Source of the DNA: an uncultured Hyphomicrobiales bacterium
GTDB taxonomy: Bacteria; Pseudomonadota; Alphaproteobacteria; Rhizobiales; Xanthobacteraceae
Assembly: GCA_903878085.1 (NCBI GenBank)
Contig: CAIRGJ010000046.1
Location: 62,001-126,000, forward strand
Length of the DNA stretch: 64,000 bases
Direction: 5' to 3'
Part shown: piece by piece, positions 1-64,000 of the stretch
Numbering within the stretch: the first letter of the stretch is position 1
How the letters are laid out: each line of letters starts with the position of its first letter
Position numbers and translations under genes: made by a program
Notes under the pieces: generated by a model
The model's input: only the letters and a program-made list of their open reading frames with translations
The model's database searches: none
Told to the model about the DNA's origin: nothing

Positions 1-1
1 C

Positions 2-844
2 GGCGCCATCGATTTCGTGGCGCGGCAATGCGGCCAGGTGCTGTCGCAGAGTCTCGGCCAGCAGATCGTGGTCGAAAACCGCACCGGCGCCGGCGGCACG
101 CTCGGCATGGACACGGCGATGCGCAGCACGCCGGACGGCTACACCTTCCTCGTCACCAACGACAACGCGGCGAGCGCGCCGCATATCCTCAAGCTCAGCT
201 ACGACTACACCAAGGTGCTGCTGCCGGTGATCGACATCGCGCATCAGCCGCAGGTCTTCGCCGTGCATCCGTCGCTCGGCGTCAACTCGGTCAAGGAATA
301 TGTCGACTACGCCAAGAAGAATCCGGGCGTCGGCTTCGCCAGTTCCGGCGTCGGTTCGAACCAGCATGTGATCGGCGAATGGTTTGCCAGGGAAGCCGGC
401 ATCAAGCTCGAGCACGTGCCGTATCGCGGCGCCGGGCAGGCGGTGACCGACCTGCTCGCCGGCCACGTGAAGTCGGCCTTCCTCGGGCCGACCGCGCTGA
501 TCAATCATCATCGCGCCGGTTCGATCAAGATCATCGCGCAGACCTCGGCCAAGCGCGCACCGACGTTGACCGATATCCCGACGCTGGAAGAGTCCGGCTA
601 CAAGGGTCTGGTGCTGGAAGCCTGGTACGCCTGCTTTGCGCCGCCGGCCACGCCGCCGGAGCTGATCAAGCAGGTCAACGCCGCGATCCAGCAAGCGCTG
701 TCCGATCCGAAGCTGCTCGATAATTTCACCAAGGGCTCGCTGGAAGCGGTCGGCGGCACGCCGGAGGCGCTCGGCAAACTGGCGCAGGCGGATTCGGCGA
801 AATACGAACGGCTGGTGCGGGAACTCAACATCAGCGCCGGCTAG
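2..844 (+). CDS. Bug/TctC-family tripartite tricarboxylate transporter substrate-binding protein (5' truncated by window edge)
   Basis: Periplasmic solute receptor of the Bug (TctC) family, which captures small carboxylates for TctAB-type transporters. The reading frame is open from base 2, so the signal peptide and first beta strand lie outside the window; the internal GTG at 17 is not the true start. Visible family features are the VVENRTGAGGTLG segment, the SSGVGSNQHV stretch, the VPYRGAGQAVTDLLAGHV ligand-loop motif and a C-terminal EAWYACFAPPATPPELI segment. About 280 of the usual 320-330 residues are present. No TctA or TctB gene is adjacent; the nearest tctBA pair is near 19-21 kb. The ligand cannot be read from the sequence. 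Confidence 0.93.
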   Translation, partial: GAIDFVARQCGQVLSQSLGQQIVVENRTGAGGTLGMDTAMRSTPDGYTFLVTNDNAASAPHILKLSYDYTKVLLPVIDIAHQPQVFAVHPSLGVNSVKEYVDYAKKNPGVGFASSGVGSNQHVIGEWFAREAGIKLEHVPYRGAGQAVTDLLAGHVKSAFLGPTALINHHRAGSIKIIAQTSAKRAPTLTDIPTLEESGYKGLVLEAWYACFAPPATPPELIKQVNAAIQQALSDPKLLDNFTKGSLEAVGGTPEALGKLAQADSAKYERLVRELNISAG

Positions 845-852
845 GTCAGCCC

Positions 853-875
853 CGACAAAAATCAATTTTTTGTCG
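853..875 (+). terminator. AT-rich hairpin after the Bug receptor gene
   Basis: A 9-bp inverted repeat (CGACAAAAA / TTTTTGTCG) lies 9 bases after the stop codon and ends in a T-rich arm. It could serve as an intrinsic terminator, but the stem is AT-rich and therefore weak. Confidence 0.35.
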
Positions 876-973
876 ACACGGACCGATGGTTTTTCGTGCA
901 CGCCCGCTATTGCCTTTCGCAACAATTCAATCTACGGTTGTTGATCTAATTTCCTCATGGGGTGGGGTGACAC

Positions 974-1549
974 ATGGCCGACATTGGACAACTCAAGAAG
1001 GCAAATGCGCAACGCTGGTCGAAGATGAAAGTCACGCCCAGTTTGATGGCCGCACTCGATAGCGCCGCCAACCGGTTGATCGCGCCCACCGCAAAATCGC
1101 AATATCAAGCGGTATCCGCCAAGACCGGCGTGCCGTGGGGTATTATTGCGGTGATCCATGAGCGGGAGGCGTCGCAAAGCTGGAAAGCAAATCTGGCGCA
1201 GGGCGATCCCTGGAATAAAGTGTCGATCCATGTACCGGCGGGCCGCGGACCTTTCGCCAGTTGGGCGGACGCCGCGATCGATGCACTGAAGAACTGCGCC
1301 CCGCACGCTGCCGCTTGGAGCGACTGGAGCATTGGCGGCGCGCTGACGCTGCTCGAAGAATATAACGGTTTAGGTTACGCCGCGCGCGGTGTTCCGTCAC
1401 CTTATGTGTGGGCGTCGACCGATCAATATATAAAGGGCAAGTACATCGCCGACGGTCACTACGATCCGAATGCCGTCGATCACCAGCTTGGCTGCGCAGC
1501 GCTGCTGTCAAGAATGAAACTGCTCGATTCGTCGATCACACCTCCTTAG
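974..1549 (+). CDS. lysozyme-like (putative muramidase) protein
   Basis: A 191-residue protein resembling the lysozyme-fold muramidases found beside phage and secretion genes. The segment IAVIHEREASQSW places a glutamate in a helix as in the catalytic site of such enzymes. It is followed by NLAQGDPW, HVPAGRGPF and ALTLLEEYNGLGY, then SPYVWASTDQYIKGKY, which match the typical ligand-groove order. No signal peptide is visible, so export would need a holin or another route. The start is supported by a GGGGTGGGGTG ribosome site just upstream of ATG. It stands alone between the Bug gene and convergent cvpA. Peptidoglycan hydrolysis is inferred; it could also be a phage remnant. Confidence 0.72.
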   Translation: MADIGQLKKANAQRWSKMKVTPSLMAALDSAANRLIAPTAKSQYQAVSAKTGVPWGIIAVIHEREASQSWKANLAQGDPWNKVSIHVPAGRGPFASWADAAIDALKNCAPHAAAWSDWSIGGALTLLEEYNGLGYAARGVPSPYVWASTDQYIKGKYIADGHYDPNAVDHQLGCAALLSRMKLLDSSITPP

Positions 1550-1573
1550 GTCGCAACCGAATCGAGCGCTTCG

Positions 1574-2104
1574 TCAAAGTCCGCGCTGTTTCTTCAGCCG
1601 GTCGATGGTGTCGGCGATATCGGACGGCAGCGATTTCAAGCCGGCTTGGCCGGCTTGCGTTAAAATCGGGCGCAATCGCGAGCCGGTGAGAAACGCCGGT
1701 TCGCGCCCGGCCGGAATGATGCGGTCGAAGATCACCACCATCAGCACCGCCAGCAATACGACGCGGATGGCGCCGAGCATGGCGCCGGCGACGCGGTCCG
1801 GCAGGCCGATCTCGGGGCCGACGATTTCGCTCACCGCCAGCCGCAGCAGCACGCCGAGGATGAAGCCGATCGCCAGAAACAGCGCGGCAAACACCAGCCC
1901 GGTCTGCGCCGGCTGAACCTTGAACTGCGCGATCAGGAACGGCGTGAGATAAGGCGCCGCCACCACCGTCACCGGCGCCGCGGCGAGATAGCCGAAGATG
2001 GTGGCGAGGCTGCGCAGCAGGCCCGACCGCAAACCGGAGACGACCGCCACCGCCAGGCAGACATAGACCGCGGCGTCGAACAGATTGACCGGTAGATCGT
2101 TCAA
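1574..2104 (-). CDS. CvpA family membrane protein
   Basis: A 176-residue integral membrane protein of the CvpA (colicin V production) family. The N-terminal motif NLFDAAVYVCLAVAVVSGLRSGLLRSLATIFGYLAA is typical: a first membrane helix followed by the conserved R-x-G-L-x-R and G-Y-x-A signature. Four hydrophobic segments follow (about residues 10-30, 35-55, 65-90 and 105-125). The C-terminus is a short hydrophilic tail rather than the long one seen in some homologues. In many Rhizobiales cvpA lies upstream of purF; here it stands alone, convergent with the lysozyme-like gene. Its molecular role is not well defined. Confidence 0.88.
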   Translation of the reverse strand: MNDLPVNLFDAAVYVCLAVAVVSGLRSGLLRSLATIFGYLAAAPVTVVAAPYLTPFLIAQFKVQPAQTGLVFAALFLAIGFILGVLLRLAVSEIVGPEIGLPDRVAGAMLGAIRVVLLAVLMVVIFDRIIPAGREPAFLTGSRLRPILTQAGQAGLKSLPSDIADTIDRLKKQRGL

Positions 2105-2254
2105 AATTCTCGCTCGCCTTGCGTTCGCGGCGGCCCGGATGAATCATAAGCGCGCCGCATAGAGCAATAGCGTAACCTTGCGCCAGATCACAACCTTTGG
2201 CTCATACGCGCGCTAGACTATGCACTTAAACGATCATTCGGCGGGAGACGGCCT

Positions 2255-2752
2255 ATGACATTCAAGGTCACCAGCAACAGCTTCAAGGACGGCGATTATC
2301 TCGCCATGACGCATGTGGTGTCGGCGGATGCCGGGTTCGGTTGCGCCGGCGAGAACAAATCGCCGCATCTGAAATGGTCCGGCGCGCCGGCCGGGACCAA
2401 GAGTTTTGCCGTCACCTGTTACGATCCCGACGCGCCGACCGGCTCCGGCTTCTGGCATTGGCTGGTGGTGAACATTCCCGCGAACGTCACGGAACTTAGC
2501 GTTGGCGCCGGCAGCAAAGGCGGCACAATGCCGGCAGGCGCCTTGCAGACGCGCACCGACTACGGCTTTGCCGGTTACGGCGGCCCGTGTCCGCCGGAAG
2601 GCGATCATCCGCACCGCTATCTGTTCACGGTGTTCGCCGTCGGCGTCGACAGCCTGCCGGTGAAGGCCGACACGCCGGCGGCGCAGATCGGCTTCAACCT
2701 GCATTTCAACACGCTGGCGAAGGCGGATATCATGGGGCTGTTCAAGCGCTGA
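2255..2752 (+). CDS. YbhB/YbcL family Raf kinase inhibitor-like protein (PEBP fold)
   Basis: A 165-residue phosphatidylethanolamine-binding-protein homologue, full length for the bacterial YbhB/YbcL group. It shows NKSPHLKWSGAP, the ligand-site motif CYDPDAPTGSGFWHWLVVNIP with its DPDAP and HW elements, and the YGGPCPPEGDHPHRYLFTVFAV segment with GPCPP and HRY. The cellular role of bacterial members is uncertain; ligand binding at the anion site is the family expectation. A GGGAG ribosome site precedes ATG. A partial second copy of its last 50 codons lies at 4873-5025, so the locus has undergone duplication. Confidence 0.93.
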   Translation: MTFKVTSNSFKDGDYLAMTHVVSADAGFGCAGENKSPHLKWSGAPAGTKSFAVTCYDPDAPTGSGFWHWLVVNIPANVTELSVGAGSKGGTMPAGALQTRTDYGFAGYGGPCPPEGDHPHRYLFTVFAVGVDSLPVKADTPAAQIGFNLHFNTLAKADIMGLFKR

Positions 2753-2762
2753 GGCCGGCGGG

Positions 2763-3140
2763 CTACTCCGCGGAATTCGCCAAGCACGGATCGAGCACGG
2801 CGTGGTTGGGGTCCAGCCGCCGGTAGCCGCCCTTCATGACGATCGAGTCGCCGACCTTCATGCCGTTCGCCTGATAGGTGACGCACATGATCCTGAGATC
2901 GGAGCAGACGACGAGATACCACAAGACACCGTCGCTTTTGACCAGAGTGAGCCTGCCACCTACCGTCAGGTCGATCCGCGTCTCTGTGTCTTGGACGCCC
3001 GCGGTCATGGCACGCAATTCTTCACAACTAGCTGTGGATGCGGCGGACATTTCGGCTGGCGAGAACGCGGGTCTGTTGGCAAACACGTCTTCGGCCTGGC
3101 ACGGACTGATCAAGGTCAGTGCTAACAGTAATTGGCGCAT
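2763..3140 (-). CDS. small secreted hypothetical protein
   Basis: A 125-residue protein with a short Sec signal peptide (MRQLLLALTLISPCQAE, probable cleavage after QA). The mature part carries four or five cysteines (in SCEELR, VVCSDLRIMCV and LDPCLA), suggesting disulfide bonds in the periplasm. A beta-rich middle region (RIDLTVGGRLTLVKSDG, then MKVGDSIVMKGGY) resembles a small barrel. It converges with the YbhB gene with only 10 bases between stops. I do not recognise a named family and assign no function. Confidence 0.7.
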   Translation of the reverse strand: MRQLLLALTLISPCQAEDVFANRPAFSPAEMSAASTASCEELRAMTAGVQDTETRIDLTVGGRLTLVKSDGVLWYLVVCSDLRIMCVTYQANGMKVGDSIVMKGGYRRLDPNHAVLDPCLANSAE

Positions 3141-3353
3141 GGATTCTCAGGATGGCCGGTGAATGGGCGGCGACGTGACCGCTCAATTACGCCGAAAATT
3201 TGGCGTTTTCGCCGCGTCCGATCATTTATGGAACCGGATGGAACTTTTGCGCCGTTCGATTATTGTTGTTCGCGCTCAGCCGAAGATTCGGCTCCGCGCA
3301 CGGCTGAGCATCGTCAATTTCCGGGCCACACGGGCCCTCATGAGGACAACACC

Positions 3354-3788
3354 ATGCGTATTTCGTCGGGTCTCCGTACAGCCGCCATCGCGCTCGCCGC
3401 TTTGGCCGTCACCACCGTTTCGGCCCTGGCCGATAGCGGCACCATCAGCTTCAACATCGTCAAGGCGGGCTTCATCGTCGGCGGCTCCGGCGGCAGCGGC
3501 ACGCTGACCTTTCACGGCAAGCGCTATCCGATTTCGATTGGCGGTGTGAGCTACGGCTTCACCTTCGGCGCCTCCGAGACCCGGTTTCACGGCACGGTCA
3601 GCAACATTCGCCGGCCGTCCGATGTCGAGGGCGTCTATGGCCAGGCCGGTGCCGGCGCCGCTCTCGTTCGCGGCGCGCAGGCCGTGGTGCTGACCAACCA
3701 GAAAGGCGCGACGCTGGCGCTGTCGGGCCGCCAGGCCGGGCTGATCGTGAGCGCCGACCTCAGCGGTCTTGCTCTGTCGCTGCGCTAG
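3354..3788 (+). CDS. secreted beta-rich hypothetical protein
   Basis: A 144-residue exported protein. The start at 3354 is chosen because ATG follows a TGAGGA ribosome site and begins a clear signal peptide (MRISSGLRTAAIALAALAVTTVSALA); the longer open frame upstream is not signal-like. The mature part has glycine-rich repeated strands (GFIVGGSGGSGTLTF, GGVSYGFTFGASE, VYGQAGAGAALVRGAQ) reminiscent of SYLF/DUF1134-type lipid-associated proteins, but I cannot confirm membership. The stop codon lies inside a 22-bp tandem duplication. Confidence 0.7.
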   Translation: MRISSGLRTAAIALAALAVTTVSALADSGTISFNIVKAGFIVGGSGGSGTLTFHGKRYPISIGGVSYGFTFGASETRFHGTVSNIRRPSDVEGVYGQAGAGAALVRGAQAVVLTNQKGATLALSGRQAGLIVSADLSGLALSLR

Positions 3789-3811
3789 GCTTGCTTTGTC
3801 GCTGCGCTAGG
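3768..3811. repeat. 22-bp tandem duplication spanning a stop codon
   Basis: CTTGCTCTGTCGCTGCGCTA plus GG is followed immediately by a second copy with one change (C to T). The first copy encodes the last residues and stop codon of the upstream gene; the second is noncoding. Confidence 0.85.
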
Positions 3812-3865
3812 CTTCGTTTCGTTGCGTGAGTATGACGGCGGCGCGGCAACGTGCCGCCGTTATTT

Positions 3866-4477
3866 TTATTGGTGCTGGACGACGACCTTGGTGCCGACCG
3901 GCACGCGCGCGTACAGATCCTCGATGTCCTCGTTGACGAGGCGGAAGCAGCCGGACGACACGGCCTGGCCGATGGTCTCCGGCGCGTTGGTGCCGTGGAT
4001 GCGATAGACCGTGGCGCCGATGTAGAGCGCACGCGCGCCCATCGGATTGCCCGGGCCGCCGGCCATGAAGCGCGGCAGATAAGGCTGGCGTTCGATCATC
4101 TCCGGCGGCGGCGTCCAGTCCGGCCATTCCATCTTGCGCGTGATCTTGTGCACGCCGCCCCACTGGAAGCCGTCGCGGCCGACGCCGATGCCGTAGCGCA
4201 GCGCGAGCTGCTCGTTGACGATGAGATAGAGGAAGCGGTCGGCGGTGTTGACGACGATCGTGCCCGGCGGATAGTCGCTGCGGTAGAACACCGAGGTGCG
4301 GCGCAACTCTTGAGGCAGTTCGGCGTCGCGCGCGGTGTGATCGACGCCGGGATCGGGCTCCTGCATCGTCGGCGCCGGCGCGCGGCCGAACAATTGCGCG
4401 GACGCAGGGTACGGCGCGAGCAGGGCGGCGGCCGCGAGGAGGCCGATGGCGAGCGTGAGGGCGAGGGTCCGGCGCAT
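3866..4477 (-). CDS. L,D-transpeptidase (YkuD/ErfK domain), secreted
   Basis: A 203-residue periplasmic L,D-transpeptidase. An N-terminal signal peptide (MRRTLALTLAIGLLAAAALLAPYPASA) precedes a short linker and a YkuD domain. The catalytic signature is HGTNAPETIGQAVSSGCFRL: the conserved histidine, then S-x-G-C with the nucleophilic cysteine, then R. The upstream segment YPPGTIVVNTADRFLYLI is the typical first strand pair. Such enzymes make 3-3 peptidoglycan crosslinks or attach proteins to peptidoglycan. A paralogue with the same architecture lies at 22506-23267. The gene is monocistronic by spacing. Confidence 0.93.
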   Translation of the reverse strand: MRRTLALTLAIGLLAAAALLAPYPASAQLFGRAPAPTMQEPDPGVDHTARDAELPQELRRTSVFYRSDYPPGTIVVNTADRFLYLIVNEQLALRYGIGVGRDGFQWGGVHKITRKMEWPDWTPPPEMIERQPYLPRFMAGGPGNPMGARALYIGATVYRIHGTNAPETIGQAVSSGCFRLVNEDIEDLYARVPVGTKVVVQHQ

Positions 4478-4507
4478 CGCGGTTTTTTAGCAGAGACGCG
4501 GCGAGGT

Positions 4508-4541
4508 GTCTTGGGGCGAAAGGAAGAGTCTTGGGGCGAAA
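4508..4541. repeat. short direct repeat of GTCTTGGGGCGAAA
   Basis: The 14-mer occurs at 4508-4521 and 4528-4541, separated by six bases, in the leader between the divergent L,D-transpeptidase gene and the small glycine-rich gene. Confidence 0.75.
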
Positions 4542-4597
4542 AATTTTCGTACGTCCTCGTTTTGATTCAATTGCCGGAGCGGCGGAGTTCTTTTTTT

Positions 4598-4624
4598 CCC
4601 TCTCCCCGCATTGCGGGGAGAGGA
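4598..4624. repeat. palindromic intergenic element (CCTCTCCCCGCA hairpin)
   Basis: A GC-rich inverted repeat (CCTCTCCCCGCA facing TGCGGGGAGAGG) preceded by a run of T on the plus strand. Neither strand has a T-run after the stem, so it is not a standard terminator. It resembles the abundant CCCTCTCCC... repeats of Rhizobiales genomes, and part of this theme recurs inside uvrC near 46.7 kb. Confidence 0.6.
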
Positions 4625-4693
4625 AGAAGAAAGCGGCGCTTCGCTGCGCGCGATCGGCTATACTGGGCTTGGGCAGACGAGGGGGGCGTGACA

Positions 4694-4864
4694 ATGCATT
4701 GGTCGTCGATCGGTCTCGGGCTGGTGATCGGAATTCCGCTGTCGGCGCTCGCCTATTGGTGGACCCGGCGCAACGCTAAGCGCGGCACCGGCTTTGACGG
4801 CGGCGATTATTCATCGGGCGGCGGGCATCATGGCGGGGGCGATAGCGGCGGCGGTGATAATTAA
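4694..4864 (+). CDS. small membrane-anchored glycine-rich protein
   Basis: A 56-residue protein with one N-terminal membrane helix (IGLGLVIGIPLSALAYWW), a basic stop-transfer stretch (TRRNAKR), and a Gly/His/Asp-rich tail (GGDYSSGGGHHGGGDSGGGD). The ATG follows a GAGGGGGGCGTG ribosome site, and this start gives a well-formed small membrane protein. The His/Asp/Gly tail could bind metal, but this is only suggestive. Similar small proteins are common hypothetical genes in Rhizobiales; no function is assigned. Confidence 0.6.
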   Translation: MHWSSIGLGLVIGIPLSALAYWWTRRNAKRGTGFDGGDYSSGGGHHGGGDSGGGDN

Positions 4865-4872
4865 AAGGACGC

Positions 4873-5025
4873 ATGGTCCGCCCTCACCGTTATTTGTTCG
4901 CGGTGTTTGCCGTTGACGCTTCGAGTCTGGACGTGAAGGCAGATACGTCAGTGGCGATGGTCGGGTTCAATCTGCATTTCTATACGTTGGCGAAGGCGGA
5001 GATTATGGAGTTGTTTAAGAGGTGA
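4873..5025 (+). pseudogene. remnant of a second YbhB/PEBP gene (C-terminal 50 residues only)
   Basis: The 50-residue frame RPHRYLFAVFAVDASS... ending FNLHFYTLAKAEIMELFKR matches the last 50 residues of the intact YbhB protein at 2255-2752 (HPHRYLFTVFAVGVDS... FNLHFNTLAKADIMGLFKR) with few changes. Everything upstream of the HRY motif, including the DPDAP ligand site, is absent, so this is a truncated duplicate rather than a working gene. It is directly followed by, and overlaps by a few bases, the AT-richer accessory gene at 5037, so it probably marks an insertion or deletion boundary. Confidence 0.85.
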
Positions 5026-5036
5026 GGGCGGGCGGC

Positions 5037-5687
5037 ATGGCGAGCACGACGAGAATGGTTCATAGCGCGAAGCTCGTCGCCGACGGAGAGATCGCTTCGG
5101 TCGTTCTGCAATTGATGATGGCAATGAACGATATAGGCATCGCAAATGATGCATTGCAAGAATGGGATCAAACTCAAGACCCAAAAAAGAAGGTCAGACA
5201 GGACGGCGGTAAACTCTATTTCGGCAGAATGCAGATGGCCCACATCTACGAGGCGCTGCTAATTATCGATGAGATTACGAAGACTAAATCCCTCATGGAG
5301 GCGGTGGGACGTTGCGACAAGAGAACGCAGGTCTCTTTCAACGTGGTGGCAGCCTTTTTGTTAACTGACGATTACAAGATACTACTTCGAATCCGAAACA
5401 ATGCTGCGTTCCATTACGACAGAAAGCTAGCGCTTCGGGCTCTCGAGCAGATAGTTGATAAATACCCGACTGACATATCAGCGATGTCTCTCGGTGATGA
5501 GACGCTCGACTGGTACTTCGAATTAGGAGACAAGGTAGTGGATCGCTTGGTGGTGCGGGAAATCTTTAAGGTGCCTGAGGATGCGAACATGCGGGAGGCG
5601 ATTAACGCAGTTCTCGATAGACTGCATGTTATGGCGGGTGCTTTCTCGGGCTTTGCCGGATACTTCATCCGACACTACGCGAAATAA
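5037..5687 (+). CDS. hypothetical accessory protein with a HEPN-like R-N-x4-H motif
   Basis: A 216-residue soluble, largely helical protein with lower GC than its neighbours. Residues 118-128 read LRIRNNAAFHY, containing R120-N121-x4-H126, which fits the RX4-6H signature (with N after R) of HEPN-superfamily RNases; a long helix with LRIRNN and the following helix ALRALEQIVDKY are compatible with that fold. No nucleotidyltransferase gene is adjacent. The ATG at 5037 is chosen over the GTG at 5022, which overlaps the YbhB remnant. Family assignment is inference from the motif; the protein might only be a helical hypothetical. Confidence 0.6.
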   Translation: MASTTRMVHSAKLVADGEIASVVLQLMMAMNDIGIANDALQEWDQTQDPKKKVRQDGGKLYFGRMQMAHIYEALLIIDEITKTKSLMEAVGRCDKRTQVSFNVVAAFLLTDDYKILLRIRNNAAFHYDRKLALRALEQIVDKYPTDISAMSLGDETLDWYFELGDKVVDRLVVREIFKVPEDANMREAINAVLDRLHVMAGAFSGFAGYFIRHYAK

Positions 5688-5699
5688 TAGAAGAGCGAG

Positions 5700-5778
5700 T
5701 AGCCCGCATGATCGAAACGACATGCGGGGTATTGCCCAGAGCATGCCCCCGGATTTCGTTTCGCTCATCCGGGCTAGC
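5700..5778. repeat. Rhizobiales-type paired inverted repeat (AGCCCGCATG ... CATCCGGGCT)
   Basis: The segment begins AGCCCGCATGATCGAAACGA, contains CATGCGGGG, then CCCCGGATTTCGTTTCGCTC and ends ATCCGGGCTAGC. It can form two adjacent hairpins, as do dispersed intergenic repeats in Bradyrhizobium-like genomes. It separates the two convergent accessory genes; a related degenerate element lies near 10.3 kb. Confidence 0.55.
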
Positions 5779-5781
5779 TTG

Positions 5782-6180
5782 CTAAAATCTAATGCAACGA
5801 GCTTTGCAAGTGATCTCGGCACCAGGGGTGCAAGTACCGCCAGTCATAGCTGAAACCAAGTATAAATTGGTTCGTCCATTCTCTGTCCCCTCCTCGATCT
5901 TGCAGACGTTCCAACCCTTATTGTTGCCCTCGCGAACGGAAACATCCGTGAGTGTACAAAAAGTCTTTTTCGTCTCGCCGAGGATTACTGGTCGATAGAT
6001 ACTGCATGAGCCTCCAATCTCAAACGGCGCCATATTAGTTAGTTGAGAAATTGAAATGCCGCCCAATAAGCGAATTATCCCTCCATCGCTGAAGAAATTT
6101 CCGCCCCATGCAATTGCGGCGGCTCCCACCGCACCGATTACGCCAGCGATGGCCCGTTTCGCCAAATCTGTGAAATCCAA
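5782..6180 (-). CDS. hypothetical membrane-anchored cysteine-rich protein
   Basis: A 132-residue protein. An N-terminal helix (AIAGVIGAVGAAAIAWGGNFF) is a membrane anchor or uncleaved signal. The remainder contains about seven cysteines (GSCSIYR, TFCTLTD, WNVCKIE, GTCTPG, ITCKARCIRF), consistent with an extracytoplasmic disulfide-bonded domain. Base composition is AT-richer than the core genes. It converges with the HEPN-like gene across a repeat. I recognise no family. Confidence 0.6.
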   Translation of the reverse strand: MDFTDLAKRAIAGVIGAVGAAAIAWGGNFFSDGGIIRLLGGISISQLTNMAPFEIGGSCSIYRPVILGETKKTFCTLTDVSVREGNNKGWNVCKIEEGTENGRTNLYLVSAMTGGTCTPGAEITCKARCIRF

Positions 6181-6279
6181 AGCTGCCCCCTATGCTTCTA
6201 CCGAAGACACGAGAGTACTCCGATAGAAATGCAACCTCAAGTCGCGTCAACTTGCTGTCAGTATCAGCGCCGCCCCTCA

Positions 6280-7041
6280 TTACCCCGCCCGCATCCCCTT
6301 CGCCTTGATCTTCTCCATCGCCGCCGGGGTGCGCAGATAATCGATGAAGGCCTTGGCGCCGGCCGCTTCCTTGGCGTTCGCGGCCACCGCCGCAGTGAAC
6401 ACCAGATCCTGCTGCAGGTCGCCGGGGAAGCTGCCTACGAGGTCGACGCCGGGCGCGGTCAGTACGTTGGTGAGAAACACGCCGAGCTCGGCGTCGTCTG
6501 TGGCGACCGCCTGCGCGATGCCCGCGGGCGTCGTCTGCACCACGGCCTTGGCTTTCATCGCCTCGGCGATGCCGAGGCGCTCGAACACCTTGGTGACATA
6601 GGCGCCGGCCGCGCTCGCCGGCAGCAGCGCCACGGACTTGGCGTTGAGCAGTGCGGCTTTGAGCGCCTCGGGCGTTGCGACGTCTGGCTTGGCCGCGCCG
6701 GCCTTGACCGCGACGCCGAAACCGACGCGGGCGATATCGACGCTCGGCCCGGGCGCGAAGGCGGCGCGGGCGGCGGCGTTTTGCATTACATCCACCGGCA
6801 CGACGCCGAGATCGAATGGCGCTGAGGTGGCCGCCTTGATCAGATTGGGCGTGGAATCGAATTGGATCGTGAGCTTGTGGCCGGTGTCGCGCTCGAATTG
6901 CGCGCCGAGTTCGTTCAACATGCCGGTGATGGAGCCGCCGGCCAGCACCTTCAGCTCGGCGGCCCGCGCGCCCGGCGCGAAGGCCAGCGCCCAGCCAAGC
7001 GTCAAGCCGAGGATCGAAGCGGCCGCGGTGAGCGTTGTCAT
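6280..7041 (-). CDS. periplasmic molybdate-type substrate-binding protein
   Basis: A 253-residue solute-binding protein of the PBP type 2 / ModA-like superfamily. A signal peptide (MTTLTAAASILGLTLGWALAFAPGARA) is followed by ELKVLAGGSITGMLNELGAQFERDTGHKLTIQF, typical of the first domain; LGVFLTNVL and FIDYLRTPAAMEKIKAKGM match the C-terminal lobe. The start at 7041 is chosen because ATG follows GGGGGAAAC and begins the signal peptide; the longer upstream frame is arginine-rich and not signal-like. No ABC permease or ATPase is adjacent, so it may be an orphan receptor or sensor. Ligand specificity is not readable. Confidence 0.85.
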   Translation of the reverse strand: MTTLTAAASILGLTLGWALAFAPGARAAELKVLAGGSITGMLNELGAQFERDTGHKLTIQFDSTPNLIKAATSAPFDLGVVPVDVMQNAAARAAFAPGPSVDIARVGFGVAVKAGAAKPDVATPEALKAALLNAKSVALLPASAAGAYVTKVFERLGIAEAMKAKAVVQTTPAGIAQAVATDDAELGVFLTNVLTAPGVDLVGSFPGDLQQDLVFTAAVAANAKEAAGAKAFIDYLRTPAAMEKIKAKGMRAG

Positions 7042-7214
7042 GTTTCCCCCGGATGTCGACGGCGCCGCGAACGGGCGCCTTTTTCTTTGGCCGATTAAGC
7101 ACCCGAAGCCGCGGCCTGGCAACGGCGTGCGCCGCCGGCTGCGCCTATCGACCGCCCGCATGGCGCTGGCTATTGTGGTGCGCCCGTTCCTCGCCACTTG
7201 ACGATCTCCGCCGC

Positions 7215-7928
7215 ATGAAAACCTCCCGGCTTCCCTTGGTGGCGCTGCCGTTCTTCGCGATTGCGGTGGCCGGCTTTGTCGCCGTGCTGCTGACCGCCAT
7301 CGTCGACCAGTCGCAACTGCGCGGCGCCTATCAGGTCTGGCAGGAGAACGAGACCTTCGCCGCGGCCACCGTCGCGCTGTTGGCCGCGATGTATGCGTCG
7401 CGGCCGGTCTATCTGCAGGTGCGGGCGCAATCGGTGCAGGCCGCGCTCGATCTGCTGCGCCGCATCGAGGCCGACACCGAAGCCTGCATCGAGGCGCGCA
7501 AGCGGCTGTTCGAGCTGCGCCGCGCGGTGGTGACGCTGGCCGGCGAGATCCACGCTTACGCCGAGGCGCAGGAGCCGACCGCGCAGGACCTCAAGGACGC
7601 CGCGGCTGCGTTCCGCGCGATTTCGCCGCAGGAGCTGCTGGCGCTGTCGGAACGGCCGACCATCAACAGCGCCGATCAGATGAAACTCGTGGCGCTCTCC
7701 GCCGTGCTCAAGATCGCGCAGCACGTGGTGGCCGAACTGCTGGCGCAAGAATGGGGCGGCGTCATCGCGCAGGACGTGGTGGCCAAAGAGCACGACTTCA
7801 TCAGCATCAAGCTGGCCGGGCTGTTCAACCTGTCGTCCGAGATCGCCGAGGACCTCGAGGTGCAGGAGGCCGCGATGCGCGACCGCGCCAAGCAGCTGCG
7901 GGACGTGGCGGACAGCACGATGGTGTAG
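7215..7928 (+). CDS. hypothetical two-helix membrane protein
   Basis: A 237-residue protein with two N-terminal membrane segments (about residues 6-30 and 47-63) and a long helical cytoplasmic or periplasmic domain rich in Ala, Glu and Leu (YLQVRAQSVQAALDLLRRIEADTEACIEARKRLF). The start follows CTCCGCC; the ATG at 7215 begins the hydrophobic segment directly. No catalytic motif is visible. The architecture is common among uncharacterised Rhizobiales membrane proteins. It is divergent from the substrate-binding protein gene. Confidence 0.65.
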   Translation: MKTSRLPLVALPFFAIAVAGFVAVLLTAIVDQSQLRGAYQVWQENETFAAATVALLAAMYASRPVYLQVRAQSVQAALDLLRRIEADTEACIEARKRLFELRRAVVTLAGEIHAYAEAQEPTAQDLKDAAAAFRAISPQELLALSERPTINSADQMKLVALSAVLKIAQHVVAELLAQEWGGVIAQDVVAKEHDFISIKLAGLFNLSSEIAEDLEVQEAAMRDRAKQLRDVADSTMV

Positions 7929-7974
7929 GGGTGGGGCGATACGTCCTCGGCGGACAGAAGAACCGGCCGCGCGA

Positions 7975-8574
7975 TCAGCGCGACCGGACGAACCCGATGA
8001 TAGCGGCGACCGCGCCGCTATCCTTCCTGAAGAACCCGTGGGCTCCCTGCGCATTGCACGGGTTCGAACTCGGCTCGCCGCTGGTGTTGATCCAATGCAG
8101 CCGCGCCTTGCCGTGGCTCCAGGTGACGAACTCGCTGGCGCCGGCCGGCAGCGTAGATCGACAGACATCCTGACTGTGGTGCACAAGCAAAGTTGCCGGC
8201 AATTTATCTGGCGTGCCGAGCGTGGCGACGATGCGTGAATGAATGCCGGACACGAACACAACGCCGGCCGGCCGGGCGCCGCCGGCGATGGCTGCGGCGG
8301 CATCGACCGAGCCCTTGCTCATGCCGACGATCACCGCCTTGCGGCCGTGAGCGGCCTCGTCGGCGACCGCCTCGGCCGCAGTCGATGAGGACGTCGTCAT
8401 GATCGTGCGGATGCCGGCGCGTTTGAACTTGTCTTCGTTGCGCACCAGGAAATCGCCAGGCACGATTCCAGAGGAGCCCGGCATCAGGATCGCGACATTG
8501 GCCGCGGCCGCGGCGCCGACATGCCCGAGCCCCGCGAGCGCGAGGACGGCGAGCAGCGCGAGCATTCGGTGCAT
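7975..8574 (-). CDS. secreted alpha/beta-hydrolase-like protein
   Basis: A 199-residue exported protein with signal peptide MHRMLALLAVLALAGLGHVGAAAAA. The mature part reads as a small alpha/beta hydrolase: VAILMPGSSG (oxyanion-type loop), VIVGMSKGSVDAAAA (nucleophile elbow G-x-S-x-G, with serine in GMSKG), VVFVSG, then HHSQDVC (candidate acid) and HGFF (candidate histidine) in the expected order. Two cysteines may form a disulfide. Substrate is unknown. It stands alone, convergent with the upstream plus-strand membrane protein gene. Confidence 0.7.
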   Translation of the reverse strand: MHRMLALLAVLALAGLGHVGAAAAANVAILMPGSSGIVPGDFLVRNEDKFKRAGIRTIMTTSSSTAAEAVADEAAHGRKAVIVGMSKGSVDAAAAIAGGARPAGVVFVSGIHSRIVATLGTPDKLPATLLVHHSQDVCRSTLPAGASEFVTWSHGKARLHWINTSGEPSSNPCNAQGAHGFFRKDSGAVAAIIGFVRSR

Positions 8575-8689
8575 TGCATTTTCCTTAAGGCTGCCGCTGG
8601 CGTGAGCCTGAACGAATCGAGCGTATCAGATTCGTCAAAAAAGATCGTACGGGGGTGGCGGACGACGCGGAGCTGATCCGCCCGGCGCG

Positions 8690-9618
8690 CTAGATCCTGG
8701 CGCCGCGATTGTAAGCGTCGACCAGTTGATTGTAGTCGCGCATCAGGCGCGGTGGCGAGCCTTCGACCATCCAGCCTGAGCCGGCGTTGCTGAGCATCAT
8801 CTTGTCGCCTGAACTGTACGGCACCTTGTCGCGGATGCGGCGCATGAGTTGCTTTGCCGTGGTCAGGAACGACTTGGCGTTGCTGATGAACATGCCGCCG
8901 ATCTTTTCGCCGCCACCGGTGCCCGAGAACGGCTCCGCCGCCTTGACGATGCTTTCGTAGTCGTTGATCGCGGCCGTGATCTCGGCGAGGTCGGATTTGC
9001 CTGAATCCTCCGCGCGCAGCACGCGCTTGGCCTGGATCATCAAGGCTTCGACCTGGTAGCGCGCGGTCTTGCCTTCGCTTTGCTCGATGGCGGCGAGTTT
9101 CTCCAGCGCGCGTCTGTCGTTGATGGCTTCGACGCCGTCGCGCAGCTTCTGGTCGGCGCTCGCAAACGCGTCCCAGGCGGCGACGAGCATGGGGTGCAGG
9201 GCCTTGCCCTTGGCCATCTTGTCGTCCTTGTAGTTCTCCTGCGTGTAATAGTCGTCGGCCTCCTTGAGCAGCGGCTCGAGCTTGCCCACGGCGTCGGCGT
9301 AAGCCGAGGCGGCAGCCTCGAGCGCGGCGTCGCGCGGCTCCAGCGCGTTGGCCTTGTCGACGTTCTTCTTGCAGTCGGAGGTGTCGTAGATGGTGTAGGT
9401 GCCGTAGATGATGCGCTCCTTGCCGGTCGGCCCGCCCGGCGCGGCCCAACTGAAATAGCGCGAGCGCGACTGGTAGCTGCGTTCCGACAGCCGGTTGATG
9501 CACCGACATAGGCGTTGATTTTCTCGACGCCCGGCGGGGTTTGGGCGGAGGCCGGGTTGGGGGGGAGCGATGCGAGCAGAAAAGTTGCTCCGAGCACGGC
9601 TGCATAAAATGGCTTCAT
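8690..9618 (-). pseudogene. DUF3829 (YiiG-like) secreted protein, interrupted by a frameshift
   Basis: The gene reads MKPFYAAVLGATFLLASLPPNPASAQ (signal peptide) then TPPGVEKINAYVG in one frame; the rest (CINRLSERSYQSRSRYFSW, GPTGKERIIYGTYTIYDTSDC, to the end NRGARI) is in the next frame. Adding one base between VG and CINRLSER near 9501-9504 restores a single frame of about 309 residues matching DUF3829 proteins. ATG at 9618 has a GAGGTG ribosome site. It may be a real single-base deletion or a base-call error. The downstream frame is otherwise undamaged, which favours a recent event or an error. Confidence 0.75.
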
Positions 9619-9639
9619 ATTCACACCTCAAATTTCAAG

Positions 9640-10411
9640 TGCGGCGCGCAGCACATTATCTTACCCGTCACGGCGCCGGGAGATTATTTGGCGAAAGCCG
9701 GCGCAAGGTTCACGCAGGCAAGCGTCATCGCCCGTATTCTTTGTGCGGCCCCGGGCAGGCCGTCGTCTTGTCTCTCATTCTTTGCGCCCCGAAAGACGAA
9801 GGCGCGCGGAACGCCGGGGCCACGACGACCCCGCAGCCTCGTGAGATGGTTGAGTTTGTTCTCACGAGCATAGTCACCACGAAGTTGCCGGTTCCCCGGC
9901 GCTCCGCGCGCGGTGTTTATAGGTTTGCTCCGCATCGTCCCCGGTGGTCGTCCGTTCGTCACGTTTAAACCCATTTCAGGGCCCGTGACTCTCCACCGTT
10001 TCAGCCCCTGGCAACTCGGCCTTGCGTCCACTGACAAGGACGCGTTTGGCCTACCGGCCGGTCAGAGGGCCTCGGCGCGCGTCAAGGCGGCCAGGACCGA
10101 TGCGGCTTGGACCGCTGACGGGGTCGTTGCGTCGCATCTCCGACGCCCCCGCCAGCCACCGCTCCCCGCCCAACGTCTAATGACGCTGATCAAACGCCCC
10201 TCGTAGATGGGCGGGATGCTGGATATATATCCTAGGTATATAGGCCCGTCAACGGGGTGGTAGGATTATTTTTCGGGGGGTGGGCGGAGAGGGCGGGTTT
10301 ATTAGCCGCGATATTTGCCCGATTACGCTATCGCTCCATCCGGGCTGCCCGTACTACGGGCTACACTGCGGCAACGCTCGGCGAGCTACTCGGGCTTACA
10401 TGGAGGAGTTG
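9640..10411. other. gene-poor, hairpin-rich stretch with no supported protein gene
   Basis: About 770 bases without a convincing coding region: open frames on both strands are arginine/proline-rich and lack ribosome sites. The part from about 9930 to 10260 contains several strong inverted repeats, for example GCGTCC...GGACGC near 10024-10043 and GGGGTCG...CGACGCCCC near 10119-10148, with an AT-rich palindromic stretch TATATATCCTAGGTATATA near 10222-10241. The last 110 bases are a degenerate repeat. It could be a mobile-element scar or encode a structured RNA; I see no match to RNase P, tmRNA, SRP or 6S RNA. Confidence 0.5.
10296..10400. repeat. degenerate intergenic repeat (GATTACGC / CGGGCT family)
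   Basis: Contains GATTACGCTATCGCTCCATC, then CGGGCTGCCCGTACTACGGG and CTACTCGGGCTT, the pattern of dispersed Rhizobiales repeats. It lies directly before the accessory membrane-protein gene at 10412. Comparable motifs recur at 12240-12345. Confidence 0.5.
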
Positions 10412-10804
10412 ATGACGTTCGAAATTATTGTCGCCCTTATCGGTCTAGCAATTGCGATTGCTCAGGTCGTTGGCGAACAGGGTGAAAAGCGACGCAGAAC
10501 CGCAAAGGTCGGAATATTTGTCGCTGCCGCTCTGCTCGTCGCGTTGGGAGGCTACGAGTTTTTCAAGGTTGTTTATCACCAGTCCGAACTTCAGCAGATT
10601 GCAAACAAGGTGAACGGTGTGCTCGACCATCCGAAAACATTCGATGACGTTTACGAAGCAATGAATTTTCCTGACTTCAACAAGCTAAATGAAGCTATCG
10701 ATTGGATGTACGACCGAACGATTGTCAAGTACGATGTGCATCATGGTGTAGACGTCGCAGGCAAACCGCATTCGATTCGCCTACTAGTTAGGACTGGACC
10801 TTAG
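10412..10804 (+). CDS. hypothetical membrane protein of the accessory island
   Basis: A 130-residue protein with two membrane segments (about residues 4-20 and 33-50) followed by a soluble C-terminal domain with DVYEAMNFPDFNKLNEAIDWMYDRTIVKYDVH. The start at 10412 is decided by a strong GGAGGAG ribosome site five bases upstream; the longer open frame covers a repeat. GC content is lower than in the flanking core genes. It lies tail to tail with the minus-strand nucleotidyltransferase operon, about 80 bases away. No family is recognised. Confidence 0.6.
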   Translation: MTFEIIVALIGLAIAIAQVVGEQGEKRRRTAKVGIFVAAALLVALGGYEFFKVVYHQSELQQIANKVNGVLDHPKTFDDVYEAMNFPDFNKLNEAIDWMYDRTIVKYDVHHGVDVAGKPHSIRLLVRTGP

Positions 10805-10883
10805 CGGCGCAGGGATTTTCTCATTAGACACATCAGTGATAAAAAATAGCGGATTACGCTTGATAATCTGTTTTACCGACAAA

Positions 10884-11186
10884 CTACGAAATACGATTCG
10901 TCTTTTCGTAGAGCGGAACGAGATGGTCGCTTTCGTTCAAGGGGTTTCTTGCTGCTTCGCCGGCAGTTAACGCGGTTACGTCAACTTTTACGCCCAGCTT
11001 TTTTTTGAGACAATCAACTATTTTGAGGAACGCAATGTATTCATCAAATGCTTCCGAACTGTTTTTTTCAAAAACGACTAGCAGATCGATGTCGTTGTAT
11101 TGATTGGATCTGAAGGCTGAACCGAAGCCATGCGCTGACCTTATTTCATGCAGCTTTATAGCAATATTGCGGATTTCCCTTGTCAT
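10884..11186 (-). CDS. minimal nucleotidyltransferase (MNT-type)
   Basis: A 100-residue nucleotidyltransferase-fold protein. Residues 20-34 read GFGSAFRSNQYNDID, giving the G-S...D-x-D signature (G22, S23, D32, D34), and a third acidic residue sits in KVDVTAL (D69), the pattern of metal-binding catalytic sites in the polymerase-beta superfamily. Length fits antitoxin-like MNT proteins that modify a HEPN partner. The start is uncertain: ATG at 11186 gives a standard N-terminus and overlaps the upstream gene by 41 bases; ATG at 11267 is in frame but overlaps by 122. Third gene of a minus-strand operon behind the HNH gene. Confidence 0.72.
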   Translation of the reverse strand: MTREIRNIAIKLHEIRSAHGFGSAFRSNQYNDIDLLVVFEKNSSEAFDEYIAFLKIVDCLKKKLGVKVDVTALTAGEAARNPLNESDHLVPLYEKTNRIS

Positions 11187-11556
11187 CCGTTCGATAAAAG
11201 CTCCAGTAGTCTGCCTGCTGCAAAGCGCCGTTAATCTCGGTGGAGTTGAACAATCCGATTTTTGCATTGATACAATACTCTTTCGCTTCGGGCGTGTATC
11301 CGCTCCAATTGCCGCCGCAATAAATGATATTCAACGGAGAAAAACCAGTCAGCGCGCGTTGGACGACGAGTATCCCAAGGGAGTATTCGTCGCAGCATAT
11401 CAAACGCAAGCGATCGTCTGGCGAGCGGCGTTCAATCTCAAACACGATATCATCGTGCCGCGACGCGGATTTTACGTTGCTGTGATTGCGGATGACCTGA
11501 TCCAGCCATGAAATTCTGCTAAACGAGACTCCCCAGTTATTCGAGCCATTACTCAT
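11146..11556 (-). CDS. hypothetical protein of the HNH-nucleotidyltransferase operon
   Basis: A 136-residue soluble protein. Its start codon overlaps the HNH stop in ATGA, so translation is probably coupled. Visible features are an acidic strand region (HDDIVFEIERR), a hydrophobic strand (LGILVVQRAL), and a segment NIIYCGGNWSGYTPEAKEYCINAKIGLFNSTEINGAL whose strand-helix order recalls the last part of restriction-endonuclease-like folds. No complete catalytic D...E-x-K is evident. Function is unknown; context suggests it acts with the nuclease and the nucleotidyltransferase. Confidence 0.6.
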   Translation of the reverse strand: MSNGSNNWGVSFSRISWLDQVIRNHSNVKSASRHDDIVFEIERRSPDDRLRLICCDEYSLGILVVQRALTGFSPLNIIYCGGNWSGYTPEAKEYCINAKIGLFNSTEINGALQQADYWSFYRTDDKGNPQYCYKAA

Positions 11557-12221
11557 CCCTTGAATTCCTTTTCGAAATCCGCTGGAAATAGAGGATAATT
11601 GTCTAGCCGATGATATTGATTTCGCTCAAACGCTGCGGCGTGAGCTTTAAATTTTGCATACAGCTTATACTGTTCAGACGTCAGCAGACTCTCATTCGCT
11701 TCGATCATGTTCATGATACGAATATTATTGGGAACGATAGTGTCGATCTTTTTTAAGCGCCACACCGTTTCAAGATTTGAGTTCGGGTCGTCTTTAGCTG
11801 CTTGTGGCTCCGGTCCGAAGTCCGCCCAAATTTGATGGTTTTGAATGAGCAACTTGCCGACTGCTGATTTCAAATCACCGATATTACCGAAGGCTTGTGC
11901 TCGGCCCAGCGTGCGCACCTCGGCCTCCCAGGCGGACTTCCATTCTCGAAGCTTTTCAGTCGGGTAATCTGCCGGAGCTTTGTCAACTTTGGAATGGCAG
12001 GTCGGACACAGCAGGACCAAGTTTCCGTAAGAGTTATCACCGCCCTTTCCGTCGCCCCGCGGGCCGGATGGTTGTCGAGCGATAACGTGCGCCATTTCCC
12101 CGAAGTTTACTGTCCCAGAGTGTTCCAACACAGTCGTTCATTCTTCTCGGCAACTAGGATTTGAGCAAATCCCGGCCGCTCGACCCCACAGAAGCTTTAA
12201 GTCCTTCTCAGGAATACTCAT
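11553..12221 (-). pseudogene. HNH endonuclease interrupted by an in-frame TGA
   Basis: From ATG at 12221 the frame reads MSIPEKDLKLLWGRAAGICS, then NPSCREE and a TGA (12138-12140), then continues unbroken for 194 residues to 11553: TTVLEHSGTVNFGEMAH, DNSYGNLVLLCPTCH. Across the stop this is a normal HNH treble-clef nuclease: C19 and C24 pair with C72 and C75, with H45, N67 and H76 as the H-N-H residues. The part downstream of the stop alone lacks the first zinc pair, and its GTG at 12131 has no ribosome site. A nonsense mutation or base error is most likely. First gene of a three-gene operon. Confidence 0.78.
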
Positions 12222-12239
12222 TCAGATATCCGTGCGCCA

Positions 12240-12345
12240 GAATAGCGAAGCGTAATCCGCTGTTCGTGTAAAGAAAAGGCGGGTTACGCCTTCCGCCTTC
12301 GCTCTTCGAGCTACGGCGGACAGGTCGGCTAACCCGCCCTCTCAA
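12240..12345. repeat. degenerate intergenic repeat with GGCGGGTTACGCC ... GGCTAACCCGCC arms
   Basis: Contains GCGAAGCGTAATCCGC, GGCGGGTTACGCCTTCCGCC and GCTAACCCGCC, which can pair as a long imperfect hairpin. It lies between the HNH gene start and the thiC stop and marks the right edge of the accessory cluster. Confidence 0.55.
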
Positions 12346-12362
12346 TTGCGATAAAACGTAGT

Positions 12363-14466
<2,104 letters not shown>

Positions 14467-14573
14467 AACGCGCTCAATTTAGGCGCAACGGGCCGGGGGC
14501 GCAATCGCCGCCCGGCATGTCTTTTCACATGGGCCACCACCGGATTTGAGCCGGTTCAAGTTCCGGTTGGGCC

Positions 14574-15914
14574 TCAAGCCACTTTCACCGTGCCGAATCG
14601 GGCGGCGGGCAGCGTGATGCGCGCCGCCAGGCCGTGCGGCGCGCGGTCGTGCAGCGTCAGGGTGCCGCCATGAGCCTCCGCCACCGTGCGCGCGATCGAA
14701 AGCCCGAGGCCGAAACCGGCCCGGTCGTCCATGGTGCGGGCATCGTCGCCGCGCACGAAGGCCTCGAGCATGGCGTTCTTATTCGCGTCGGGAATGCCCG
14801 GCCCGTCGTCTTCCACCGCGATGCACAGGCCGGCGTCGCCAGCGGTCAGCCGAACCACGGTGCGCGCGCCGTAGCGCACCGCGTTGTCCACCAGATTGGC
14901 CACGGCGCGGCGCAGATCGTCGGGGCGCGCCGTCAGGGTGGCGTGATCGGGACCTTGATACTGCACGTCATGGCCGAGGTCGGCGAACTGATCGCAGATG
15001 GTCTGCACGCTGCTGGCGACATCGACGACGGTCGCGGCTTCGCGGGTCTGTCCGTCGCGCAAGAACACCAGCACGCCTTCGGTCATAGCGTTCATCTGGT
15101 CGAGGTCGCGCAACATCTGGCCGCGCAGTTCGCTGTCGCCGATGAACTCGCTGCGCAAGCGCAGGCGCGTGATCGGCGTGCGCAGATCGTGACCCATCGC
15201 CGCCAGCATGCGGGTGCGGTCGCCGACCAGCGTCTTGACGCGGTCGCTCATGCGGTTGAAGGCCTTGGCCACGGCGCGGATTTCTTCCGGGCCGCGCTCC
15301 GGCAATTTGACGGCGTCGCCGTCGAGCCTGAAGCCCTCGGCGGCCTTGGCGAAACCGGACAGCGGCCGGCGCAACGCGCGCGTCGCCCAGATGCCAAGCA
15401 AGCTGACGCTGACGATCACGAACAAAACCGTACTGACAATCGGGCCGCCCAGAAGCGGCGGCTCTGACCGGGACGGCAAGCGCGCCGTCAGCACGTTGCC
15501 GTCTGGCAATTTGACCGCGACCGCCAATCCGTCCGCGGCCGCGTTTGGTGCGGCGGTGGATAGCTTCTCCACCGCAAAGCCCGGGCCGAGGCGGTCGCCG
15601 AGGTGCCGCAACCGCGGATCGGCAAGCTCGCCGGAGCCCGGCATCGCCGCCGCCGGCCTGATGTCCATATGCGGGAAAGCCTTCGCGGCAACCGCGAGCA
15701 GGTTTGCGCGCTCGGCTGGATCTGTCGCGCCGATCAGCCGGACCACCGTCACGAACTGGGCAGGACCTTCATCCGGCGGACCCCACGCGTCGCCGCGATG
15801 GCTGAGAAAAAAGCTGGCGGTAATGACGGCATGAATAGCCAGCAGCGATATCAGAATCAGAATCGCCATCTGACCGCCGATGCGATTGAAAAACAGCGAG
15901 CGGCCGAACGTCAT
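14574..15914 (-). CDS. two-component sensor histidine kinase
   Basis: A 446-residue membrane kinase. A first membrane helix (MAILILISLLAIHAVITASFF) and a second (about residues 155-178) bracket a periplasmic sensor region of some 120 residues. A HAMP-like linker follows, then the H-box GHDLRTPITRLRLR with the phosphoacceptor histidine, the N-box NLVDNAVRYG, G1 DDGPGIPD and G2 FGLGLSIARTVAEAHGG. Its start overlaps the stop of the response regulator gene in ATGA, so the pair is co-translated. The C-terminus ends in a short basic tail. The signal sensed is unknown. Confidence 0.93.
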   Translation of the reverse strand: MTFGRSLFFNRIGGQMAILILISLLAIHAVITASFFLSHRGDAWGPPDEGPAQFVTVVRLIGATDPAERANLLAVAAKAFPHMDIRPAAAMPGSGELADPRLRHLGDRLGPGFAVEKLSTAAPNAAADGLAVAVKLPDGNVLTARLPSRSEPPLLGGPIVSTVLFVIVSVSLLGIWATRALRRPLSGFAKAAEGFRLDGDAVKLPERGPEEIRAVAKAFNRMSDRVKTLVGDRTRMLAAMGHDLRTPITRLRLRSEFIGDSELRGQMLRDLDQMNAMTEGVLVFLRDGQTREAATVVDVASSVQTICDQFADLGHDVQYQGPDHATLTARPDDLRRAVANLVDNAVRYGARTVVRLTAGDAGLCIAVEDDGPGIPDANKNAMLEAFVRGDDARTMDDRAGFGLGLSIARTVAEAHGGTLTLHDRAPHGLAARITLPAARFGTVKVA

Positions 15915-16630
15915 GCGGGCTCCACGGTCGGCGTGAACAGGTAGCCGCCGGAGCGCACGGTTTTGATGACGCTCGGCTGGTGCGGATCGGCTTCTATCTT
16001 GCGCCGCAGCCGGCTGACCAGAATGTCGATGCTACGCTCGAACGCGGCGGCGCTGCGGCCTTGCGTGAGATCGAGCAGTTGGTCGCGCGACAAGATGCGG
16101 CCGGGACGTTCGCAGAAGACCTGGAGCAAGGCGAACTCGGCGTCGGTGAGCGCGACGCGGGCGTTGTCCGGACTATTGAGTTCGCGCAAGGCCAGGTCAA
16201 TCCGCCAGCCGAGAAACGTCAGCACGCGGGCGCCGTTCGCCGCCGGATCGCGGATGTCGATGGTCGAACGGCGCAGCACCGCGCGGATGCGCGCCAGCAG
16301 TTCGCGTGGGTTGAATGGCTTCGACAGGTAATCGTCGGCGCCCATTTCCAGGCCGAGGATACGATCGACTTCGTCGCTGCGGGCGGTAAGCATGATGATC
16401 GGCACATGTGTCGTGGTGCGCAACCGCTTGCAGATACTCAAGCCGTTCTCGCCCGGCAGCATCAGGTCGAGCACGACGAGATCGATCCGGCCGCCCTGCA
16501 TCAGGTCGTCGATCTCGCGGCCGCTGCCCGTCACCTTCACCCGGTAGTCGTTGGCGCGCAGATAGCGGGCAATCAGCGTGCTGATCTCGCGATCGTCTTC
16601 CACCACCAGGATCTGCGGCAGTTTGCTCAT
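15911..16630 (-). CDS. OmpR-family response regulator
   Basis: A 239-residue regulator. The receiver domain has the acidic pocket in LVVEDDRE, the phosphoacceptor aspartate in DLVVLDLMLPGENG and the lysine in DDYLSKPFNPREL. The C-terminal winged-helix domain contains LTDAEFALLQVF, RDQLLDL and RSIDILVSRLRRKIE. The start at 16630 is set by domain alignment (MSKLPQILVVEDD); longer in-frame starts upstream would add a non-conserved tail. It precedes its kinase with overlapping stop/start. A tandem 10-bp repeat in the divergent intergenic region is a likely binding site. Confidence 0.93.
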   Translation of the reverse strand: MSKLPQILVVEDDREISTLIARYLRANDYRVKVTGSGREIDDLMQGGRIDLVVLDLMLPGENGLSICKRLRTTTHVPIIMLTARSDEVDRILGLEMGADDYLSKPFNPRELLARIRAVLRRSTIDIRDPAANGARVLTFLGWRIDLALRELNSPDNARVALTDAEFALLQVFCERPGRILSRDQLLDLTQGRSAAAFERSIDILVSRLRRKIEADPHQPSVIKTVRSGGYLFTPTVEPA

Positions 16631-16675
16631 GGTCCGGTCGATAGCCGCGACAAGGTCATTGCGGGTGAAAGAATT

Positions 16676-16695
16676 GTTTCTGAATGTTTCTGAAT
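16676..16695. promoter_or_regulatory. tandem 10-bp direct repeat, candidate OmpR-type operator
   Basis: GTTTCTGAAT occurs twice in direct succession (16676-16685 and 16686-16695), between the divergent response-regulator and EF-hand genes. OmpR/PhoB-family regulators bind direct repeats spaced about 10-11 bp, so autoregulation and/or control of the EF-hand gene is plausible. Confidence 0.55.
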
Positions 16696-16814
16696 GCGCC
16701 TGCGACATACACCGAAACAAACCAACTGAGTCGTGGCAAGCTCCCGTTAACCGCCTATGCCGCTTTGTAGAAGCCGACAACCGGCGACATGTCTGCCGGC
16801 AAATGGAGGTTGAT

Positions 16815-17441
16815 ATGACGTCGATTTCGAGCGCTACCTCGCAGCAGTTTTCGCCTCTGGCCCGGCTTCAGAGCGAACTGACCTCGGAAGTCTCGGCCGG
16901 CACCATCAGCAGCGGCGATCAATCGGCGCTGAGTTCGGCGCTCAACGATATCGATAGCGCGATGCAGAGCGGCGCGGCTTCCACCGACGGCGCGCGGCCG
17001 TCGCCGGCCGAGATGAAATCGAAGATCGACAGCCTCATTGCTGGCGAGGTCAAAGACGGCAAGCTGACCAGCGCCCAGGCTGCCGAACTGAAGAATGTCT
17101 TCGCCCAGGCGTTCTCGGGCGGTCCCGGCGGTGCTGGCGGGCCGCCACCGGGCGGTGGCGGCGGCGGCGCCAGCAAGACCTCCGGCGATCCGGCCGATAC
17201 CAACGGCGACGGCACTGTGAGCGCGGCCGAACAGGCGGCTTACGATGCGAAGAATTCCAGCACGACCGATGCGACGTCGTCGGACACGAGCAGCAGCTCG
17301 GTCAAGTCCGATACGGCCAAACTGGTGCAGGATTTCCTCAAGCTGCTGCAGGATTCGAACGGCAGTTCGTCGAGCTACAGCACCGGCGGCGACAGCCTGA
17401 AGGCGCAGATCCAGTCGCTGATCGTCAATTTCCAGGCCTGA
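16815..17441 (+). CDS. EF-hand domain protein
   Basis: A 208-residue low-complexity protein rich in Ser, Gly, Thr and Asp. One clear EF-hand loop is present: DTNGDGTVSAAE, with Ca2+ ligands at the expected 1, 3, 5 and 12 positions. A glycine-proline linker (GGPGGAGGPPPGGGGGG) precedes it and a Ser/Thr-rich stretch follows, then an amphipathic C-terminal helix (KLVQDFLKLLQD). No Sec signal is visible, so an alternative export route is possible. The ATG at 16815 follows a GGAGG ribosome site. It is divergent from the two-component genes. Confidence 0.72.
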   Translation: MTSISSATSQQFSPLARLQSELTSEVSAGTISSGDQSALSSALNDIDSAMQSGAASTDGARPSPAEMKSKIDSLIAGEVKDGKLTSAQAAELKNVFAQAFSGGPGGAGGPPPGGGGGGASKTSGDPADTNGDGTVSAAEQAAYDAKNSSTTDATSSDTSSSSVKSDTAKLVQDFLKLLQDSNGSSSSYSTGGDSLKAQIQSLIVNFQA

Positions 17442-17444
17442 CGC

Positions 17445-19082
17445 TCACATCCGCGGCAGCTCATTGACCGCTACCTTGGCGGTGCCGCCGGCCTCCGCGA
17501 TCACGCGCAGGGTATTGGAATCGAAGTCGATGCCGGTGAGGCGCAGGTCGCCGACCGCGGCCTCGACTTTGACGCCGCTGGAGTCTTTCTGAAAATCGAT
17601 CAGCGCCACGTTGATTTTCGCCAGCGCGTCGGCGGCGAAGGGCTTGAGGTCGATCTTGGCATTATCGGCGAGTGCCTGCTGCAGATAGGGCGCGGCGGCG
17701 CGCGACGCGGCGTTGAGCAGGCCGAAGGCGGCGTCGGATTCCACCGCCAGCGTCAGATCGGTCAGCCGCAGGATTTGCTCTTTCTGATCGAGCGTAGGCT
17801 TGCCCCAGATATTGACGGTGGCGTCGGCGCCGAAGCCGAACCAGCTTTTCTTTTCGCGCGCTTTCACCTTGAGCGAAATCAGCAGCCTGTCGCCGGCCGC
17901 GGCGATGCTGGCGCTGCGCACTTCGGCATCGACCGCGGCGCTGCCGTCCTCGGGGAAATGCCGGCCCTTGAGCTGCGCCTGCAGCAGCTTGTTGAGGTCC
18001 GTGAACGGCAGGTCGATCGGCACGCCGATCGCGAGCTTGCCGTTCTCCATCGGCGGCACCAGTTCGAGCGCGGCCGGGAACGGACAATCCGGTTTGGTTT
18101 CGGTCGCGACAATGCGGGTTTCGGCCTGGACGCCGACGGTCAACGTGACGTTGCGGGTGTCGACTTGCGGCTGGGCGGCGGCGGCGCGCACCGGACGCAT
18201 CTCCAGCCATAGCTTGGGCAGGCCGGTGTCGCCGCCGCCGAGTGGAATGGCGCGGCACATCTTGGCCCATTGCTCGCGCGCGGTGCGCTCGATGAACGGA
18301 TCGTTGCGCAGCCGCGCCTGCAAGCTCGCCATCTGTTCGTTGACGGCGCGGTCGATCAGCGGCTTGGCCTCGTTCGACACGTTGATCTTGATGCCGGCCA
18401 GCGACACCGCGCTGTCGCTTAAGCCCACTTGGGCTGTCAGGTTCGGCTCCAGCCGCCAATTGGCGGTCAGCGCCGGTTTAGCGGTGACCGTGACCTGACC
18501 GCGCAACTCGACGTTCTGGTTCAGCACCGAGTTCGTGAGCTTGCCCACATCCTTGCCGACATCTTTGCCAAGCGCGCCGCCGAGCAGACCGGCGATGGTG
18601 CCGGTGAGATTGCCAGCCTGGGCGGCAATCTGGCCGGTGAGCTTGAGATCGCCGGACAAGGGCGTGATCACGCTCAATTCGTTCGGCCGGCCGCTGATCA
18701 GCATGGAGCCGCGCGAGAGGGTGATGCCGATATCGGCCTTGGACAGCAGGCTTGAGACCGGGTTGTCGTTCTTGCCGGACAGATCGCGCGGTGCGGCGGC
18801 GTCCAGGCTCGCCCGGATGGCGGTGAGCGCAATCGCGACCGGCGCGATCACATAAGATGCACGGGTGATCGGCGGCAGCGGGGGAAGTGCGGGCAGGCTG
18901 GCCACCGCATGCTTGGCATCGCTCTCAGCCGGCAGAAAGCGATCCAGCGCCCACAAGGTCGCCGCGAAAAACATCGCGACGACGACGATCCCGCCGAGCG
19001 CCAGGCGAAAGCGGCGCGAGCGGCCGAACAGCCGGATCGGCCCCGTGATGGTGTAGATCGTCCTGTCGAGCTTGCCGCGCAT
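17445..19082 (-). CDS. DUF4403 family membrane-anchored protein
   Basis: A 545-residue protein with one N-terminal membrane helix (FRLALGGIVVVAMFFAATLWALDRF) and a large extracytoplasmic region of the DUF4403 type. The region carries paired lipid-transfer-like strand/helix repeats: SYVIAPVAIALTAIRASLD, GPIRLFGR, and later FGLLNAASRAAAPYLQQALADNAKIDLKPF. Members are predicted periplasmic proteins of unknown function. Start at 19082 chosen over 19109 because it leaves a basic N-terminus before the anchor and has a GGGCGGGAAA leader. It is tail to tail with the EF-hand gene. Confidence 0.82.
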   Translation of the reverse strand: MRGKLDRTIYTITGPIRLFGRSRRFRLALGGIVVVAMFFAATLWALDRFLPAESDAKHAVASLPALPPLPPITRASYVIAPVAIALTAIRASLDAAAPRDLSGKNDNPVSSLLSKADIGITLSRGSMLISGRPNELSVITPLSGDLKLTGQIAAQAGNLTGTIAGLLGGALGKDVGKDVGKLTNSVLNQNVELRGQVTVTAKPALTANWRLEPNLTAQVGLSDSAVSLAGIKINVSNEAKPLIDRAVNEQMASLQARLRNDPFIERTAREQWAKMCRAIPLGGGDTGLPKLWLEMRPVRAAAAQPQVDTRNVTLTVGVQAETRIVATETKPDCPFPAALELVPPMENGKLAIGVPIDLPFTDLNKLLQAQLKGRHFPEDGSAAVDAEVRSASIAAAGDRLLISLKVKAREKKSWFGFGADATVNIWGKPTLDQKEQILRLTDLTLAVESDAAFGLLNAASRAAAPYLQQALADNAKIDLKPFAADALAKINVALIDFQKDSSGVKVEAAVGDLRLTGIDFDSNTLRVIAEAGGTAKVAVNELPRM

Positions 19083-19192
19083 TGCGTTTCCCGCCCGATT
19101 CGACCGCAAGAATGAATCTTAGAGGTCGGGAACGGCTTGCGCCACCGGCCAATTGGCCGCGGCGAGCCGGTATGCGGTGGCGGGAACAGCAA

Positions 19193-19217
19193 AACGGCGG
19201 CCACTGGGGCCGCCGTT
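19193..19217 (-). terminator. hairpin after tctA
   Basis: A 10-bp perfect GC-rich stem (AACGGCGGCC / GGCCGCCGTT) with a five-base loop lies 31 bases beyond the tctA stop and is followed on the minus strand by TTGC. The T tract is short, so termination strength is uncertain. Confidence 0.5.
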
Positions 19218-19247
19218 GAAGCGTTTGGTCGATGGTGGTGTGGGTTA

Positions 19248-20783
19248 TTAGTCCACCAGCTCGCCGACCTCGGGCAGGTTTTCCGCCAGCACCTTCGGCG
19301 GCCGCAGCCGCACGTAAATCTGCGCCACGATCAGAACCACGCACAGCGTGACGAAGACGGCGCTGATCGGATGCTTGACGAACACCAGCACGTCGCCGCG
19401 CGAAATCAGCATGGCGCGGCGGAAGTTCTCCTCGAAGCGCGGCCCGAGCACGAAGCCGAGCAGCACCGGCGCCGGATGGAAATCCAGCAGCAGCAACATG
19501 TAGCCGATGAGGCCGATGACGATGGTCTCGCCGACCTGGAACATGTCGTTGTTGGTTGAGTAGACGCCGATACATACGAAGAACAGCGCGCTTGGGTAGA
19601 GATAGCGGTACGGGATGGTCAGCAACTTCACCCACAGGCCGATCATCGGCACGTTGAGGATGACCAGCATGATGTTGCCGATCCAGAAGCTCGCCACCAG
19701 GCCCCAGAAGATGTCCGGATGTTCGCTGATCAGCTGCGGGCCGGGCACGATGCCCTGGATCATCAGCGCGCCCAGGATCAGCGCCATCACGGCGTCGCCG
19801 GGAATGCCGAGGCTCATGGTCGGGATGAAGTCGCCTTGCACCGAGGAGTGCGTCGAGGCTTCGGGGCAGGCCACGCCTTCGATCATGCCGGTGCCGAACA
19901 GCTCCGGTGTCTTCGAGATCTTCTTTTCGGTGGCGTAGGAGATGAACGAGGCGATGGTCGGGCCGGTGCCGGGGATCAGCGCGCAGAGACTGCCGATGAT
20001 GGTGCCGCGGAACATGGCGCCCCAGGAGCGGCGCAGTTCGTCTCTGGTCGGCCGCAGATCCTTGAACTTGACGTTGGTGTATTTAGTGTCGACTTCGGAG
20101 AGCTGATTGACGCTCTTCATGAACTCGGCGATGCCGAACAGACCGAGCGCGATGGCGACGATTTCGACGCCGTCGAACAGGTTCGGAATGCCAAAGGTGA
20201 AACGCGGCGTGCCGGTTTCGATGTCGCTGCCGACGATGCCGAGCAGCAGCCCGCAGATCGTCATGGCGACGCCCTTGAGCGGCGAACCGCGCGCCAGCGT
20301 CGAGCCGGCCAGCAGGCCGAGCAGCATCAGCGAGCAGATTTCCGCCGGGCCGAATTTGAGCGCCACCGTCACCAGCACCGGCGACAGGAAGATCATTTCG
20401 GTGATGCCCCAGGAGGCGCCGACGAAGGACGAGATCACCGTGATGCCAAGCGCGGCGCCGCCGCGGCCTTTCTTGGTCAACGGGAAGCCGTCGAGACAGG
20501 TCACCGCGTGCGGTGGATGACAGGGCAGGTTGAGCAGGATCGAGCAAATGGCGCCGCCATATTGCGCGCCATAAAACACGCCCGACAACATCAGGATGGC
20601 GCCGACCGGCTTGATGCCGAAGGTCAGCGGCAACAGGATCGAGATGGTTGCCAGCGGGCCCATGCCCGGCAGCACGCCGACCATGTTGCCGACCAGCACG
20701 CCGATGAAGCACCACATCAGGTTATGCGGTTCTAGCGCGACGCCGAAGCCGTACCAGAGATCTGTAAACGCGGTCGCAATCAT
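19248..20783 (-). CDS. tctA: tripartite tricarboxylate transporter large permease TctA
   Basis: A 511-residue membrane protein with about 11-12 helices, the TctA subunit of a tripartite carboxylate transporter. Family motifs include GVLVGNMVGVLPGMGPLATISILLPLTFG, YGAQYGGAICSILLNLPCHP, GSLCALIPGTGPTIASF and GIPGDAVMALILGALMIQGI. The start at 20783 overlaps the tctB stop (TAATG), which identifies translational coupling and rules out the longer upstream frame. No tctC receptor gene is adjacent. Bug receptors at 2-844 and 30384-31373 could serve it. Confidence 0.95.
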   Translation of the reverse strand: MIATAFTDLWYGFGVALEPHNLMWCFIGVLVGNMVGVLPGMGPLATISILLPLTFGIKPVGAILMLSGVFYGAQYGGAICSILLNLPCHPPHAVTCLDGFPLTKKGRGGAALGITVISSFVGASWGITEMIFLSPVLVTVALKFGPAEICSLMLLGLLAGSTLARGSPLKGVAMTICGLLLGIVGSDIETGTPRFTFGIPNLFDGVEIVAIALGLFGIAEFMKSVNQLSEVDTKYTNVKFKDLRPTRDELRRSWGAMFRGTIIGSLCALIPGTGPTIASFISYATEKKISKTPELFGTGMIEGVACPEASTHSSVQGDFIPTMSLGIPGDAVMALILGALMIQGIVPGPQLISEHPDIFWGLVASFWIGNIMLVILNVPMIGLWVKLLTIPYRYLYPSALFFVCIGVYSTNNDMFQVGETIVIGLIGYMLLLLDFHPAPVLLGFVLGPRFEENFRRAMLISRGDVLVFVKHPISAVFVTLCVVLIVAQIYVRLRPPKVLAENLPEVGELVD

Positions 20784-21253
20784 TAGAAGCCCCACCGGAA
20801 CAGCGGAAACGGAAGCTGGAGAACATAGGAGAACAGCAGGCACCCCGGCACCGTGATGGCGAGGGCGAGCACAGCGGAGCTCAGCCAGGTCGATTGGCGG
20901 TCACCGAGGGCGGACACGAACACGCAGGAGAATGTGGCGGCCGCCATGCCGAAGAAATGGCCCATAATGATGAAGAGGATCGGGCCGGCGAGGATGCAGC
21001 CCCAGCCCACCCATTCCTTGTTTTTCGGCAGGATATGCTCGTCGTGGGCCAGCGGCGTCAGCACCGCGGTACCGAAGATCAGCGAGCCGACAAAGGTGAG
21101 GGTGACGCCGAGGATGAACGGAAACATCCCGGGACCCATGTGCATCAGGGTACCGGTGTTGTAGCTCATGGAGTTAAGGGTCACTCCCGCGCCCAGCAAA
21201 GTCATTAGACTGCCGGCGTAGAAATCCCGTTTATGCAGAAGATTTTCGAACAA
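20783..21253 (-). CDS. tctB: tripartite tricarboxylate transporter small permease TctB
   Basis: A 156-residue protein with four hydrophobic segments, as expected for TctB. The beginning RDFYAGSLMTLLGAGVTLNSMSYNTGTLMHMGPGMFPFILGVTL is diagnostic, and WLSSAVLALAITVPGCLLFSYVLQLPFPLF is the typical final helix. Its stop overlaps the tctA start in TAATG. The upstream region of about 190 bases contains two palindromes and separates it from the panE-like gene, so tctBA is its own transcription unit. Confidence 0.92.
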   Translation of the reverse strand: MFENLLHKRDFYAGSLMTLLGAGVTLNSMSYNTGTLMHMGPGMFPFILGVTLTFVGSLIFGTAVLTPLAHDEHILPKNKEWVGWGCILAGPILFIIMGHFFGMAAATFSCVFVSALGDRQSTWLSSAVLALAITVPGCLLFSYVLQLPFPLFRWGF

Positions 21254-21387
21254 AGGCGTACCCCTCCCAGGGCTTTTCCTGATCCTTAACCCAAGCCGAG
21301 AGCGTGGCCTAGGTCAAAATGTGAGCTGCGGTGTTGATGGAGTTTTTATACCGGCTGCCGGAATGGCAATCGCGCAAAAAAACTACA

Positions 21388-21426
21388 ATGAATTCATAGC
21401 GGAGTATAGACCTCTTAAGACTTAAG
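21388..21426. promoter_or_regulatory. two palindromes upstream of tctB
   Basis: ATGAATTCAT (21388-21397) and CTTAAGACTTAAG (21414-21426) are perfect or near-perfect palindromes within the AT-rich leader of tctBA, 135-173 bases upstream of tctB. They could be operators or promoter parts; no protein is assigned. Confidence 0.35.
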
Positions 21427-21441
21427 TTGGTATAAGTAGCG

Positions 21442-22368
21442 TTACCGTGTTGATCCCATGCGATGCAACTTGAGCACGGTGTAAACCGTGTCACTCGCGG
21501 GCGTCGGCACGCCGAGCGCGCGGCCGAGTTCGCGAACCTTACCGGACAACCAATCGAGTTCCAGCCGCCCACCCCGATCGAGGTCGTTGGCCATCGAGCC
21601 TTTCATCGTTGGCACCGTCTTTGTCTCCACGAAGCTCATGCGCTCGTCAATATAGGAGAAATCCAGAGCAATGCCCTTGGCTTTGCCGACGGCGAGCGCC
21701 TCCTCCATAAGCTGGCGGTAAAAGGCCTTGAGCTCGGGATCGGCCAAGATCGGCCCGATGCCGGAGCGCAATGCCGCGGTGGCGCCGGTGATGGCGGTGA
21801 GGAAAATGAACTTCTCCCACAGCTCGCGCTCGATGTTCTTGGCCAGATCGATGTCGAGTTTGGCGGCCTTGCCGGCGGCGACGAAGGTGTCGAGCGCCGT
21901 GTCGGGACGATTGTCGGCATGGCCGAAACGAATGTGATGAAACTGGCTGGTCTGCTTGATGGTGCCTGGTGCGACCAGGTTGCTGGCGATGTAGGCGATG
22001 CCGCCGACCACCTTGTCGGACCCGAGAATTTTCGAGATCCGCTCGACGCTGTCGATGCCGTTTTGCAAGGTGATCAGCCGCGTGTTGGGTCCGATCAGCG
22101 GGCGCGCCTGTTCGGCGGCGGTCTCGGTGTCCCATAGTTTCACGGCGAACAGCACGATATCGACCGGCCCGACTTTGGCCGGATCGTCGGTAACATTGAC
22201 CGTCGGCAGATGCAGGTCACCGTGCACGCTCTCGATGGTCAGGCCCTTGGTCTTGAGCGCTTCGAGATTGGCGCCACGCGCGATGAAGGACACATCGTGG
22301 CCGGCGACGGCCATGCGCGCGCCGTAATAGGCGCCGATCGCGCCCGCCGCCATGACCGCAATACGCAT
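21442..22368 (-). CDS. 2-dehydropantoate 2-reductase-like protein (ApbA/PanE family)
   Basis: A 308-residue NADPH-dependent ketopantoate reductase-like enzyme. N-terminal Rossmann strand MRIAVMAAGAIGAYYGARMA; the usual first glycine of GxGxxG is alanine here. Other family motifs are FAVKLWDTETAA, ITLQNGID, and, in the C-terminal helical domain, KFIFLTAITGATAALRSGIG with the conserved lysine region and DRGGRLELDWLSG. Length is typical. True PanE makes pantoate for coenzyme A, but many family paralogues act on other 2-ketoacids, so the role is not fixed. It lies alone on the minus strand. Confidence 0.85.
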   Translation of the reverse strand: MRIAVMAAGAIGAYYGARMAVAGHDVSFIARGANLEALKTKGLTIESVHGDLHLPTVNVTDDPAKVGPVDIVLFAVKLWDTETAAEQARPLIGPNTRLITLQNGIDSVERISKILGSDKVVGGIAYIASNLVAPGTIKQTSQFHHIRFGHADNRPDTALDTFVAAGKAAKLDIDLAKNIERELWEKFIFLTAITGATAALRSGIGPILADPELKAFYRQLMEEALAVGKAKGIALDFSYIDERMSFVETKTVPTMKGSMANDLDRGGRLELDWLSGKVRELGRALGVPTPASDTVYTVLKLHRMGSTR

Positions 22369-22444
22369 ACCCCACTCCCGCCCACCGTCGCGGCAGCGAT
22401 ATAGCGGCTTCGGATCGCTTTTACGACTCCGAAAAAATTGCCGT

Positions 22445-22478
22445 CAAAAAAATTGCCCGGCCTTTTCGGGCCGGGCAA
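22445..22478 (-). terminator. rho-independent terminator after the second L,D-transpeptidase gene
   Basis: On the minus strand a 10-bp stem (TTGCCCGGCC / GGCCGGGCAA, six-base loop) is followed by seven T residues, about 28 bases beyond the stop. It is a classic intrinsic terminator. Confidence 0.85.
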
Positions 22479-22505
22479 GTTTGGGGGAGGCTCAGACAGA
22501 CAGAA

Positions 22506-23267
22506 CTAGTAGATGCCAGCCGGGCGAATGGTGGCCCAGGTTTGCTGCGCGCCGCTCTGCGGGGCCTGCGCGTAGGATGATGTCATCGAGACTTGCTGCG
22601 CGATCTGACGGTTTGGCGCCGGCGCGCGGGCAATCGTGGCGCCGTTGTTTTGCGGCAGCACCACAACCTTGGCGCCAAGCTGCACGCGATTGTAGAGATC
22701 GGTGACGTCGTCATTGGTGAGGCGGATGCAGCCTGACGACACCTGTTTGCCGATGGTCGCCGGATTGTTGGTGCCGTGAATGCGGTATTCGCTCGAGCCG
22801 AGATACATGGCGCGCGCGCCGAGCGGGTTGCCGGGGCCGCCCGCGGTCATGCGCGGCAAATAAGGCTGGCGCGCGATCATTTCCTGCGGCGGATACCAAT
22901 CCGGCCACTCGGCCTTGCGGGCGATCTTCTGCACACCGGTCCAGGTGAAACCTTCGCGGCCGACGCCGATGCCGTAGCGCATCGCCTTGCCGTCGCCGAG
23001 CACGAGATAGAGATAAGTGTTCGGGGTGTCGATCACGACGGTGCCGGGCGCTTCGCGGGTTGCATAATCGACCACTTGGCGCTGCAGGCGCGGGTCGAAC
23101 TGCGCGTCTTCGCTGACGTCGGCCGGTTCGTATTGCGGTGCGGCCTGCTGGGCCGGCGCGGGCTGATCGAGAAAGCCGAAGAGCGGTTCGGCCTGCGCCG
23201 TACCGCAGAAGGCAACCGCTGCGATCAGAGCCGCCATTGAACCGTAAGTGAAGGACTTCTTGCGCAT
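22506..23267 (-). CDS. L,D-transpeptidase (YkuD domain), secreted
   Basis: A 253-residue periplasmic enzyme and paralogue of the one at 3866-4477. Signal peptide MRKKSFTYGSMAALIAAVAF...AQA, then a linker and YkuD domain with YLYLVLGDGKAMRYGIGVGREG, RIHGTNNPATIGKQVSSGCIRL (catalytic H and S-x-G-C-I-R). A 45-residue Ala/Gln-rich tail (VVLPQNNGATIARAPAPNRQ onward) is absent from the paralogue. The start at 23267 is decided by a CGGAGGGTG ribosome site. It is followed by a strong terminator, so it is monocistronic. Confidence 0.93.
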   Translation of the reverse strand: MRKKSFTYGSMAALIAAVAFCGTAQAEPLFGFLDQPAPAQQAAPQYEPADVSEDAQFDPRLQRQVVDYATREAPGTVVIDTPNTYLYLVLGDGKAMRYGIGVGREGFTWTGVQKIARKAEWPDWYPPQEMIARQPYLPRMTAGGPGNPLGARAMYLGSSEYRIHGTNNPATIGKQVSSGCIRLTNDDVTDLYNRVQLGAKVVVLPQNNGATIARAPAPNRQIAQQVSMTSSYAQAPQSGAQQTWATIRPAGIY

Positions 23268-23403
23268 GACACCCTCCGACCAATTCCTCGCCATCATTCG
23301 TCGAGGCAACAGCCGGATAGGTTCAATGGTTCCTGGTCACGGGGTGCTCATATGTTTGCGAACAGGCGGAACCAAAGCGCCGCAGGCTTTCCGAGAGGTT
23401 CCG

Positions 23404-23904
23404 TTAACCCTTGGGCCGGTGCCAGCCCACCACCGCGTCAGGGACGCTGTCGGTGGAGGCGAAATAAGGCTTGATGTCGAGCAAGGGCGTGCCATCCAGA
23501 CAGTCGAGCCCGACCACCGACAGGATATTGCCCGCGACCTTGAGCAGCCGCACCACACTCATGGCGATCGGGTTGGGGCGGGCCGGTGAGCGCAGGGCAA
23601 AGGTGCCGCGCTGCACGCCATAATGCCCGGGCACCTGGAGGACGAGGTTCCTCGGCGACTTGTCCATCCAATAGAGCAGCACCAGATGGCTGCAGCTTTC
23701 GACGTCCTTGAGGCCGTCGGCCCAGCGCGGATCGACCTCGACGGTGCAGACGGCGTCGGATTCGCGGGCGTTCTTCGGGCAGTCCTTGCGCTCTTTCCAG
23801 GGCGTGCGGATGCGGCCGAGAAAAAACACCCCGGCATCGGGCTGCGCCGGCAACTCGACGGCTTTTTCGCCGTCGCGGACGCCGAAATCCTTGGGGGCGT
23901 TCAT
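23404..23904 (-). CDS. trmO: tRNA (N6-threonylcarbamoyladenosine(37)-N6)-methyltransferase TrmO (TsaA)
   Basis: A 166-residue beta-barrel methyltransferase that methylates t6A37 in threonine tRNAs. Family motifs are present throughout: RIRTPWKERKDCPKN, VEVDPRWADGLKDVESCSHLVLLYWM, the signature VPGHYGVQRGTFALRSPARPNPIAMSVVRLL, and LDCLDGTPLLDIKPYF. Length fits the single-domain bacterial form. The start follows AGGAACAGGT. Monocistronic, divergent from the arsR-methyltransferase operon with about 230 bases between. Confidence 0.95.
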   Translation of the reverse strand: MNAPKDFGVRDGEKAVELPAQPDAGVFFLGRIRTPWKERKDCPKNARESDAVCTVEVDPRWADGLKDVESCSHLVLLYWMDKSPRNLVLQVPGHYGVQRGTFALRSPARPNPIAMSVVRLLKVAGNILSVVGLDCLDGTPLLDIKPYFASTDSVPDAVVGWHRPKG

Positions 23905-24065
23905 ACCTGTTCCTAACTGCTTCTAAGTCGCGCTGTCAGGACAGAACAGTAGCAATACAAGCGGGGAACACCGAGTGCTGCTCACCAAGGCTTTAGAAAC
24001 AAAGGCTTTCGTAACCAGGCTGCGGAAAGGTGCCCGGGTCGGGCTTGCGGGGCTTCGTTTCAATG

Positions 24066-24083
24066 TATAAAGATATCCTTATA
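24066..24083. promoter_or_regulatory. palindromic operator upstream of arsR-metF-metH
   Basis: TATAAAGATATCCTTATA is a near-perfect 18-bp palindrome centred on GATATC, with one mismatch in the arms, lying 51-68 bases upstream of the regulator start. ArsR-family regulators bind such ATA-rich palindromes; autoregulation and control of metF/metH is inferred, with SAM or SAH as the plausible ligand given the fused methyltransferase. Confidence 0.7.
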
Positions 24084-24133
24084 TAGTGGGAAGTGGCCCA
24101 AGTGGCCCCCAAGAGGTCCCAGAGTCAGGTTCG

Positions 24134-25141
24134 ATGAGTAGTAAGGCGCCACAGCTCGGTTACGACGCCCTCAACGCCGCCCTCAAGGCGGCGGGTGAGG
24201 AGACACGGCTGCGCATCCTGGCGCTGCTCAGCGAAGCCGAGCTGACCGTGTCCGACCTCACCGACATCCTGCGCCAGTCGCAGCCGCGCATTTCGCGGCA
24301 TCTCAAGCTGCTGGCCGAAGCGGGTCTGATCGAGCGCTTCCGCGAGGGCACCTGGGCCTTCTTCCGGCTGTCCGAGCATGGCGGCGGGGCCGAAGTGGCC
24401 CGCGCTCTGATCGAACGGCTCGATGCCAGCGATCCCGTGATTGCCCGCGACCGCGACCGCCTTGCCTCGGTGCGCTCGGCCCGCGCCGCCGCCGCGCAGG
24501 CTTATTTCCGCGACCATGCCGCCGAGTGGGACCGCATCCGCAAGCTGCACGCCGCCGACGCCGCGGTCGAAGACGCGATTCGCGCCGCGCTGGCCGACAA
24601 GCCGTTCCGTTCGCTGCTCGATCTCGGCACCGGCACCGGGCGCATGCTCGAACTGTTCGGCCGCGAAATCGAGCGCGGGCTCGGGCTCGATCTGTCGCTC
24701 GACATGCTGCTCTTGGCGCGCGACCGGCTGGAACGCGCCGGCTTGAAAAATTGCAGTGTGCGGCAGGGCGACCTCTACGATCTGCCGCTGGCCAACGATT
24801 CCTTCGACGTCATCATTCTGCATCAGGTGCTGCACTTCCTCGACGACGGCGGCCGCGCCATCCGCGAGGCGGCGCGCGCGCTGCGTCCCGGCGGCCGCTT
24901 GCTGGTCGTCGACTTCGCGCCGCACGAGATGGAATTCTTGCGCGAGCAGCACGCGCACCGCCGGCTCGGCTTTTCGCCCGAGACGGTGACGCAATGGCTC
25001 ACGGCGGCCGGGCTCGAGCCGGTGATGCACAAGAGCCTGGCGCCGGAACCCGGCTCCGAGGGCAAGATTGCGGTGTCGCTCTGGCTGGCGCGCGACACCC
25101 GCGCGCTGATGGCGACGCCGGCGCGCCGGGAGGTCGCATAA
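24134..25141 (+). CDS. ArsR-family regulator fused to a SAM-dependent methyltransferase
   Basis: A 335-residue two-domain protein. Residues 10-95 are an ArsR winged helix (ALKAAGEETRLRILALLSEAELTVSDLTDILRQSQPRISRHLKLL), with recognition helix QPRISRHL. Residues about 150-330 are a class I methyltransferase with SAM motif LDLGTGTGRMLELFG, VRQGDLYDLPLANDSFDVIILHQVLHFLDD and GGRLLVVDF. This fusion commonly precedes metF in Rhizobiales. The start at 24134 is an ATG following a GGTTCG leader; earlier in-frame starts fall in the operator region. Its stop overlaps metF (TAATG), making arsR-metF-metH one operon. Confidence 0.93.
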   Translation: MSSKAPQLGYDALNAALKAAGEETRLRILALLSEAELTVSDLTDILRQSQPRISRHLKLLAEAGLIERFREGTWAFFRLSEHGGGAEVARALIERLDASDPVIARDRDRLASVRSARAAAAQAYFRDHAAEWDRIRKLHAADAAVEDAIRAALADKPFRSLLDLGTGTGRMLELFGREIERGLGLDLSLDMLLLARDRLERAGLKNCSVRQGDLYDLPLANDSFDVIILHQVLHFLDDGGRAIREAARALRPGGRLLVVDFAPHEMEFLREQHAHRRLGFSPETVTQWLTAAGLEPVMHKSLAPEPGSEGKIAVSLWLARDTRALMATPARREVA

Positions 25142-26052
25142 TGAACAGCGCCATACGTCTGAGCCGCAACGAGCGCGCCAGCGAACACGGCATCGACGTG
25201 TCGTTCGAATTCTTCCCGCCCAAAGACGAGGCGATGGAAAAGATCTTGTGGGAATCGATCGAACGGCTGGCACCGCTGGCGCCGAACTTCGTCTCGGTCA
25301 CCTACGGCGCCGGCGGCACCACGCGCGAGCGCACCCACGCCACCGTCAAACGCATCCTGAGCGAGACGGCGCTGACGCCGGCGGCGCATCTCACCTGTGT
25401 TGCCGCGACCAAAGACGAGATCGACGAGATCGTGCGCAATTATCACGACGTCGGTGTGCGCCACATCGTGGCGTTGCGCGGCGATCCGCTGAGCGGGGCC
25501 GGCAGCCGTTACGCGGCGCATCCGGGCGGCTACGAGACCAGCGCCGATCTGGTCGCCGGCATCAAGCGCATCGCCGGCGACTTCGAAGTGTCGGTGTCCG
25601 CCTATCCGGAAAAGCATCCCGATAGTCCGACGGTCGAGGCCGATATCGACATGCTCAAGGCCAAGGTCGACGCCGGGGCGGGCCGCGCCATCACGCAATT
25701 CTTTTTCGAGAACGACGTGTACTTCCGTTATCTCGACCGCGTGCGCGCGCGCGGCATCGATATTCCGGTGGTGCCCGGCATATTGCCGGTGCAGAACTTC
25801 AAGGCGGCGACCAATTTCGCCGCGCGGGCCGGCGCCTCGGTACCGGCGTGGCTGGCCGACCGCTTCCACGGTCTCGATAACGATCCGGCGACGCGCAAAC
25901 TGATCGCGGCCGCGGTCGCCGCCGAGCAGGTGCTCGATCTGGTCGATCGCGGCGTCACCAACTTCCATTTCTACACCATGAACCGCGCCGATCTCGTTTT
26001 CGCGGTGTGTCACCTGCTGGGCCTGCGGCCTACGGTGGATCAAGCAGCGTGA
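25141..26052 (+). CDS. metF: 5,10-methylenetetrahydrofolate reductase
   Basis: A 303-residue FAD enzyme that reduces 5,10-methylene-THF to 5-methyl-THF, the methyl donor for the MetH encoded next. TIM-barrel motifs are clear: [76 protein letters not shown], and [13 protein letters not shown] at the C-terminus. The catalytic glutamate lies in FEFFPPK. The start codon overlaps the regulator's stop. Full length for the family. Confidence 0.97.
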
Positions 26053-26068
26053 TGCGGAGCCGATTGCA

Positions 26069-29818
<3,750 letters not shown>

Positions 29819-29829
29819 ACAAAAAACAA

Positions 29830-29857
29830 ACACCGGAGAAGTTTCCCTCTCCGGTGT
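29830..29857 (-). terminator. intrinsic terminator (minus-strand T tract)
   Basis: A 10-bp perfect stem (ACACCGGAGA / TCTCCGGTGT, eight-base loop) is followed on the minus strand by TTGTTTTTT. It ends transcripts from the small membrane peptide gene at 29905-29988 and may also affect metH transcripts on the plus strand. Confidence 0.75.
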
Positions 29858-29904
29858 CGTATCAGTTCGAGCATTGGCAGGACGTTATCGTCGGCCTCTT
29901 GAAC

Positions 29905-29988
29905 TCAGAATGCTCCCAGCAGAACAGCGCCAACAAAAACAAACACGGCGCACACAGCCAGCACATTCAATCTCAAGGAGCGGTCCAC
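29905..29988 (-). CDS. 27-residue single-helix membrane peptide
   Basis: A very short gene below usual calling limits. From GTG the frame reads MDRSLRLNVLAVCAVFVFVG and ends AVLLGAF: a basic N-terminus and one 20-residue hydrophobic helix, the layout of small bacterial membrane proteins. A GGGAGG ribosome site lies nine bases upstream of the GTG, and an intrinsic terminator with a T tract lies about 50 bases after the stop, so the unit looks complete. Similar tiny hypothetical proteins are familiar from Bradyrhizobium-like genomes, but I name no family. Function is unknown. Confidence 0.65.
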   Translation of the reverse strand: MDRSLRLNVLAVCAVFVFVGAVLLGAF

Positions 29989-29999
29989 GGTCGTGCCTC

Positions 30000-30383
30000 C
30001 CTTGTTGAGATAGGCAAAGGCTAGCACGAGAAGCCCGGCGCGGCGAAGCGCGCGGTGCAGAGCAGCTTGCCAAAATTGCATCGGGAGTCATGCGCGCGGG
30101 GCATGGCGAGGCAACCGGTTGATCGCGCGAACGAAACAGCGCGGGGCACAAAAAAGTTGCAGCGCGTCATTGTCCACAATCGAAGTTTAAGGCCGGTTTG
30201 GCGACAAACGCGGCCCGATCGCTCAAAATCAGGGCGTGTGGAAATACCATTTTTGCAAATTTGCATGCACTTCAGTTCATGGATAAATTGTTTTTGGCCC
30301 TTCTGGGCCCGACGGCCGGCTAAAAAGGCGGATGCGAATTTAAAGCTGGCGCGACGTTATTCGCATTCGTTCTGGGAGGATTC
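30000..30383. other. intergenic stretch with a palindrome before the Bug receptor gene
   Basis: No gene is supported here. A perfect palindrome TGCAAATTTGCA (30254-30265) lies about 120 bases upstream of the Bug receptor and may be an operator. A GC-rich hairpin (GGCCC...GGGCC, near 30296-30310) follows. The rest shows no strong coding signal on either strand. Confidence 0.4.
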
Positions 30384-31373
30384 ATGCGCAAGTCGAATTC
30401 GGCTTTGATTGGTCTTTGTTTCGCTGTGCTGGCCGCATCGCTGGCGCCGGCGGCGGCGCAGACTCCGGCAAATGTACAGTCTTGGCCGGATCATCCGGTC
30501 CGGTTCATCATTCCGCTCGGGCCCGGCGCCGGTGTTGATATCGTCGCGCGGCTTGTCGCCGACAAGCTGTCGGCGAAATGGGGCCAGTCGGTCGTGGTCG
30601 AGAACCGGCCGGGCGGCGACGCCTTCGTTGCGATCACCGGCGTCATCGGCGCCAACGACACGCATGTCCTGCTGTTCGCCCCGGCGTCGACTTTCACCGC
30701 GCATCCGCTGCTGCACGACAAGCTGCCTTACAACGTCAAGGACCTGACGCCGATCGCGCGCGTCACCAATACACTGATCGCGCTCGGCGTGCCGACAGAG
30801 CTCGGCGTCAGCACCGTCAAGGAACTGGCGGCGAAGATCAAAGCTGCGCCGGGTAAACTGAACTACGCGTCGGTGACCGGTGCCAACGATTTGCTGTTCG
30901 CGGCCTTCCTGAAGGCTGAGCATCTGGAAATGGCGAAGGTGCCGTACAAGGATCCGGTGACGGCGATCAACGATCTGTCCGAGGGCCGCATTCATTCATT
31001 CGTCGCCGCCTATGCCATTTTGCGGCCGCGGATTCTGGCCGGCAAAGTGAAGGCGATCGCGTTGACCAATTCGCAACACGCCAAAGAGTTGAACGACATC
31101 CCAACGGCGGCAGAAGCCGGCTTCAGGTCGATGGAACTGGATGGCCTGGTTGGCGTGCTCGGACCGAAGGACATGCCGATGGCGATCCGCGAGAAGATCG
31201 CCGCCGACATCAAGGAGGTCGTGTCCGATCCGGAGATCAGCGCCAAGCTGGCCGCCACGGGGCAGGTGGTCAATCCGGGCTCGCCGAAGGAATTCCAGGC
31301 TTCGCTCGATGAGCAGCGCGCCAAGGTGATGGAGATCGGCAAGATCCTCGGCATCCAGGCGGCGCAGCAGTAA
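30384..31373 (+). CDS. Bug/TctC-family tripartite tricarboxylate transporter substrate-binding protein
   Basis: A complete 329-residue periplasmic receptor. Signal peptide MRKSNSALIGLCFAVLAASLAPAAAQ, then WPDHPVRFIIPLGPGAGVDIVARLVADKLS, VVVENRPGGD, LNYASVTGANDLLFA and MAKVPYKDPVTAINDLSEGRIHSFV, the usual Bug motif order. A GGGAGG ribosome site precedes ATG. No tctA/tctB gene is adjacent; the tctBA pair at 19-21 kb is the nearest in the window. It is 3-4 bases from a convergent DUF2798 gene. The ligand is unknown; a small dicarboxylate is the family expectation. Confidence 0.95.
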   Translation: MRKSNSALIGLCFAVLAASLAPAAAQTPANVQSWPDHPVRFIIPLGPGAGVDIVARLVADKLSAKWGQSVVVENRPGGDAFVAITGVIGANDTHVLLFAPASTFTAHPLLHDKLPYNVKDLTPIARVTNTLIALGVPTELGVSTVKELAAKIKAAPGKLNYASVTGANDLLFAAFLKAEHLEMAKVPYKDPVTAINDLSEGRIHSFVAAYAILRPRILAGKVKAIALTNSQHAKELNDIPTAAEAGFRSMELDGLVGVLGPKDMPMAIREKIAADIKEVVSDPEISAKLAATGQVVNPGSPKEFQASLDEQRAKVMEIGKILGIQAAQQ

Positions 31374-31376
31374 GGT

Positions 31377-31604
31377 TTAGCCGCCGATCCCACTCATGAT
31401 CCGGTCGGTGGCGCGCCGCGCCATCGGCATCACGAGGAAGGCTGTGGTGGCGGCGATCGGCCAGGATATGATGTAGGCCTTGGCCCACTGCGCCACAAAA
31501 TCCGCCCGCCAGCCGAGATTGATGTAGGTGACCACCAGCGTCACCATGAACACCATCATCGCGGTCATGATCGCGGCGAGGATCAATCGAGCCGGCCACT
31601 GCAT
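31377..31604 (-). CDS. DUF2798 family membrane protein
   Basis: A 75-residue protein of two membrane helices (ILAAIMTAMMVFMVTLVVTYI and IISWPIAATTAFLVMPMARRATDRIM), the DUF2798 pattern with conserved W-x2-A and F-L-V-x-P-x-A-R. The C-terminus is short. It converges with the Bug receptor with stops four bases apart. No function is known for this family. Confidence 0.85.
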   Translation of the reverse strand: MQWPARLILAAIMTAMMVFMVTLVVTYINLGWRADFVAQWAKAYIISWPIAATTAFLVMPMARRATDRIMSGIGG

Positions 31605-31676
31605 TCCAATTCCCCTATGCGTTGGTGCGGATGTGAGCGCAAAGCGCGGAGGGGATCAAGACGGGCCTTTTGTCTG

Positions 31677-31749
31677 GCGCATGATCTTATCCGAAAACCG
31701 GTTCCACCCTCGGATCAAGTCCGAGGGCATGCTTTTCGGGATCATGCGC
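31677..31749. repeat. GCGCATGAT palindromic repeat, long form (copy 1)
   Basis: Runs from GCGCATGATC to GATCATGCGC with ACCGGTT and CCTCGGATC...GTCCGAGG inner hairpin, about 73 bp. Member of a family with six copies in this window. Confidence 0.9.
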
Positions 31750-31832
31750 TGGCAACGAATTCTTATCCTTAACGAATTCCTCCATCGGCAGCGTTGAAGC
31801 CCCGTTAAATAAAATACCCGCATTTTCAGAAG

Positions 31833-33302
31833 ATGACGGGTCACTGGCGTTTTTATCTCACCGGTTCGGTGTTGCTGCTGGCGTTGGCCGGGTGCGGGCG
31901 CGGCATGCTGCAGACCGGCGAGCGCGCGTCGTGGCGGCATCAGGCCGAAGTCACCTGCATGAAGTCGGGCGCGGTCAAGATGGGCGCCAGCGTGGTGCAG
32001 ATCGAACCGATCGAAGGCCCCGGCATGTGCGGGGCGGAATTCCCGCTCAAGGTCGCAGCGCTCGGCGGCGCCAGTCCGGCGATCGGCTATGGCGAAGAAT
32101 TGCGCCCGCCGGGCGCGATTCGAAATCCATTGGATGACATGCGTTATGGCCGGCCGGTGCCGGTCCAGGCGCAGCTAGTCCGCACCCAGCCGGTGCAGGG
32201 CGAAGTGATGCGCTGGACGCCCGGTCCGCAGCCGGTGCAGCAGCCCTCGAACTATGCGCCGGTGGGGCAGCCGGTGTCGCTGTCGCCGCCCGGGTCATCG
32301 TCGGACGACGCTCCCGTGGCGCCGATGCAGCAGCCCCGCCGCACGCCCTATCCCGTGTCGTATGGCCCGACCGAGCCGGACGACGTTCCGGACGATGCCA
32401 TTCTTCCTTCAGGCCGTACCGCGCCGTCCGCGGTGCGCACGCAGCCGGCCTATAACGCGCCGCGCGACGAGCCGGAACCGCAACGCGCACCGCCCGCGCT
32501 CGGCCCGATGCGCGGCCCGCAAACCACCGCGGCGATCCAGCCTGCGACCTTGACGCCGGCGGCGACGCTGGCCTGTCCGCTGGTGTCCGCGCTCGACCGC
32601 TGGGTGTCCGAAGGCGTGCAGCCGGCGGCGCTGAAATGGTTCGGCAGCCAGGTCACGACCATCAAGCAGATTTCAGCCTATTCCTGCCGCGGCATGGTCG
32701 GCGCCGGCATGTCGCACATTTCCGAGCACGCCTTCGGCAATGCGCTCGACGTCGCCGGCTTCGTTTTGGCCGACGGCCGCAAGATCGTCGTCAAGGACGG
32801 CTGGCGCGGTTCGCCGGAAGAGCAGGGCTTCCTGCACGACGTGCAGCTTCAAGCCTGCGATATGTTCACGACGGTGCTGGCGCCCGGCTATAACGCCGCG
32901 CACTACGATCACATTCATGTCGACCTGATGCGGCGCGCCAGCGGGCGGCGGCCGTGCCGGCCGGATGCCATTCCGGGCGACGTGGTCGCCGCCAGGGCGC
33001 GCGCGGTCTATGCCAGCAAGCAGCGCGGCCGGGATTACACCGGCGCGATCGGCGACAAGGCGAAGCGCGGCAAGGGTGCCGTCGCGACGCCCGGTGCCGA
33101 TGGCCTGGATGAAGATGAGAATGACGTAACCGGCTCGATCTCGGCGCACGACCGCAACGCCATCAAGGCGATTGCCGGCGAAGACGGCGATTTCGACGAC
33201 GACGACGGGGTGGATAATCGTTCAGGCTGGCCGATTCCGGTGGTGCCGAAGCCGAAAGCCGCCGCGGTTCGCATCGACGAACACGGGTCCATGAATTACT
33301 AG
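31833..33302 (+). CDS. extensin-like C-terminal domain lipoprotein
   Basis: A 489-residue protein with a lipoprotein signal (lipobox LALAGC), so probably anchored in the outer membrane. The first 240 residues are a low-complexity Pro/Gln/Ala-rich linker. The C-terminal half is an extensin-like domain of the VanY-like type: LACPLVSALDRWV, YSCRGMVG, SEHAFGNALDVAGFVLADG (conserved H...N-x2-D), and AHYDHIHVDLMRR (H-x-D-H-I-H). These residues fit a zinc-dependent peptidoglycan peptidase, but the activity is inferred. The gene is monocistronic. Confidence 0.9.
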   Translation: MTGHWRFYLTGSVLLLALAGCGRGMLQTGERASWRHQAEVTCMKSGAVKMGASVVQIEPIEGPGMCGAEFPLKVAALGGASPAIGYGEELRPPGAIRNPLDDMRYGRPVPVQAQLVRTQPVQGEVMRWTPGPQPVQQPSNYAPVGQPVSLSPPGSSSDDAPVAPMQQPRRTPYPVSYGPTEPDDVPDDAILPSGRTAPSAVRTQPAYNAPRDEPEPQRAPPALGPMRGPQTTAAIQPATLTPAATLACPLVSALDRWVSEGVQPAALKWFGSQVTTIKQISAYSCRGMVGAGMSHISEHAFGNALDVAGFVLADGRKIVVKDGWRGSPEEQGFLHDVQLQACDMFTTVLAPGYNAAHYDHIHVDLMRRASGRRPCRPDAIPGDVVAARARAVYASKQRGRDYTGAIGDKAKRGKGAVATPGADGLDEDENDVTGSISAHDRNAIKAIAGEDGDFDDDDGVDNRSGWPIPVVPKPKAAAVRIDEHGSMNY

Positions 33303-33307
33303 CGCTA

Positions 33308-34540
33308 CTATATGCCCGGCTGTTTGCTGCCGGCGCGCGGCTTGATCGGAACCGCCGACAAGAATACGTGGCTCTGTCGCCACATTTTTCGATAGAAATC
33401 CCTTACCAATGCGGTGCGCTGTTCCGGCGCAAGCTGCGCAAACTGCTTGTGCTTGAGAATTTGAGCGATGGGCTTGTGGCCATCGGCCAGCTCCAGAAGC
33501 ATGGCCTCAAGCGGCGACATCGTGAATTCGTGGCCCTCGCGAAAACATTTGTTTGGATCGGCGTCAGAAACCCGCAGACCGGGATTGCGCCGCGGATAAT
33601 ATTTTAGCCACTGCGTGCCGTCGAAGCCGACAGCGTTGGCGGGGTCGCGCTGCGGCAGGCTTGCCATGAAGCGGTGCTGACCCATGCGCCCGGAAAGATT
33701 CTCGGCGATGGACCAGCGGTCGCGGTCGGCAATGTCCGGCCCAAGGCCGATCGACTCGTCGTTATACGGCGCGCTGTCGAGCCAGCCTTTGAACACCAGG
33801 CCGTTGTTTTCGACAAAATCCAGAACGTCCTGCACGCTGTAGGCGGTGTCTTGTGGATGCAAGAACGTATCGACAATCGCCGCGTCGGAGTTCATTTCCG
33901 GCGATGTGTCGAAATACCAACGCGCCGGATGGCGCGGCGGCAGGCGCTGGATGGTGGCGCGAACGAATTTTATTCCGTCGGTGGTTTGCGGAACGCCTAT
34001 GCGGCGGAAGGCATCCTGCAGCGCATAGACGCCGACGCGCGCCATGCGGCCGTACACCATCAGGCACATTACGCCGTGAAGGGGCTCGAGAACCGACGCC
34101 AGCGCCCGCAAGCCTTCGTTCGGGTCGGGGAGATGATGGAGTACGCCGGTGCTGACGATGAGATCGAAGGAACGGCCGAGCTTGGCGGCGTCGCGCAGAT
34201 CCATTTTTTGCAGCGTCAGGTTCGTCAGATTATGCCGCTGCCGCAAACGCTCTTCGTGCGCGATGCTGGTTTGCGAGAAATCGATGCCGGTGAAAGTGCA
34301 GTCCGGATTGTTGAAAGCCAGAACCGCGGCCTGCATGGTGCCACAGCCGGCGACCAGCACGTCGAGGTTCTGTTTCGGCCGGCCCTCCGGCCAGTGCAGG
34401 GCTTCGTAACCGCTGGGATCGTAGCAGCCGTAGCTCCACGACTTCAGCCACGCCGGAATGTCGTCGCCCGGCTCTGGGTATGAATATTCAGAGTATTGCT
34501 TCTCAACCGGATTTTCCGGACCGGAATTGGTCGACGTCAT
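33308..34540 (-). CDS. class I SAM-dependent methyltransferase
   Basis: A 410-residue methyltransferase. An N-terminal segment (YSEYSYPEPGDD) leads to the SAM motif DVLVAGCGTMQAAVLAF, acidic TGIDFSQTSI, MDLRDAAKLGRSFDLIVSTGVLHHLPDP, and GVMCLMVYG. About 200 further residues after the catalytic core resemble extended methyltransferases of unknown substrate. Conserved DHxx? catalytic residues cannot be assigned. It converges with the extensin-like gene (5 bases apart) and is followed by 120 noncoding bases before ubiA. Confidence 0.85.
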   Translation of the reverse strand: MTSTNSGPENPVEKQYSEYSYPEPGDDIPAWLKSWSYGCYDPSGYEALHWPEGRPKQNLDVLVAGCGTMQAAVLAFNNPDCTFTGIDFSQTSIAHEERLRQRHNLTNLTLQKMDLRDAAKLGRSFDLIVSTGVLHHLPDPNEGLRALASVLEPLHGVMCLMVYGRMARVGVYALQDAFRRIGVPQTTDGIKFVRATIQRLPPRHPARWYFDTSPEMNSDAAIVDTFLHPQDTAYSVQDVLDFVENNGLVFKGWLDSAPYNDESIGLGPDIADRDRWSIAENLSGRMGQHRFMASLPQRDPANAVGFDGTQWLKYYPRRNPGLRVSDADPNKCFREGHEFTMSPLEAMLLELADGHKPIAQILKHKQFAQLAPEQRTALVRDFYRKMWRQSHVFLSAVPIKPRAGSKQPGI

Positions 34541-34660
34541 CGGGATGGGCTCGTCCGCAGTGTCGAAACAAGACTCTTTGTTTCAACACCGCGCGACAAT
34601 GCCCATTCCAGGTGAGGTCGCCGGCGAGCAATAATGTTATGAATTATTTACGGGGGCCGC

Positions 34661-35578
34661 CTAAACGGCAGCCTCCAGCAACATCGCGGCGAAGAGGATC
34701 AAGCCGGCGTCACGGTTGGATTTGAACAGCACCAGGCAATAAGCCGGATCGTCGATGTCGATGCGCAAGACCTGCCAGGTCAGATGCGCCGCGAAGGCGA
34801 TTAGCCCGACGATGAAGATGAAGCCGCCGCCGGCCATCAGTCCGGCAACGCCAATCAGCACCACCGCGGCTGCGTAGAATTTGGTCAGCATCGCCGGGGT
34901 GCGTTCGCCGAACAGCAGCGCGGTCGACTTGATGCCGATCAGTGAGTCGTCGTCGCGGTCCTGATGCGCGTAGATGGTGTCGTAGCCGATCACCCAGGAA
35001 ATCGATCCGGCGTACAGCACAAGCGAAGGCCAGCCCAGTTCGCCGAACGCCGCCGGCCAGCCCATCAGCGCGCCCCACGAGAACGCCAGGCCGAGACCGA
35101 TCTGCGGCCAATAAGTGAAGCGCTTGAGGAACGGATAGATCGCGACCACGCCCAGTGACGCGATGCCGGTGACGATGGTGAAGCGGTTGAACTGGACCAG
35201 CACCAGCAGACCGACCAGCGCCTGCGCCAGCATGAAGACGGAGGCCTGCGCGACCGTGACTTGCTTGGACGGGATCGGCCGCGACCGCGTGCGTTCGACC
35301 AGGCCGTCGAGATCGCGGTCGACCAGATCGTTCCAGGTGCAGCCGGCGCCGCGCATCGCGAAAGCGCCGATGAAGAACAGCGCGATGTGCCACAGGCTCG
35401 GGAAGTGTCCCGTGTGCATGCCGGTGAGACCCACCGACCACCAGCACGGCATCAGCAGCAGCCACGAGCCGATCGGGCGATCGAGCCGGGCGAGGCGCAG
35501 ATAGGGCCTGGTGAATGCGGGCGCGAGACCGTCGACCCAATTGCCGGTCGCATCGGCGACGCGCAAATTATCAGTCAT
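34661..35578 (-). CDS. ubiA: 4-hydroxybenzoate octaprenyltransferase
   Basis: A 305-residue integral membrane prenyltransferase that attaches the polyprenyl chain to 4-hydroxybenzoate in ubiquinone synthesis. Both acidic motifs are present: N-D-x2-D in CTWNDLVDRDLDGLVERTRSRPIPS and D-x3-D in GYDTIYAHQDRDDD. Eight to nine hydrophobic segments follow the UbiA pattern, and RPYLRLARLDRPIGSWLLLMPCWW is typical of the N-terminus. The downstream gene start lies beyond a gap, and the next minus-strand gene begins 16 bases upstream of its start, suggesting transcription with the small secreted gene at 35594. Confidence 0.97.
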   Translation of the reverse strand: MTDNLRVADATGNWVDGLAPAFTRPYLRLARLDRPIGSWLLLMPCWWSVGLTGMHTGHFPSLWHIALFFIGAFAMRGAGCTWNDLVDRDLDGLVERTRSRPIPSKQVTVAQASVFMLAQALVGLLVLVQFNRFTIVTGIASLGVVAIYPFLKRFTYWPQIGLGLAFSWGALMGWPAAFGELGWPSLVLYAGSISWVIGYDTIYAHQDRDDDSLIGIKSTALLFGERTPAMLTKFYAAAVVLIGVAGLMAGGGFIFIVGLIAFAAHLTWQVLRIDIDDPAYCLVLFKSNRDAGLILFAAMLLEAAV

Positions 35579-35593
35579 TTGCGCTGTCGGTGC

Positions 35594-36103
35594 TCATTTG
35601 CTGCCGAGCGGCGTGCCGGTCAGCGTGTCATAGGTGCCGCGGCCGGTGCGGATATTGCTGGCATCGGGCACGGCGCCCGAGCCGAGCGCGTCGCTCAGGC
35701 TTGGACCTTGCGGCCGCGCCGGCGCCGCGGCGGCGCGGCAGACCTTGGTCTGAATGTCCGTCGTCTTGGCGTGCTGCTGCTTCAGATTGGTCACGACCTC
35801 GGGCGGGATGCCGCACCACGTGCCGTTGTCGGCGGCATATTTGATCAGCTTGGCTTCGGCGGCGGAGAAGCTGTTGAACAGCGCGCAGGCTTCTTTCGGG
35901 TCGGCCTTGCGTTCGCTGGCGGTGCGGATGACGCCGGCCTTTTTCTGTGCGTCGTCGCGCAGCCTGCCGAACTCGGCCACGCAGGGCGGCATTTGTTGCT
36001 GCGGCTGCGCCGTCTGGGGCGCCGGCTGGAACTGCGCCACGGCCGGCCCGGCGGCGATGCCGAGCATGCAGGCTACGATCATCAAGGCCCGGCGCAAGTT
36101 CAT
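35594..36103 (-). CDS. secreted hypothetical protein upstream of ubiA
   Basis: A 169-residue exported protein. Signal peptide MNLRRALMIVACMLGIAAGPAVAQ, then a Gln/Pro-rich stretch and a helical domain with PCVAEFGRLRDDAQKKAGVIRTASERK, DPKEACALFNSFSAAEAKLIKYAADNGTWCGIPPEVV. Three to four cysteines may pair. The start at 36103 follows GGAGAGG and gives a proper signal. It is conserved between rsmE and ubiA in related genomes (recollection, not tested). Function is unknown. Confidence 0.75.
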   Translation of the reverse strand: MNLRRALMIVACMLGIAAGPAVAQFQPAPQTAQPQQQMPPCVAEFGRLRDDAQKKAGVIRTASERKADPKEACALFNSFSAAEAKLIKYAADNGTWCGIPPEVVTNLKQQHAKTTDIQTKVCRAAAAPARPQGPSLSDALGSGAVPDASNIRTGRGTYDTLTGTPLGSK

Positions 36104-36260
36104 AGAGGCAAACCTCTCCAGATCCCGGGGCATGATACAGACGACCGCCGGGGAGTGCCTTATAACAGCCCGCCGAATGCGTCGGGAAGGCGGCAAAACG
36201 CGCAGATTTCTCGCCGACCGGCCTTAACGCTTCCGCACACGGTTTGCCACACGGATCACC

Positions 36261-37022
36261 ATGCCGCGCTATGACTTCCGCACGCCCCGCATTTTCCTCG
36301 ACGCGCCGCTCGGCGGCGGCACCGAGGTGGCGCTCGACCGCGACCAGGCCAATTACCTGATCAACGTGCTGCGGCTCACCAAAGGCGACGGCGTGCTGCT
36401 GTTCAACGGCCGGGACGGGGAGTGGCAGGCGGAACTGACCGGAACCGGCAAACGCTCGCTGTCGGCCGCGGTTGGCCTGCGCCAGCGGGAACAGCCGGCG
36501 CCGCTGGACCTGCATTTCCTGTTCGCCCCGCTCAAGCATGCCCGGCTCGACTATCTGGTGCAGAAGGCTGTCGAGATGGGCGTGTCGCGCATTCAGCCGG
36601 TGATGACCAAGCACACCCAAGTGGCGCGGCTCAATCTCGACCGGATGCGGGCCAATGCCATCGAGGCCGCCCAGCAATGCGGCGTGCTGGCGATCCCCGA
36701 GATCGGCGAGCCGGTGCCGCTCAAGACCATCGGCGGCGATAGCGATGCCGGGCGTTTGCTGATTTTTTGCGATGAGGATGCTGCGGTGGCGGATCCGGTC
36801 GCGGCGCTGGCGGCCATACGGCCGGCCCAATGGCACAGTTTGCCGTTGGCAGTGCTGATCGGTCCGGAAGGCGGGTTTTCCGCGGACGAGCGCGACATGT
36901 TGGGAAAACGGCCGAATGTGGTGCGTCTGGCGCTGGGCCCGCGCATTCTGCGGGCCGATACGGCAGCCGTGGCCGCGCTGGCGCTGGTTCAGGCGGTGTT
37001 GGGCGATTGGGGCGGCAGCTAG
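36261..37022 (+). CDS. rsmE: 16S rRNA (uracil(1498)-N(3))-methyltransferase RsmE
   Basis: A 253-residue SPOUT methyltransferase that methylates U1498 of 16S rRNA. N-terminal PUA-like domain (AGGTEVALDRDQANYLINVLRLTKGDGVLLFNGRDGEW-like), then KHARLDYLVQKAVEMGVSRIQPVMTKHTQ, AIEAAQQCGVLAIPEI, and the knot motif LIGPEGGFSADERD with LGPRILRADTAAVAAL at the C-terminus. Start is ATG 12 codons before the first strand; the gene is divergent from the ubiA-side genes. Full length for the family. Confidence 0.95.
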   Translation: MPRYDFRTPRIFLDAPLGGGTEVALDRDQANYLINVLRLTKGDGVLLFNGRDGEWQAELTGTGKRSLSAAVGLRQREQPAPLDLHFLFAPLKHARLDYLVQKAVEMGVSRIQPVMTKHTQVARLNLDRMRANAIEAAQQCGVLAIPEIGEPVPLKTIGGDSDAGRLLIFCDEDAAVADPVAALAAIRPAQWHSLPLAVLIGPEGGFSADERDMLGKRPNVVRLALGPRILRADTAAVAALALVQAVLGDWGGS

Positions 37023-37400
37023 CGCCAAAGCATTTCGGCGCGGTTGCCGGCAACCGGCCGGCAACCAACGCCGTGAACGCATACGACTGAAACAACCTGG
37101 AACGCGACGCAACGCTACACGCCGCCAACACCAATCCGACCGGCCGAGGTCGGTACTCACGATGTCACGCGACCAAATCGGCGGCTACGCAGTTATGCAA
37201 CTCCGTACGCCACGCGACTCGCGGGAAAATGATGCAGCGCCGCATCGGGAGTCACGAGTCCAAACCGCAGCAAAGCTGTGCACGAATCGGCTGCATTGCG
37301 AAAAACCTGTGATAAACTCGGCAAGGCTTTCCGGTTGCGCATGATAATTGCTCTGAAGCGGCATGCGCTTTCGGAATCATGCGCTGGTAGGAGTTCGGTC
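37023..37400. other. intergenic region with one short repeat copy
   Basis: No gene is supported. It contains GCCGGCAACCGGCCGGCAAC hairpin-like sequence near 37047-37066 and, near its right end, a short degenerate copy of the GCGCATGAT repeat family (37337-37384), 16 bases before the start of the next gene. Confidence 0.5.
37337..37384. repeat. GCGCATGAT palindromic repeat, degenerate short form (copy 2)
   Basis: Ends GCGCATGATAATT...GGAATCATGCGC, about 48 bp, with a diverged centre (GCTCTGAAGCGGCATGCGCT). It lies directly upstream of the ribosome site of the gene at 37401. Confidence 0.75.
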
Positions 37401-37850
37401 ATGGTGCGCAAGTTCGCAGTTTGGGTCGCCATCGTTGTTTCGACCGCCATTGGCGCCTTGGCGCCAGCGCAGACGGCGGGCTTGCTGGAGAAGAATATTT
37501 ATCTGAGCGGTCCGCGTTACGATGGCGATTTGCCGCCCTGCGAGGCCGGGTTGCGCACCATCGCGTCGCGGTTTTCCACGAGGGAAGGCCGGTTCTGGAA
37601 CTCGGATCTGCAGATTCTCGATTTCGAGCGCGTGCGCGAGATTGCCTATCGGCCGTGGGCCGCCGGCACGATTCCTCGCCGTTTCTGCACGGCGGTGGCG
37701 CTGGTCAGCGATGGCAAGAAGCACGCCGTGAACTACTGGATCGGCGAAGATACCGGCATGATCGGCCAGACCTGGGGCGTCGAATGGTGCGTGGTCGGCC
37801 TCGATCGCAACTGGGCCTACAACCCGCGCTGCAAGATGGCGATGCCCTGA
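37401..37850 (+). CDS. small secreted hypothetical protein
   Basis: A 149-residue exported protein with signal peptide MVRKFAVWVAIVVSTAIGALAPAQ. The start at 37401 follows TAGGAG; the longer upstream frame runs through a repeat. Mature motifs: NIYLSGPRYDGDLPPCEAGLRTIASRFSTREGRFWNSDLQI, FCTAVALVSDGKKHAVNYWIGEDTGMIG, and VEWCVVGLDRNWAYNPRCKM. Four cysteines suggest disulfides. The tryptophan/cysteine pattern recurs in Rhizobiales hypotheticals. Function unknown. Confidence 0.75.
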   Translation: MVRKFAVWVAIVVSTAIGALAPAQTAGLLEKNIYLSGPRYDGDLPPCEAGLRTIASRFSTREGRFWNSDLQILDFERVREIAYRPWAAGTIPRRFCTAVALVSDGKKHAVNYWIGEDTGMIGQTWGVEWCVVGLDRNWAYNPRCKMAMP

Positions 37851-38070
37851 CCGGGAAAGTCGCGGGATTCCCACCCCGTATCAGTCTCACTGCGCCAGGG
37901 ATTCCTTCCTTTACGACCGGGAAATCAGGCCGCTGCCGCTAACGGCGCCAGTGTTCTCGTCGCTATCCTATTTTGTTCTTGAAATGTTCTTATTTCCGAT
38001 GTAGCTTTGGGGAACTCTTGAGCTAGATCAAATTTCGATTTGTTCTCGCGGCTGGTGTCTGGGGGCACGC

Positions 38071-38784
38071 ATGTTCGGCAATCGCGTTCGGCAGGCGACG
38101 CACACCGTCGCCGTTACCCTGAGTTTTCTTTTCCTGTTTGCCGTGGTGGCCTTTGCGCAAAACGCGCCAGGCGCAGGCCAGGACCGGCGGCAGAATGCGC
38201 CCGGCCAGTTCGATTTCTACGTCCTGGCGCTGTCCTGGTCGCCGTCCTATTGCGAGGCCTCGCAGGAGCGCGCGCCGAACCGGGCGCCCGACCAGCAATG
38301 CGGCGGCCGGCCGTTTTCCTTCGTCGTGCATGGGCTATGGCCGCAATACGAGCAGGGCTTTCCGGCGTTCTGCCAGGTGCCGGCGCCGCGGCTCGACCGC
38401 AACATTGTCGGCAGCATGCTCGACCTGATGCCGAGCCCGCGCCTGATCTTTCATGAATGGGATCGCCACGGCACCTGTTCCGGGCTTCCGGCAAACGCCT
38501 ATTTCGAAACCGTGCGCAAGGCCCGCGCCGTCATGAAGATTCCCGCGGATTACCTCGATCTCGACAAGCCGATCATGGTGACGCCGGACGAAGTCGCCGA
38601 GGCTTTCGTCAAGGCCAATCCCGGTCTGCCGCGCGCGGCAATCGCTGTCGCCTGCGACAGCAAGCGGCTGAGCGAGGTCCGCGTGTGCCTCGCCAAGGAT
38701 TTTTCCTTTCACGACTGCGCCGAGGTGACGCGCCGCGCCTGCAAGCGCGACAAGATCGCCATGCCGGCGGTGCGCGGCGGATAA
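38071..38784 (+). CDS. ribonuclease T2 family protein, secreted
   Basis: A 237-residue exported endoribonuclease. Signal peptide followed by DFYVLALSWSPSYCE. The two catalytic segments are present: CAS I FVVHGLWPQ (catalytic histidine about residue 87) and CAS II FHEWDRHGTC (H-E-W...K/R-H-G-T-C, about residues 127-136). Four or more cysteines match family disulfides. The enzyme cleaves RNA via 2',3'-cyclic phosphate in the periplasm or outside the cell. The start at 38071 gives a complete signal peptide. It stands alone. Confidence 0.95.
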   Translation: MFGNRVRQATHTVAVTLSFLFLFAVVAFAQNAPGAGQDRRQNAPGQFDFYVLALSWSPSYCEASQERAPNRAPDQQCGGRPFSFVVHGLWPQYEQGFPAFCQVPAPRLDRNIVGSMLDLMPSPRLIFHEWDRHGTCSGLPANAYFETVRKARAVMKIPADYLDLDKPIMVTPDEVAEAFVKANPGLPRAAIAVACDSKRLSEVRVCLAKDFSFHDCAEVTRRACKRDKIAMPAVRGG

Positions 38785-39030
38785 TCGCGGCGACGCGCCG
38801 CAAGATTCAGAATAATTTCTGCGGAAATTTTTTCCGGGCCGCCGCGAACGCACATGCGCGTTGGCAGCTTACAAAGCGGTCCTTGTGTGTGCGATTGCAT
38901 TAAGCGGTCACTAACGATGGCTGCGGGCGATATGGGATAACCCCCGGTTGTCGCGAATTGGCGCAAGCTTCCCGTAACGCAATTCCGTAAATCTTCCGCC
39001 CGCGATCGAAGCGCAGGGTGGAGCGCGGCC

Positions 39031-39438
39031 ATGGATCGGATCAAGGATTACACGAGTTTTGCGGCCTGGTTCGTGGGGCTGGGCTACATCGTGATGTGGC
39101 CTGTGACGGCGTCCGAACTCGGCGGCCAGCCGTTCGGCGCCTCGGTATTTTGCCGTGACGGTGCGCCCGGGCTTTTGGATTTTCTGTGCAATTCGCCGCA
39201 TTCGCTGTGGATGGCGCCGGGATTGCACGCGCTCGGATTCATGTCGACGCTGTTCGTCACCACGCGCTTGCTGTTGCGCGCGGCGAAGCGTTCACACCGC
39301 GCCGCGCGCGCGGCCTTGGCTTCGCCGCCTGCCGGTGAGTGCACGGAGGCTCCGCCGCCGCCGCCGCGCAAACCGCGGCCGCGGGGCCCGATGGTCAAGC
39401 CCCGGACGCATTTCGGCTTGCGCGGCATGCCGCGCTGA
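39031..39438 (+). CDS. hypothetical membrane protein
   Basis: A 135-residue protein with two membrane segments (FAAWFVGLGYIVMWPVTAS and WMAPGLHALGFMSTLFVTTRLLL) separated by a loop with two cysteines, then a basic proline-rich tail (PPPPPRKPRPRG). ATG follows GGTGGAG. No family is recognised; small membrane proteins of this layout are common in Rhizobiales. It precedes rlmJ by about 75 bases on the same strand. Confidence 0.65.
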   Translation: MDRIKDYTSFAAWFVGLGYIVMWPVTASELGGQPFGASVFCRDGAPGLLDFLCNSPHSLWMAPGLHALGFMSTLFVTTRLLLRAAKRSHRAARAALASPPAGECTEAPPPPPRKPRPRGPMVKPRTHFGLRGMPR

Positions 39439-39512
39439 GCGTGCAGCGCAGATCGAAATGATGTGTCATAAGCTTCCGCAATAGACCCTCTTTCGCGGAG
39501 CTTGAACGACAC

Positions 39513-40361
39513 GTGAATTATCGCCACGCATTTCATGCCGGCAGTTTCGCCGACGTGGTCAAGCACGCCGTGCTGTGCCGCATTCTGAATTATTTACGGA
39601 CAAAGGAAGCGCCGTTTCGCGTGATCGACACCCATGCCGGCGCCGGGCTCTACGATCTGACCGGCGAGGAAGCCAGCCGCGGCGGCGAATGGTACGACGG
39701 CATCGCGCGGCTGATGGCCGCACAGCTTCCGGAAAAGGCGGCGGCGCTGCTGGCGCCTTATCTCGACGTGATCGGCGCGCTCAATGAGCGCGGCCGTCTC
39801 AAAATCTATCCCGGTTCGCCGGCGATCGTGCGCGCCTGGCTGCGCCCGCAGGACCGGCTGATTGCCTGCGAGTTCGAGCCGAAAGCCGCGACTGCGCTGA
39901 GCCACAATCTGCGCGGCGATACCCGCATCAAGACGCTGGAGATCGACGGCTGGACCGCGTTGTCGGCCTATGTGCCGCCGCCGGAGCGCCGCGGCCTGGT
40001 CCTGATCGATCCGCCGTTCGAGGAGGACAGCGATTACGTCCAACTCGCCAACGGCTTAAGCATCGCGCACCGGAAATGGGCGACCGGCATCTACGCGCTC
40101 TGGTACCCGATCAAAGGCCGTCCCGAGCCGGACGCGCTTGCTAAAAGCCTGAGCCGGTTGGGTATCCGCAAGATCCTGCGCGCCGAGTTGACCGTCGCGC
40201 CGCTGAGCGATCCCAGCCGCCTGAACGGCTCCGGGCTGATCGTCGTCAACCCGCCCTGGACGCTCGAGGCCGAGCTTTCCATCCTGCTGCCGGCGCTGGC
40301 CGGGGTGCTGGGCCGCGACGGCAAGGGCGCCTATCGCCTCGACTGGCTCGCGGGTGAGTAG
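39513..40361 (+). CDS. rlmJ: 23S rRNA (adenine(2030)-N(6))-methyltransferase RlmJ
   Basis: A 282-residue methyltransferase for A2030 of 23S rRNA. Begins MNYRHAFHAGSFADVVKHAVL, the strongly conserved RlmJ N-terminus; then FRVIDTHAGAGLYDLTGEEA (SAM binding) and the catalytic D-P-P-F motif in LVLIDPPFEEDSDY. Length is typical. The start is GTG at 39513. It is monocistronic by the following gap and divergent composition before the cold-shock gene. Confidence 0.95.
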   Translation: MNYRHAFHAGSFADVVKHAVLCRILNYLRTKEAPFRVIDTHAGAGLYDLTGEEASRGGEWYDGIARLMAAQLPEKAAALLAPYLDVIGALNERGRLKIYPGSPAIVRAWLRPQDRLIACEFEPKAATALSHNLRGDTRIKTLEIDGWTALSAYVPPPERRGLVLIDPPFEEDSDYVQLANGLSIAHRKWATGIYALWYPIKGRPEPDALAKSLSRLGIRKILRAELTVAPLSDPSRLNGSGLIVVNPPWTLEAELSILLPALAGVLGRDGKGAYRLDWLAGE

Positions 40362-40549
40362 AGGCCCTTTTCACGGCAACCCAGTTGGTGTGTAGTTCCA
40401 TCATTGGCAGTGACGTTCCGCCTCCGCTGTTGCGGAGGCCGGCGGAGTGACAGAGGCCGTTACCGGCCGACGCTTTCCCCGAATGTGAATGTCGGCCGAG
40501 CCGCCGTGCGTGGGGCCGGCGGCGGAGCAGCGGGGGAGGAGTTTTCCCG

Positions 40550-40765
40550 ATGGCGCAAACTGGCGTGGTGAAGTTCTTCAACGGCGATCGCGGCTACGGA
40601 TTTGTGAAACCGGACGATGGCGGGCGTGATGTGTTCGTGCACATTACGGCGGTCGAGCAAGCCGGACTCAAAAGTCTGAACGAGGGGCAGAAGATCAGTT
40701 TCGACGTCGAGCCGGACAAGAAGGGCAAAGGCCCCAAGGCCGTCAATTTGGTCGTAACCGGCTGA
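40550..40765 (+). CDS. cold-shock protein (CspA family)
   Basis: A 71-residue single cold-shock domain. RNP1-type GYGFVKP and RNP2-type VFVHI nucleic-acid-binding motifs are present, and the protein ends VNLVVTG, typical for the family. A long leader of about 190 bases separates it from rlmJ; cold-shock mRNAs often have structured leaders, but I see no clear thermosensor. ATG follows GGGGGAGG. Whether it is cold-induced cannot be told from sequence. Confidence 0.92.
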   Translation: MAQTGVVKFFNGDRGYGFVKPDDGGRDVFVHITAVEQAGLKSLNEGQKISFDVEPDKKGKGPKAVNLVVTG

Positions 40766-40904
40766 CGCTCGACGAAGCGCGCCGGGTCTCGCTCTCGCGC
40801 TTGCGCATGAGCGCCGCCGGTGGCGTGCGGCCGAAAATTTTAGGTTGGACCGGCAGCGGCGGCGGGCTATGCATCCCGCCCCTGTCGCAAGAAAGAATTT
40901 TGCC

Positions 40905-41513
40905 ATGATGATCCTGCGTTCCGGTCCCGCCTCGCCCTTCGCCCGCAAGGTGCGGATCGCCGCGAGCCTCCTCGGGCTGTCATCCAAGATCGAGGTTCGC
41001 CCGGTCGATCTCGAAGATCCCGCCGACAGCGTGCGCGTGCAAAATCCGATTGGAAAAATTCCGGTGCTGATCCTCGAAGACGGCACTGCGTATTACGACT
41101 CGCGCGTGATCGTCGAGTATCTCGACTATGTCGCCGGCGGCGGCCGCATCATTCCGAAAGAAGCGCCGGCGCGTTTCGAGACGCTGCGGCTGCAGGCGCT
41201 GTGCGACGGCATTCTCGATGCCTGCATCCTGTTGGTCTATGAAGCCCGTTACCGGCCGCCGGAACAACTGGTGCAAGCCTGGGTCGATCGCCAGAGCGAC
41301 AAAGTCGCGCGCGGCATGAAGGCGCTGGAAGCATCGCCGCCGAAGCTCGATGCGGTTCCCGACGTCGGCCAGATCACGTTGGCCTGCTTGCTCGGTTATC
41401 GCGATCTGCGTTTCGCCGGCACCTGGCGCAAGGAATATCCGAAGCTGGTGGAGTGGCACGATAAGTTCGCAGCGCTGGTGCCGGCCTTCGACGAGACCAA
41501 GGTCAAGGCGTAA
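40905..41513 (+). CDS. glutathione S-transferase family protein
   Basis: A 202-residue two-domain GST. Thioredoxin-like N-domain: ILRSGPASPFARKVRIAASLLGL, with the Ser-Pro-Phe active-site turn, then NPIGKIPVLILEDGTAYYDSRVIVEYLDY (cis-proline and glutathione-binding ES/DSRVI). The C-domain is helical, with DGILDACILLVYEARYRPPEQL and GQITLACLLGYRDLRFAG. Start at 40905 gives a standard N-terminus; a second ATG is next in frame. Substrate unknown. A bidirectional terminator follows. Confidence 0.88.
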   Translation: MMILRSGPASPFARKVRIAASLLGLSSKIEVRPVDLEDPADSVRVQNPIGKIPVLILEDGTAYYDSRVIVEYLDYVAGGGRIIPKEAPARFETLRLQALCDGILDACILLVYEARYRPPEQLVQAWVDRQSDKVARGMKALEASPPKLDAVPDVGQITLACLLGYRDLRFAGTWRKEYPKLVEWHDKFAALVPAFDETKVKA

Positions 41514-41600
41514 CCTGTCCCGGGCGCTGCGCAACGCAAAGCGATGCGCAGCAGAACCGGGACCGTTACAAATTCGGAATTTGTGGCAAGTGAAACGAAA

Positions 41601-41635
41601 CAAAGCCCCGGAGCGAACTCCGGGGCTTTGTTTTT
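41601..41635. terminator. bidirectional intrinsic terminator between GST and outer-membrane protein genes
   Basis: A 13-bp perfect stem (CAAAGCCCCGGAG / CTCCGGGGCTTTG, CGAA loop) is followed by TTTTT on the plus strand and by a T-rich tract on the minus strand. It serves both the GST gene and the convergent beta-barrel gene. Confidence 0.88.
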
Positions 41636-41648
41636 GGCATCGATACGA

Positions 41649-42302
41649 TCAGAAGCGGTAGTTCAGACCGGCGCGCACGATGTTGGAGCGGAAGGTCGTG
41701 TTCGACCCGAGCACCGAGTCGGCGTGGCCGAGATCGACGTAGAGATATTCGAGCTTGGCGGTCCACGGTCCGGAGATCGCTGCTTCGATACCGCCGCCGA
41801 GCGTCCAGCCGGCTTTGGTGTTGCTCGAACTGCCGACGCCGGCAACCGAACTCTTAACGCCGCCGTATGCCAGGCCGCCGGTCACGTAAGGCATGAAGCG
41901 GTCGGCCGCGTATCCAAGGCGAGCGCGCGTGGTGCCAAGCCAGTTGTTGCGGGCTTCGCAGCTAAAGCCGGCGCCGCAGGAAGAGCTGCCGCGGATGTTG
42001 CTCCAGTCGATGTCGGTCTCGAGGCCGAATACCGTCTGGTTGACCTGCCAGTTATAGCCGAGCGTGCCGCCGATCAGTCCACCGGACGTATTAGCCGAGC
42101 CGGCAAAGGGCGCGGAGAAGTCGGAGTGACCCCAGCCGCCGCCGCCGTTGATGCCGATGTAGGGGCCGCTCCAGTTATAGACGGGCGCGATGTACTCCAC
42201 CGTTTTCGTCGGCATGACCGCGCGGCGTTGAATGTCCGCCGCCGAGGCCGAAGCGACGCTAAGCGCAAGGAGACCGACGCTGGCGAGAAGAACCCGTTTC
42301 AT
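41649..42302 (-). CDS. outer-membrane beta-barrel protein (Omp25/31-like), tandem paralogue A
   Basis: A 217-residue porin-like protein. Signal peptide MKRVLLASVGLLALSVASASA, then beta-strand pattern: YNWSGPYIGINGGGGWGHSDF, GGTLGYNWQVNQTVFGLETDIDWSNIRGSS, RARLGYAADRFMPYVTGGLAYG, AKLEYLYVDLGH, and a terminal strand IVRAGLNYRF ending in Phe, as required by the BAM complex. It belongs to the eight-stranded Omp25/31 group. It is a close paralogue of the gene just upstream at 42504-43163. Function is structural or porin-like; not fixed by sequence. Confidence 0.92.
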   Translation of the reverse strand: MKRVLLASVGLLALSVASASAADIQRRAVMPTKTVEYIAPVYNWSGPYIGINGGGGWGHSDFSAPFAGSANTSGGLIGGTLGYNWQVNQTVFGLETDIDWSNIRGSSSCGAGFSCEARNNWLGTTRARLGYAADRFMPYVTGGLAYGGVKSSVAGVGSSSNTKAGWTLGGGIEAAISGPWTAKLEYLYVDLGHADSVLGSNTTFRSNIVRAGLNYRF

Positions 42303-42452
42303 GACGCACACTCCGATTTGATCTGGACGATATGGACGGACGTGGAACGCCGCCCCCGACTGCCCCAACAACGCCACTCTTCCGCAATCGTTCCGCCGCC
42401 GTGCGCGATGACTTGGCGACGTGGCCGATCGGCAACGGAGTTCCACAACGCA

Positions 42453-42482
42453 AAAAGCCCCGGACCGAAGTCCGGGGCTTTT
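42453..42482 (-). terminator. intrinsic terminator of outer-membrane paralogue B
   Basis: A 13-bp stem (AAAAGCCCCGGAC / GTCCGGGGCTTTT, CGAA loop) with TTTTTG on the minus strand, about 20 bases beyond the stop of the 42504-43163 gene. Its sequence closely resembles the terminator at 41601. Confidence 0.88.
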
Positions 42483-42503
42483 CCGATGGAGCGTTACGCT
42501 CGA

Positions 42504-43163
42504 TTAGAAGCGGTAGTTGACGCCCGCGCGCACCAGGCTGGTGTTGAAGCGGGTATCCGAGCCGAGCACCGAAGTGCCGCGGCCGAGGTCGGCGTAGAGA
42601 TATTCGACCTTCGCGGTCCACGGTCCGCTCACAGCGGCTTCGATGCCGCCGCCGAGGGCGTAACCGGCTTTCGTGGTGGTCGAGGAACCGACGCCCGACA
42701 CCGAGCTCTTGATGTCGCCGACGGCGAGACCGCCGGTCACGTACGGCATGAAGCGATCGAACGCGTAGCCGACGCGGCCGCGCGCGGTGGCGAGCCAGCT
42801 ATCTTTGGTCTCGCAGGAGAAGCCGGCGCCGCAGGTCGCGCTGCCACGGATGTTGCTCCAGTCGATATCGCCTTCGACGCCGAACACGGTCTGGCCCATC
42901 TGGTAGTTGTAGCCCAGCGTGCCGCCGAGGATGCCGCCCGAGGTGCGGAAACCGCCCGACGCGAACGGCGCCGAGGTGTCCGAACGGCCCCAGCCGCCGC
43001 CGCCGTTAATGCCGATATAGCCGCCGGTCCAGTTGTAGGCCTGGACGTAGGGGACTGCCTTGGTCGGCATGGCCTGACGGCGCGAGATGTCCGCCGCATT
43101 TGCCGCACCAACAGTCGTAACAATCGCGAGCGCACCGATGCCCGCCAAAACCAAACGCTTCAT
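42504..43163 (-). CDS. outer-membrane beta-barrel protein (Omp25/31-like), tandem paralogue B
   Basis: A 219-residue porin-like protein. Signal peptide MKRLVLAGIGALAIVTTVGAANA, then YNWTGGYIGINGGGGWGRSDT, GGTLGYNYQMGQTVFGVEGDIDWSNIRGSA, RGRVGYAFDRFMPYVTGGLAVG, AKVEYLYADLGRG and terminal LVRAGVNYRF. It shares long stretches with the protein encoded at 41649. The start is one of two adjacent ATGs after GGAGG; 43163 is chosen because it gives MKRL as in the paralogue. A second AT-rich leader precedes it. Confidence 0.92.
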   Translation of the reverse strand: MKRLVLAGIGALAIVTTVGAANAADISRRQAMPTKAVPYVQAYNWTGGYIGINGGGGWGRSDTSAPFASGGFRTSGGILGGTLGYNYQMGQTVFGVEGDIDWSNIRGSATCGAGFSCETKDSWLATARGRVGYAFDRFMPYVTGGLAVGDIKSSVSGVGSSTTTKAGYALGGGIEAAVSGPWTAKVEYLYADLGRGTSVLGSDTRFNTSLVRAGVNYRF

Positions 43164-43400
43164 CATCAAACCTCCGTAACAGGGTAGCCCCCGATTGAGC
43201 GGCACAGTATTCAAATTTGACGGAGCGTCTAGTGTATTAAAGCAACACGGCGGAGTAAGTTGTTGAATGTATTGCCTTACTTGTGTCGATGAATTGACAC
43301 GATATTGCCGCGATTTATACTGTGATTGCTTTGGGGATAAATTAAGAAATACTTAAGTATGAAGTATGTCATTGGCGTGTCTATTGGCGTGTCCATAACG
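43164..43400. other. AT-rich intergenic leader of the outer-membrane gene
   Basis: About 240 bases, AT-rich, with ATTGGCGTGTC repeated directly (43371-43381 and 43383-43393) and TTAAGAAATACTTAAGT-like sequence. It holds promoter(s) for the gene at 42504-43163 but no clear box is assigned. Confidence 0.45.
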
Positions 43401-43401
43401 A

Positions 43402-43430
43402 AAAACCCCGGGCTGGTGGGCCCGGGGCTT
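43402..43430 (-). terminator. intrinsic terminator of the third outer-membrane gene
   Basis: On the minus strand AAGCCCCGGGCCCACCAGCC forms a hairpin with the following CCCGGGGTT and is followed by TTT, about 27 bases beyond the stop of the 43457-44068 gene. Confidence 0.8.
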
Positions 43431-43456
43431 CCGACGCTTCGTGTGAGGCGCTTCGC

Positions 43457-44068
43457 TCAGAAGTGATAGTTGACGCCGAGCCGGATCATGTTGGCCTGGT
43501 AGCCATTGGTGGTGCCGGTGATCGTATAGGCCCGGTTGCCGAGATCCATGTAGAGATATTCGGCTTTGGCCGACCAGTTCGGTGCGATGCCGACTTCGGC
43601 GCCGAGGCCCGCGGCCCAGCCGACATGGGTCTTGCTCTCGGTCAGCAGACCGTTTTCGCCCTTCAGCCCGCCATAGGCGAGACCGCCGGTCAGATAGAAC
43701 AGGAAGTTGCTGTAGGCGAAACCGCCGCGGCCGCGCAACGTGCCGAACCAGGGGTTCGAGAACTTGAAGGGCGCGAAGGTGTCGTCGGCCCCGGTGATCT
43801 GGAGATCGGTTTCGGCGCCGAACACGAACTGACCGTTTTGCCAGTTGTAGCCGCCCTGCAGACCGCCTTCGAGGCCGCTCGGCGAGACGTTGCTGTTCCT
43901 GATCTTGCCCCAGGTGTAGCCGAGATTGGCGCCGACATAGCCGCCGCTCCAGTTGAAGCCGGCGGCAGGGGCCGAGAAATACGGTGTCGAGCTGCGCGGC
44001 AGATCGGCTGCGTTGGCCGCGGCTGCGGTCATCATCGCCAGTCCAAGCGCCAGGATCATTTTTTTCAT
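43457..44068 (-). CDS. outer-membrane beta-barrel protein (Omp25/31-like), third copy
   Basis: A 203-residue porin-like protein. Signal peptide MKKMILALGLAMMTAAAANA, then strands FNWSGGYVGANLGYTWGKIRN, GLQGGYNWQNGQFVFGAETDLQITG, FSNPWFGTLRGRGGFAYSNFLFYLTGGLAYGG, NWSAKAEYLYMDLGN, and terminal MIRLGVNYHF. It is more diverged from the tandem pair. GGAG precedes GTG/ATG; ATG at 44068 is chosen. The surrounding leader to the right (44072-44352) holds no gene. Confidence 0.9.
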   Translation of the reverse strand: MKKMILALGLAMMTAAAANAADLPRSSTPYFSAPAAGFNWSGGYVGANLGYTWGKIRNSNVSPSGLEGGLQGGYNWQNGQFVFGAETDLQITGADDTFAPFKFSNPWFGTLRGRGGFAYSNFLFYLTGGLAYGGLKGENGLLTESKTHVGWAAGLGAEVGIAPNWSAKAEYLYMDLGNRAYTITGTTNGYQANMIRLGVNYHF

Positions 44069-44352
44069 CACGATTACTCCACTCGGTGCCGGCGCCAGGA
44101 CACTGCGTTGTCGTTACGCGGTGCGGGTCTGCGGCAAAGTTAGCGATATTTTTTCGTGGGGATTTATCGCGCGTTTTAAGTTAAACGGTTATGAATCGGT
44201 AAGGATGACCGGGCGTTATCCCTAAGGAACTGTTATTGAAATTTGCGTTTCTCGCGATTGATTCACCATGTCGGCCAAGCTTCTATTTACTATAACGACC
44301 GCGGGTCGCAGCGACCGCGCATCCTCTGCAAAATGTGCCAGATAGAAATTTC

Positions 44353-45126
44353 ATGTCCGACGACAATACGAACAACAGGCCGCGCGCGGCGCTGATCACC
44401 GGAGGCGGGCGTCGCATCGGCCGCGCCATTACGCTTGCGCTGTCGCGCGCCGGCTACGCCGTGGTGCTCAACAGTCATGCTTCACGCGCGGAAGCTGAAA
44501 AACTCGCGGCCGATATTATCGCGGCCGGCGGGCGCGCCGCGGTGGTGCTCGCCGATCTTGCCGACCATGCCGCCGTGCGTGGGCTGATTGCGGACGCAGG
44601 CGTGTTCGGGCCGCTGACGCTGCTGGTCAATAATGCGAGCGAGTTCGAGTCCGACGAGATCGGAAATCTTGAGCGCGCACGTTTCGAGCGCACGATGGCG
44701 GTCAATCTGACCGCACCGCTGTTTCTGGCGCAGGCCTTCGCTGCGCAAGCCCCCAATGGCGCCAATGCCTCGATCGTCAATATTGTCGATCAGCGCGTGC
44801 TCAAGCCGACGCCGCTGTTTTTCTCCTACGCCTTGAGCAAGGCGGCGCTGCATAACGCCACCACGATGCTGGCGCAGGCATTGGCGCCGAACGTCCGGGT
44901 CAATGCGGTGGCGCCGGGTCCGACGCTGCCGAGCCCGCGTCAATCCGAGGCGCAGTTTGCGGCCCAGGCCGCCGCCGTGCCGCTCGGCCGGGGCGCGAGC
45001 CCGCAGGATATCGCTGCCGCCGTGCTGTATCTGGCGCAGGCGGCAAGCGTCACCGGCGTCACCATCGCGGTCGACGGCGGCCAGCACCTGGCCTGGCGCA
45101 CTGCCGATAGCGAGATGCCAGAGTAG
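44353..45126 (+). CDS. SDR family oxidoreductase (pteridine-reductase type)
   Basis: A 257-residue short-chain dehydrogenase/reductase. The cofactor motif is [15 protein letters not shown], with R after GG as in pteridine-reductase-like members; then LVNNASEFE, the active-site triad in IVNIVDQ...YALSKAAL (S/T region, Y-x3-K), and [21 protein letters not shown] ends the sequence. The start at 44353 gives a standard N-terminus ([18 protein letters not shown]). Substrate is not fixed. It is followed by uvrC about 50 bases later on the same strand. Confidence 0.87.
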
Positions 45127-45175
45127 CTTCCTGCCCGAGCAAAATGCCGCGGCGCGTACTATCTTCCCCCAAGTC

Positions 45176-47281
45176 ATGATCAACGGCACGCCCAAAGACA
45201 TCGACCCGGCCAGCGAACTTCGCGAAGACGAAGAGGAATCCTCGCTGCCCGAGCTTGATTTGAACGAGGCGCCGGCCGGCACGCTGGCGGCCGGCCGCTC
45301 GGCAATTGCGCGCTTCGTCAAGCACGCGCCGTCGGCGCCGGGTGTCTATCGCATGATCGATACGCAGGGCGACGTGCTCTACGTCGGCAAGGCGAAGAAC
45401 ATCAAGAAGCGGGTGACGTCCTATACGCGCCCGGTCGGGCACGACAGCCGCATCACCCGGATGATCGCGGCGACGGTGACGATGGAATTCGTCTCGACCG
45501 CGACCGAGACCGAGGCGCTGCTGCTCGAAGCCAATCTGATCAAGCGGCTGCGGCCGCGTTTCAACGTGCTGCTGCGCGACGACAAGTCGTTCCCTTACAT
45601 CATGATCACGTCCGACCACTGGGCGCCGCAGATTCTCAAACATCGCGGCGCGCGCACGCGCAAGGCGCATTTTTACGGGCCGTTCGCCAATGCCGGCGCG
45701 GTCAACCGCACCATCAACGCGCTGCAGCGCGCGTTCTTGCTGCGCTCGTGTTCGGATTCGTTTTTCGAGGCGCGGACGCGGCCGTGCCTGCTGTATCAGA
45801 TCAAGCGCTGTTCGGCGCCTTGCACGCAGGAGATCGATTTCGCCGGCTATTCGGCGTTGGTCCGCGAGGCCAACGAGTTTCTGTCGGGTCGCAGCCAGGC
45901 GGTGCACAAGGAACTTGCCGCCGAGATGGATACCGCCGCCGCGTCACAGGATTACGAGCGCGCCGCGATCTATCGCGATCGTCTGGCGGCGCTGTCGGCA
46001 ATCACCTCGCATCAGGGCATCAATCCGCGCACCCTCGAGGAAGCCGACGTGTTCGCGCTGCATCAAGCCGGCGGCTACAATTGCGTCGAGGTGTTCTTCT
46101 TCCGCACCGGGCAGAACTGGGGCAACCGCGCTTATTTCCCGAAGGCCGACCGTACGCTCGGTCCGGCCGAGGTGTTGGGCGCCTTCATGGCGCAATTCTA
46201 CGACGATAAGCCGCCGCCGCGCCTCGTGCTGGTGTCGCACGATTTCGAGGAACGCGATCTGCTGGGGCAGGCGCTTGGCACCAAGATCGATCGCAAGGTC
46301 GAGATCGGCGTGCCGCAACGCGGCGAGCGCAAGGAACTGGTGCAGCATGCGCTGGCCAATGCGCGCGAGGCGCTGGCGCGCAAGCTCGCCGACACCTCTT
46401 CGCAACAGCGGCTGCTCAAGGCGCTGACCGAAACTTTCGGTCTGCCGCGCGAGCCGCGCCGCATCGAGGTCTACGACAACAGCCACATCGCCGGCACCAA
46501 TGCGGTCGGCGCCATGGTGGTGGCGGGGCCCGAGGGCTTCCGCAAGAATCAGTACCGCAAGTTCAACATACGCTCGACTGAGCTCACGCCCGGCGACGAC
46601 TACGGCATGTTGCGCGAGGTGTTGCAGCGTCGCTTCAAGCGGCTGCTCAAGGAAGAGCCGCACCCTTTGCCCACTGCCCCTGTGGGAGAAAGTGGCGAGG
46701 CGGCTGCGCAATCTCTAGCTCTAGAGGTCGCACCGTTAGCCACTCTCCCGCAGGCAGAGCGGGAAGAAGCGCCGCCGCCCGAGGTCGCCGAACCGATCGA
46801 CTTCGACAGCGACGATGTGTCCTGGCCCGATCTGCTCTTGATCGACGGCGGGCAGGGTCAGCTCAAAGTGGCGACCGAGGTGCTGGCGGAACTAGGGCTG
46901 CACTATCTCCCCGTGGTCTCGATCGCCAAAGGGCCGGATCGCGACGCCGGCCGCGAGACCTTTTTCATGCCCGGCCGCACGCCGTTCAAGCTGCCGCCGC
47001 GCGACCCTTTGCTGTATTTCGTCGAGCGGTTGCGCGACGAGGCGCACCGCTTCGCCATCGGCTCCCACCGCACTCGGCGCAAAAAAGACATTCGCGAGGC
47101 CGGATTGCAGGAAATCGCCGGCATCGGCCCGACCCGGAAGCGGGCGCTGCTTCACCATTTTGGCACTGTGAAAGCCATCGAGCGGGCGTCTCTGGCCGAT
47201 CTCTCCAACGTCTCCGGAATTAATGCGGAGACCGCGCGAAAGATATATGAGTTCTTCCACGAAAAGGCGGCGCAGCCATAA
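45176..47281 (+). CDS. uvrC: excinuclease ABC subunit UvrC
   Basis: A 701-residue nucleotide-excision repair nuclease that makes both incisions with UvrB. Order: GIY-YIG domain ([28 protein letters not shown], residues about 55-85), UVR helices ([21 protein letters not shown]), RNase H-like C-terminal nuclease ([32 protein letters not shown]), and tandem HhH ([27 protein letters not shown]). A roughly 55-residue insertion between KRLLKE and the DLLLIDGG strand is encoded by a palindromic repeat (46681-46752). Start at 45176 is the first ATG of the domain-bearing frame. The stop overlaps a downstream ATG. Confidence 0.95.
46660..46770. repeat. palindromic repeat carried in frame inside uvrC
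   Basis: TGTGGGAGAAAGTGGC (46681-46696) faces GCCACTCTCCCGCA (46739-46752), with an inner hairpin CTCTAG CT CTAGAG (46713-46726). It resembles dispersed intergenic elements of the GGGAGAG...CTCTCCC type but keeps the uvrC frame open, encoding part of an extra linker before the second nuclease strand. Confidence 0.8.
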
Positions 47282-47307
47282 TGGCGCGCAAAACCGGGGA
47301 AACGGCA

Positions 47308-48195
47308 ATGATCATCAAGACGCAGGAAGACGTCACCCCGGCGGTGTTGGAGGCTTACAGCAAGATCGATGACCCGCGGTTGCGCGAAATCATCGCGGCG
47401 TTGGTGAAGCACCTGCACGGCTTTGCCCGCGAGGTGCACCTCACCGAAGAGGAATTCGAAAAAGCGGTGCAGTACGTCACCAAGCTCGGCCAGATGACCG
47501 ACAGCAAACACAATGAGACGGTGTTGATGTCGGGATCGCTCGGCTTTTCGGCGCTGATCTGCCTGCTCAACAACGGCAATAACGGTCAGACCGAAACCAC
47601 CGCCAATCTGCTCGGCCCGTTCTGGCGGCTGAATTCGCCGCGCACCGAAAACGGCGCCTCGATCATCCGCTCGCCGACGCCGGGTCCGGCGCTGTTCGTC
47701 GACTGCACGGTCAAGGACACCAAGGGCAACCCAATTGCTGGCGCCGAAGTGGACGTCTGGCATTCATCGCCGGAAGGTTTCTACGAGCAGCAGGACCCCA
47801 AACAGGCCGACATGAATCTGCGCGGCAAATTCACCACCGACGCGAAAGGGCATTTCGGATTCCGCAGCGTCAAGCCGGCGGGATATCCGATTCCCATCGA
47901 GGGCCCGGTCGGCGACTTGCTCCGCGTCGCCCATCGGCACAATTACCGCCCGGCGCATCTGCACTTCCTGATCTTCAAGGAAGGTTTCAAGACGCTCGTT
48001 TCGCAGATCTACACGCCCGATGACGACAAATTGGAAACCGATGCGCAGTTTGGGGTTACGCGCGCGCTGATCGGTGACTATGTGCGTCATGATGGGCCGT
48101 CGCCGACCGGCGAGCCGGGCGAATGGTATTCGCTCGATCAGACTTTTGTGATGGAGCCGGGCAAAAGCCGGTTGCCGAAACCGCCGATCCAGTAA
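47308..48195 (+). CDS. intradiol ring-cleavage dioxygenase (hydroxyquinol/catechol 1,2-dioxygenase type)
   Basis: A 295-residue non-heme Fe(III) dioxygenase that opens catechol-type rings between the hydroxyls. Iron ligands are recognisable: Tyr in VWHSSPEGFYEQQ, and Tyr, His, His in RHNYRPAHLHFLI. N-terminal helical dimerisation domain: EDVTPAVLEAYSKIDDPRLREIIAALVKHLHGFAREV. FGFRSVKPAGYPIPIEGPVGDLL is typical of the hydroxyquinol group. The start at 47308 follows GGGGAAACGGC; an ATG at 47281 overlaps the uvrC stop and is possible. Placement after uvrC may be fortuitous. Confidence 0.9.
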   Translation: MIIKTQEDVTPAVLEAYSKIDDPRLREIIAALVKHLHGFAREVHLTEEEFEKAVQYVTKLGQMTDSKHNETVLMSGSLGFSALICLLNNGNNGQTETTANLLGPFWRLNSPRTENGASIIRSPTPGPALFVDCTVKDTKGNPIAGAEVDVWHSSPEGFYEQQDPKQADMNLRGKFTTDAKGHFGFRSVKPAGYPIPIEGPVGDLLRVAHRHNYRPAHLHFLIFKEGFKTLVSQIYTPDDDKLETDAQFGVTRALIGDYVRHDGPSPTGEPGEWYSLDQTFVMEPGKSRLPKPPIQ

Positions 48196-48269
48196 TCCCG
48201 GTGTAAGGACCGGGGATCGCGAGCCGCGGGCGATTGACCTTGCCGCGGCAGGATGATCCTTTGTCGCCT

Positions 48270-48875
48270 ATGAATGCCGCCAAGCCCGAGCGATTGCCGG
48301 CGCATCCGCTCGCGCTGCCGAACATATTGACCTATGCGCGCATTGCCGCCGTTCCGGTGGTGGTGGGACTGATGTATTGGCAGAGCATCCTCGACGGCGG
48401 GCTGTGGCTGCGCTGGCTGGCGCTGGCGATTTTCATCGCCGCCGGCGTTACCGACATTCTCGACGGCTATTTCGCCCGCATGTGGGGCCAGCAGTCTTCG
48501 CTCGGCAAAATGCTCGATCCGATCGCCGACAAATTGCTGGTGGCGTCGTGCCTCTTGATGCTGGCGGCCGATGAAACCATCCGCGGCTGGACGCTGCTCG
48601 CCGCCGTGATCATTCTGTGCCGGGAAATCCTGGTGTCGGGCCTGCGCGAATTTCTCGCCGATCTGCACGTCAGCCTTCCGGTCACCAAGCTGGCGAAGTG
48701 GAAGACCATGGGGCAACTGGTCGCCATCGGCTTCCTGATCGCGGGCGACGCCGGCGTGAAGGTGCTGCCGCAGACCATCGAGATCGGCATCGCGCTGCTG
48801 TGGCTGTCGGCGCTCGTGACGCTCTATACCGGCTGGGACTATCTGCGCGCCGGCTTGAGATATATGATCGATTGA
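48270..48875 (+). CDS. pgsA: CDP-diacylglycerol--glycerol-3-phosphate 3-phosphatidyltransferase
   Basis: A 201-residue membrane enzyme making phosphatidylglycerophosphate. The CDP-alcohol phosphotransferase signature is complete: DILDGYFARMWGQQSSLGKM then LDPIADK, that is D-G-x2-A-R-x8-G-x3-D-x3-D with conserved spacing. Four or five membrane helices follow. Start at 48270 (MNAAKPERLPAHPLALPNIL) gives a standard N-terminus. It overlaps moaD (TGATG), so pgsA, moaD and moaE are likely one unit. Confidence 0.95.
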   Translation: MNAAKPERLPAHPLALPNILTYARIAAVPVVVGLMYWQSILDGGLWLRWLALAIFIAAGVTDILDGYFARMWGQQSSLGKMLDPIADKLLVASCLLMLAADETIRGWTLLAAVIILCREILVSGLREFLADLHVSLPVTKLAKWKTMGQLVAIGFLIAGDAGVKVLPQTIEIGIALLWLSALVTLYTGWDYLRAGLRYMID

Positions 48876-49132
48876 TGACGATAAAATTGCGCTATTTCGC
48901 CTGGGTGCGCGAGCGCGTCGGCAAAGCCGAAGAAGATGTCGAGGTGCCGGCTGGCATCGCCACGGTCGGTGAGCTGATGACGTGGCTGGCCTCACGCGGC
49001 GAGGAATACGCCCACGCTTTCGACAATCCGAAGGTGATCCGCGCGGCCATCGACAAGACCCACGTCAAGCCGCAAAGCCCCATCGGAACCGCCTCGGAAA
49101 TCGCGTTTTTTCCGCCGATGACCGGCGGATAG
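48875..49132 (+). CDS. moaD: molybdopterin synthase small subunit MoaD
   Basis: An 85-residue ubiquitin-fold sulfur carrier: MTIKLRYFAWVRERVGKAEEDVEVP at the N-terminus and the essential C-terminal Gly-Gly in FFPPMTGG. It is charged with sulfur and passes it to precursor Z with MoaE. Its ATG overlaps the pgsA stop. MoaE follows after 32 bases. Confidence 0.95.
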   Translation: MTIKLRYFAWVRERVGKAEEDVEVPAGIATVGELMTWLASRGEEYAHAFDNPKVIRAAIDKTHVKPQSPIGTASEIAFFPPMTGG

Positions 49133-49164
49133 CCTCCGCCGCGGCGCGGTAGTACATTCCTCCC

Positions 49165-49650
49165 ATGATCACAACCATCCGTATTCAGCGCGAGCCGTTC
49201 GACGCCGCCACCGAGGCTAAAAAGCTTTCGGCTAAGCGCACCGATGTCGGCGCGCTGGTGACGTTCACTGGCATCTGTCGCGGCAACGAAGGCGCCGAGC
49301 CGATCGCGGCGCTGACGCTCGAGCATTATCCCGGCATGGCGGAAGCCGAGATCGAGCGCCACGTCACTGAGGCGATCGAACGCTGGCCGCTGCTGGGCGT
49401 TACCGTGATCCATCGCCACGGCCGCATCGTGCCCGGCGAAGACATCATGATGGTGGCCACCGCATCCTCGCATCGCGAGGCGGCGTTCGCCGCGGCGGAA
49501 TTCCTGATGGATTATCTCAAGACCCGCGCCCCGTTCTGGAAACAGGTCGAGAAGGCGGACGGGAAAATCTGGGTCGAGGCGAAAGCGACGGATGACGTTG
49601 CTGCCGGGCGCTGGGCTGCGCCGGACAAGAAGCACCAAGCGGCGGAATGA
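49165..49650 (+). CDS. moaE: molybdopterin synthase large subunit MoaE
   Basis: A 161-residue molybdopterin synthase subunit. Conserved parts are VGALVTFTGICRGNEGAEPIAALTLEHYPGMAEAEIERHV, HRHGRIVPGEDIMMVATASSHREAAFAAAEFLMDYLK, and PFWKQVEKADGKIWVEA with the active-site lysines. It follows moaD and ends in an ATGA overlap with the next gene. Ordinary for the family. Confidence 0.96.
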   Translation: MITTIRIQREPFDAATEAKKLSAKRTDVGALVTFTGICRGNEGAEPIAALTLEHYPGMAEAEIERHVTEAIERWPLLGVTVIHRHGRIVPGEDIMMVATASSHREAAFAAAEFLMDYLKTRAPFWKQVEKADGKIWVEAKATDDVAAGRWAAPDKKHQAAE

Positions 49651-50612
49651 GGGGCGCCATGGTTCCCATTGTGGTCGCGGCGGTCGCGATGATTGCGCTC
49701 GGCGCGCATTCGGCGCCGGCGGCGGAAGTCTCCTATTACGACGTGACGCGCGGCGCGCATCCGCATGATGTGGCGCCCGCGCCGGACGGAAAAGTTTGGT
49801 ACACCGCGCAAAGCCAGGGCGCGCTCGGCATTCTCGATCCGAAGACACGCAAGGTGGTGCAGGTGCCGCTCGGCCCGGACGCCGCGCCGCACGGCGTCAT
49901 CGTCGGACCCGACCGCGCGGCCTGGATCACCGAAGGCGGCCAGAACGCCATCGCGCGCTTCGATCCCGCCACCAACGCGGTGAAACTGTTTCGGCTGCCC
50001 GCCGAATTTGCCAACGCCAATCTCAACACCGCGACCTTCGACCGCAAAGGCATTCTCTGGTTCACCGGTCAAAACGGCGTCTACGGCCGGGTCGATCCAG
50101 CGACCGGCAAGGTCGACGCGTGGAAGGCGCCGAAGGGCGTCGGCCCTTACGGCATCACCACGACGCCGAACGGCGACGTCTGGTATGCCTCACTCGCCGG
50201 CGATCATATCGCCAAGATCGACACCGTGAGCGGCGACGCGTTCGTGGTGCAGCCGCCCAAGCCCGGCGTCGGTCCCCGCCGCATCTGGCCGGATTCCAAG
50301 GGGGCGTTGTGGGTGAGCTTCTGGAACAGCGGCGAGGTCGGCCGCTACGATCCGATCGGCAAGACCTGGAAAGTGTGGCCGCTGCCGAAGAGCAAGCAGG
50401 GCTGCTACGCGGTCTTCGTCGATGACAAAGACAAGGTCTGGCTGACCGATTGGTCCGCCAACGCCATCGTGCGCTTCGATCCCATCACCGAGAAATTCGA
50501 GAGCTTCCCGAGCGACCGGCGCAATGCCGCGGTGCGCCAGATGCTCGGCCGGCCCGGCGAATTGTGGGCCGCCGAATCCGGCACCGACCGGCTGGTGGTG
50601 ATCCGGGATTAG
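49647..50612 (+). CDS. Vgb/SMP-30-type six-bladed propeller lyase-like protein, secreted
   Basis: A 321-residue exported propeller protein related to streptogramin/virginiamycin B lyase (Vgb). Signal peptide MRGAMVPIVVAAVAMIALGAHSAPAAE, then six repeated blades with the G-x-V-W pattern: DGKVWYTAQ, DRAAWITEGGQN, GILWFTGQNG, NGDVWYASLAG, GALWVSFWNSG, DKVWLTDWSAN. The Vgb enzyme inactivates type B streptogramins, but homologues have other or unknown roles. It shares an ATGA overlap with moaE. Whether it is translationally coupled only, or functionally linked to molybdenum enzymes, is unknown. Confidence 0.85.
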   Translation: MRGAMVPIVVAAVAMIALGAHSAPAAEVSYYDVTRGAHPHDVAPAPDGKVWYTAQSQGALGILDPKTRKVVQVPLGPDAAPHGVIVGPDRAAWITEGGQNAIARFDPATNAVKLFRLPAEFANANLNTATFDRKGILWFTGQNGVYGRVDPATGKVDAWKAPKGVGPYGITTTPNGDVWYASLAGDHIAKIDTVSGDAFVVQPPKPGVGPRRIWPDSKGALWVSFWNSGEVGRYDPIGKTWKVWPLPKSKQGCYAVFVDDKDKVWLTDWSANAIVRFDPITEKFESFPSDRRNAAVRQMLGRPGELWAAESGTDRLVVIRD

Positions 50613-50620
50613 GCGGCAGA

Positions 50621-51409
50621 ATGTCAGCCATGTCCTTCGATTCGGGTCTGAACCGCCGCCACATCCTGCAACTGCTCGCGGGCGCCGGCGCCTATATGGC
50701 CGGCATCGCGCCAAGCGCTGCGGGCGAACAACGCATCGGTGTGCTGATCGAGCAGGCGAAAACGCTGCCGTCCGTCGCGCAGCGCGTCGATTTCATCGCG
50801 GCGGCGCTGCGCGGCACCCGTTACCGGGGATATACGCTGATCGGCGGTCCGCGGCGGGCGGAAAAATTCGTCGCGCGCGACGACGCCTTCGATTGCGTGA
50901 CGTTCTGCGAAACCGTGCTGGCCGCAGCGATTGCCAAGGCGCCCGCCGAGTTCGACGCGACGTTGCGCAACATCCGCTATCACAATGGCGTGGTGGCCTG
51001 GCGCGAGCGCAATCATTATTTCTTCGAGTGGGGCCAGCACAACGTCGAGAACAAGACCTGCCGTTGGGTGGCGATGGACGGCTCGATCGACATGCAAAAG
51101 ACCGTCAACACGCAGCGCGGCCTAAGCCGCCGAAAATTTCCGATGCTGGTTATTCCACGCGCGACGGTACTGGCCAACAAAAGCCAGCTTGCCGCCGGCG
51201 ACATCATCGGCTTTGTCAGTCAGCGGCGAAATCTGGATTATTTCCACGTCGGCTTTGTCACCTTCGACGGCAAAGGTGAGCTTGTACTGCGCCACGCGTC
51301 GCAAAGCCGGCATCGCGTGCTTGACGAAAGCATGGACCAATTCCTGATTGAAAATCGGGTGCGCTACGTCACGCTGCTGCGGCCGGAAGAGCCGGCCGGA
51401 AAAGCCTGA
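50621..51409 (+). CDS. DUF1460 family (amidase-like) protein with a Tat signal
   Basis: A 262-residue exported protein. Its N-terminus LNRRHILQLLAGAGAYMAGIAPSAAGE contains a twin-arginine signal (R-R-H-I-L). The rest is a DUF1460 domain: FDCVTFCETVLAAAIAK (conserved cysteine), IRYHNGVVAWRERNHYFFEWG and GDIIGFVS, LDYFHVGFVTF. Papain-like peptidoglycan amidase activity is the family expectation, unproved. It follows the propeller gene by nine bases, likely the same operon. Either ATG (50621 or 50630) is possible. Confidence 0.85.
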   Translation: MSAMSFDSGLNRRHILQLLAGAGAYMAGIAPSAAGEQRIGVLIEQAKTLPSVAQRVDFIAAALRGTRYRGYTLIGGPRRAEKFVARDDAFDCVTFCETVLAAAIAKAPAEFDATLRNIRYHNGVVAWRERNHYFFEWGQHNVENKTCRWVAMDGSIDMQKTVNTQRGLSRRKFPMLVIPRATVLANKSQLAAGDIIGFVSQRRNLDYFHVGFVTFDGKGELVLRHASQSRHRVLDESMDQFLIENRVRYVTLLRPEEPAGKA

Positions 51410-51413
51410 TGTC

Positions 51414-51497
51414 ATGGCCGGGCTTGTCCCGGCCATCCCGCTCAGTGAATTGCCATCCTAAGCGGGGTCACCGGGGCAAGCCCGGTGACGACACGCA
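51414..51497. repeat. inverted repeats between the DUF1460 and ilvE genes
   Basis: TGGCCGGGCTTGTCCCGGCCA forms a 9-bp stem, and CACCGGGGCAAGCCCGGTG forms another, between convergent genes. This paired pattern is a common Rhizobiales intergenic element and may act as a bidirectional transcription end. Confidence 0.7.
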
Positions 51498-51501
51498 TGG
51501 T

Positions 51502-52392
51502 TCAGGCCGCGGCCGCCTTAAGGCCGTTCACTTCCGCCGTGTAGTCTTCCATCAGCGTCTTGGTGATGCCTCCTGGATTGAAATTCCAGTGCGCGATCTC
51601 CGACACTGCGGTGACTTCCGCCGCCGACCCGGTGATGAAGCATTCGGAAAATTCGGTCAGCTCATCGGGCAGAATGCGGCGCTCGATCACTTCGAAGCCG
51701 CGCTTCTTCGCCAGCCCGATCACGGTTTGCCGGGTCAGGCCGTCGAGGAAGCAGTCGGCCAGCGGCGTGTGGATCTTGCCGTCGCGCACGAAGAAGATAT
51801 TGGCGCCGGTGCATTCGGCAACGCGGCCTTCCCAATCCAGCATCATGGCGTCGGCATAGCCTTTGCGCTCCGCCGCATGTTTGGAGATGGTGCAGATCAT
51901 GTAGAGGCCGGCGGCCTTGGCGCGGCACGGCGCGGTCTTCGGATCGGGCCGGCGATAGTCGGCGAGGTCGAGGCGAATGCCCTTGAGGCGCTGCTCGGGA
52001 TCGAAATAGCTCGGCCATTCCCAGCTGGCGATGGCGAGGTGGATCTGATTGTTCTGCGCCGAGACGCCCATCATCTCCGAACCGCGCCAGGCGATCGGGC
52101 GGACATAGGCTTCCTTGCGGCCGTTCTTCTCGACCACCAGTTTCTTGGCGGCGTCGATCTCGGCGACCGTGAAGGGAATTTCAAAATCGAGGATTTGGGC
52201 CGACCGCTTCAGCCGCTCGGAATGTTCGGTCGACTTGAAGATGCGGCCGCCATAGGCGCGTTCGCCTTCGAACACGGCGCTCGCATAATGCAGGCCATGG
52301 CTCAGCACGTGGAGATTGGCCTCGCCCCAGGGCACCAGCTTGCCGTCGTACCAGATGACGCCTTCGAGCCGGTCGTAGGATTGGGCAGCCAT
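51502..52392 (-). CDS. ilvE: branched-chain amino acid aminotransferase
   Basis: A 296-residue PLP aminotransferase of fold type IV for valine, leucine and isoleucine. Motifs: HVLSHGLHYASAVFEGERAYGG, AYVRPIAWRGSEMMGV, the PLP-lysine region SKHAAERKGYADAMMLDWEGRVAECTGANIFFVRDGKIHTP, DGLTRQTVI, and CFITGSAAEVTAV. The start at 52392 follows CAGGAGGAATAC. It is divergent from the marR gene; a repeat lies in between. Confidence 0.96.
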   Translation of the reverse strand: MAAQSYDRLEGVIWYDGKLVPWGEANLHVLSHGLHYASAVFEGERAYGGRIFKSTEHSERLKRSAQILDFEIPFTVAEIDAAKKLVVEKNGRKEAYVRPIAWRGSEMMGVSAQNNQIHLAIASWEWPSYFDPEQRLKGIRLDLADYRRPDPKTAPCRAKAAGLYMICTISKHAAERKGYADAMMLDWEGRVAECTGANIFFVRDGKIHTPLADCFLDGLTRQTVIGLAKKRGFEVIERRILPDELTEFSECFITGSAAEVTAVSEIAHWNFNPGGITKTLMEDYTAEVNGLKAAAA

Positions 52393-52423
52393 GTATTCCT
52401 CCTGAACTCTAAACTGTTTCCTG

Positions 52424-52472
52424 GCGCATGATCCGGTCCGAAAACCGGTTCCCACTTTTCGGGATCATGCGC
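52424..52472. repeat. GCGCATGAT palindromic repeat, short form (copy 3)
   Basis: GCGCATGATCCGGTCCGAAA ... CCGGTTCCCACTTTTCGGGA then TCATGCGC, about 49 bp, in the divergent region of ilvE and marR. Confidence 0.9.
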
Positions 52473-52667
52473 CGCCAGGGCCTTTGCGGCCGCTTCTGCC
52501 GCTGTGATGGCGCATTTTCAGCGCTACTTCCAACACTTTGCGTCGTCGGGCAACACCCGGTATGACTGACGCAAGTGCCGGCCGGAAGCTGCTTGGTGTG
52601 GTCGGGATAGGGCTCTTAAGCACTATCCTTTCGTCCGTAGCGGACTTTTTGTAACATAAAATCAAAA

Positions 52668-52688
52668 TATGTCAACATGGCTGACATA
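52668..52688. promoter_or_regulatory. inverted repeat operator overlapping the marR start
   Basis: TATGTCA (52668-52674) and TGACATA (52682-52688) form a perfect 7-bp inverted repeat with a seven-base spacer, covering the ATG at 52677. MarR-family proteins usually bind such palindromes and repress their own gene; binding here would block transcription start or translation directly. Confidence 0.6.
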
Positions 52689-53231
52689 AATATGAGCGCG
52701 AAAACCGCCGCAGCCGCCGGTCTGACCGAGCGCCCCGCTGCGCCTGCGGCTGCGCCGGCCCAGCCGATCTGGGACATCATCGAACTGCTGTTCTTTGCCT
52801 ATCGCGATTTCGTCGGCGATCCCGACGAGGTGCTGTCGAAGCTGGCCTTCGGCCGCGCCCATCACCGGGTGCTGCATTTCGTCAACCGCAATCCCGGCAT
52901 GAAGGTCGCCGACCTCCTGGAAATCCTCAACATCACCAAGCAGTCGCTCGGCCGCGTGCTCAAGCAATTGGTCGACCAGGGCTTCGTGGTGCAGAAGGAA
53001 GGCGCGCAGGACCGCCGGCAGCGGCTGCTGTTCGTGACGCCGAAGGGCGAGGCGCTGGCGCTCAAGCTCGCCGTTTTGCAGACCGAGCGTATCACCCGCG
53101 CCTTCAGCGAACTGGGGCCCGGCGCCCACGAGGCGGCGCGCCGCTTTCTGACCGCCATGATCGACAGCGACAATCGCGAAGGCGTGCTGCGCCAGATCGC
53201 GCGCGCCGACCATGCCAAGGCGCGGAGTTGA
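52677..53231 (+). CDS. MarR family transcriptional regulator (PetP-like)
   Basis: A 184-residue winged-helix regulator: an Ala-rich N-terminal extension, then IIELLFFAYRDFVGDPDEVLSK, HHRVLHFVNRNPGMKVADLLEILNITKQSLGRVLKQLVDQGFVVQKEGAQDRRQRLLFVTPKGEALALK. The recognition helix NITKQSLGRVLKQL and the wing DRRQRLLFVT are typical. Two ATGs (52677, 52692) are possible; no ribosome site is seen for either, so leaderless translation is conceivable. The order marR, response regulator, kinase recalls petP-petR genes described in Rhodobacter, though identity with PetP is an inference. Confidence 0.85.
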   Translation: MADINMSAKTAAAAGLTERPAAPAAAPAQPIWDIIELLFFAYRDFVGDPDEVLSKLAFGRAHHRVLHFVNRNPGMKVADLLEILNITKQSLGRVLKQLVDQGFVVQKEGAQDRRQRLLFVTPKGEALALKLAVLQTERITRAFSELGPGAHEAARRFLTAMIDSDNREGVLRQIARADHAKARS

Positions 53232-53246
53232 GCGGAGCTTGAAGCG

Positions 53247-53957
53247 ATGCCAATGACCCGGCCCGCCACGCTTGCCGACGATGCTCCGCATCTGTTGGTG
53301 GTCGACGACGACCGCCGCATCCGCGATCTATTGTCGCGCTTTCTGTCCGCCGAAGGCTATCGGGTCAGTACCGCCGACAACGCCGCCGACGCCCGCGCCA
53401 AACTCGTGGGCCTGAGCTTCGATCTGCTCATTCTCGATGTCATGATGCCCGGCGAGAGCGGTTTCGATTTCGCGCAATCGCTGCGCGGCAGTTCCAGTGT
53501 GCCGATCCTGATGCTGACCGCGCGCGACGCCGCCGAGAGCCGCATCAAGGGTCTCGAAATGGGCGCCGACGATTATCTGTCGAAGCCATTCGAGCCGCGC
53601 GAGCTTTCATTGCGCATCGCCAGCATTCTCAAACGCACCAAGCCAACGGCGCCGCCGCTGGCGGAATCGGTGCGCTTCGGTCCGTTCGTCTATCATCTGG
53701 GGCGCGGCGAACTGCGCCGCGGCGAAGACGCTATCCGGCTGACCGACCGCGAACGCGAGATGCTGCGCATCCTGGCGGCGACGCCGGGCGAGACCGTGGC
53801 GCGTCTGGCGCTCGCCGGTAATGGCGGCACCGTGAGCGAGCGCGCTGTCGACGTGCAGGTCAACCGGCTGCGGCGCAAGATCGAACGCGATCCCGCAGAC
53901 CCAATGTTCGTGCAGACGGTGCGCGGCATCGGCTACCGGCTGGTGGTGACAACATGA
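53247..53957 (+). CDS. OmpR-family response regulator (PetR-like)
   Basis: A 236-residue regulator with receiver (LLVVDDDRRIRDL, phosphoacceptor in DLLILDVMMPGESG, DDYLSKPFEPREL) and winged helix (LTDREREMLRILA, GGTVSERAVDVQVNRLRRKIERDPADPMFVQTVRGIGYRLV). It starts 15 bases after the MarR stop and overlaps the kinase start (ATGA). The trio behaves as an operon. In Rhodobacter the homologous PetR controls cytochrome bc1 genes; the target here is unknown. Confidence 0.92.
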   Translation: MPMTRPATLADDAPHLLVVDDDRRIRDLLSRFLSAEGYRVSTADNAADARAKLVGLSFDLLILDVMMPGESGFDFAQSLRGSSSVPILMLTARDAAESRIKGLEMGADDYLSKPFEPRELSLRIASILKRTKPTAPPLAESVRFGPFVYHLGRGELRRGEDAIRLTDREREMLRILAATPGETVARLALAGNGGTVSERAVDVQVNRLRRKIERDPADPMFVQTVRGIGYRLVVTT

Positions 53958-55411
53958 CCAGCCTCGACGCCGGCATCGCCAGTCTCCGCACCACGGTCGA
54001 CCGGCTGGTGCGCGCCTGGCAGTGGTACGACGCGATCCCGTGGGTGCGGCGCATTCACGCGCAGCTCGCCCGCATTCCCGTCGGCTGGCGCCGCATGAGC
54101 CACTGGCTCAATAGCGTGATGCCGAAAGGCCTCTATGCGCGCGCGCTGCTGATCATCATCGCGCCGATGGTGATCCTGCAATCGGTGATCGCTTTCGTTT
54201 TCATGGAGCGGCATTGGAACGTCGTCACGCAGCGGCTGTCGGCCGGCGTGGTGCAGGACATCGGCGCGTTGATCGATGTCTATCGCGGCTATCCGCAGGA
54301 CCCCGACCTGGCGCAGATCCGGCGCATCGCGCAGGAGCGGCTCGGACTGGTGGTGGATTTCCTGCCGCTCGCGGATATGCCGCCGCCGGGACCGAAACCG
54401 TTCTTTTCGCTGCTGGACCAGACGCTGTCCGAAGAGCTGCGCAAACAGATCGGGCGGCCTTACTGGCTCGATACCGTCGGCAAATCGGCGCTGGTCGAGA
54501 TCAGGGTTCAACTCGACAAGAACGTGATGCGGGTGTTCGCGCGGCGCAGCGCCGCCTATGCGTCGAATTCGGAAATCTTTCTGCTGTGGATGGTCGGCAC
54601 CTCGGCGGTGCTGCTGTTCGTCGCCATCATTTTTCTGCGCAATCAGATCAAGCCGATCCTTAAATTGGCCGACGCCGCCGAAAGTTTCGGCAAAGGCCGC
54701 GACGCGCCGAACTTCCGGCCGCGCGGCGCGCGCGAGGTGCGGCGCGCGGCGGCGGCTTTCATCGAGATGAAGACGCGCATCGAGCGCGCCATCGAGCAGC
54801 GCACGGCGATGTTGGCCGGCGTGTCGCACGACCTGCGCACGGTATTGACGCGCTTCAAGCTCGAACTGGCTTTGATCGACGAGACGCCGGAAACCGAGGC
54901 GATGAAGAAGGACGTCGATGAGATGGCGCGCATGCTGGAGGCCTATCTCGCCTTCGCGCGCGGCGATCTCGGCGAGCAGTCGGCGCCGACCGACATGGCG
55001 GCGTTTCTTGAGGAACTCAAGGACGACGTTGAGCGGCATGGCCACAAGGCCACGGTGGTGTTTCACGGCACGCCGATCGTCACGGTGCGGCCGGCGGCAT
55101 TCAAGCGCTGCCTCAGCAATCTGGTGTCGAACGCGTCGCGCTATGCGCCGTCGATCGCGATCACCGGCCATCGCGACCATCGCTATCTGACCGTCACCGT
55201 GGACGACGACGGCCCGGGCATTCCGGCGAATTTGCGCGAGGAAGTGTTCAAGCCGTTCCTGCGGCTCGACGACGCGCGCAATCAGGACGAGGGCGGCACC
55301 GGTCTGGGCCTGGCGATCGCCCGCGACATCGCGCGCTCGCATGGCGGCGACATCGTGCTCGGCGATAGCCCGCTCGGGGGGTTAAGGGCGACGGTAAGGG
55401 TGCCGGTCTAG
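53954..55411 (+). CDS. sensor histidine kinase with an altered H-box
   Basis: A 485-residue membrane kinase. Two membrane segments (about residues 58-80 and 197-220) enclose a periplasmic region of about 115 residues, followed by HAMP, H-box and catalytic ATPase. The H-box is SHDLRTVLTRFKLELAL; the phosphoacceptor histidine is present but the usual proline after HDLRT is Val. The ATP domain is complete: NLVSNASRYA, DDDGPGIP, GGTGLGLAIARDIARSHGGDI. Overlap with the response regulator gene suggests coupled translation. The proline change may affect phosphatase/kinase balance. Confidence 0.92.
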   Translation: MTSLDAGIASLRTTVDRLVRAWQWYDAIPWVRRIHAQLARIPVGWRRMSHWLNSVMPKGLYARALLIIIAPMVILQSVIAFVFMERHWNVVTQRLSAGVVQDIGALIDVYRGYPQDPDLAQIRRIAQERLGLVVDFLPLADMPPPGPKPFFSLLDQTLSEELRKQIGRPYWLDTVGKSALVEIRVQLDKNVMRVFARRSAAYASNSEIFLLWMVGTSAVLLFVAIIFLRNQIKPILKLADAAESFGKGRDAPNFRPRGAREVRRAAAAFIEMKTRIERAIEQRTAMLAGVSHDLRTVLTRFKLELALIDETPETEAMKKDVDEMARMLEAYLAFARGDLGEQSAPTDMAAFLEELKDDVERHGHKATVVFHGTPIVTVRPAAFKRCLSNLVSNASRYAPSIAITGHRDHRYLTVTVDDDGPGIPANLREEVFKPFLRLDDARNQDEGGTGLGLAIARDIARSHGGDIVLGDSPLGGLRATVRVPV

Positions 55412-55476
55412 CACGTATAAGTTGAAATCAGATTTGGAGCGCGTAAGCTTGTCCCGCCGCAACGGGAGGGGACGCT

Positions 55477-56100
55477 ATGCCGAACGCCATGGTGATCGAT
55501 CTGTCGCATCACAATGCCAATCCGGATTTCACGAAAATTCGCGCCGCCGGCGTCGTCGGCGTCATTCACAAGGCGACGCAAGGCACCGGCTTTGCCGATG
55601 CACAATATGCGGCGCGCAAGACCGCCGCGTTGCAAGCGGGACTGCTCTGGGGCGCGTATCATTTCGGCACCGGCGACGATGTCGATACGCAACTCGCCAA
55701 ATTCATCGGCACCGTAAATCCCGACGGCACCTTTGTGCTGGTGCTCGACTTCGAGAAGAACGGGACGACGCCGGCCAATTCGATGTCGCTGGATCAGGCC
55801 ACCGATTTCCTCACCAAGCTCGAGGCGCAAACCGGCCAACAGCCTGTGATCTACACCGGCTCGTATTTGACCGATGTTGCAGGATCGCAGCCGGTGGCGG
55901 ATCTTGCGCAGTACCGCGTGTGGTGGGCGCGTTACTCCGACACGCCGCATTTGCATGCGACCTGGCCGGACTATTGGCTGTGGCAATATTCGGATGGCAC
56001 CAATGGTCCCGACCAGAAGTCGGTCGACGGCGTGGGGCCGTGCGACTGCGACACCTTCAACGGCGACGAAGCGGCGCTGCGGGCAAGCTGGGTTGGCTAG
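55477..56100 (+). CDS. glycoside hydrolase family 25 (lysozyme) protein
   Basis: A 207-residue GH25 muramidase-like enzyme. It begins VIDLSHHNANPDFTKIRAAGVVGVIHKATQGTGFADAQYAARK, with D in VIDLSH and K/T in HKATQG, then LLWGAYHFGTGDD, TFVLVLDFEKN (catalytic D-F-E), PVIYTGSYL and WWARYSDTPH, WPDYWLWQYSDG. No signal peptide is visible. Related cytoplasmic-looking GH25 proteins are often of phage origin. It stands alone, convergent with tetR. Confidence 0.9.
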   Translation: MPNAMVIDLSHHNANPDFTKIRAAGVVGVIHKATQGTGFADAQYAARKTAALQAGLLWGAYHFGTGDDVDTQLAKFIGTVNPDGTFVLVLDFEKNGTTPANSMSLDQATDFLTKLEAQTGQQPVIYTGSYLTDVAGSQPVADLAQYRVWWARYSDTPHLHATWPDYWLWQYSDGTNGPDQKSVDGVGPCDCDTFNGDEAALRASWVG

Positions 56101-56106
56101 CGAAGC

Positions 56107-56814
56107 TTAAGCCGCGCTGGCTTCGGCTGCGCCTTCGTCCACCGGGCGCCGGCGGCGGCGCGGGCCGCGCATGATGCATTTCGGGATCGAACACAGATCG
56201 TCGATGAACCCCGCCCAACGTCCGGCACTGGCCAGGCCGCGGTCGAGCGCCGCCATGGTGCGGTCGAGGCCTTCCTCGTCGTCGTCGACCCACACCGTCA
56301 TGACGCGGGCGAACATCAGCGCCGCGCCCTGGGCGCGTAGCGCGCCGCGCGGGCCGGAGGCGCCGACGCCGGCGGCTTCCAGCATCCATTTCTGCGAGCG
56401 CACCGCCATGACATTGAGCGCCAGCGCCAGCCCCGGATTGCGCCGCGCCGAGCGCATGAGAGAACGCGCCGCTTCTTTGTAAGGCGCCAGCGCTTCGAGC
56501 CGGCGCATCAGCACATCGAACAGACGTTCGCGCACCGGCTCCTCCGCCATATCGGCGTCGCCGCCGTCCAGCACGGCGCGGTCGATGTCCTTGATATGGG
56601 CGCCGAGGATGGCGAGCGTCGAGCCGAATTCGGCGCGCAGTTGCGACAGTTTGATGCCGGCGCGGCCGGCCACTTCGGCGAGGCCAACGTCCTCGAAGGA
56701 CTGTTCGGCCAGTAATTCCATCAGCGCGGCGACCGCCTTGTCGCGGTCGGAGCCGGTGAGCGGCGGGGTGGGCGCAGCTTTAGCCTGGGCTTGGCGCTTG
56801 GGCTTGCGGACCAT
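56107..56814 (-). CDS. TetR family transcriptional regulator
   Basis: A 235-residue protein with an N-terminal helix-turn-helix: DRDKAVAALMELLAEQSFEDVGLAEVAGRAGIKLSQLRAEFGSTLAILGAHIKDIDRAVLDGG, in which the AGIKLSQLRAEFGS recognition helix is TetR-like. The helical ligand domain includes YKEAARSLMRSARRNPGLALALNVMAVRSQKWMLEAAGVG. A basic C-terminus. Start follows GAAGGAGG. Target and ligand unknown. Confidence 0.85.
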   Translation of the reverse strand: MVRKPKRQAQAKAAPTPPLTGSDRDKAVAALMELLAEQSFEDVGLAEVAGRAGIKLSQLRAEFGSTLAILGAHIKDIDRAVLDGGDADMAEEPVRERLFDVLMRRLEALAPYKEAARSLMRSARRNPGLALALNVMAVRSQKWMLEAAGVGASGPRGALRAQGAALMFARVMTVWVDDDEEGLDRTMAALDRGLASAGRWAGFIDDLCSIPKCIMRGPRRRRRPVDEGAAEASAA

Positions 56815-56893
56815 GACGGCCTCCTTCGCGGGTGTCTGATGCCTCTAATTTAGGTCCGCAAAGGCGACGGTTCTAGGGCGGGTCTTTTTGATT

Positions 56894-56942
56894 GCGCATG
56901 ATCTTTTCCGAAAACCGGTTCCCACTTTTCGGGATCATGCGC
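56894..56942. repeat. GCGCATGAT palindromic repeat, short form (copy 4)
   Basis: GCGCATGATCTTTTCCGAAA then ACCGGTTCCCACTTTTCGGG and ATCATGCGC, about 49 bp, ending at the stop of proC. Confidence 0.9.
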
Positions 56943-57791
56943 CTAGCCCGCCAAATGGCGCGACCGTTTCGTGGCGGCGGCGATGGCCTTCGTCAGCAGT
57001 TCGTCGAAACCGTCCGGTCCCATCAGCACTTCGAGCGCGGCGGCGGTGGTGCCGCCGGGCGAGGTGACGTTCTGGCGCAAGGTGGCGGCATCGAGCGTCG
57101 AACGATGCAGCAGCTCGCCGGCGCCGGCGACGGTCTCGCGCGCCAGCCGCGATGCCAGGTCCGCGGGCAGACCGGCGGCGATGCCGGCTTTGGTCATGGC
57201 TTCGGCGAGCAGAAACACATAGGCCGGTCCGGAGCCGGACAGCGCGGTGACGGCGTCGATCAGCGCCTCATCCTTGACCCATTCCACTTTGCCGATGGCA
57301 GAAAGCAGGTCGGTCGCCAGCTTGCGCTGGCGCGCAGTGACTTTCGCATTTGCCACAGCGACCGTGATGCCGCGGCCGATGGCGGCCGGCGTATTCGGCA
57401 TCGCGCGCACAATGGCAGTGCCAGATGGCAGCGCTTTCTCGATGAAACCGATGGTGCGGCCGGCCATGATCGACAGCACCAGCGTCGATTTGCCGACATA
57501 GAGGCCGAGCGGCGGCACCGCGTCGGGCGCGGTCTGCGGCTTGACCGCGATGACGATCGCCTCGGCGTCGGCTTTGGCTTTCGGTCCCGGCTTGGCGTTG
57601 AGCGCTGCGCCGCGCCGCGCCAACGCCTTGATCGACTTGTGCGGTTGCGGCTCGATCACCGCAAGCTTTTTCGGGTTCAGCCCGCGCGCCAGCCAGCCGT
57701 CGAGCATGGCGGATCCCATCTTGCCGGCGCCGACCAGAAGGAGGGCGCCGGAAAGCTTGCTCAAGGTCTTTTTGTCTGTCGGTCGCTTCAT
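56943..57791 (-). CDS. proC: pyrroline-5-carboxylate reductase
   Basis: A 282-residue NADPH-dependent enzyme completing proline synthesis. Motifs are LLLVGAGKMGSAMLDGWLARG (Rossmann), IVRAMPNTPAAIGRG, ALSGSGPAYVFLLAEAM, and VTSPGGTTAAALEVL with the conserved S-P-G-G-T. The 25-residue basic N-terminal extension before the cofactor motif is unusual but not rare in Rhizobiales. YbjN gene lies just upstream with 37 bases between. Full length. Confidence 0.95.
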   Translation of the reverse strand: MKRPTDKKTLSKLSGALLLVGAGKMGSAMLDGWLARGLNPKKLAVIEPQPHKSIKALARRGAALNAKPGPKAKADAEAIVIAVKPQTAPDAVPPLGLYVGKSTLVLSIMAGRTIGFIEKALPSGTAIVRAMPNTPAAIGRGITVAVANAKVTARQRKLATDLLSAIGKVEWVKDEALIDAVTALSGSGPAYVFLLAEAMTKAGIAAGLPADLASRLARETVAGAGELLHRSTLDAATLRQNVTSPGGTTAAALEVLMGPDGFDELLTKAIAAATKRSRHLAG

Positions 57792-57828
57792 GACGCCAAT
57801 GATAGCGTCATTCTATTGCAATTGCGCG

Positions 57829-58329
57829 TCACGCCTCGCCCGAGGTGTCGAACATGGCGGCGTCGAGCGCCTCGCGGGCGGCCTTGCCGGCCCAGACCAC
57901 GAACTGGAATGCGGTGAAATGCCGCTCGCAGGTGTCGAGCGCGGTGCCGAGCAGCGCCTCGCATTGCTTGCCGGAGGCTTCGGCGGCGCCGGCCAGCACC
58001 AGCGCGTGGCGGTACATGACGATGCCTTCTTTGGTCCACAGGTCGAAATGGCCGACCCAGAGCCGCTCATTGATCAGCGAGATCAGCGATTGCACCTCGG
58101 CGCGCCGCCGTTCCGGAACCCGAAGGTCGAAGGCGCAGGCCAGATGCAGCGCCTCGATGTCGGCCATCCAGGTGTAGGACAGCTGATAGTCGGTCCACTT
58201 GCCGGTCACCATGATGGTGATCTCGTCTTCCCCGGCGCGTTCGAACGACCAGTCATTGCCCGACGCCAGCCGCTCGACCACGTCGAGGGGGTTGATCCGG
58301 GGTTCGTCTGCGTAAGCTGTTAAAGACAT
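57829..58329 (-). CDS. YbjN domain-containing protein
   Basis: A 166-residue small alpha/beta protein of the YbjN group (putative sensory/regulatory domain). NPLDVVERLASGNDWSFERAGEDEITIMVTGKWTDYQLSYTWMADIEALHLACAFDLRVPERRRAEV and LINERLWVGHFDLWTKEGIVMYRHALVLAG show the usual alternation, with the D-L-x2-T-x-E segment. Start at 58329 follows GGAGACGTC. It precedes proC on the same strand. Function in these bacteria is unknown. Confidence 0.85.
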   Translation of the reverse strand: MSLTAYADEPRINPLDVVERLASGNDWSFERAGEDEITIMVTGKWTDYQLSYTWMADIEALHLACAFDLRVPERRRAEVQSLISLINERLWVGHFDLWTKEGIVMYRHALVLAGAAEASGKQCEALLGTALDTCERHFTAFQFVVWAGKAAREALDAAMFDTSGEA

Positions 58330-58787
58330 GACGTCTCCGCGTGACCGAATTTGAGCGCAAGGAAACGCACGACTCCGCACGCGCGCGAGCGAATCCGCCC
58401 GCGCAGGACACGAATTACATATGGACGCAGGGGGTACGGGTGCCTTGACGGCGAAAGCGAATCACTAGGCGATCTGACTATAACCCTCTCGATTCAGCCC
58501 GCCAAAGGCATCTTCGAGCCACAATGAGCAGTGATTTGGGGGGGCGAGGCAACCGGCCCTTGTCGACTCTCCACAGCCAATGCTGCGTCAAGCTGACTCA
58601 GTTGGGGATAAGTGCGGCAGTGTTGCCGCAAAGATTCAGTCGAACAGGCTGGACGGGAGCGGGCCCAGCAAAAGTGGCCGCCGGTTTTGCGTCCGGGCCC
58701 GCGACCAATTGAAAGCGGGCCCAGCAAAAGTGGCCGCCGGTTTTGCGTCCGGGCCCGCGACCAAATCAAAATGTGTCAGCGAGAAAT
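58330..58787. other. intergenic region with a 56-bp tandem repeat before prs stop
   Basis: No gene is supported. A 51-bp unit occurs twice (58658-58708 and 58714-58764) with a 56-bp period. Upstream, TCGAACAGGCTGGAC (58640-58654) resembles the prs 3' end AATCGAAGAGGCTGGAAACC (58789-58808) and may be a diverged fragment of it. Confidence 0.55.
58658..58764. repeat. two tandem 51-bp units with internal inverted arms
   Basis: Units start AGCGGGCCCAGCAAAAGTGG and end CGGGCCCGCGACCAA. Within each, GCGGGCCC faces GGGCCCGC, so each unit folds as a hairpin. The two copies appear identical over 51 bases. Confidence 0.85.
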
Positions 58788-59738
58788 TTAATCGAAGAGG
58801 CTGGAAACCGACTCTTCGTGCGCGGTGCGGCCGATCGCTTCACCGATCAAGGACGCAATCGGCAGCACGCGGATGTTGCCGGCGGCCAAGACTTCCTTGG
58901 TCGGCTCGATCGAGTCGGTGATGACCAATTCCTTGAGCCGCGACTTGGCGATGCGCGCCACCGCGCCGCCCGACAGCACGCCGTGGCTGATATACGCATA
59001 AACCGCGGTCGCACCCTGGCCGAGCAGCGCATCGGCGGCGTTCACCAGCGTGCCGCCGGAGTCGACGATGTCGTCGACCAGAAGGCAGGTATGGCCGGCG
59101 ACGTCGCCGATCACGTTCATCACTTCCGATTCGCCGGCGCGCTCGCGGCGTTTGTCGATGATGGCGAGCGGCGCATTGATGCGCTTGGCCAGGCCGCGGG
59201 CGCGGACCACGCCGCCGACGTCGGGCGACACCACCATGACATTGTCGAGCCGGAATTTTTCCTTGATGTCGCGGACCATCACCGGCGAGGCATAAAGGTT
59301 GTCGGTCGGGATATCGAAGAAGCCCTGAATCTGGCCGGCGTGCAGGTCCAGCGTCATCACCCGGTCGGCGCCGGCGCGGGTGATCAGGTTGGCGACCAGC
59401 TTGGCCGAGATCGGGGTACGGGGCCCCGGTTTGCGGTCCTGCCGGGCGTAGCCGAAATAGGGGATCACCGCGGTGATGCGGCGCGCGGATGAGCGGCGCA
59501 GCGCATCGATGATGATCAGCAATTCCATCAAGTGGTCGTTGGCCGGATACGATGTCGATTGCAGCACGAAGACATCGGAGCCGCGCACGTTTTCCTGGAT
59601 TTCGACGAATATCTCCAGGTCGGCGAAGCGCTTGACCACCGCTTTGGTGAGGCTGATCTTGAGATATTCGGCGATCTGCTGCGCCAGGACCGGGTTGGAA
59701 TTGCCGGCGACGAGCTTGATCGCCCCGTTCTTCGACAT
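58788..59738 (-). CDS. prs: ribose-phosphate pyrophosphokinase (PRPP synthetase)
   Basis: A 316-residue class I PRPP synthetase making PRPP from ribose 5-phosphate. Motifs: [52 protein letters not shown] (ATP site), [38 protein letters not shown] and PRPP loop [14 protein letters not shown]. Start at 59738 follows GAGGATCTTGG; an in-frame ATG 10 codons earlier is possible but unsupported. Full length. Confidence 0.97.
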
Positions 59739-59875
59739 TCCAAGATCCTCGTGTTTTACGCAATTCAACCGTGCTTGAGCGGCGTGGTCATAACAAGGCG
59801 GGCAGGGCGCGGCAATATGACTGGAAAGCTTTGCCCCGAAGCTTTTTCAAGCACGATGAACGCAGGGTTTAGGAT

Positions 59876-60664
59876 TTAATGGCGGCCGTCCCCGGCTTCA
59901 TCGTCCAGCGCAATGGCGTTGATGTGCCGGCCATAGTCCGGCTCGGACAAATGCGTGGTGCGGCGGAAGCTGTAGAACCGGGCGGGGTCGGCATAGGTGC
60001 ACAGCCTGAGGTCCTCGAACTGCCGGATGCCGGCGCGCTCGACGCGGGCGGCGATATAGCCGTTGAGATCGAACAGGGCGTGGCCGGGCCGCTCGGAAGC
60101 GGCAAAGAACTGGGCATTGCCGGCGTCCGCCGCCACGAAACGGTCGACGAATTCCGCCCCGACCTCGTAATTCGGCTGGCTGATGACGGGGCCGAGCGCG
60201 ACGGCGATGCGGCCGCGCGCGGCGCCGAGCGTCTCCATGGCGGCGATGGTGGCCTCGATGACGCCGGTTAAAGCGCCGCGCCAGCCGGCGTGCGCGGCGC
60301 CGATCACCCGGGCCTCGGCATCGGCAAATAATAGCGGCCCGCAGTCGGCGGTGGACACGCCGATCGCCAGCCCCGGCGTACGGGTGACCAGCGCATCGGC
60401 GCGCGGCCGTTGTTCGGCCGCCCATGGCGCGTCGACCGTCGCCACGTCGGGCGAATGGATTTGATAGGGCGTCACCAGCCGTTCCGGCGCGACGCCAAGC
60501 GCGCGCGCCATGCGGGCGCGGTTCTCGGTGACGTTTTCCGGCGCATCGTCGGAACCGACGCCGCCATTCAGCGTGGCGTAGACGCCCTGCGACACGCCGC
60601 CGGTGCGGTTGAAAAAGCCGTGGCGAATGCCCGCCAATTTGCCGAGCGATGGAGCTTGCAGCAT
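59876..60664 (-). CDS. pgeF: purine nucleoside phosphorylase/adenosine deaminase YfiH (PgeF-like, laccase domain)
   Basis: A 262-residue multicopper-type-fold protein (DUF152/YfiH). Zinc/copper ligands are in YQIHSPDV, VSTADCGPLLFAD, and GAAHAGWRGALTGV, the conserved His, Cys, His set. N-terminal GIRHGFFNRTGGVSQGVYATLNGG is typical. In bacteria this family acts as purine nucleoside enzyme and/or in peptidoglycan editing. The start at 60664 is the last Met before the conserved G-K-L-x-G-I-R-H-G-F. It follows midA and lgt genes in a common Rhizobiales order, though the two BA14K genes lie between. Confidence 0.92.
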   Translation of the reverse strand: MLQAPSLGKLAGIRHGFFNRTGGVSQGVYATLNGGVGSDDAPENVTENRARMARALGVAPERLVTPYQIHSPDVATVDAPWAAEQRPRADALVTRTPGLAIGVSTADCGPLLFADAEARVIGAAHAGWRGALTGVIEATIAAMETLGAARGRIAVALGPVISQPNYEVGAEFVDRFVAADAGNAQFFAASERPGHALFDLNGYIAARVERAGIRQFEDLRLCTYADPARFYSFRRTTHLSEPDYGRHINAIALDDEAGDGRH

Positions 60665-60768
60665 CGAATGAGTGTCCCGAATCTGACCGCTGAATTCAAT
60701 TGGCGGGAAGCCGCTAACGGAAGATAGTGGCTTTGGACGGACTGCCACAGGCCGTTGGAGGTTCCCTC

Positions 60769-61008
60769 ATGCGAATTCCACTATTTGCCGCGCTGGCACT
60801 GCTCGGCCTCGCGCTAGTCGCCGAGACGCCGGCCTATGCCGTGATGGGCGGGGGCGGTCACGGCGGCGGTGCGTTGGGCGGCATGAATTCGAGTCAGACG
60901 CGGCGTCAGCAGGACATCAACGAATGCGCGCGCCGCTATCCCAGCTACGATTCGCTGACCAAGACCTATAAGGGCCGCGACGGCCGCCGCCATAGCTGTT
61001 TCGAGTAA
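60769..61008 (+). CDS. small secreted protein with a BA14K-like C-terminus
   Basis: A 79-residue protein: signal peptide MRIPLFAALALLGLALVAETPAYA, a Gly/His-rich linker (GGGGHGGGALGG), then CARRYPSYDSLTKTYKGRDGRRHSCFE, which fits the BA14K pattern C-A-x-R-Y-x-S-Y-D...T-Y-x-G-x-D-G-x-R-x-x-C. BA14K proteins are lectin-like, Rhizobiales-specific cell-surface proteins. The ATG at 60769 has a TTGGAGG ribosome site. Function of this copy unknown. Confidence 0.72.
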   Translation: MRIPLFAALALLGLALVAETPAYAVMGGGGHGGGALGGMNSSQTRRQQDINECARRYPSYDSLTKTYKGRDGRRHSCFE

Positions 61009-61130
61009 CGAGCGTTCTGACGCCCGCATGGAATACCGTCCGGGCGCTGTGACCCAGATCAATGAATTCAATCGGCCGCCGTAGCAAAAATAGAGCCGCG
61101 CCAGTCTGCGCGATCCAGGGAGAATGGACC

Positions 61131-61536
61131 ATGCGTTTGTCGTTACCCTTCGCCGCAGCCCTGTTGGGCTCCTGCCTGATGACCATGCCGGCCTCGGCCG
61201 CGGCATTCCCCCGTGTCCAAAACCTTGTCGGCACAAGCCGATGGAAATTCGTTGCTGCTGCATGCACAGGCGATGGTGCCTGCCGGCCAGGGGCGTCAGG
61301 TTCGGGGCGGCGGTAATGTTCGTCGCGGTGGCGGCGGCCGTGGCGGCTACCGTGGCGGCGGTGACGGCGGCGCGGTTGCAGCCGGTGTGATCGGCGGATT
61401 GTTGCTCGGCGCGATTATCGCCAACGAGGCGCAACGCAACCGTGGAGCCAGCTACTGCGCGCAGCGCTATCGCAGTTACGATCCGGGCAGCGGCACTTTC
61501 ATCGGCCGCGACGGCCGGCGCTATCGCTGCCAGTAA
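61131..61536 (+). pseudogene. BA14K-like secreted protein with a one-base insertion in a C run
   Basis: Signal peptide MRLSLPFAAALLGSCLMTMP in one frame, then a run of five C at 61208-61212. Removing one C yields a continuous frame (AAFPVSKTLSAQADGNSLLL, RRGGGGRGGYRGGGDGG, hydrophobic GVIGGLLLGAIIA) ending in CAQRYRSYDPGSGTFIGRDGRRYRCQ, a full BA14K signature. As written, the protein ends early. The total length of 406 bases is one more than 135 codons. A homopolymer miscall or slipped-strand variation are both plausible. Confidence 0.75.
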
Positions 61537-61539
61537 AGT

Positions 61540-62646
61540 TCAGCTTTTCTCGAAGCCCGGCGGCACGCCGATCGAGGCGTGCGCGAAACACATCGCCTTG
61601 AACAGCTCGCCCATGTCGGCGCGGCCGTGACCGATCAGCCGCGCCAGCGCCGCATCGATCTCGGCGGCGGCTGAACGCGTGGTCGCCTTTTTCTTCAGAG
61701 CCGCGGCGCGGGTCTCGATGCCGAGGCGGCGCAGGAATTGCGACTGATCGATCGGCCCGAAGCCCTTCGCGCCCATCGCTTCGACCGCCAGCGCCAGCGC
61801 GCGAAAGTCCACATGCGCGGTGATATCGATATCGCCCAGCGCGGTCAGCGGGTCGGCATAAGCGTGGTTGCCGACCGCCTGCAAGGTCTCGCCGACGCCG
61901 CTGTCGGCATGGCCGTAGTCGATCACCAGTGCGGCGCCGCCTTGATCGGCAATCCGCTTGCCGAGTTGCATCGCCGCTTTATCGTCGCGCCATTCGAAGA
62001 TCGATTGCTCCGGCGCCTCGCGCACCGCGGCCGGCAGCAGCATGTCGAAATGCGCAATCGGATCGGGCGCCGTCGTGAAAGTGAATTTGTCGTCGGCGCC
62101 GATCCCGATCTGGCGTTCGTGCCAGCCGCGCGTGGTCTTGACCGCCTGATTGATCGGCAGCGCGTCGAAGAATTCGTTGGCGATGATGATGGCGGGACCT
62201 TTCGGCACGTCCTCAAGCGTCGCATGCCACGACTTGGCGACGCCCCACGGCTCCAGCGTGCGTTCCTGCGCGCTCTTTAACGCCGGACTGATCTCGACCA
62301 GATGTACCGCGAGGGCGTCGCGAAACGCCGGGATCATCTGCACCGCGCGCAAGGCGTCGCTCATCAATGTGCCACGGCCGGGGCCGAGTTCGATGATGCG
62401 GATGTTTTCCGGTGCGCCCATCTGGGTCCAGACGGTGGCCATCCACAGCCCGATCAGCTCGCCGAACATCTGGCTGATTTCCGGCGCGGTGATGAAGTCG
62501 CCGCGGCTGCCGAGCGGGTCGCGGGTGATGTAATAGCCGTGCTCGGGATCGCCGAGGCACAGGCCCATATATTCTCCGACCGGCATCGGGCCGGCGGCGG
62601 CGATGCGCCGGCGGATTTCGGTTTCGAGCGGCGAGTGTTCCGCCAT
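61540..62646 (-). CDS. SAM-dependent methyltransferase of the NDUFAF7/MidA family
   Basis: A 368-residue methyltransferase. Signature sequence: MGLCLGDPEHGYYITRDPLGSRGDFITAPEISQMFGELIGLWMATVWTQMG, then IRIIELGPGRGTLMSDALR (SAM motif), GPAIIIANEFFDALPINQAV and GGAALVIDYGHADSGVGETLQAV. Homologues modify complex I subunits in mitochondria; the bacterial target is unknown. Start at 62646 is chosen for ribosome-site spacing. Downstream of lgt on the same strand, about 90 bases apart with a repeat between. Confidence 0.93.
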   Translation of the reverse strand: MAEHSPLETEIRRRIAAAGPMPVGEYMGLCLGDPEHGYYITRDPLGSRGDFITAPEISQMFGELIGLWMATVWTQMGAPENIRIIELGPGRGTLMSDALRAVQMIPAFRDALAVHLVEISPALKSAQERTLEPWGVAKSWHATLEDVPKGPAIIIANEFFDALPINQAVKTTRGWHERQIGIGADDKFTFTTAPDPIAHFDMLLPAAVREAPEQSIFEWRDDKAAMQLGKRIADQGGAALVIDYGHADSGVGETLQAVGNHAYADPLTALGDIDITAHVDFRALALAVEAMGAKGFGPIDQSQFLRRLGIETRAAALKKKATTRSAAAEIDAALARLIGHGRADMGELFKAMCFAHASIGVPPGFEKS

Positions 62647-62667
62647 CATTGGCTCCGCGCTTTCATA

Positions 62668-62741
62668 CGCATGATCTTAACCGAAAACCGGTTCCCACCC
62701 TCGGATCAAGTCCGAGGGTGGGCTTTTTCGAGATCATGCGC
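62668..62741. repeat. GCGCATGAT palindromic repeat, long form (copy 5)
   Basis: CGCATGATCTTAACCGAAAA ... inner CCTCGGATCAAGTCCGAGG ... AGATCATGCGCG, about 74 bp, between lgt and midA. Confidence 0.9.
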
Positions 62742-63567
62742 GTATCGGGTGCTTCAGCGCGTAAACAATAAAGCCGACGCCGGCGAGGAACAGCGGGATC
62801 GACAGCAACTGTCCCATGGTCGCGCCGCCCCACAGGAAGCCGAGCTGGGCATCGGGCTCGCGGAAGAATTCGCAGATGCTGCGCGCGATCGCATAGACCA
62901 CGGCGAAGCTACCGATGATCAGGCCCGGCCGCTTCAGCGCGCCGGCGCGCATCAGCACGAACAGCACCGCCAGCAGCACCAGGCCTTCTAGCGCTGCTTC
63001 ATAGAGTTGGCTCGGATGCCGCGGTAGCGGCCCGCCGTTGGGGAACACCATGGCCCAGGGGACGTCGGCGGGACGGCCCCACAATTCGCCGTTGATGAAA
63101 TTGGCGATGCGGCCGAGAAAAATGCCGACGGGGCCGACCGCGCAGGTGATGTCGCCGAGCGACAAGATCGGCAGGCCGCGTTTCTTGGCAAACAGCACCA
63201 CCGCCAGCACGCAGCCGGTGAAACCGCCGTGGAACGACATGCCGCCGTTCCACAGTTGCACGATCTCCAGCGGATGCGCGGCGAAATGGCCGAGGTTGTA
63301 AAACAGCACGTAGCCGATGCGGCCGCCGAGGATGATGCCGAGCGTCACCCAGACCACGAAATCGTCGAAATCGAGCACGGTCAGCGGCGCCGAATTCTTT
63401 GAAGCATTGCCGCCCCACAGCGTCTCGGCGCGGACCAGCGCGCGGGCATAGACCCAGCCGAGCAGGATGCCGACGATATAAGCCAGCGCGTACCAGCGGA
63501 TGGCGAAGGGCCCGAGGTGCACCAGCACCGGATCGAAGGCAGGGAACGGAATAACGAGAAGGGGCAT
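62734..63567 (-). CDS. lgt: phosphatidylglycerol:prolipoprotein diacylglyceryl transferase
   Basis: A 277-residue membrane enzyme transferring diacylglycerol to lipobox cysteines. Motifs are [39 protein letters not shown] (conserved H-G-G), [22 protein letters not shown] (signature with the conserved Arg and Asn), and [25 protein letters not shown]. Seven helices. The start is ATG at 63567. It heads a minus-strand run lgt, midA. Confidence 0.96.
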
Positions 63568-63656
63568 TGCGAGGTCCGGACAAGTTGGTTCGATGGTAAC
63601 AGCAAGTAGCAGAACGGGTCTTGCGGCGCGATGACGGTATCGCCATTGTTATGCAA

Positions 63657-63728
63657 GCGCATGATCCCGAAAAGCATGTCCTCGGCTTGATCGGGGATGG
63701 GTACCGGTTTTCGGACAAGATCATGCGC
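63657..63728. repeat. GCGCATGAT palindromic repeat, long form, inverted (copy 6)
   Basis: GCGCATGATCCCGAAAAGCA ... CCGGTTTTCGGACAAGATCA then TGCGC, about 72 bp. It is the same element as copies 1 and 5 in opposite orientation, in the divergent region of lgt and ubiK. Confidence 0.9.
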
Positions 63729-63752
63729 AAGGAATAGCGCCGGAGAGCAACC

Positions 63753-64000
63753 ATGACCCAGACCAGCAACCGCATATTCGACGAGATGGCGCGCCTGATG
63801 AATGACGCTGCCGGCGTCGCCACCGGGGTGCGGCGCGAATTCGACACGCTGTTCCGCGCCCAGGCCGAGCGTATCCTGCGCGACCTCGACATGGTCCAGC
63901 GCGAGGAGTTCGAGGCGGTCAAGGACATGGCCCGCTTGGCGCGCGAGGAAAACGAGGCCCTGAAGGCGCGGATCGAGGCGCTGGAGGGTAAGAAGGGCGC
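63753..64000 (+). CDS. ubiK: UbiK-like accessory factor (BMFP family), cut by window end
   Basis: The first 82 residues of a small coiled-coil protein: MTQTSNRIFDEMARLMNDAAGVATGVRREFDTLFRAQAERILRDLDMVQREEFEAVKDMARLAREENEALKARIEALEG. This is the BMFP/UbiK pattern (DUF526), a ubiquinone-synthesis accessory factor in enterobacteria. The frame is open to the last base, so the stop is outside. ATG follows CCGGAGAGCA. It is divergent from lgt. Confidence 0.9.
   Translation, partial: MTQTSNRIFDEMARLMNDAAGVATGVRREFDTLFRAQAERILRDLDMVQREEFEAVKDMARLAREENEALKARIEALEGKKG

Follow-up and report, generated by a model that had tools for sequence, protein, structure and literature searches.

A sparsely distributed HNH nuclease–nucleotidyltransferase module of Alpha- and Gammaproteobacteria: a candidate anti-phage system with an interrupted copy in an uncultured Hyphomicrobiales bacterium

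A stretch of DNA from an uncultured Hyphomicrobiales bacterium carries three minus-strand genes that encode an HNH nuclease, a middle protein referred to here as X, and a small nucleotidyltransferase (NTase). The three genes form a conserved operon with a characteristic domain content, their proteins have diverged in a correlated manner, and copies of the operon are found in places associated with defence. We put the chances at about even that this is a mobile anti-phage module, comprised of a Cap5-type HNH DNase as the effector, a dead restriction-endonuclease-fold protein (X) as an adaptor or sensor, and the NTase as the control enzyme. With a DNase, a pseudo-nuclease and an MNT-like NTase in approximately 1.3 kb, the module would make a very compact system of defence, and it would show a Cap5-type HNH under control without a SAVED domain. 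No description of the HNH-X-NTase trio was found in the open-licence PMC literature. The unit is easily overlooked, because X is annotated as a 'hypothetical protein' in all eight annotated plasmid copies and the NTase is named as a nucleotidyltransferase in only three of these eight.

The window, by which is meant the whole 64,000-nucleotide stretch analysed (G000:C46:62001-126000, from a source assembly of 4.4 Mb), contains the cassette with a gene that we take from its sequence to be thiC on one side and a small plus-strand ORF on the other (Table 1). The preliminary description of this DNA had reported three minus-strand genes with an ATGA overlap, and this is what is found: the ATGA at 11553-11556 combines the stop of the HNH gene with the start of X. 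The NTase gene begins within X, overlapping its last 41 bases, and an alternative, longer NTase ORF begins at 11267.

Table 1. Features of the module and its flanks in the window
Feature	Position	Strand	Remarks
HNH nuclease gene, putative effector	11553..12221	-	interrupted frame, 223 codons including both stops
In-frame TGA, HNH codon 28	12138..12140	-	sequence
Longest stop-free HNH ORF, 192 aa, GTG start at 12131	11553..12131	-	without the first Cys pair
X, predicted restriction-endonuclease-like domain without ExK motif, invariant Tyr58	11146..11556	-	
Minimal nucleotidyltransferase, 100 aa, GSX8DID, third acidic residue Asp	10884..11186	-	PF01909 E 2.9e-7; motif 22/22
17-nt inverted repeat, left arm	10845..10861	+	
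17-nt inverted repeat, right arm	12248..12264	-	
thiC (presumed), flanking gene outside the module, 3' flank variable within the genus	12363..14348	-	

The HNH frame has one premature stop, the TGA, directly past the first Cys pair. This pair, C19 and C24, is kept in 19/19 alignment rows that have letters there, and any start downstream of the TGA loses it. The earlier reading that the HNH protein is complete only across the TGA is correct. In the Brevundimonas homologue (L004) the frame is intact, with 222 codons. Is the TGA of the window a sequencing or assembly error in a copy that is really intact? There is only the one stop, and the three genes are otherwise open and keep nearly all of the conserved residues, as would be expected of an error, but there is a second departure in the window protein: a Trp stands at the position equivalent to H99 of L004, which is His in 20/21 rows. 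An error is a possibility that we regard as doubtful. Because of the TGA and this Trp the HNH gene appears instead to be failing, and the window copy was probably acquired recently by horizontal transfer and has since been broken, leaving no full-length HNH protein.

The recent acquisition is suggested by the AT-rich composition of the cassette, the lack of a copy in the other 42 genomes of the genus, and the variability of the site. Composition had been noted before, and the figures agree: G+C is 45–53% across the three genes in 500-base windows, with a minimum of about 45–47% mid-cassette, versus 61–69% to the left of 10250 and to the right of 12500. The AT-rich stretch extends over the small plus-strand ORF (10280-10804), which adjoins the cassette, has a hydrophobic stretch, and matched no Pfam family above the cut-off (there is a weak DUF202 match below it). 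This ORF may have come in together with the cassette. As for the site, the spacing between the end of thiC and a conserved gene (~8690-9547) ranges from 686 to approximately 4050 bases in congeners, judged from the five of 11 congener stretches (L069-L079) in which both ends could be placed; it is approximately 2800 bases in the window, and the ORFs in between differ among congeners. The cassette of the Brevundimonas metagenome-assembled genome (MAG; L004:6683-8629) also adjoins the 3' end of thiC, with its orientation reversed. The 3' flank of thiC (9547-12363 in the window) is thus a possible integration hotspot.

Repeats had been suggested to flank the gene set. There is a 17-nt inverted pair, the 14-nt core of which occurs at these two sites only in the whole assembly, but its sequence was not found at any of the five other loci examined. 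One short inverted pair spanning the module, different in sequence from that of the window, was seen in each of L004 (13 nt at 92%) and L022 (14 nt at 86%), and none in the other three. Terminal inverted repeats were not adopted as the defining end of a mobile element. A stretch of 105 bases at another place on the contig (L002, 78%) is similar to the right flank of the cassette (~12240-12340).

The first relative, found in a genome scan with X, was the Brevundimonas MAG locus, where HNH, X and NTase are in the same order. Profiles from the first members were run over all six frames of the collected loci. The order HNH-X-NTase, on the same strand, is present at 22/22 loci where a family HNH can be traced on its 3' side: the window, L004, L006-L011, L014, L015, L017-L020, L022, L024, L025 and L028-L032, with L032 retained even though it is truncated at its 5' end. 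Family membership was set at 187 bits or more, the HNH scores forming two groups, one of 187–342 bits and one of 110 bits or less. Eight low-scoring rows (L012, L013, L033-L038) were accordingly left out; seven of these match profile positions 1–168 at most and have no X by profile, and in L033 the match covers positions 4–200 of the profile, in a 337-aa protein, and the locus stops right after the HNH. Also outside the 22 are L023, L026 and L027, in which a family HNH lies at a contig edge; L026 and L027 agree with each other over their common HNH stretch.

The gene order is not a matter of chance, since it has been found again elsewhere, but the count of 22/22 is biased because many loci came from X searches. 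A viral scan made with the HNH alignment only placed, among the matches listed, ten of 16 loci in the high-score group; three of these ten stop right after the HNH and the other seven (7/7) all have X and the NTase, while of the remaining six of the listed loci five are without X and one (L033) stops after the HNH. In plasmids, 173 records had an HNH match and ten regions were taken (L006-L015), of which two came from searching with X. Pairwise distances are strongly correlated among the three proteins (r 0.87, 0.72 and 0.79; p 1e-4) over 21 loci, L008 being omitted for its NTase frameshift and the window HNH being represented by its post-stop piece only. Such a correlation is as expected for a unit that would move and diverge together, and it partly reflects the common ancestry of a co-moving unit.

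The distribution of the module is sparse and mobile. The loci are from Alpha- and Gammaproteobacteria and include plasmids and prophages. Among the 43 genomes of the genus, only that of the window has X; by profile X is present in 4/398 genomes of the phylum, again with the window's own included, and long-form X is present in 1/385 genomes of the class once a chance match is removed. Conjugative plasmids of Klebsiella, Rhizobium and Phaeobacter carry the module, as do a mobilizable plasmid of Acinetobacter and plasmids typed as non-mobilizable from Novosphingobium, Vibrio, Polymorphobacter and Ensifer. A single-sequence X search of genome contigs gave one locus, L004. The sole match in 384 other genomes of the class (L005, 30% over 65 residues) was judged spurious from its frame and surroundings. 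Of two matches in a class search with the long-X alignment, L020 is real and L021 is a chance match to a CoA-binding protein. Viral contigs had no match for X with either the single sequence or the long-X alignment, and a phage-record match for X (E 0.09) was dropped as a sliding-clamp gene. HNH matches were found in three phage records, each covering less than 50% of the query. In E. coli genomes nothing matched the DNA of the Klebsiella module.

The middle protein was unrecognised at the outset, and no curated cut-off was reached, by a housekeeping family or any other, in Pfam (14/22 X proteins scanned) or NCBIfam (4/22), and there was no match to the PADLOC models among the seven X proteins scanned. 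Structure prediction gives X a restriction-endonuclease-like fold with moderate support. The core of the PD-(D/E)XK fold has the order alpha-beta-beta-beta-alpha-beta. The predicted topology of X (DSSP order H E E E H E H E H, pLDDT 88.9) is consistent with this. Foldseek returned nothing at E 0.001 or better for X, and its list also has integrase chains of the RNase H fold, with poorer E-values. No significant match to PDB sequences came from profile searches with X.

Does X cut DNA through an active site of an unusual kind, which would make the locus a two-nuclease restriction system? The predicted fold, and an Asp at the beginning of strand 2 in 16/22 X proteins, would be in keeping with this, but the position placed as the catalytic Lys is Tyr in 22/22 and the residue two before it is Asp or Glu in 10/22. 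In this register, which was placed from sequence and topology and not by superposition, the catalytic (D/E)xK is not found in X, and we hold an active X to be highly improbable. The Tyr is the sole invariant residue of the protein.

The HNH protein of the window matches the PADLOC profile PDC-M68A at 1.6e-24, over positions 4–118 of 253; the match of the L004 protein covers positions 5–156. The N-terminal part, and only this part, also matches HNH-SAVED effector profiles; the matches end near residue 105–146 of 222, and the profiles are 368–530 long. There is a further match to the ZorE profile (8e-4). The C-terminus of 110 aa is predicted to be all helical. A Pfam scan of two HNH proteins gave no match to a HEPN profile, and a structural look at the C-terminal helical domain, with the HEPN fold included among the candidates, gave no informative match. 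The HNH domain is Cap5-like and a helical domain stands in the place of SAVED.

The third protein had been described as having the GS...DxD...D signature of MNT proteins. The window NTase belongs by its match to Pfam NTP_transf_2 (Table 1), and the GS...DxD part of the signature is kept in 22/22 NTases, with a spacing of GSX7-9DXD in every one. The third acidic residue, an Asp in the window, is not a feature of the whole set: the third metal-ligand position is Asp or Glu in 10/21, His in 10/21 and Ser in 1/21. Such a split between Asp/Glu and His is unusual within one set of orthologues. With Asp or Glu in only 10/21, catalysis may not be universal. Either His replaces the metal ligand in the His-type NTases or catalysis is not always required, and these proteins are the main difficulty for the proposed mechanism. 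The NTase profile resembles minimal NTases. For the L004 NTase, neither Pfam nor PADLOC gave a match at E up to 1, and no CD-NTase profile matched in the 4/22 NTases scanned with PADLOC. The resemblance to MntA is weak: 5yep is matched at E 0.0098, and against the MntA family cut-off of 60 bits, two NTases score 19.2 and 17.0 bits and a third that was scanned has no match.

Some copies of the NTase gene are damaged. In Rhizobium (L008:6316-6599) a frameshift splits it over two frames, and in Acinetobacter (L011:6064-6276) it is short and near IS66 genes. Judging by these two, losing the NTase may be a recent event or one that is tolerated. In the gene table of PLSDB, an incomplete one, the NTase frame is partial for L006:6032-6310 and missing for L007:6093-6437 and L014:4537-4926.

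The surroundings of the module include a known kind of site. In P2-like prophages the position between gpA and portal is described as a hotspot of anti-phage systems (PMC9122126, PMC9519451). Two loci (L022, L030) are at this spot by PHROGs, and L026, in which portal adjoins the HNH gene and one side only can be seen, is probably a third. Known defence genes are found beside other copies: full-length Drt3a and Drt3b (DRT3) downstream of the module in L007, full-length Shedu SduA upstream of it in L009, and full-length Hachiman HamB upstream of the HNH in L023. These come from ten neighbour proteins picked by eye, of which seven had a match, a sample that is not a measure of enrichment; none of the neighbours picked in L022, L024 and L029 had a match. 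Several loci are on plasmids or near integrases with known defence genes absent, and there is no recognised defence neighbour in the window. L020 and L017 were also viewed in longer stretches. In L083:5000-6358 the start of the HNH gene is overlapped by a gene for a TIR domain, which suggests a version of the module with a fourth gene as second effector; in L080 genes for a Fic protein and a kinase domain are found upstream.

The hotspot and neighbours are suggestive of defence and, with the gene order of the 22 loci and the lack of a housekeeping match among the X proteins scanned, they support what the preliminary description had put forward, a small mobile locus of nuclease and NTase, possibly for defence, of no described type. 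Could the locus instead be a toxin-antitoxin or maintenance system of plasmids and prophages with no anti-phage role, the HNH being the toxin and X plus the NTase the antitoxin? The small overlapping genes, the MNT-like partner and the plasmid copies are consistent with this, but the gpA-portal hotspot and the Hachiman, Shedu and DRT3 neighbours speak against it. They are not decisive, as toxin-antitoxin systems can act as defence systems (PMC9519451). We consider this alternative rather unlikely.

How might such a defence module work? The HNH protein would be the DNA-cutting effector, the toxic part. X, which appears to be without a catalytic motif, would bind and report as an adaptor or sensor. 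The NTase would most likely nucleotidylate (AMPylate) X or the HNH protein, and this modification would keep the DNase silent until infection. Gating of the DNase by a pseudo-nuclease and an MNT-like NTase is what we infer from these parts. In the boldest form of the proposal the NTase would put AMP on the invariant Tyr of X, and the modified pseudo-nuclease would gate the Cap5-type HNH DNase. The form is suggested by the AMPylation that MntA carries out on a Tyr of the nuclease with which it is paired (PMC7641770), taken with the Tyr that X alone keeps invariant; as a specific claim it is a long shot. If true, a covalent switch on a dead nuclease would replace a cyclic-nucleotide second messenger. 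The question of control is directly testable, given the invariant Tyr and an NTase metal site of two kinds.

Reduced CBASS-like signalling, with the NTase making a nucleotide signal that is sensed by X or by the C-terminal domain of the HNH protein, is another reading. This is quite unlikely: the NTase is approximately 100 aa with a profile that fits minimal NTases, the PADLOC scan found no CD-NTase among the four examined, X models best as a restriction-endonuclease-like fold, and the HNH protein, at 222 aa with a helical C-terminus, is too short for SAVED.

Compared with known systems, the module shares a Cap5-type HNH domain with CBASS Cap5, in which SAVED is fused to the HNH. It differs in its helical C-terminus, in its separate X gene, and in having a minimal-type NTase in place of the CD-NTase cyclase. 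It is not CBASS, because no SAVED is seen and no CD-NTase among the four NTases scanned with PADLOC. With the PADLOC candidate PDC-M68 it shares the N-terminal HNH part of PDC-M68A, and the match is partial and not full-length; the seven X proteins scanned match no PADLOC model. PtuB of Septu is an HNH defence protein. Like PtuB and ZorE of Zorya, the module would use an HNH nuclease in defence, but it is without Zorya genes or an ATPase partner. The N-terminal part of Rpb5 and Tk-TIP26 are non-catalytic restriction-endonuclease folds; no sequence relation of either to X was found, and their partners differ. HepT/MntA, a type VII toxin-antitoxin system, likewise pairs a small MNT-fold NTase with a nuclease. 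There, however, the partner is a HEPN protein, whereas the module has an HNH protein and the extra gene X, and the MntA motif is given as GSX10DXD (PMC7641770), which is longer than the spacing in the module NTases. Because this spacing fails, as does the family score in the three NTases scanned, and no HEPN is recognised in the two HNH proteins scanned, the module is not HepT/MntA. It would be best described as a defence module that has a nuclease as its effector and a control pair of no described kind.
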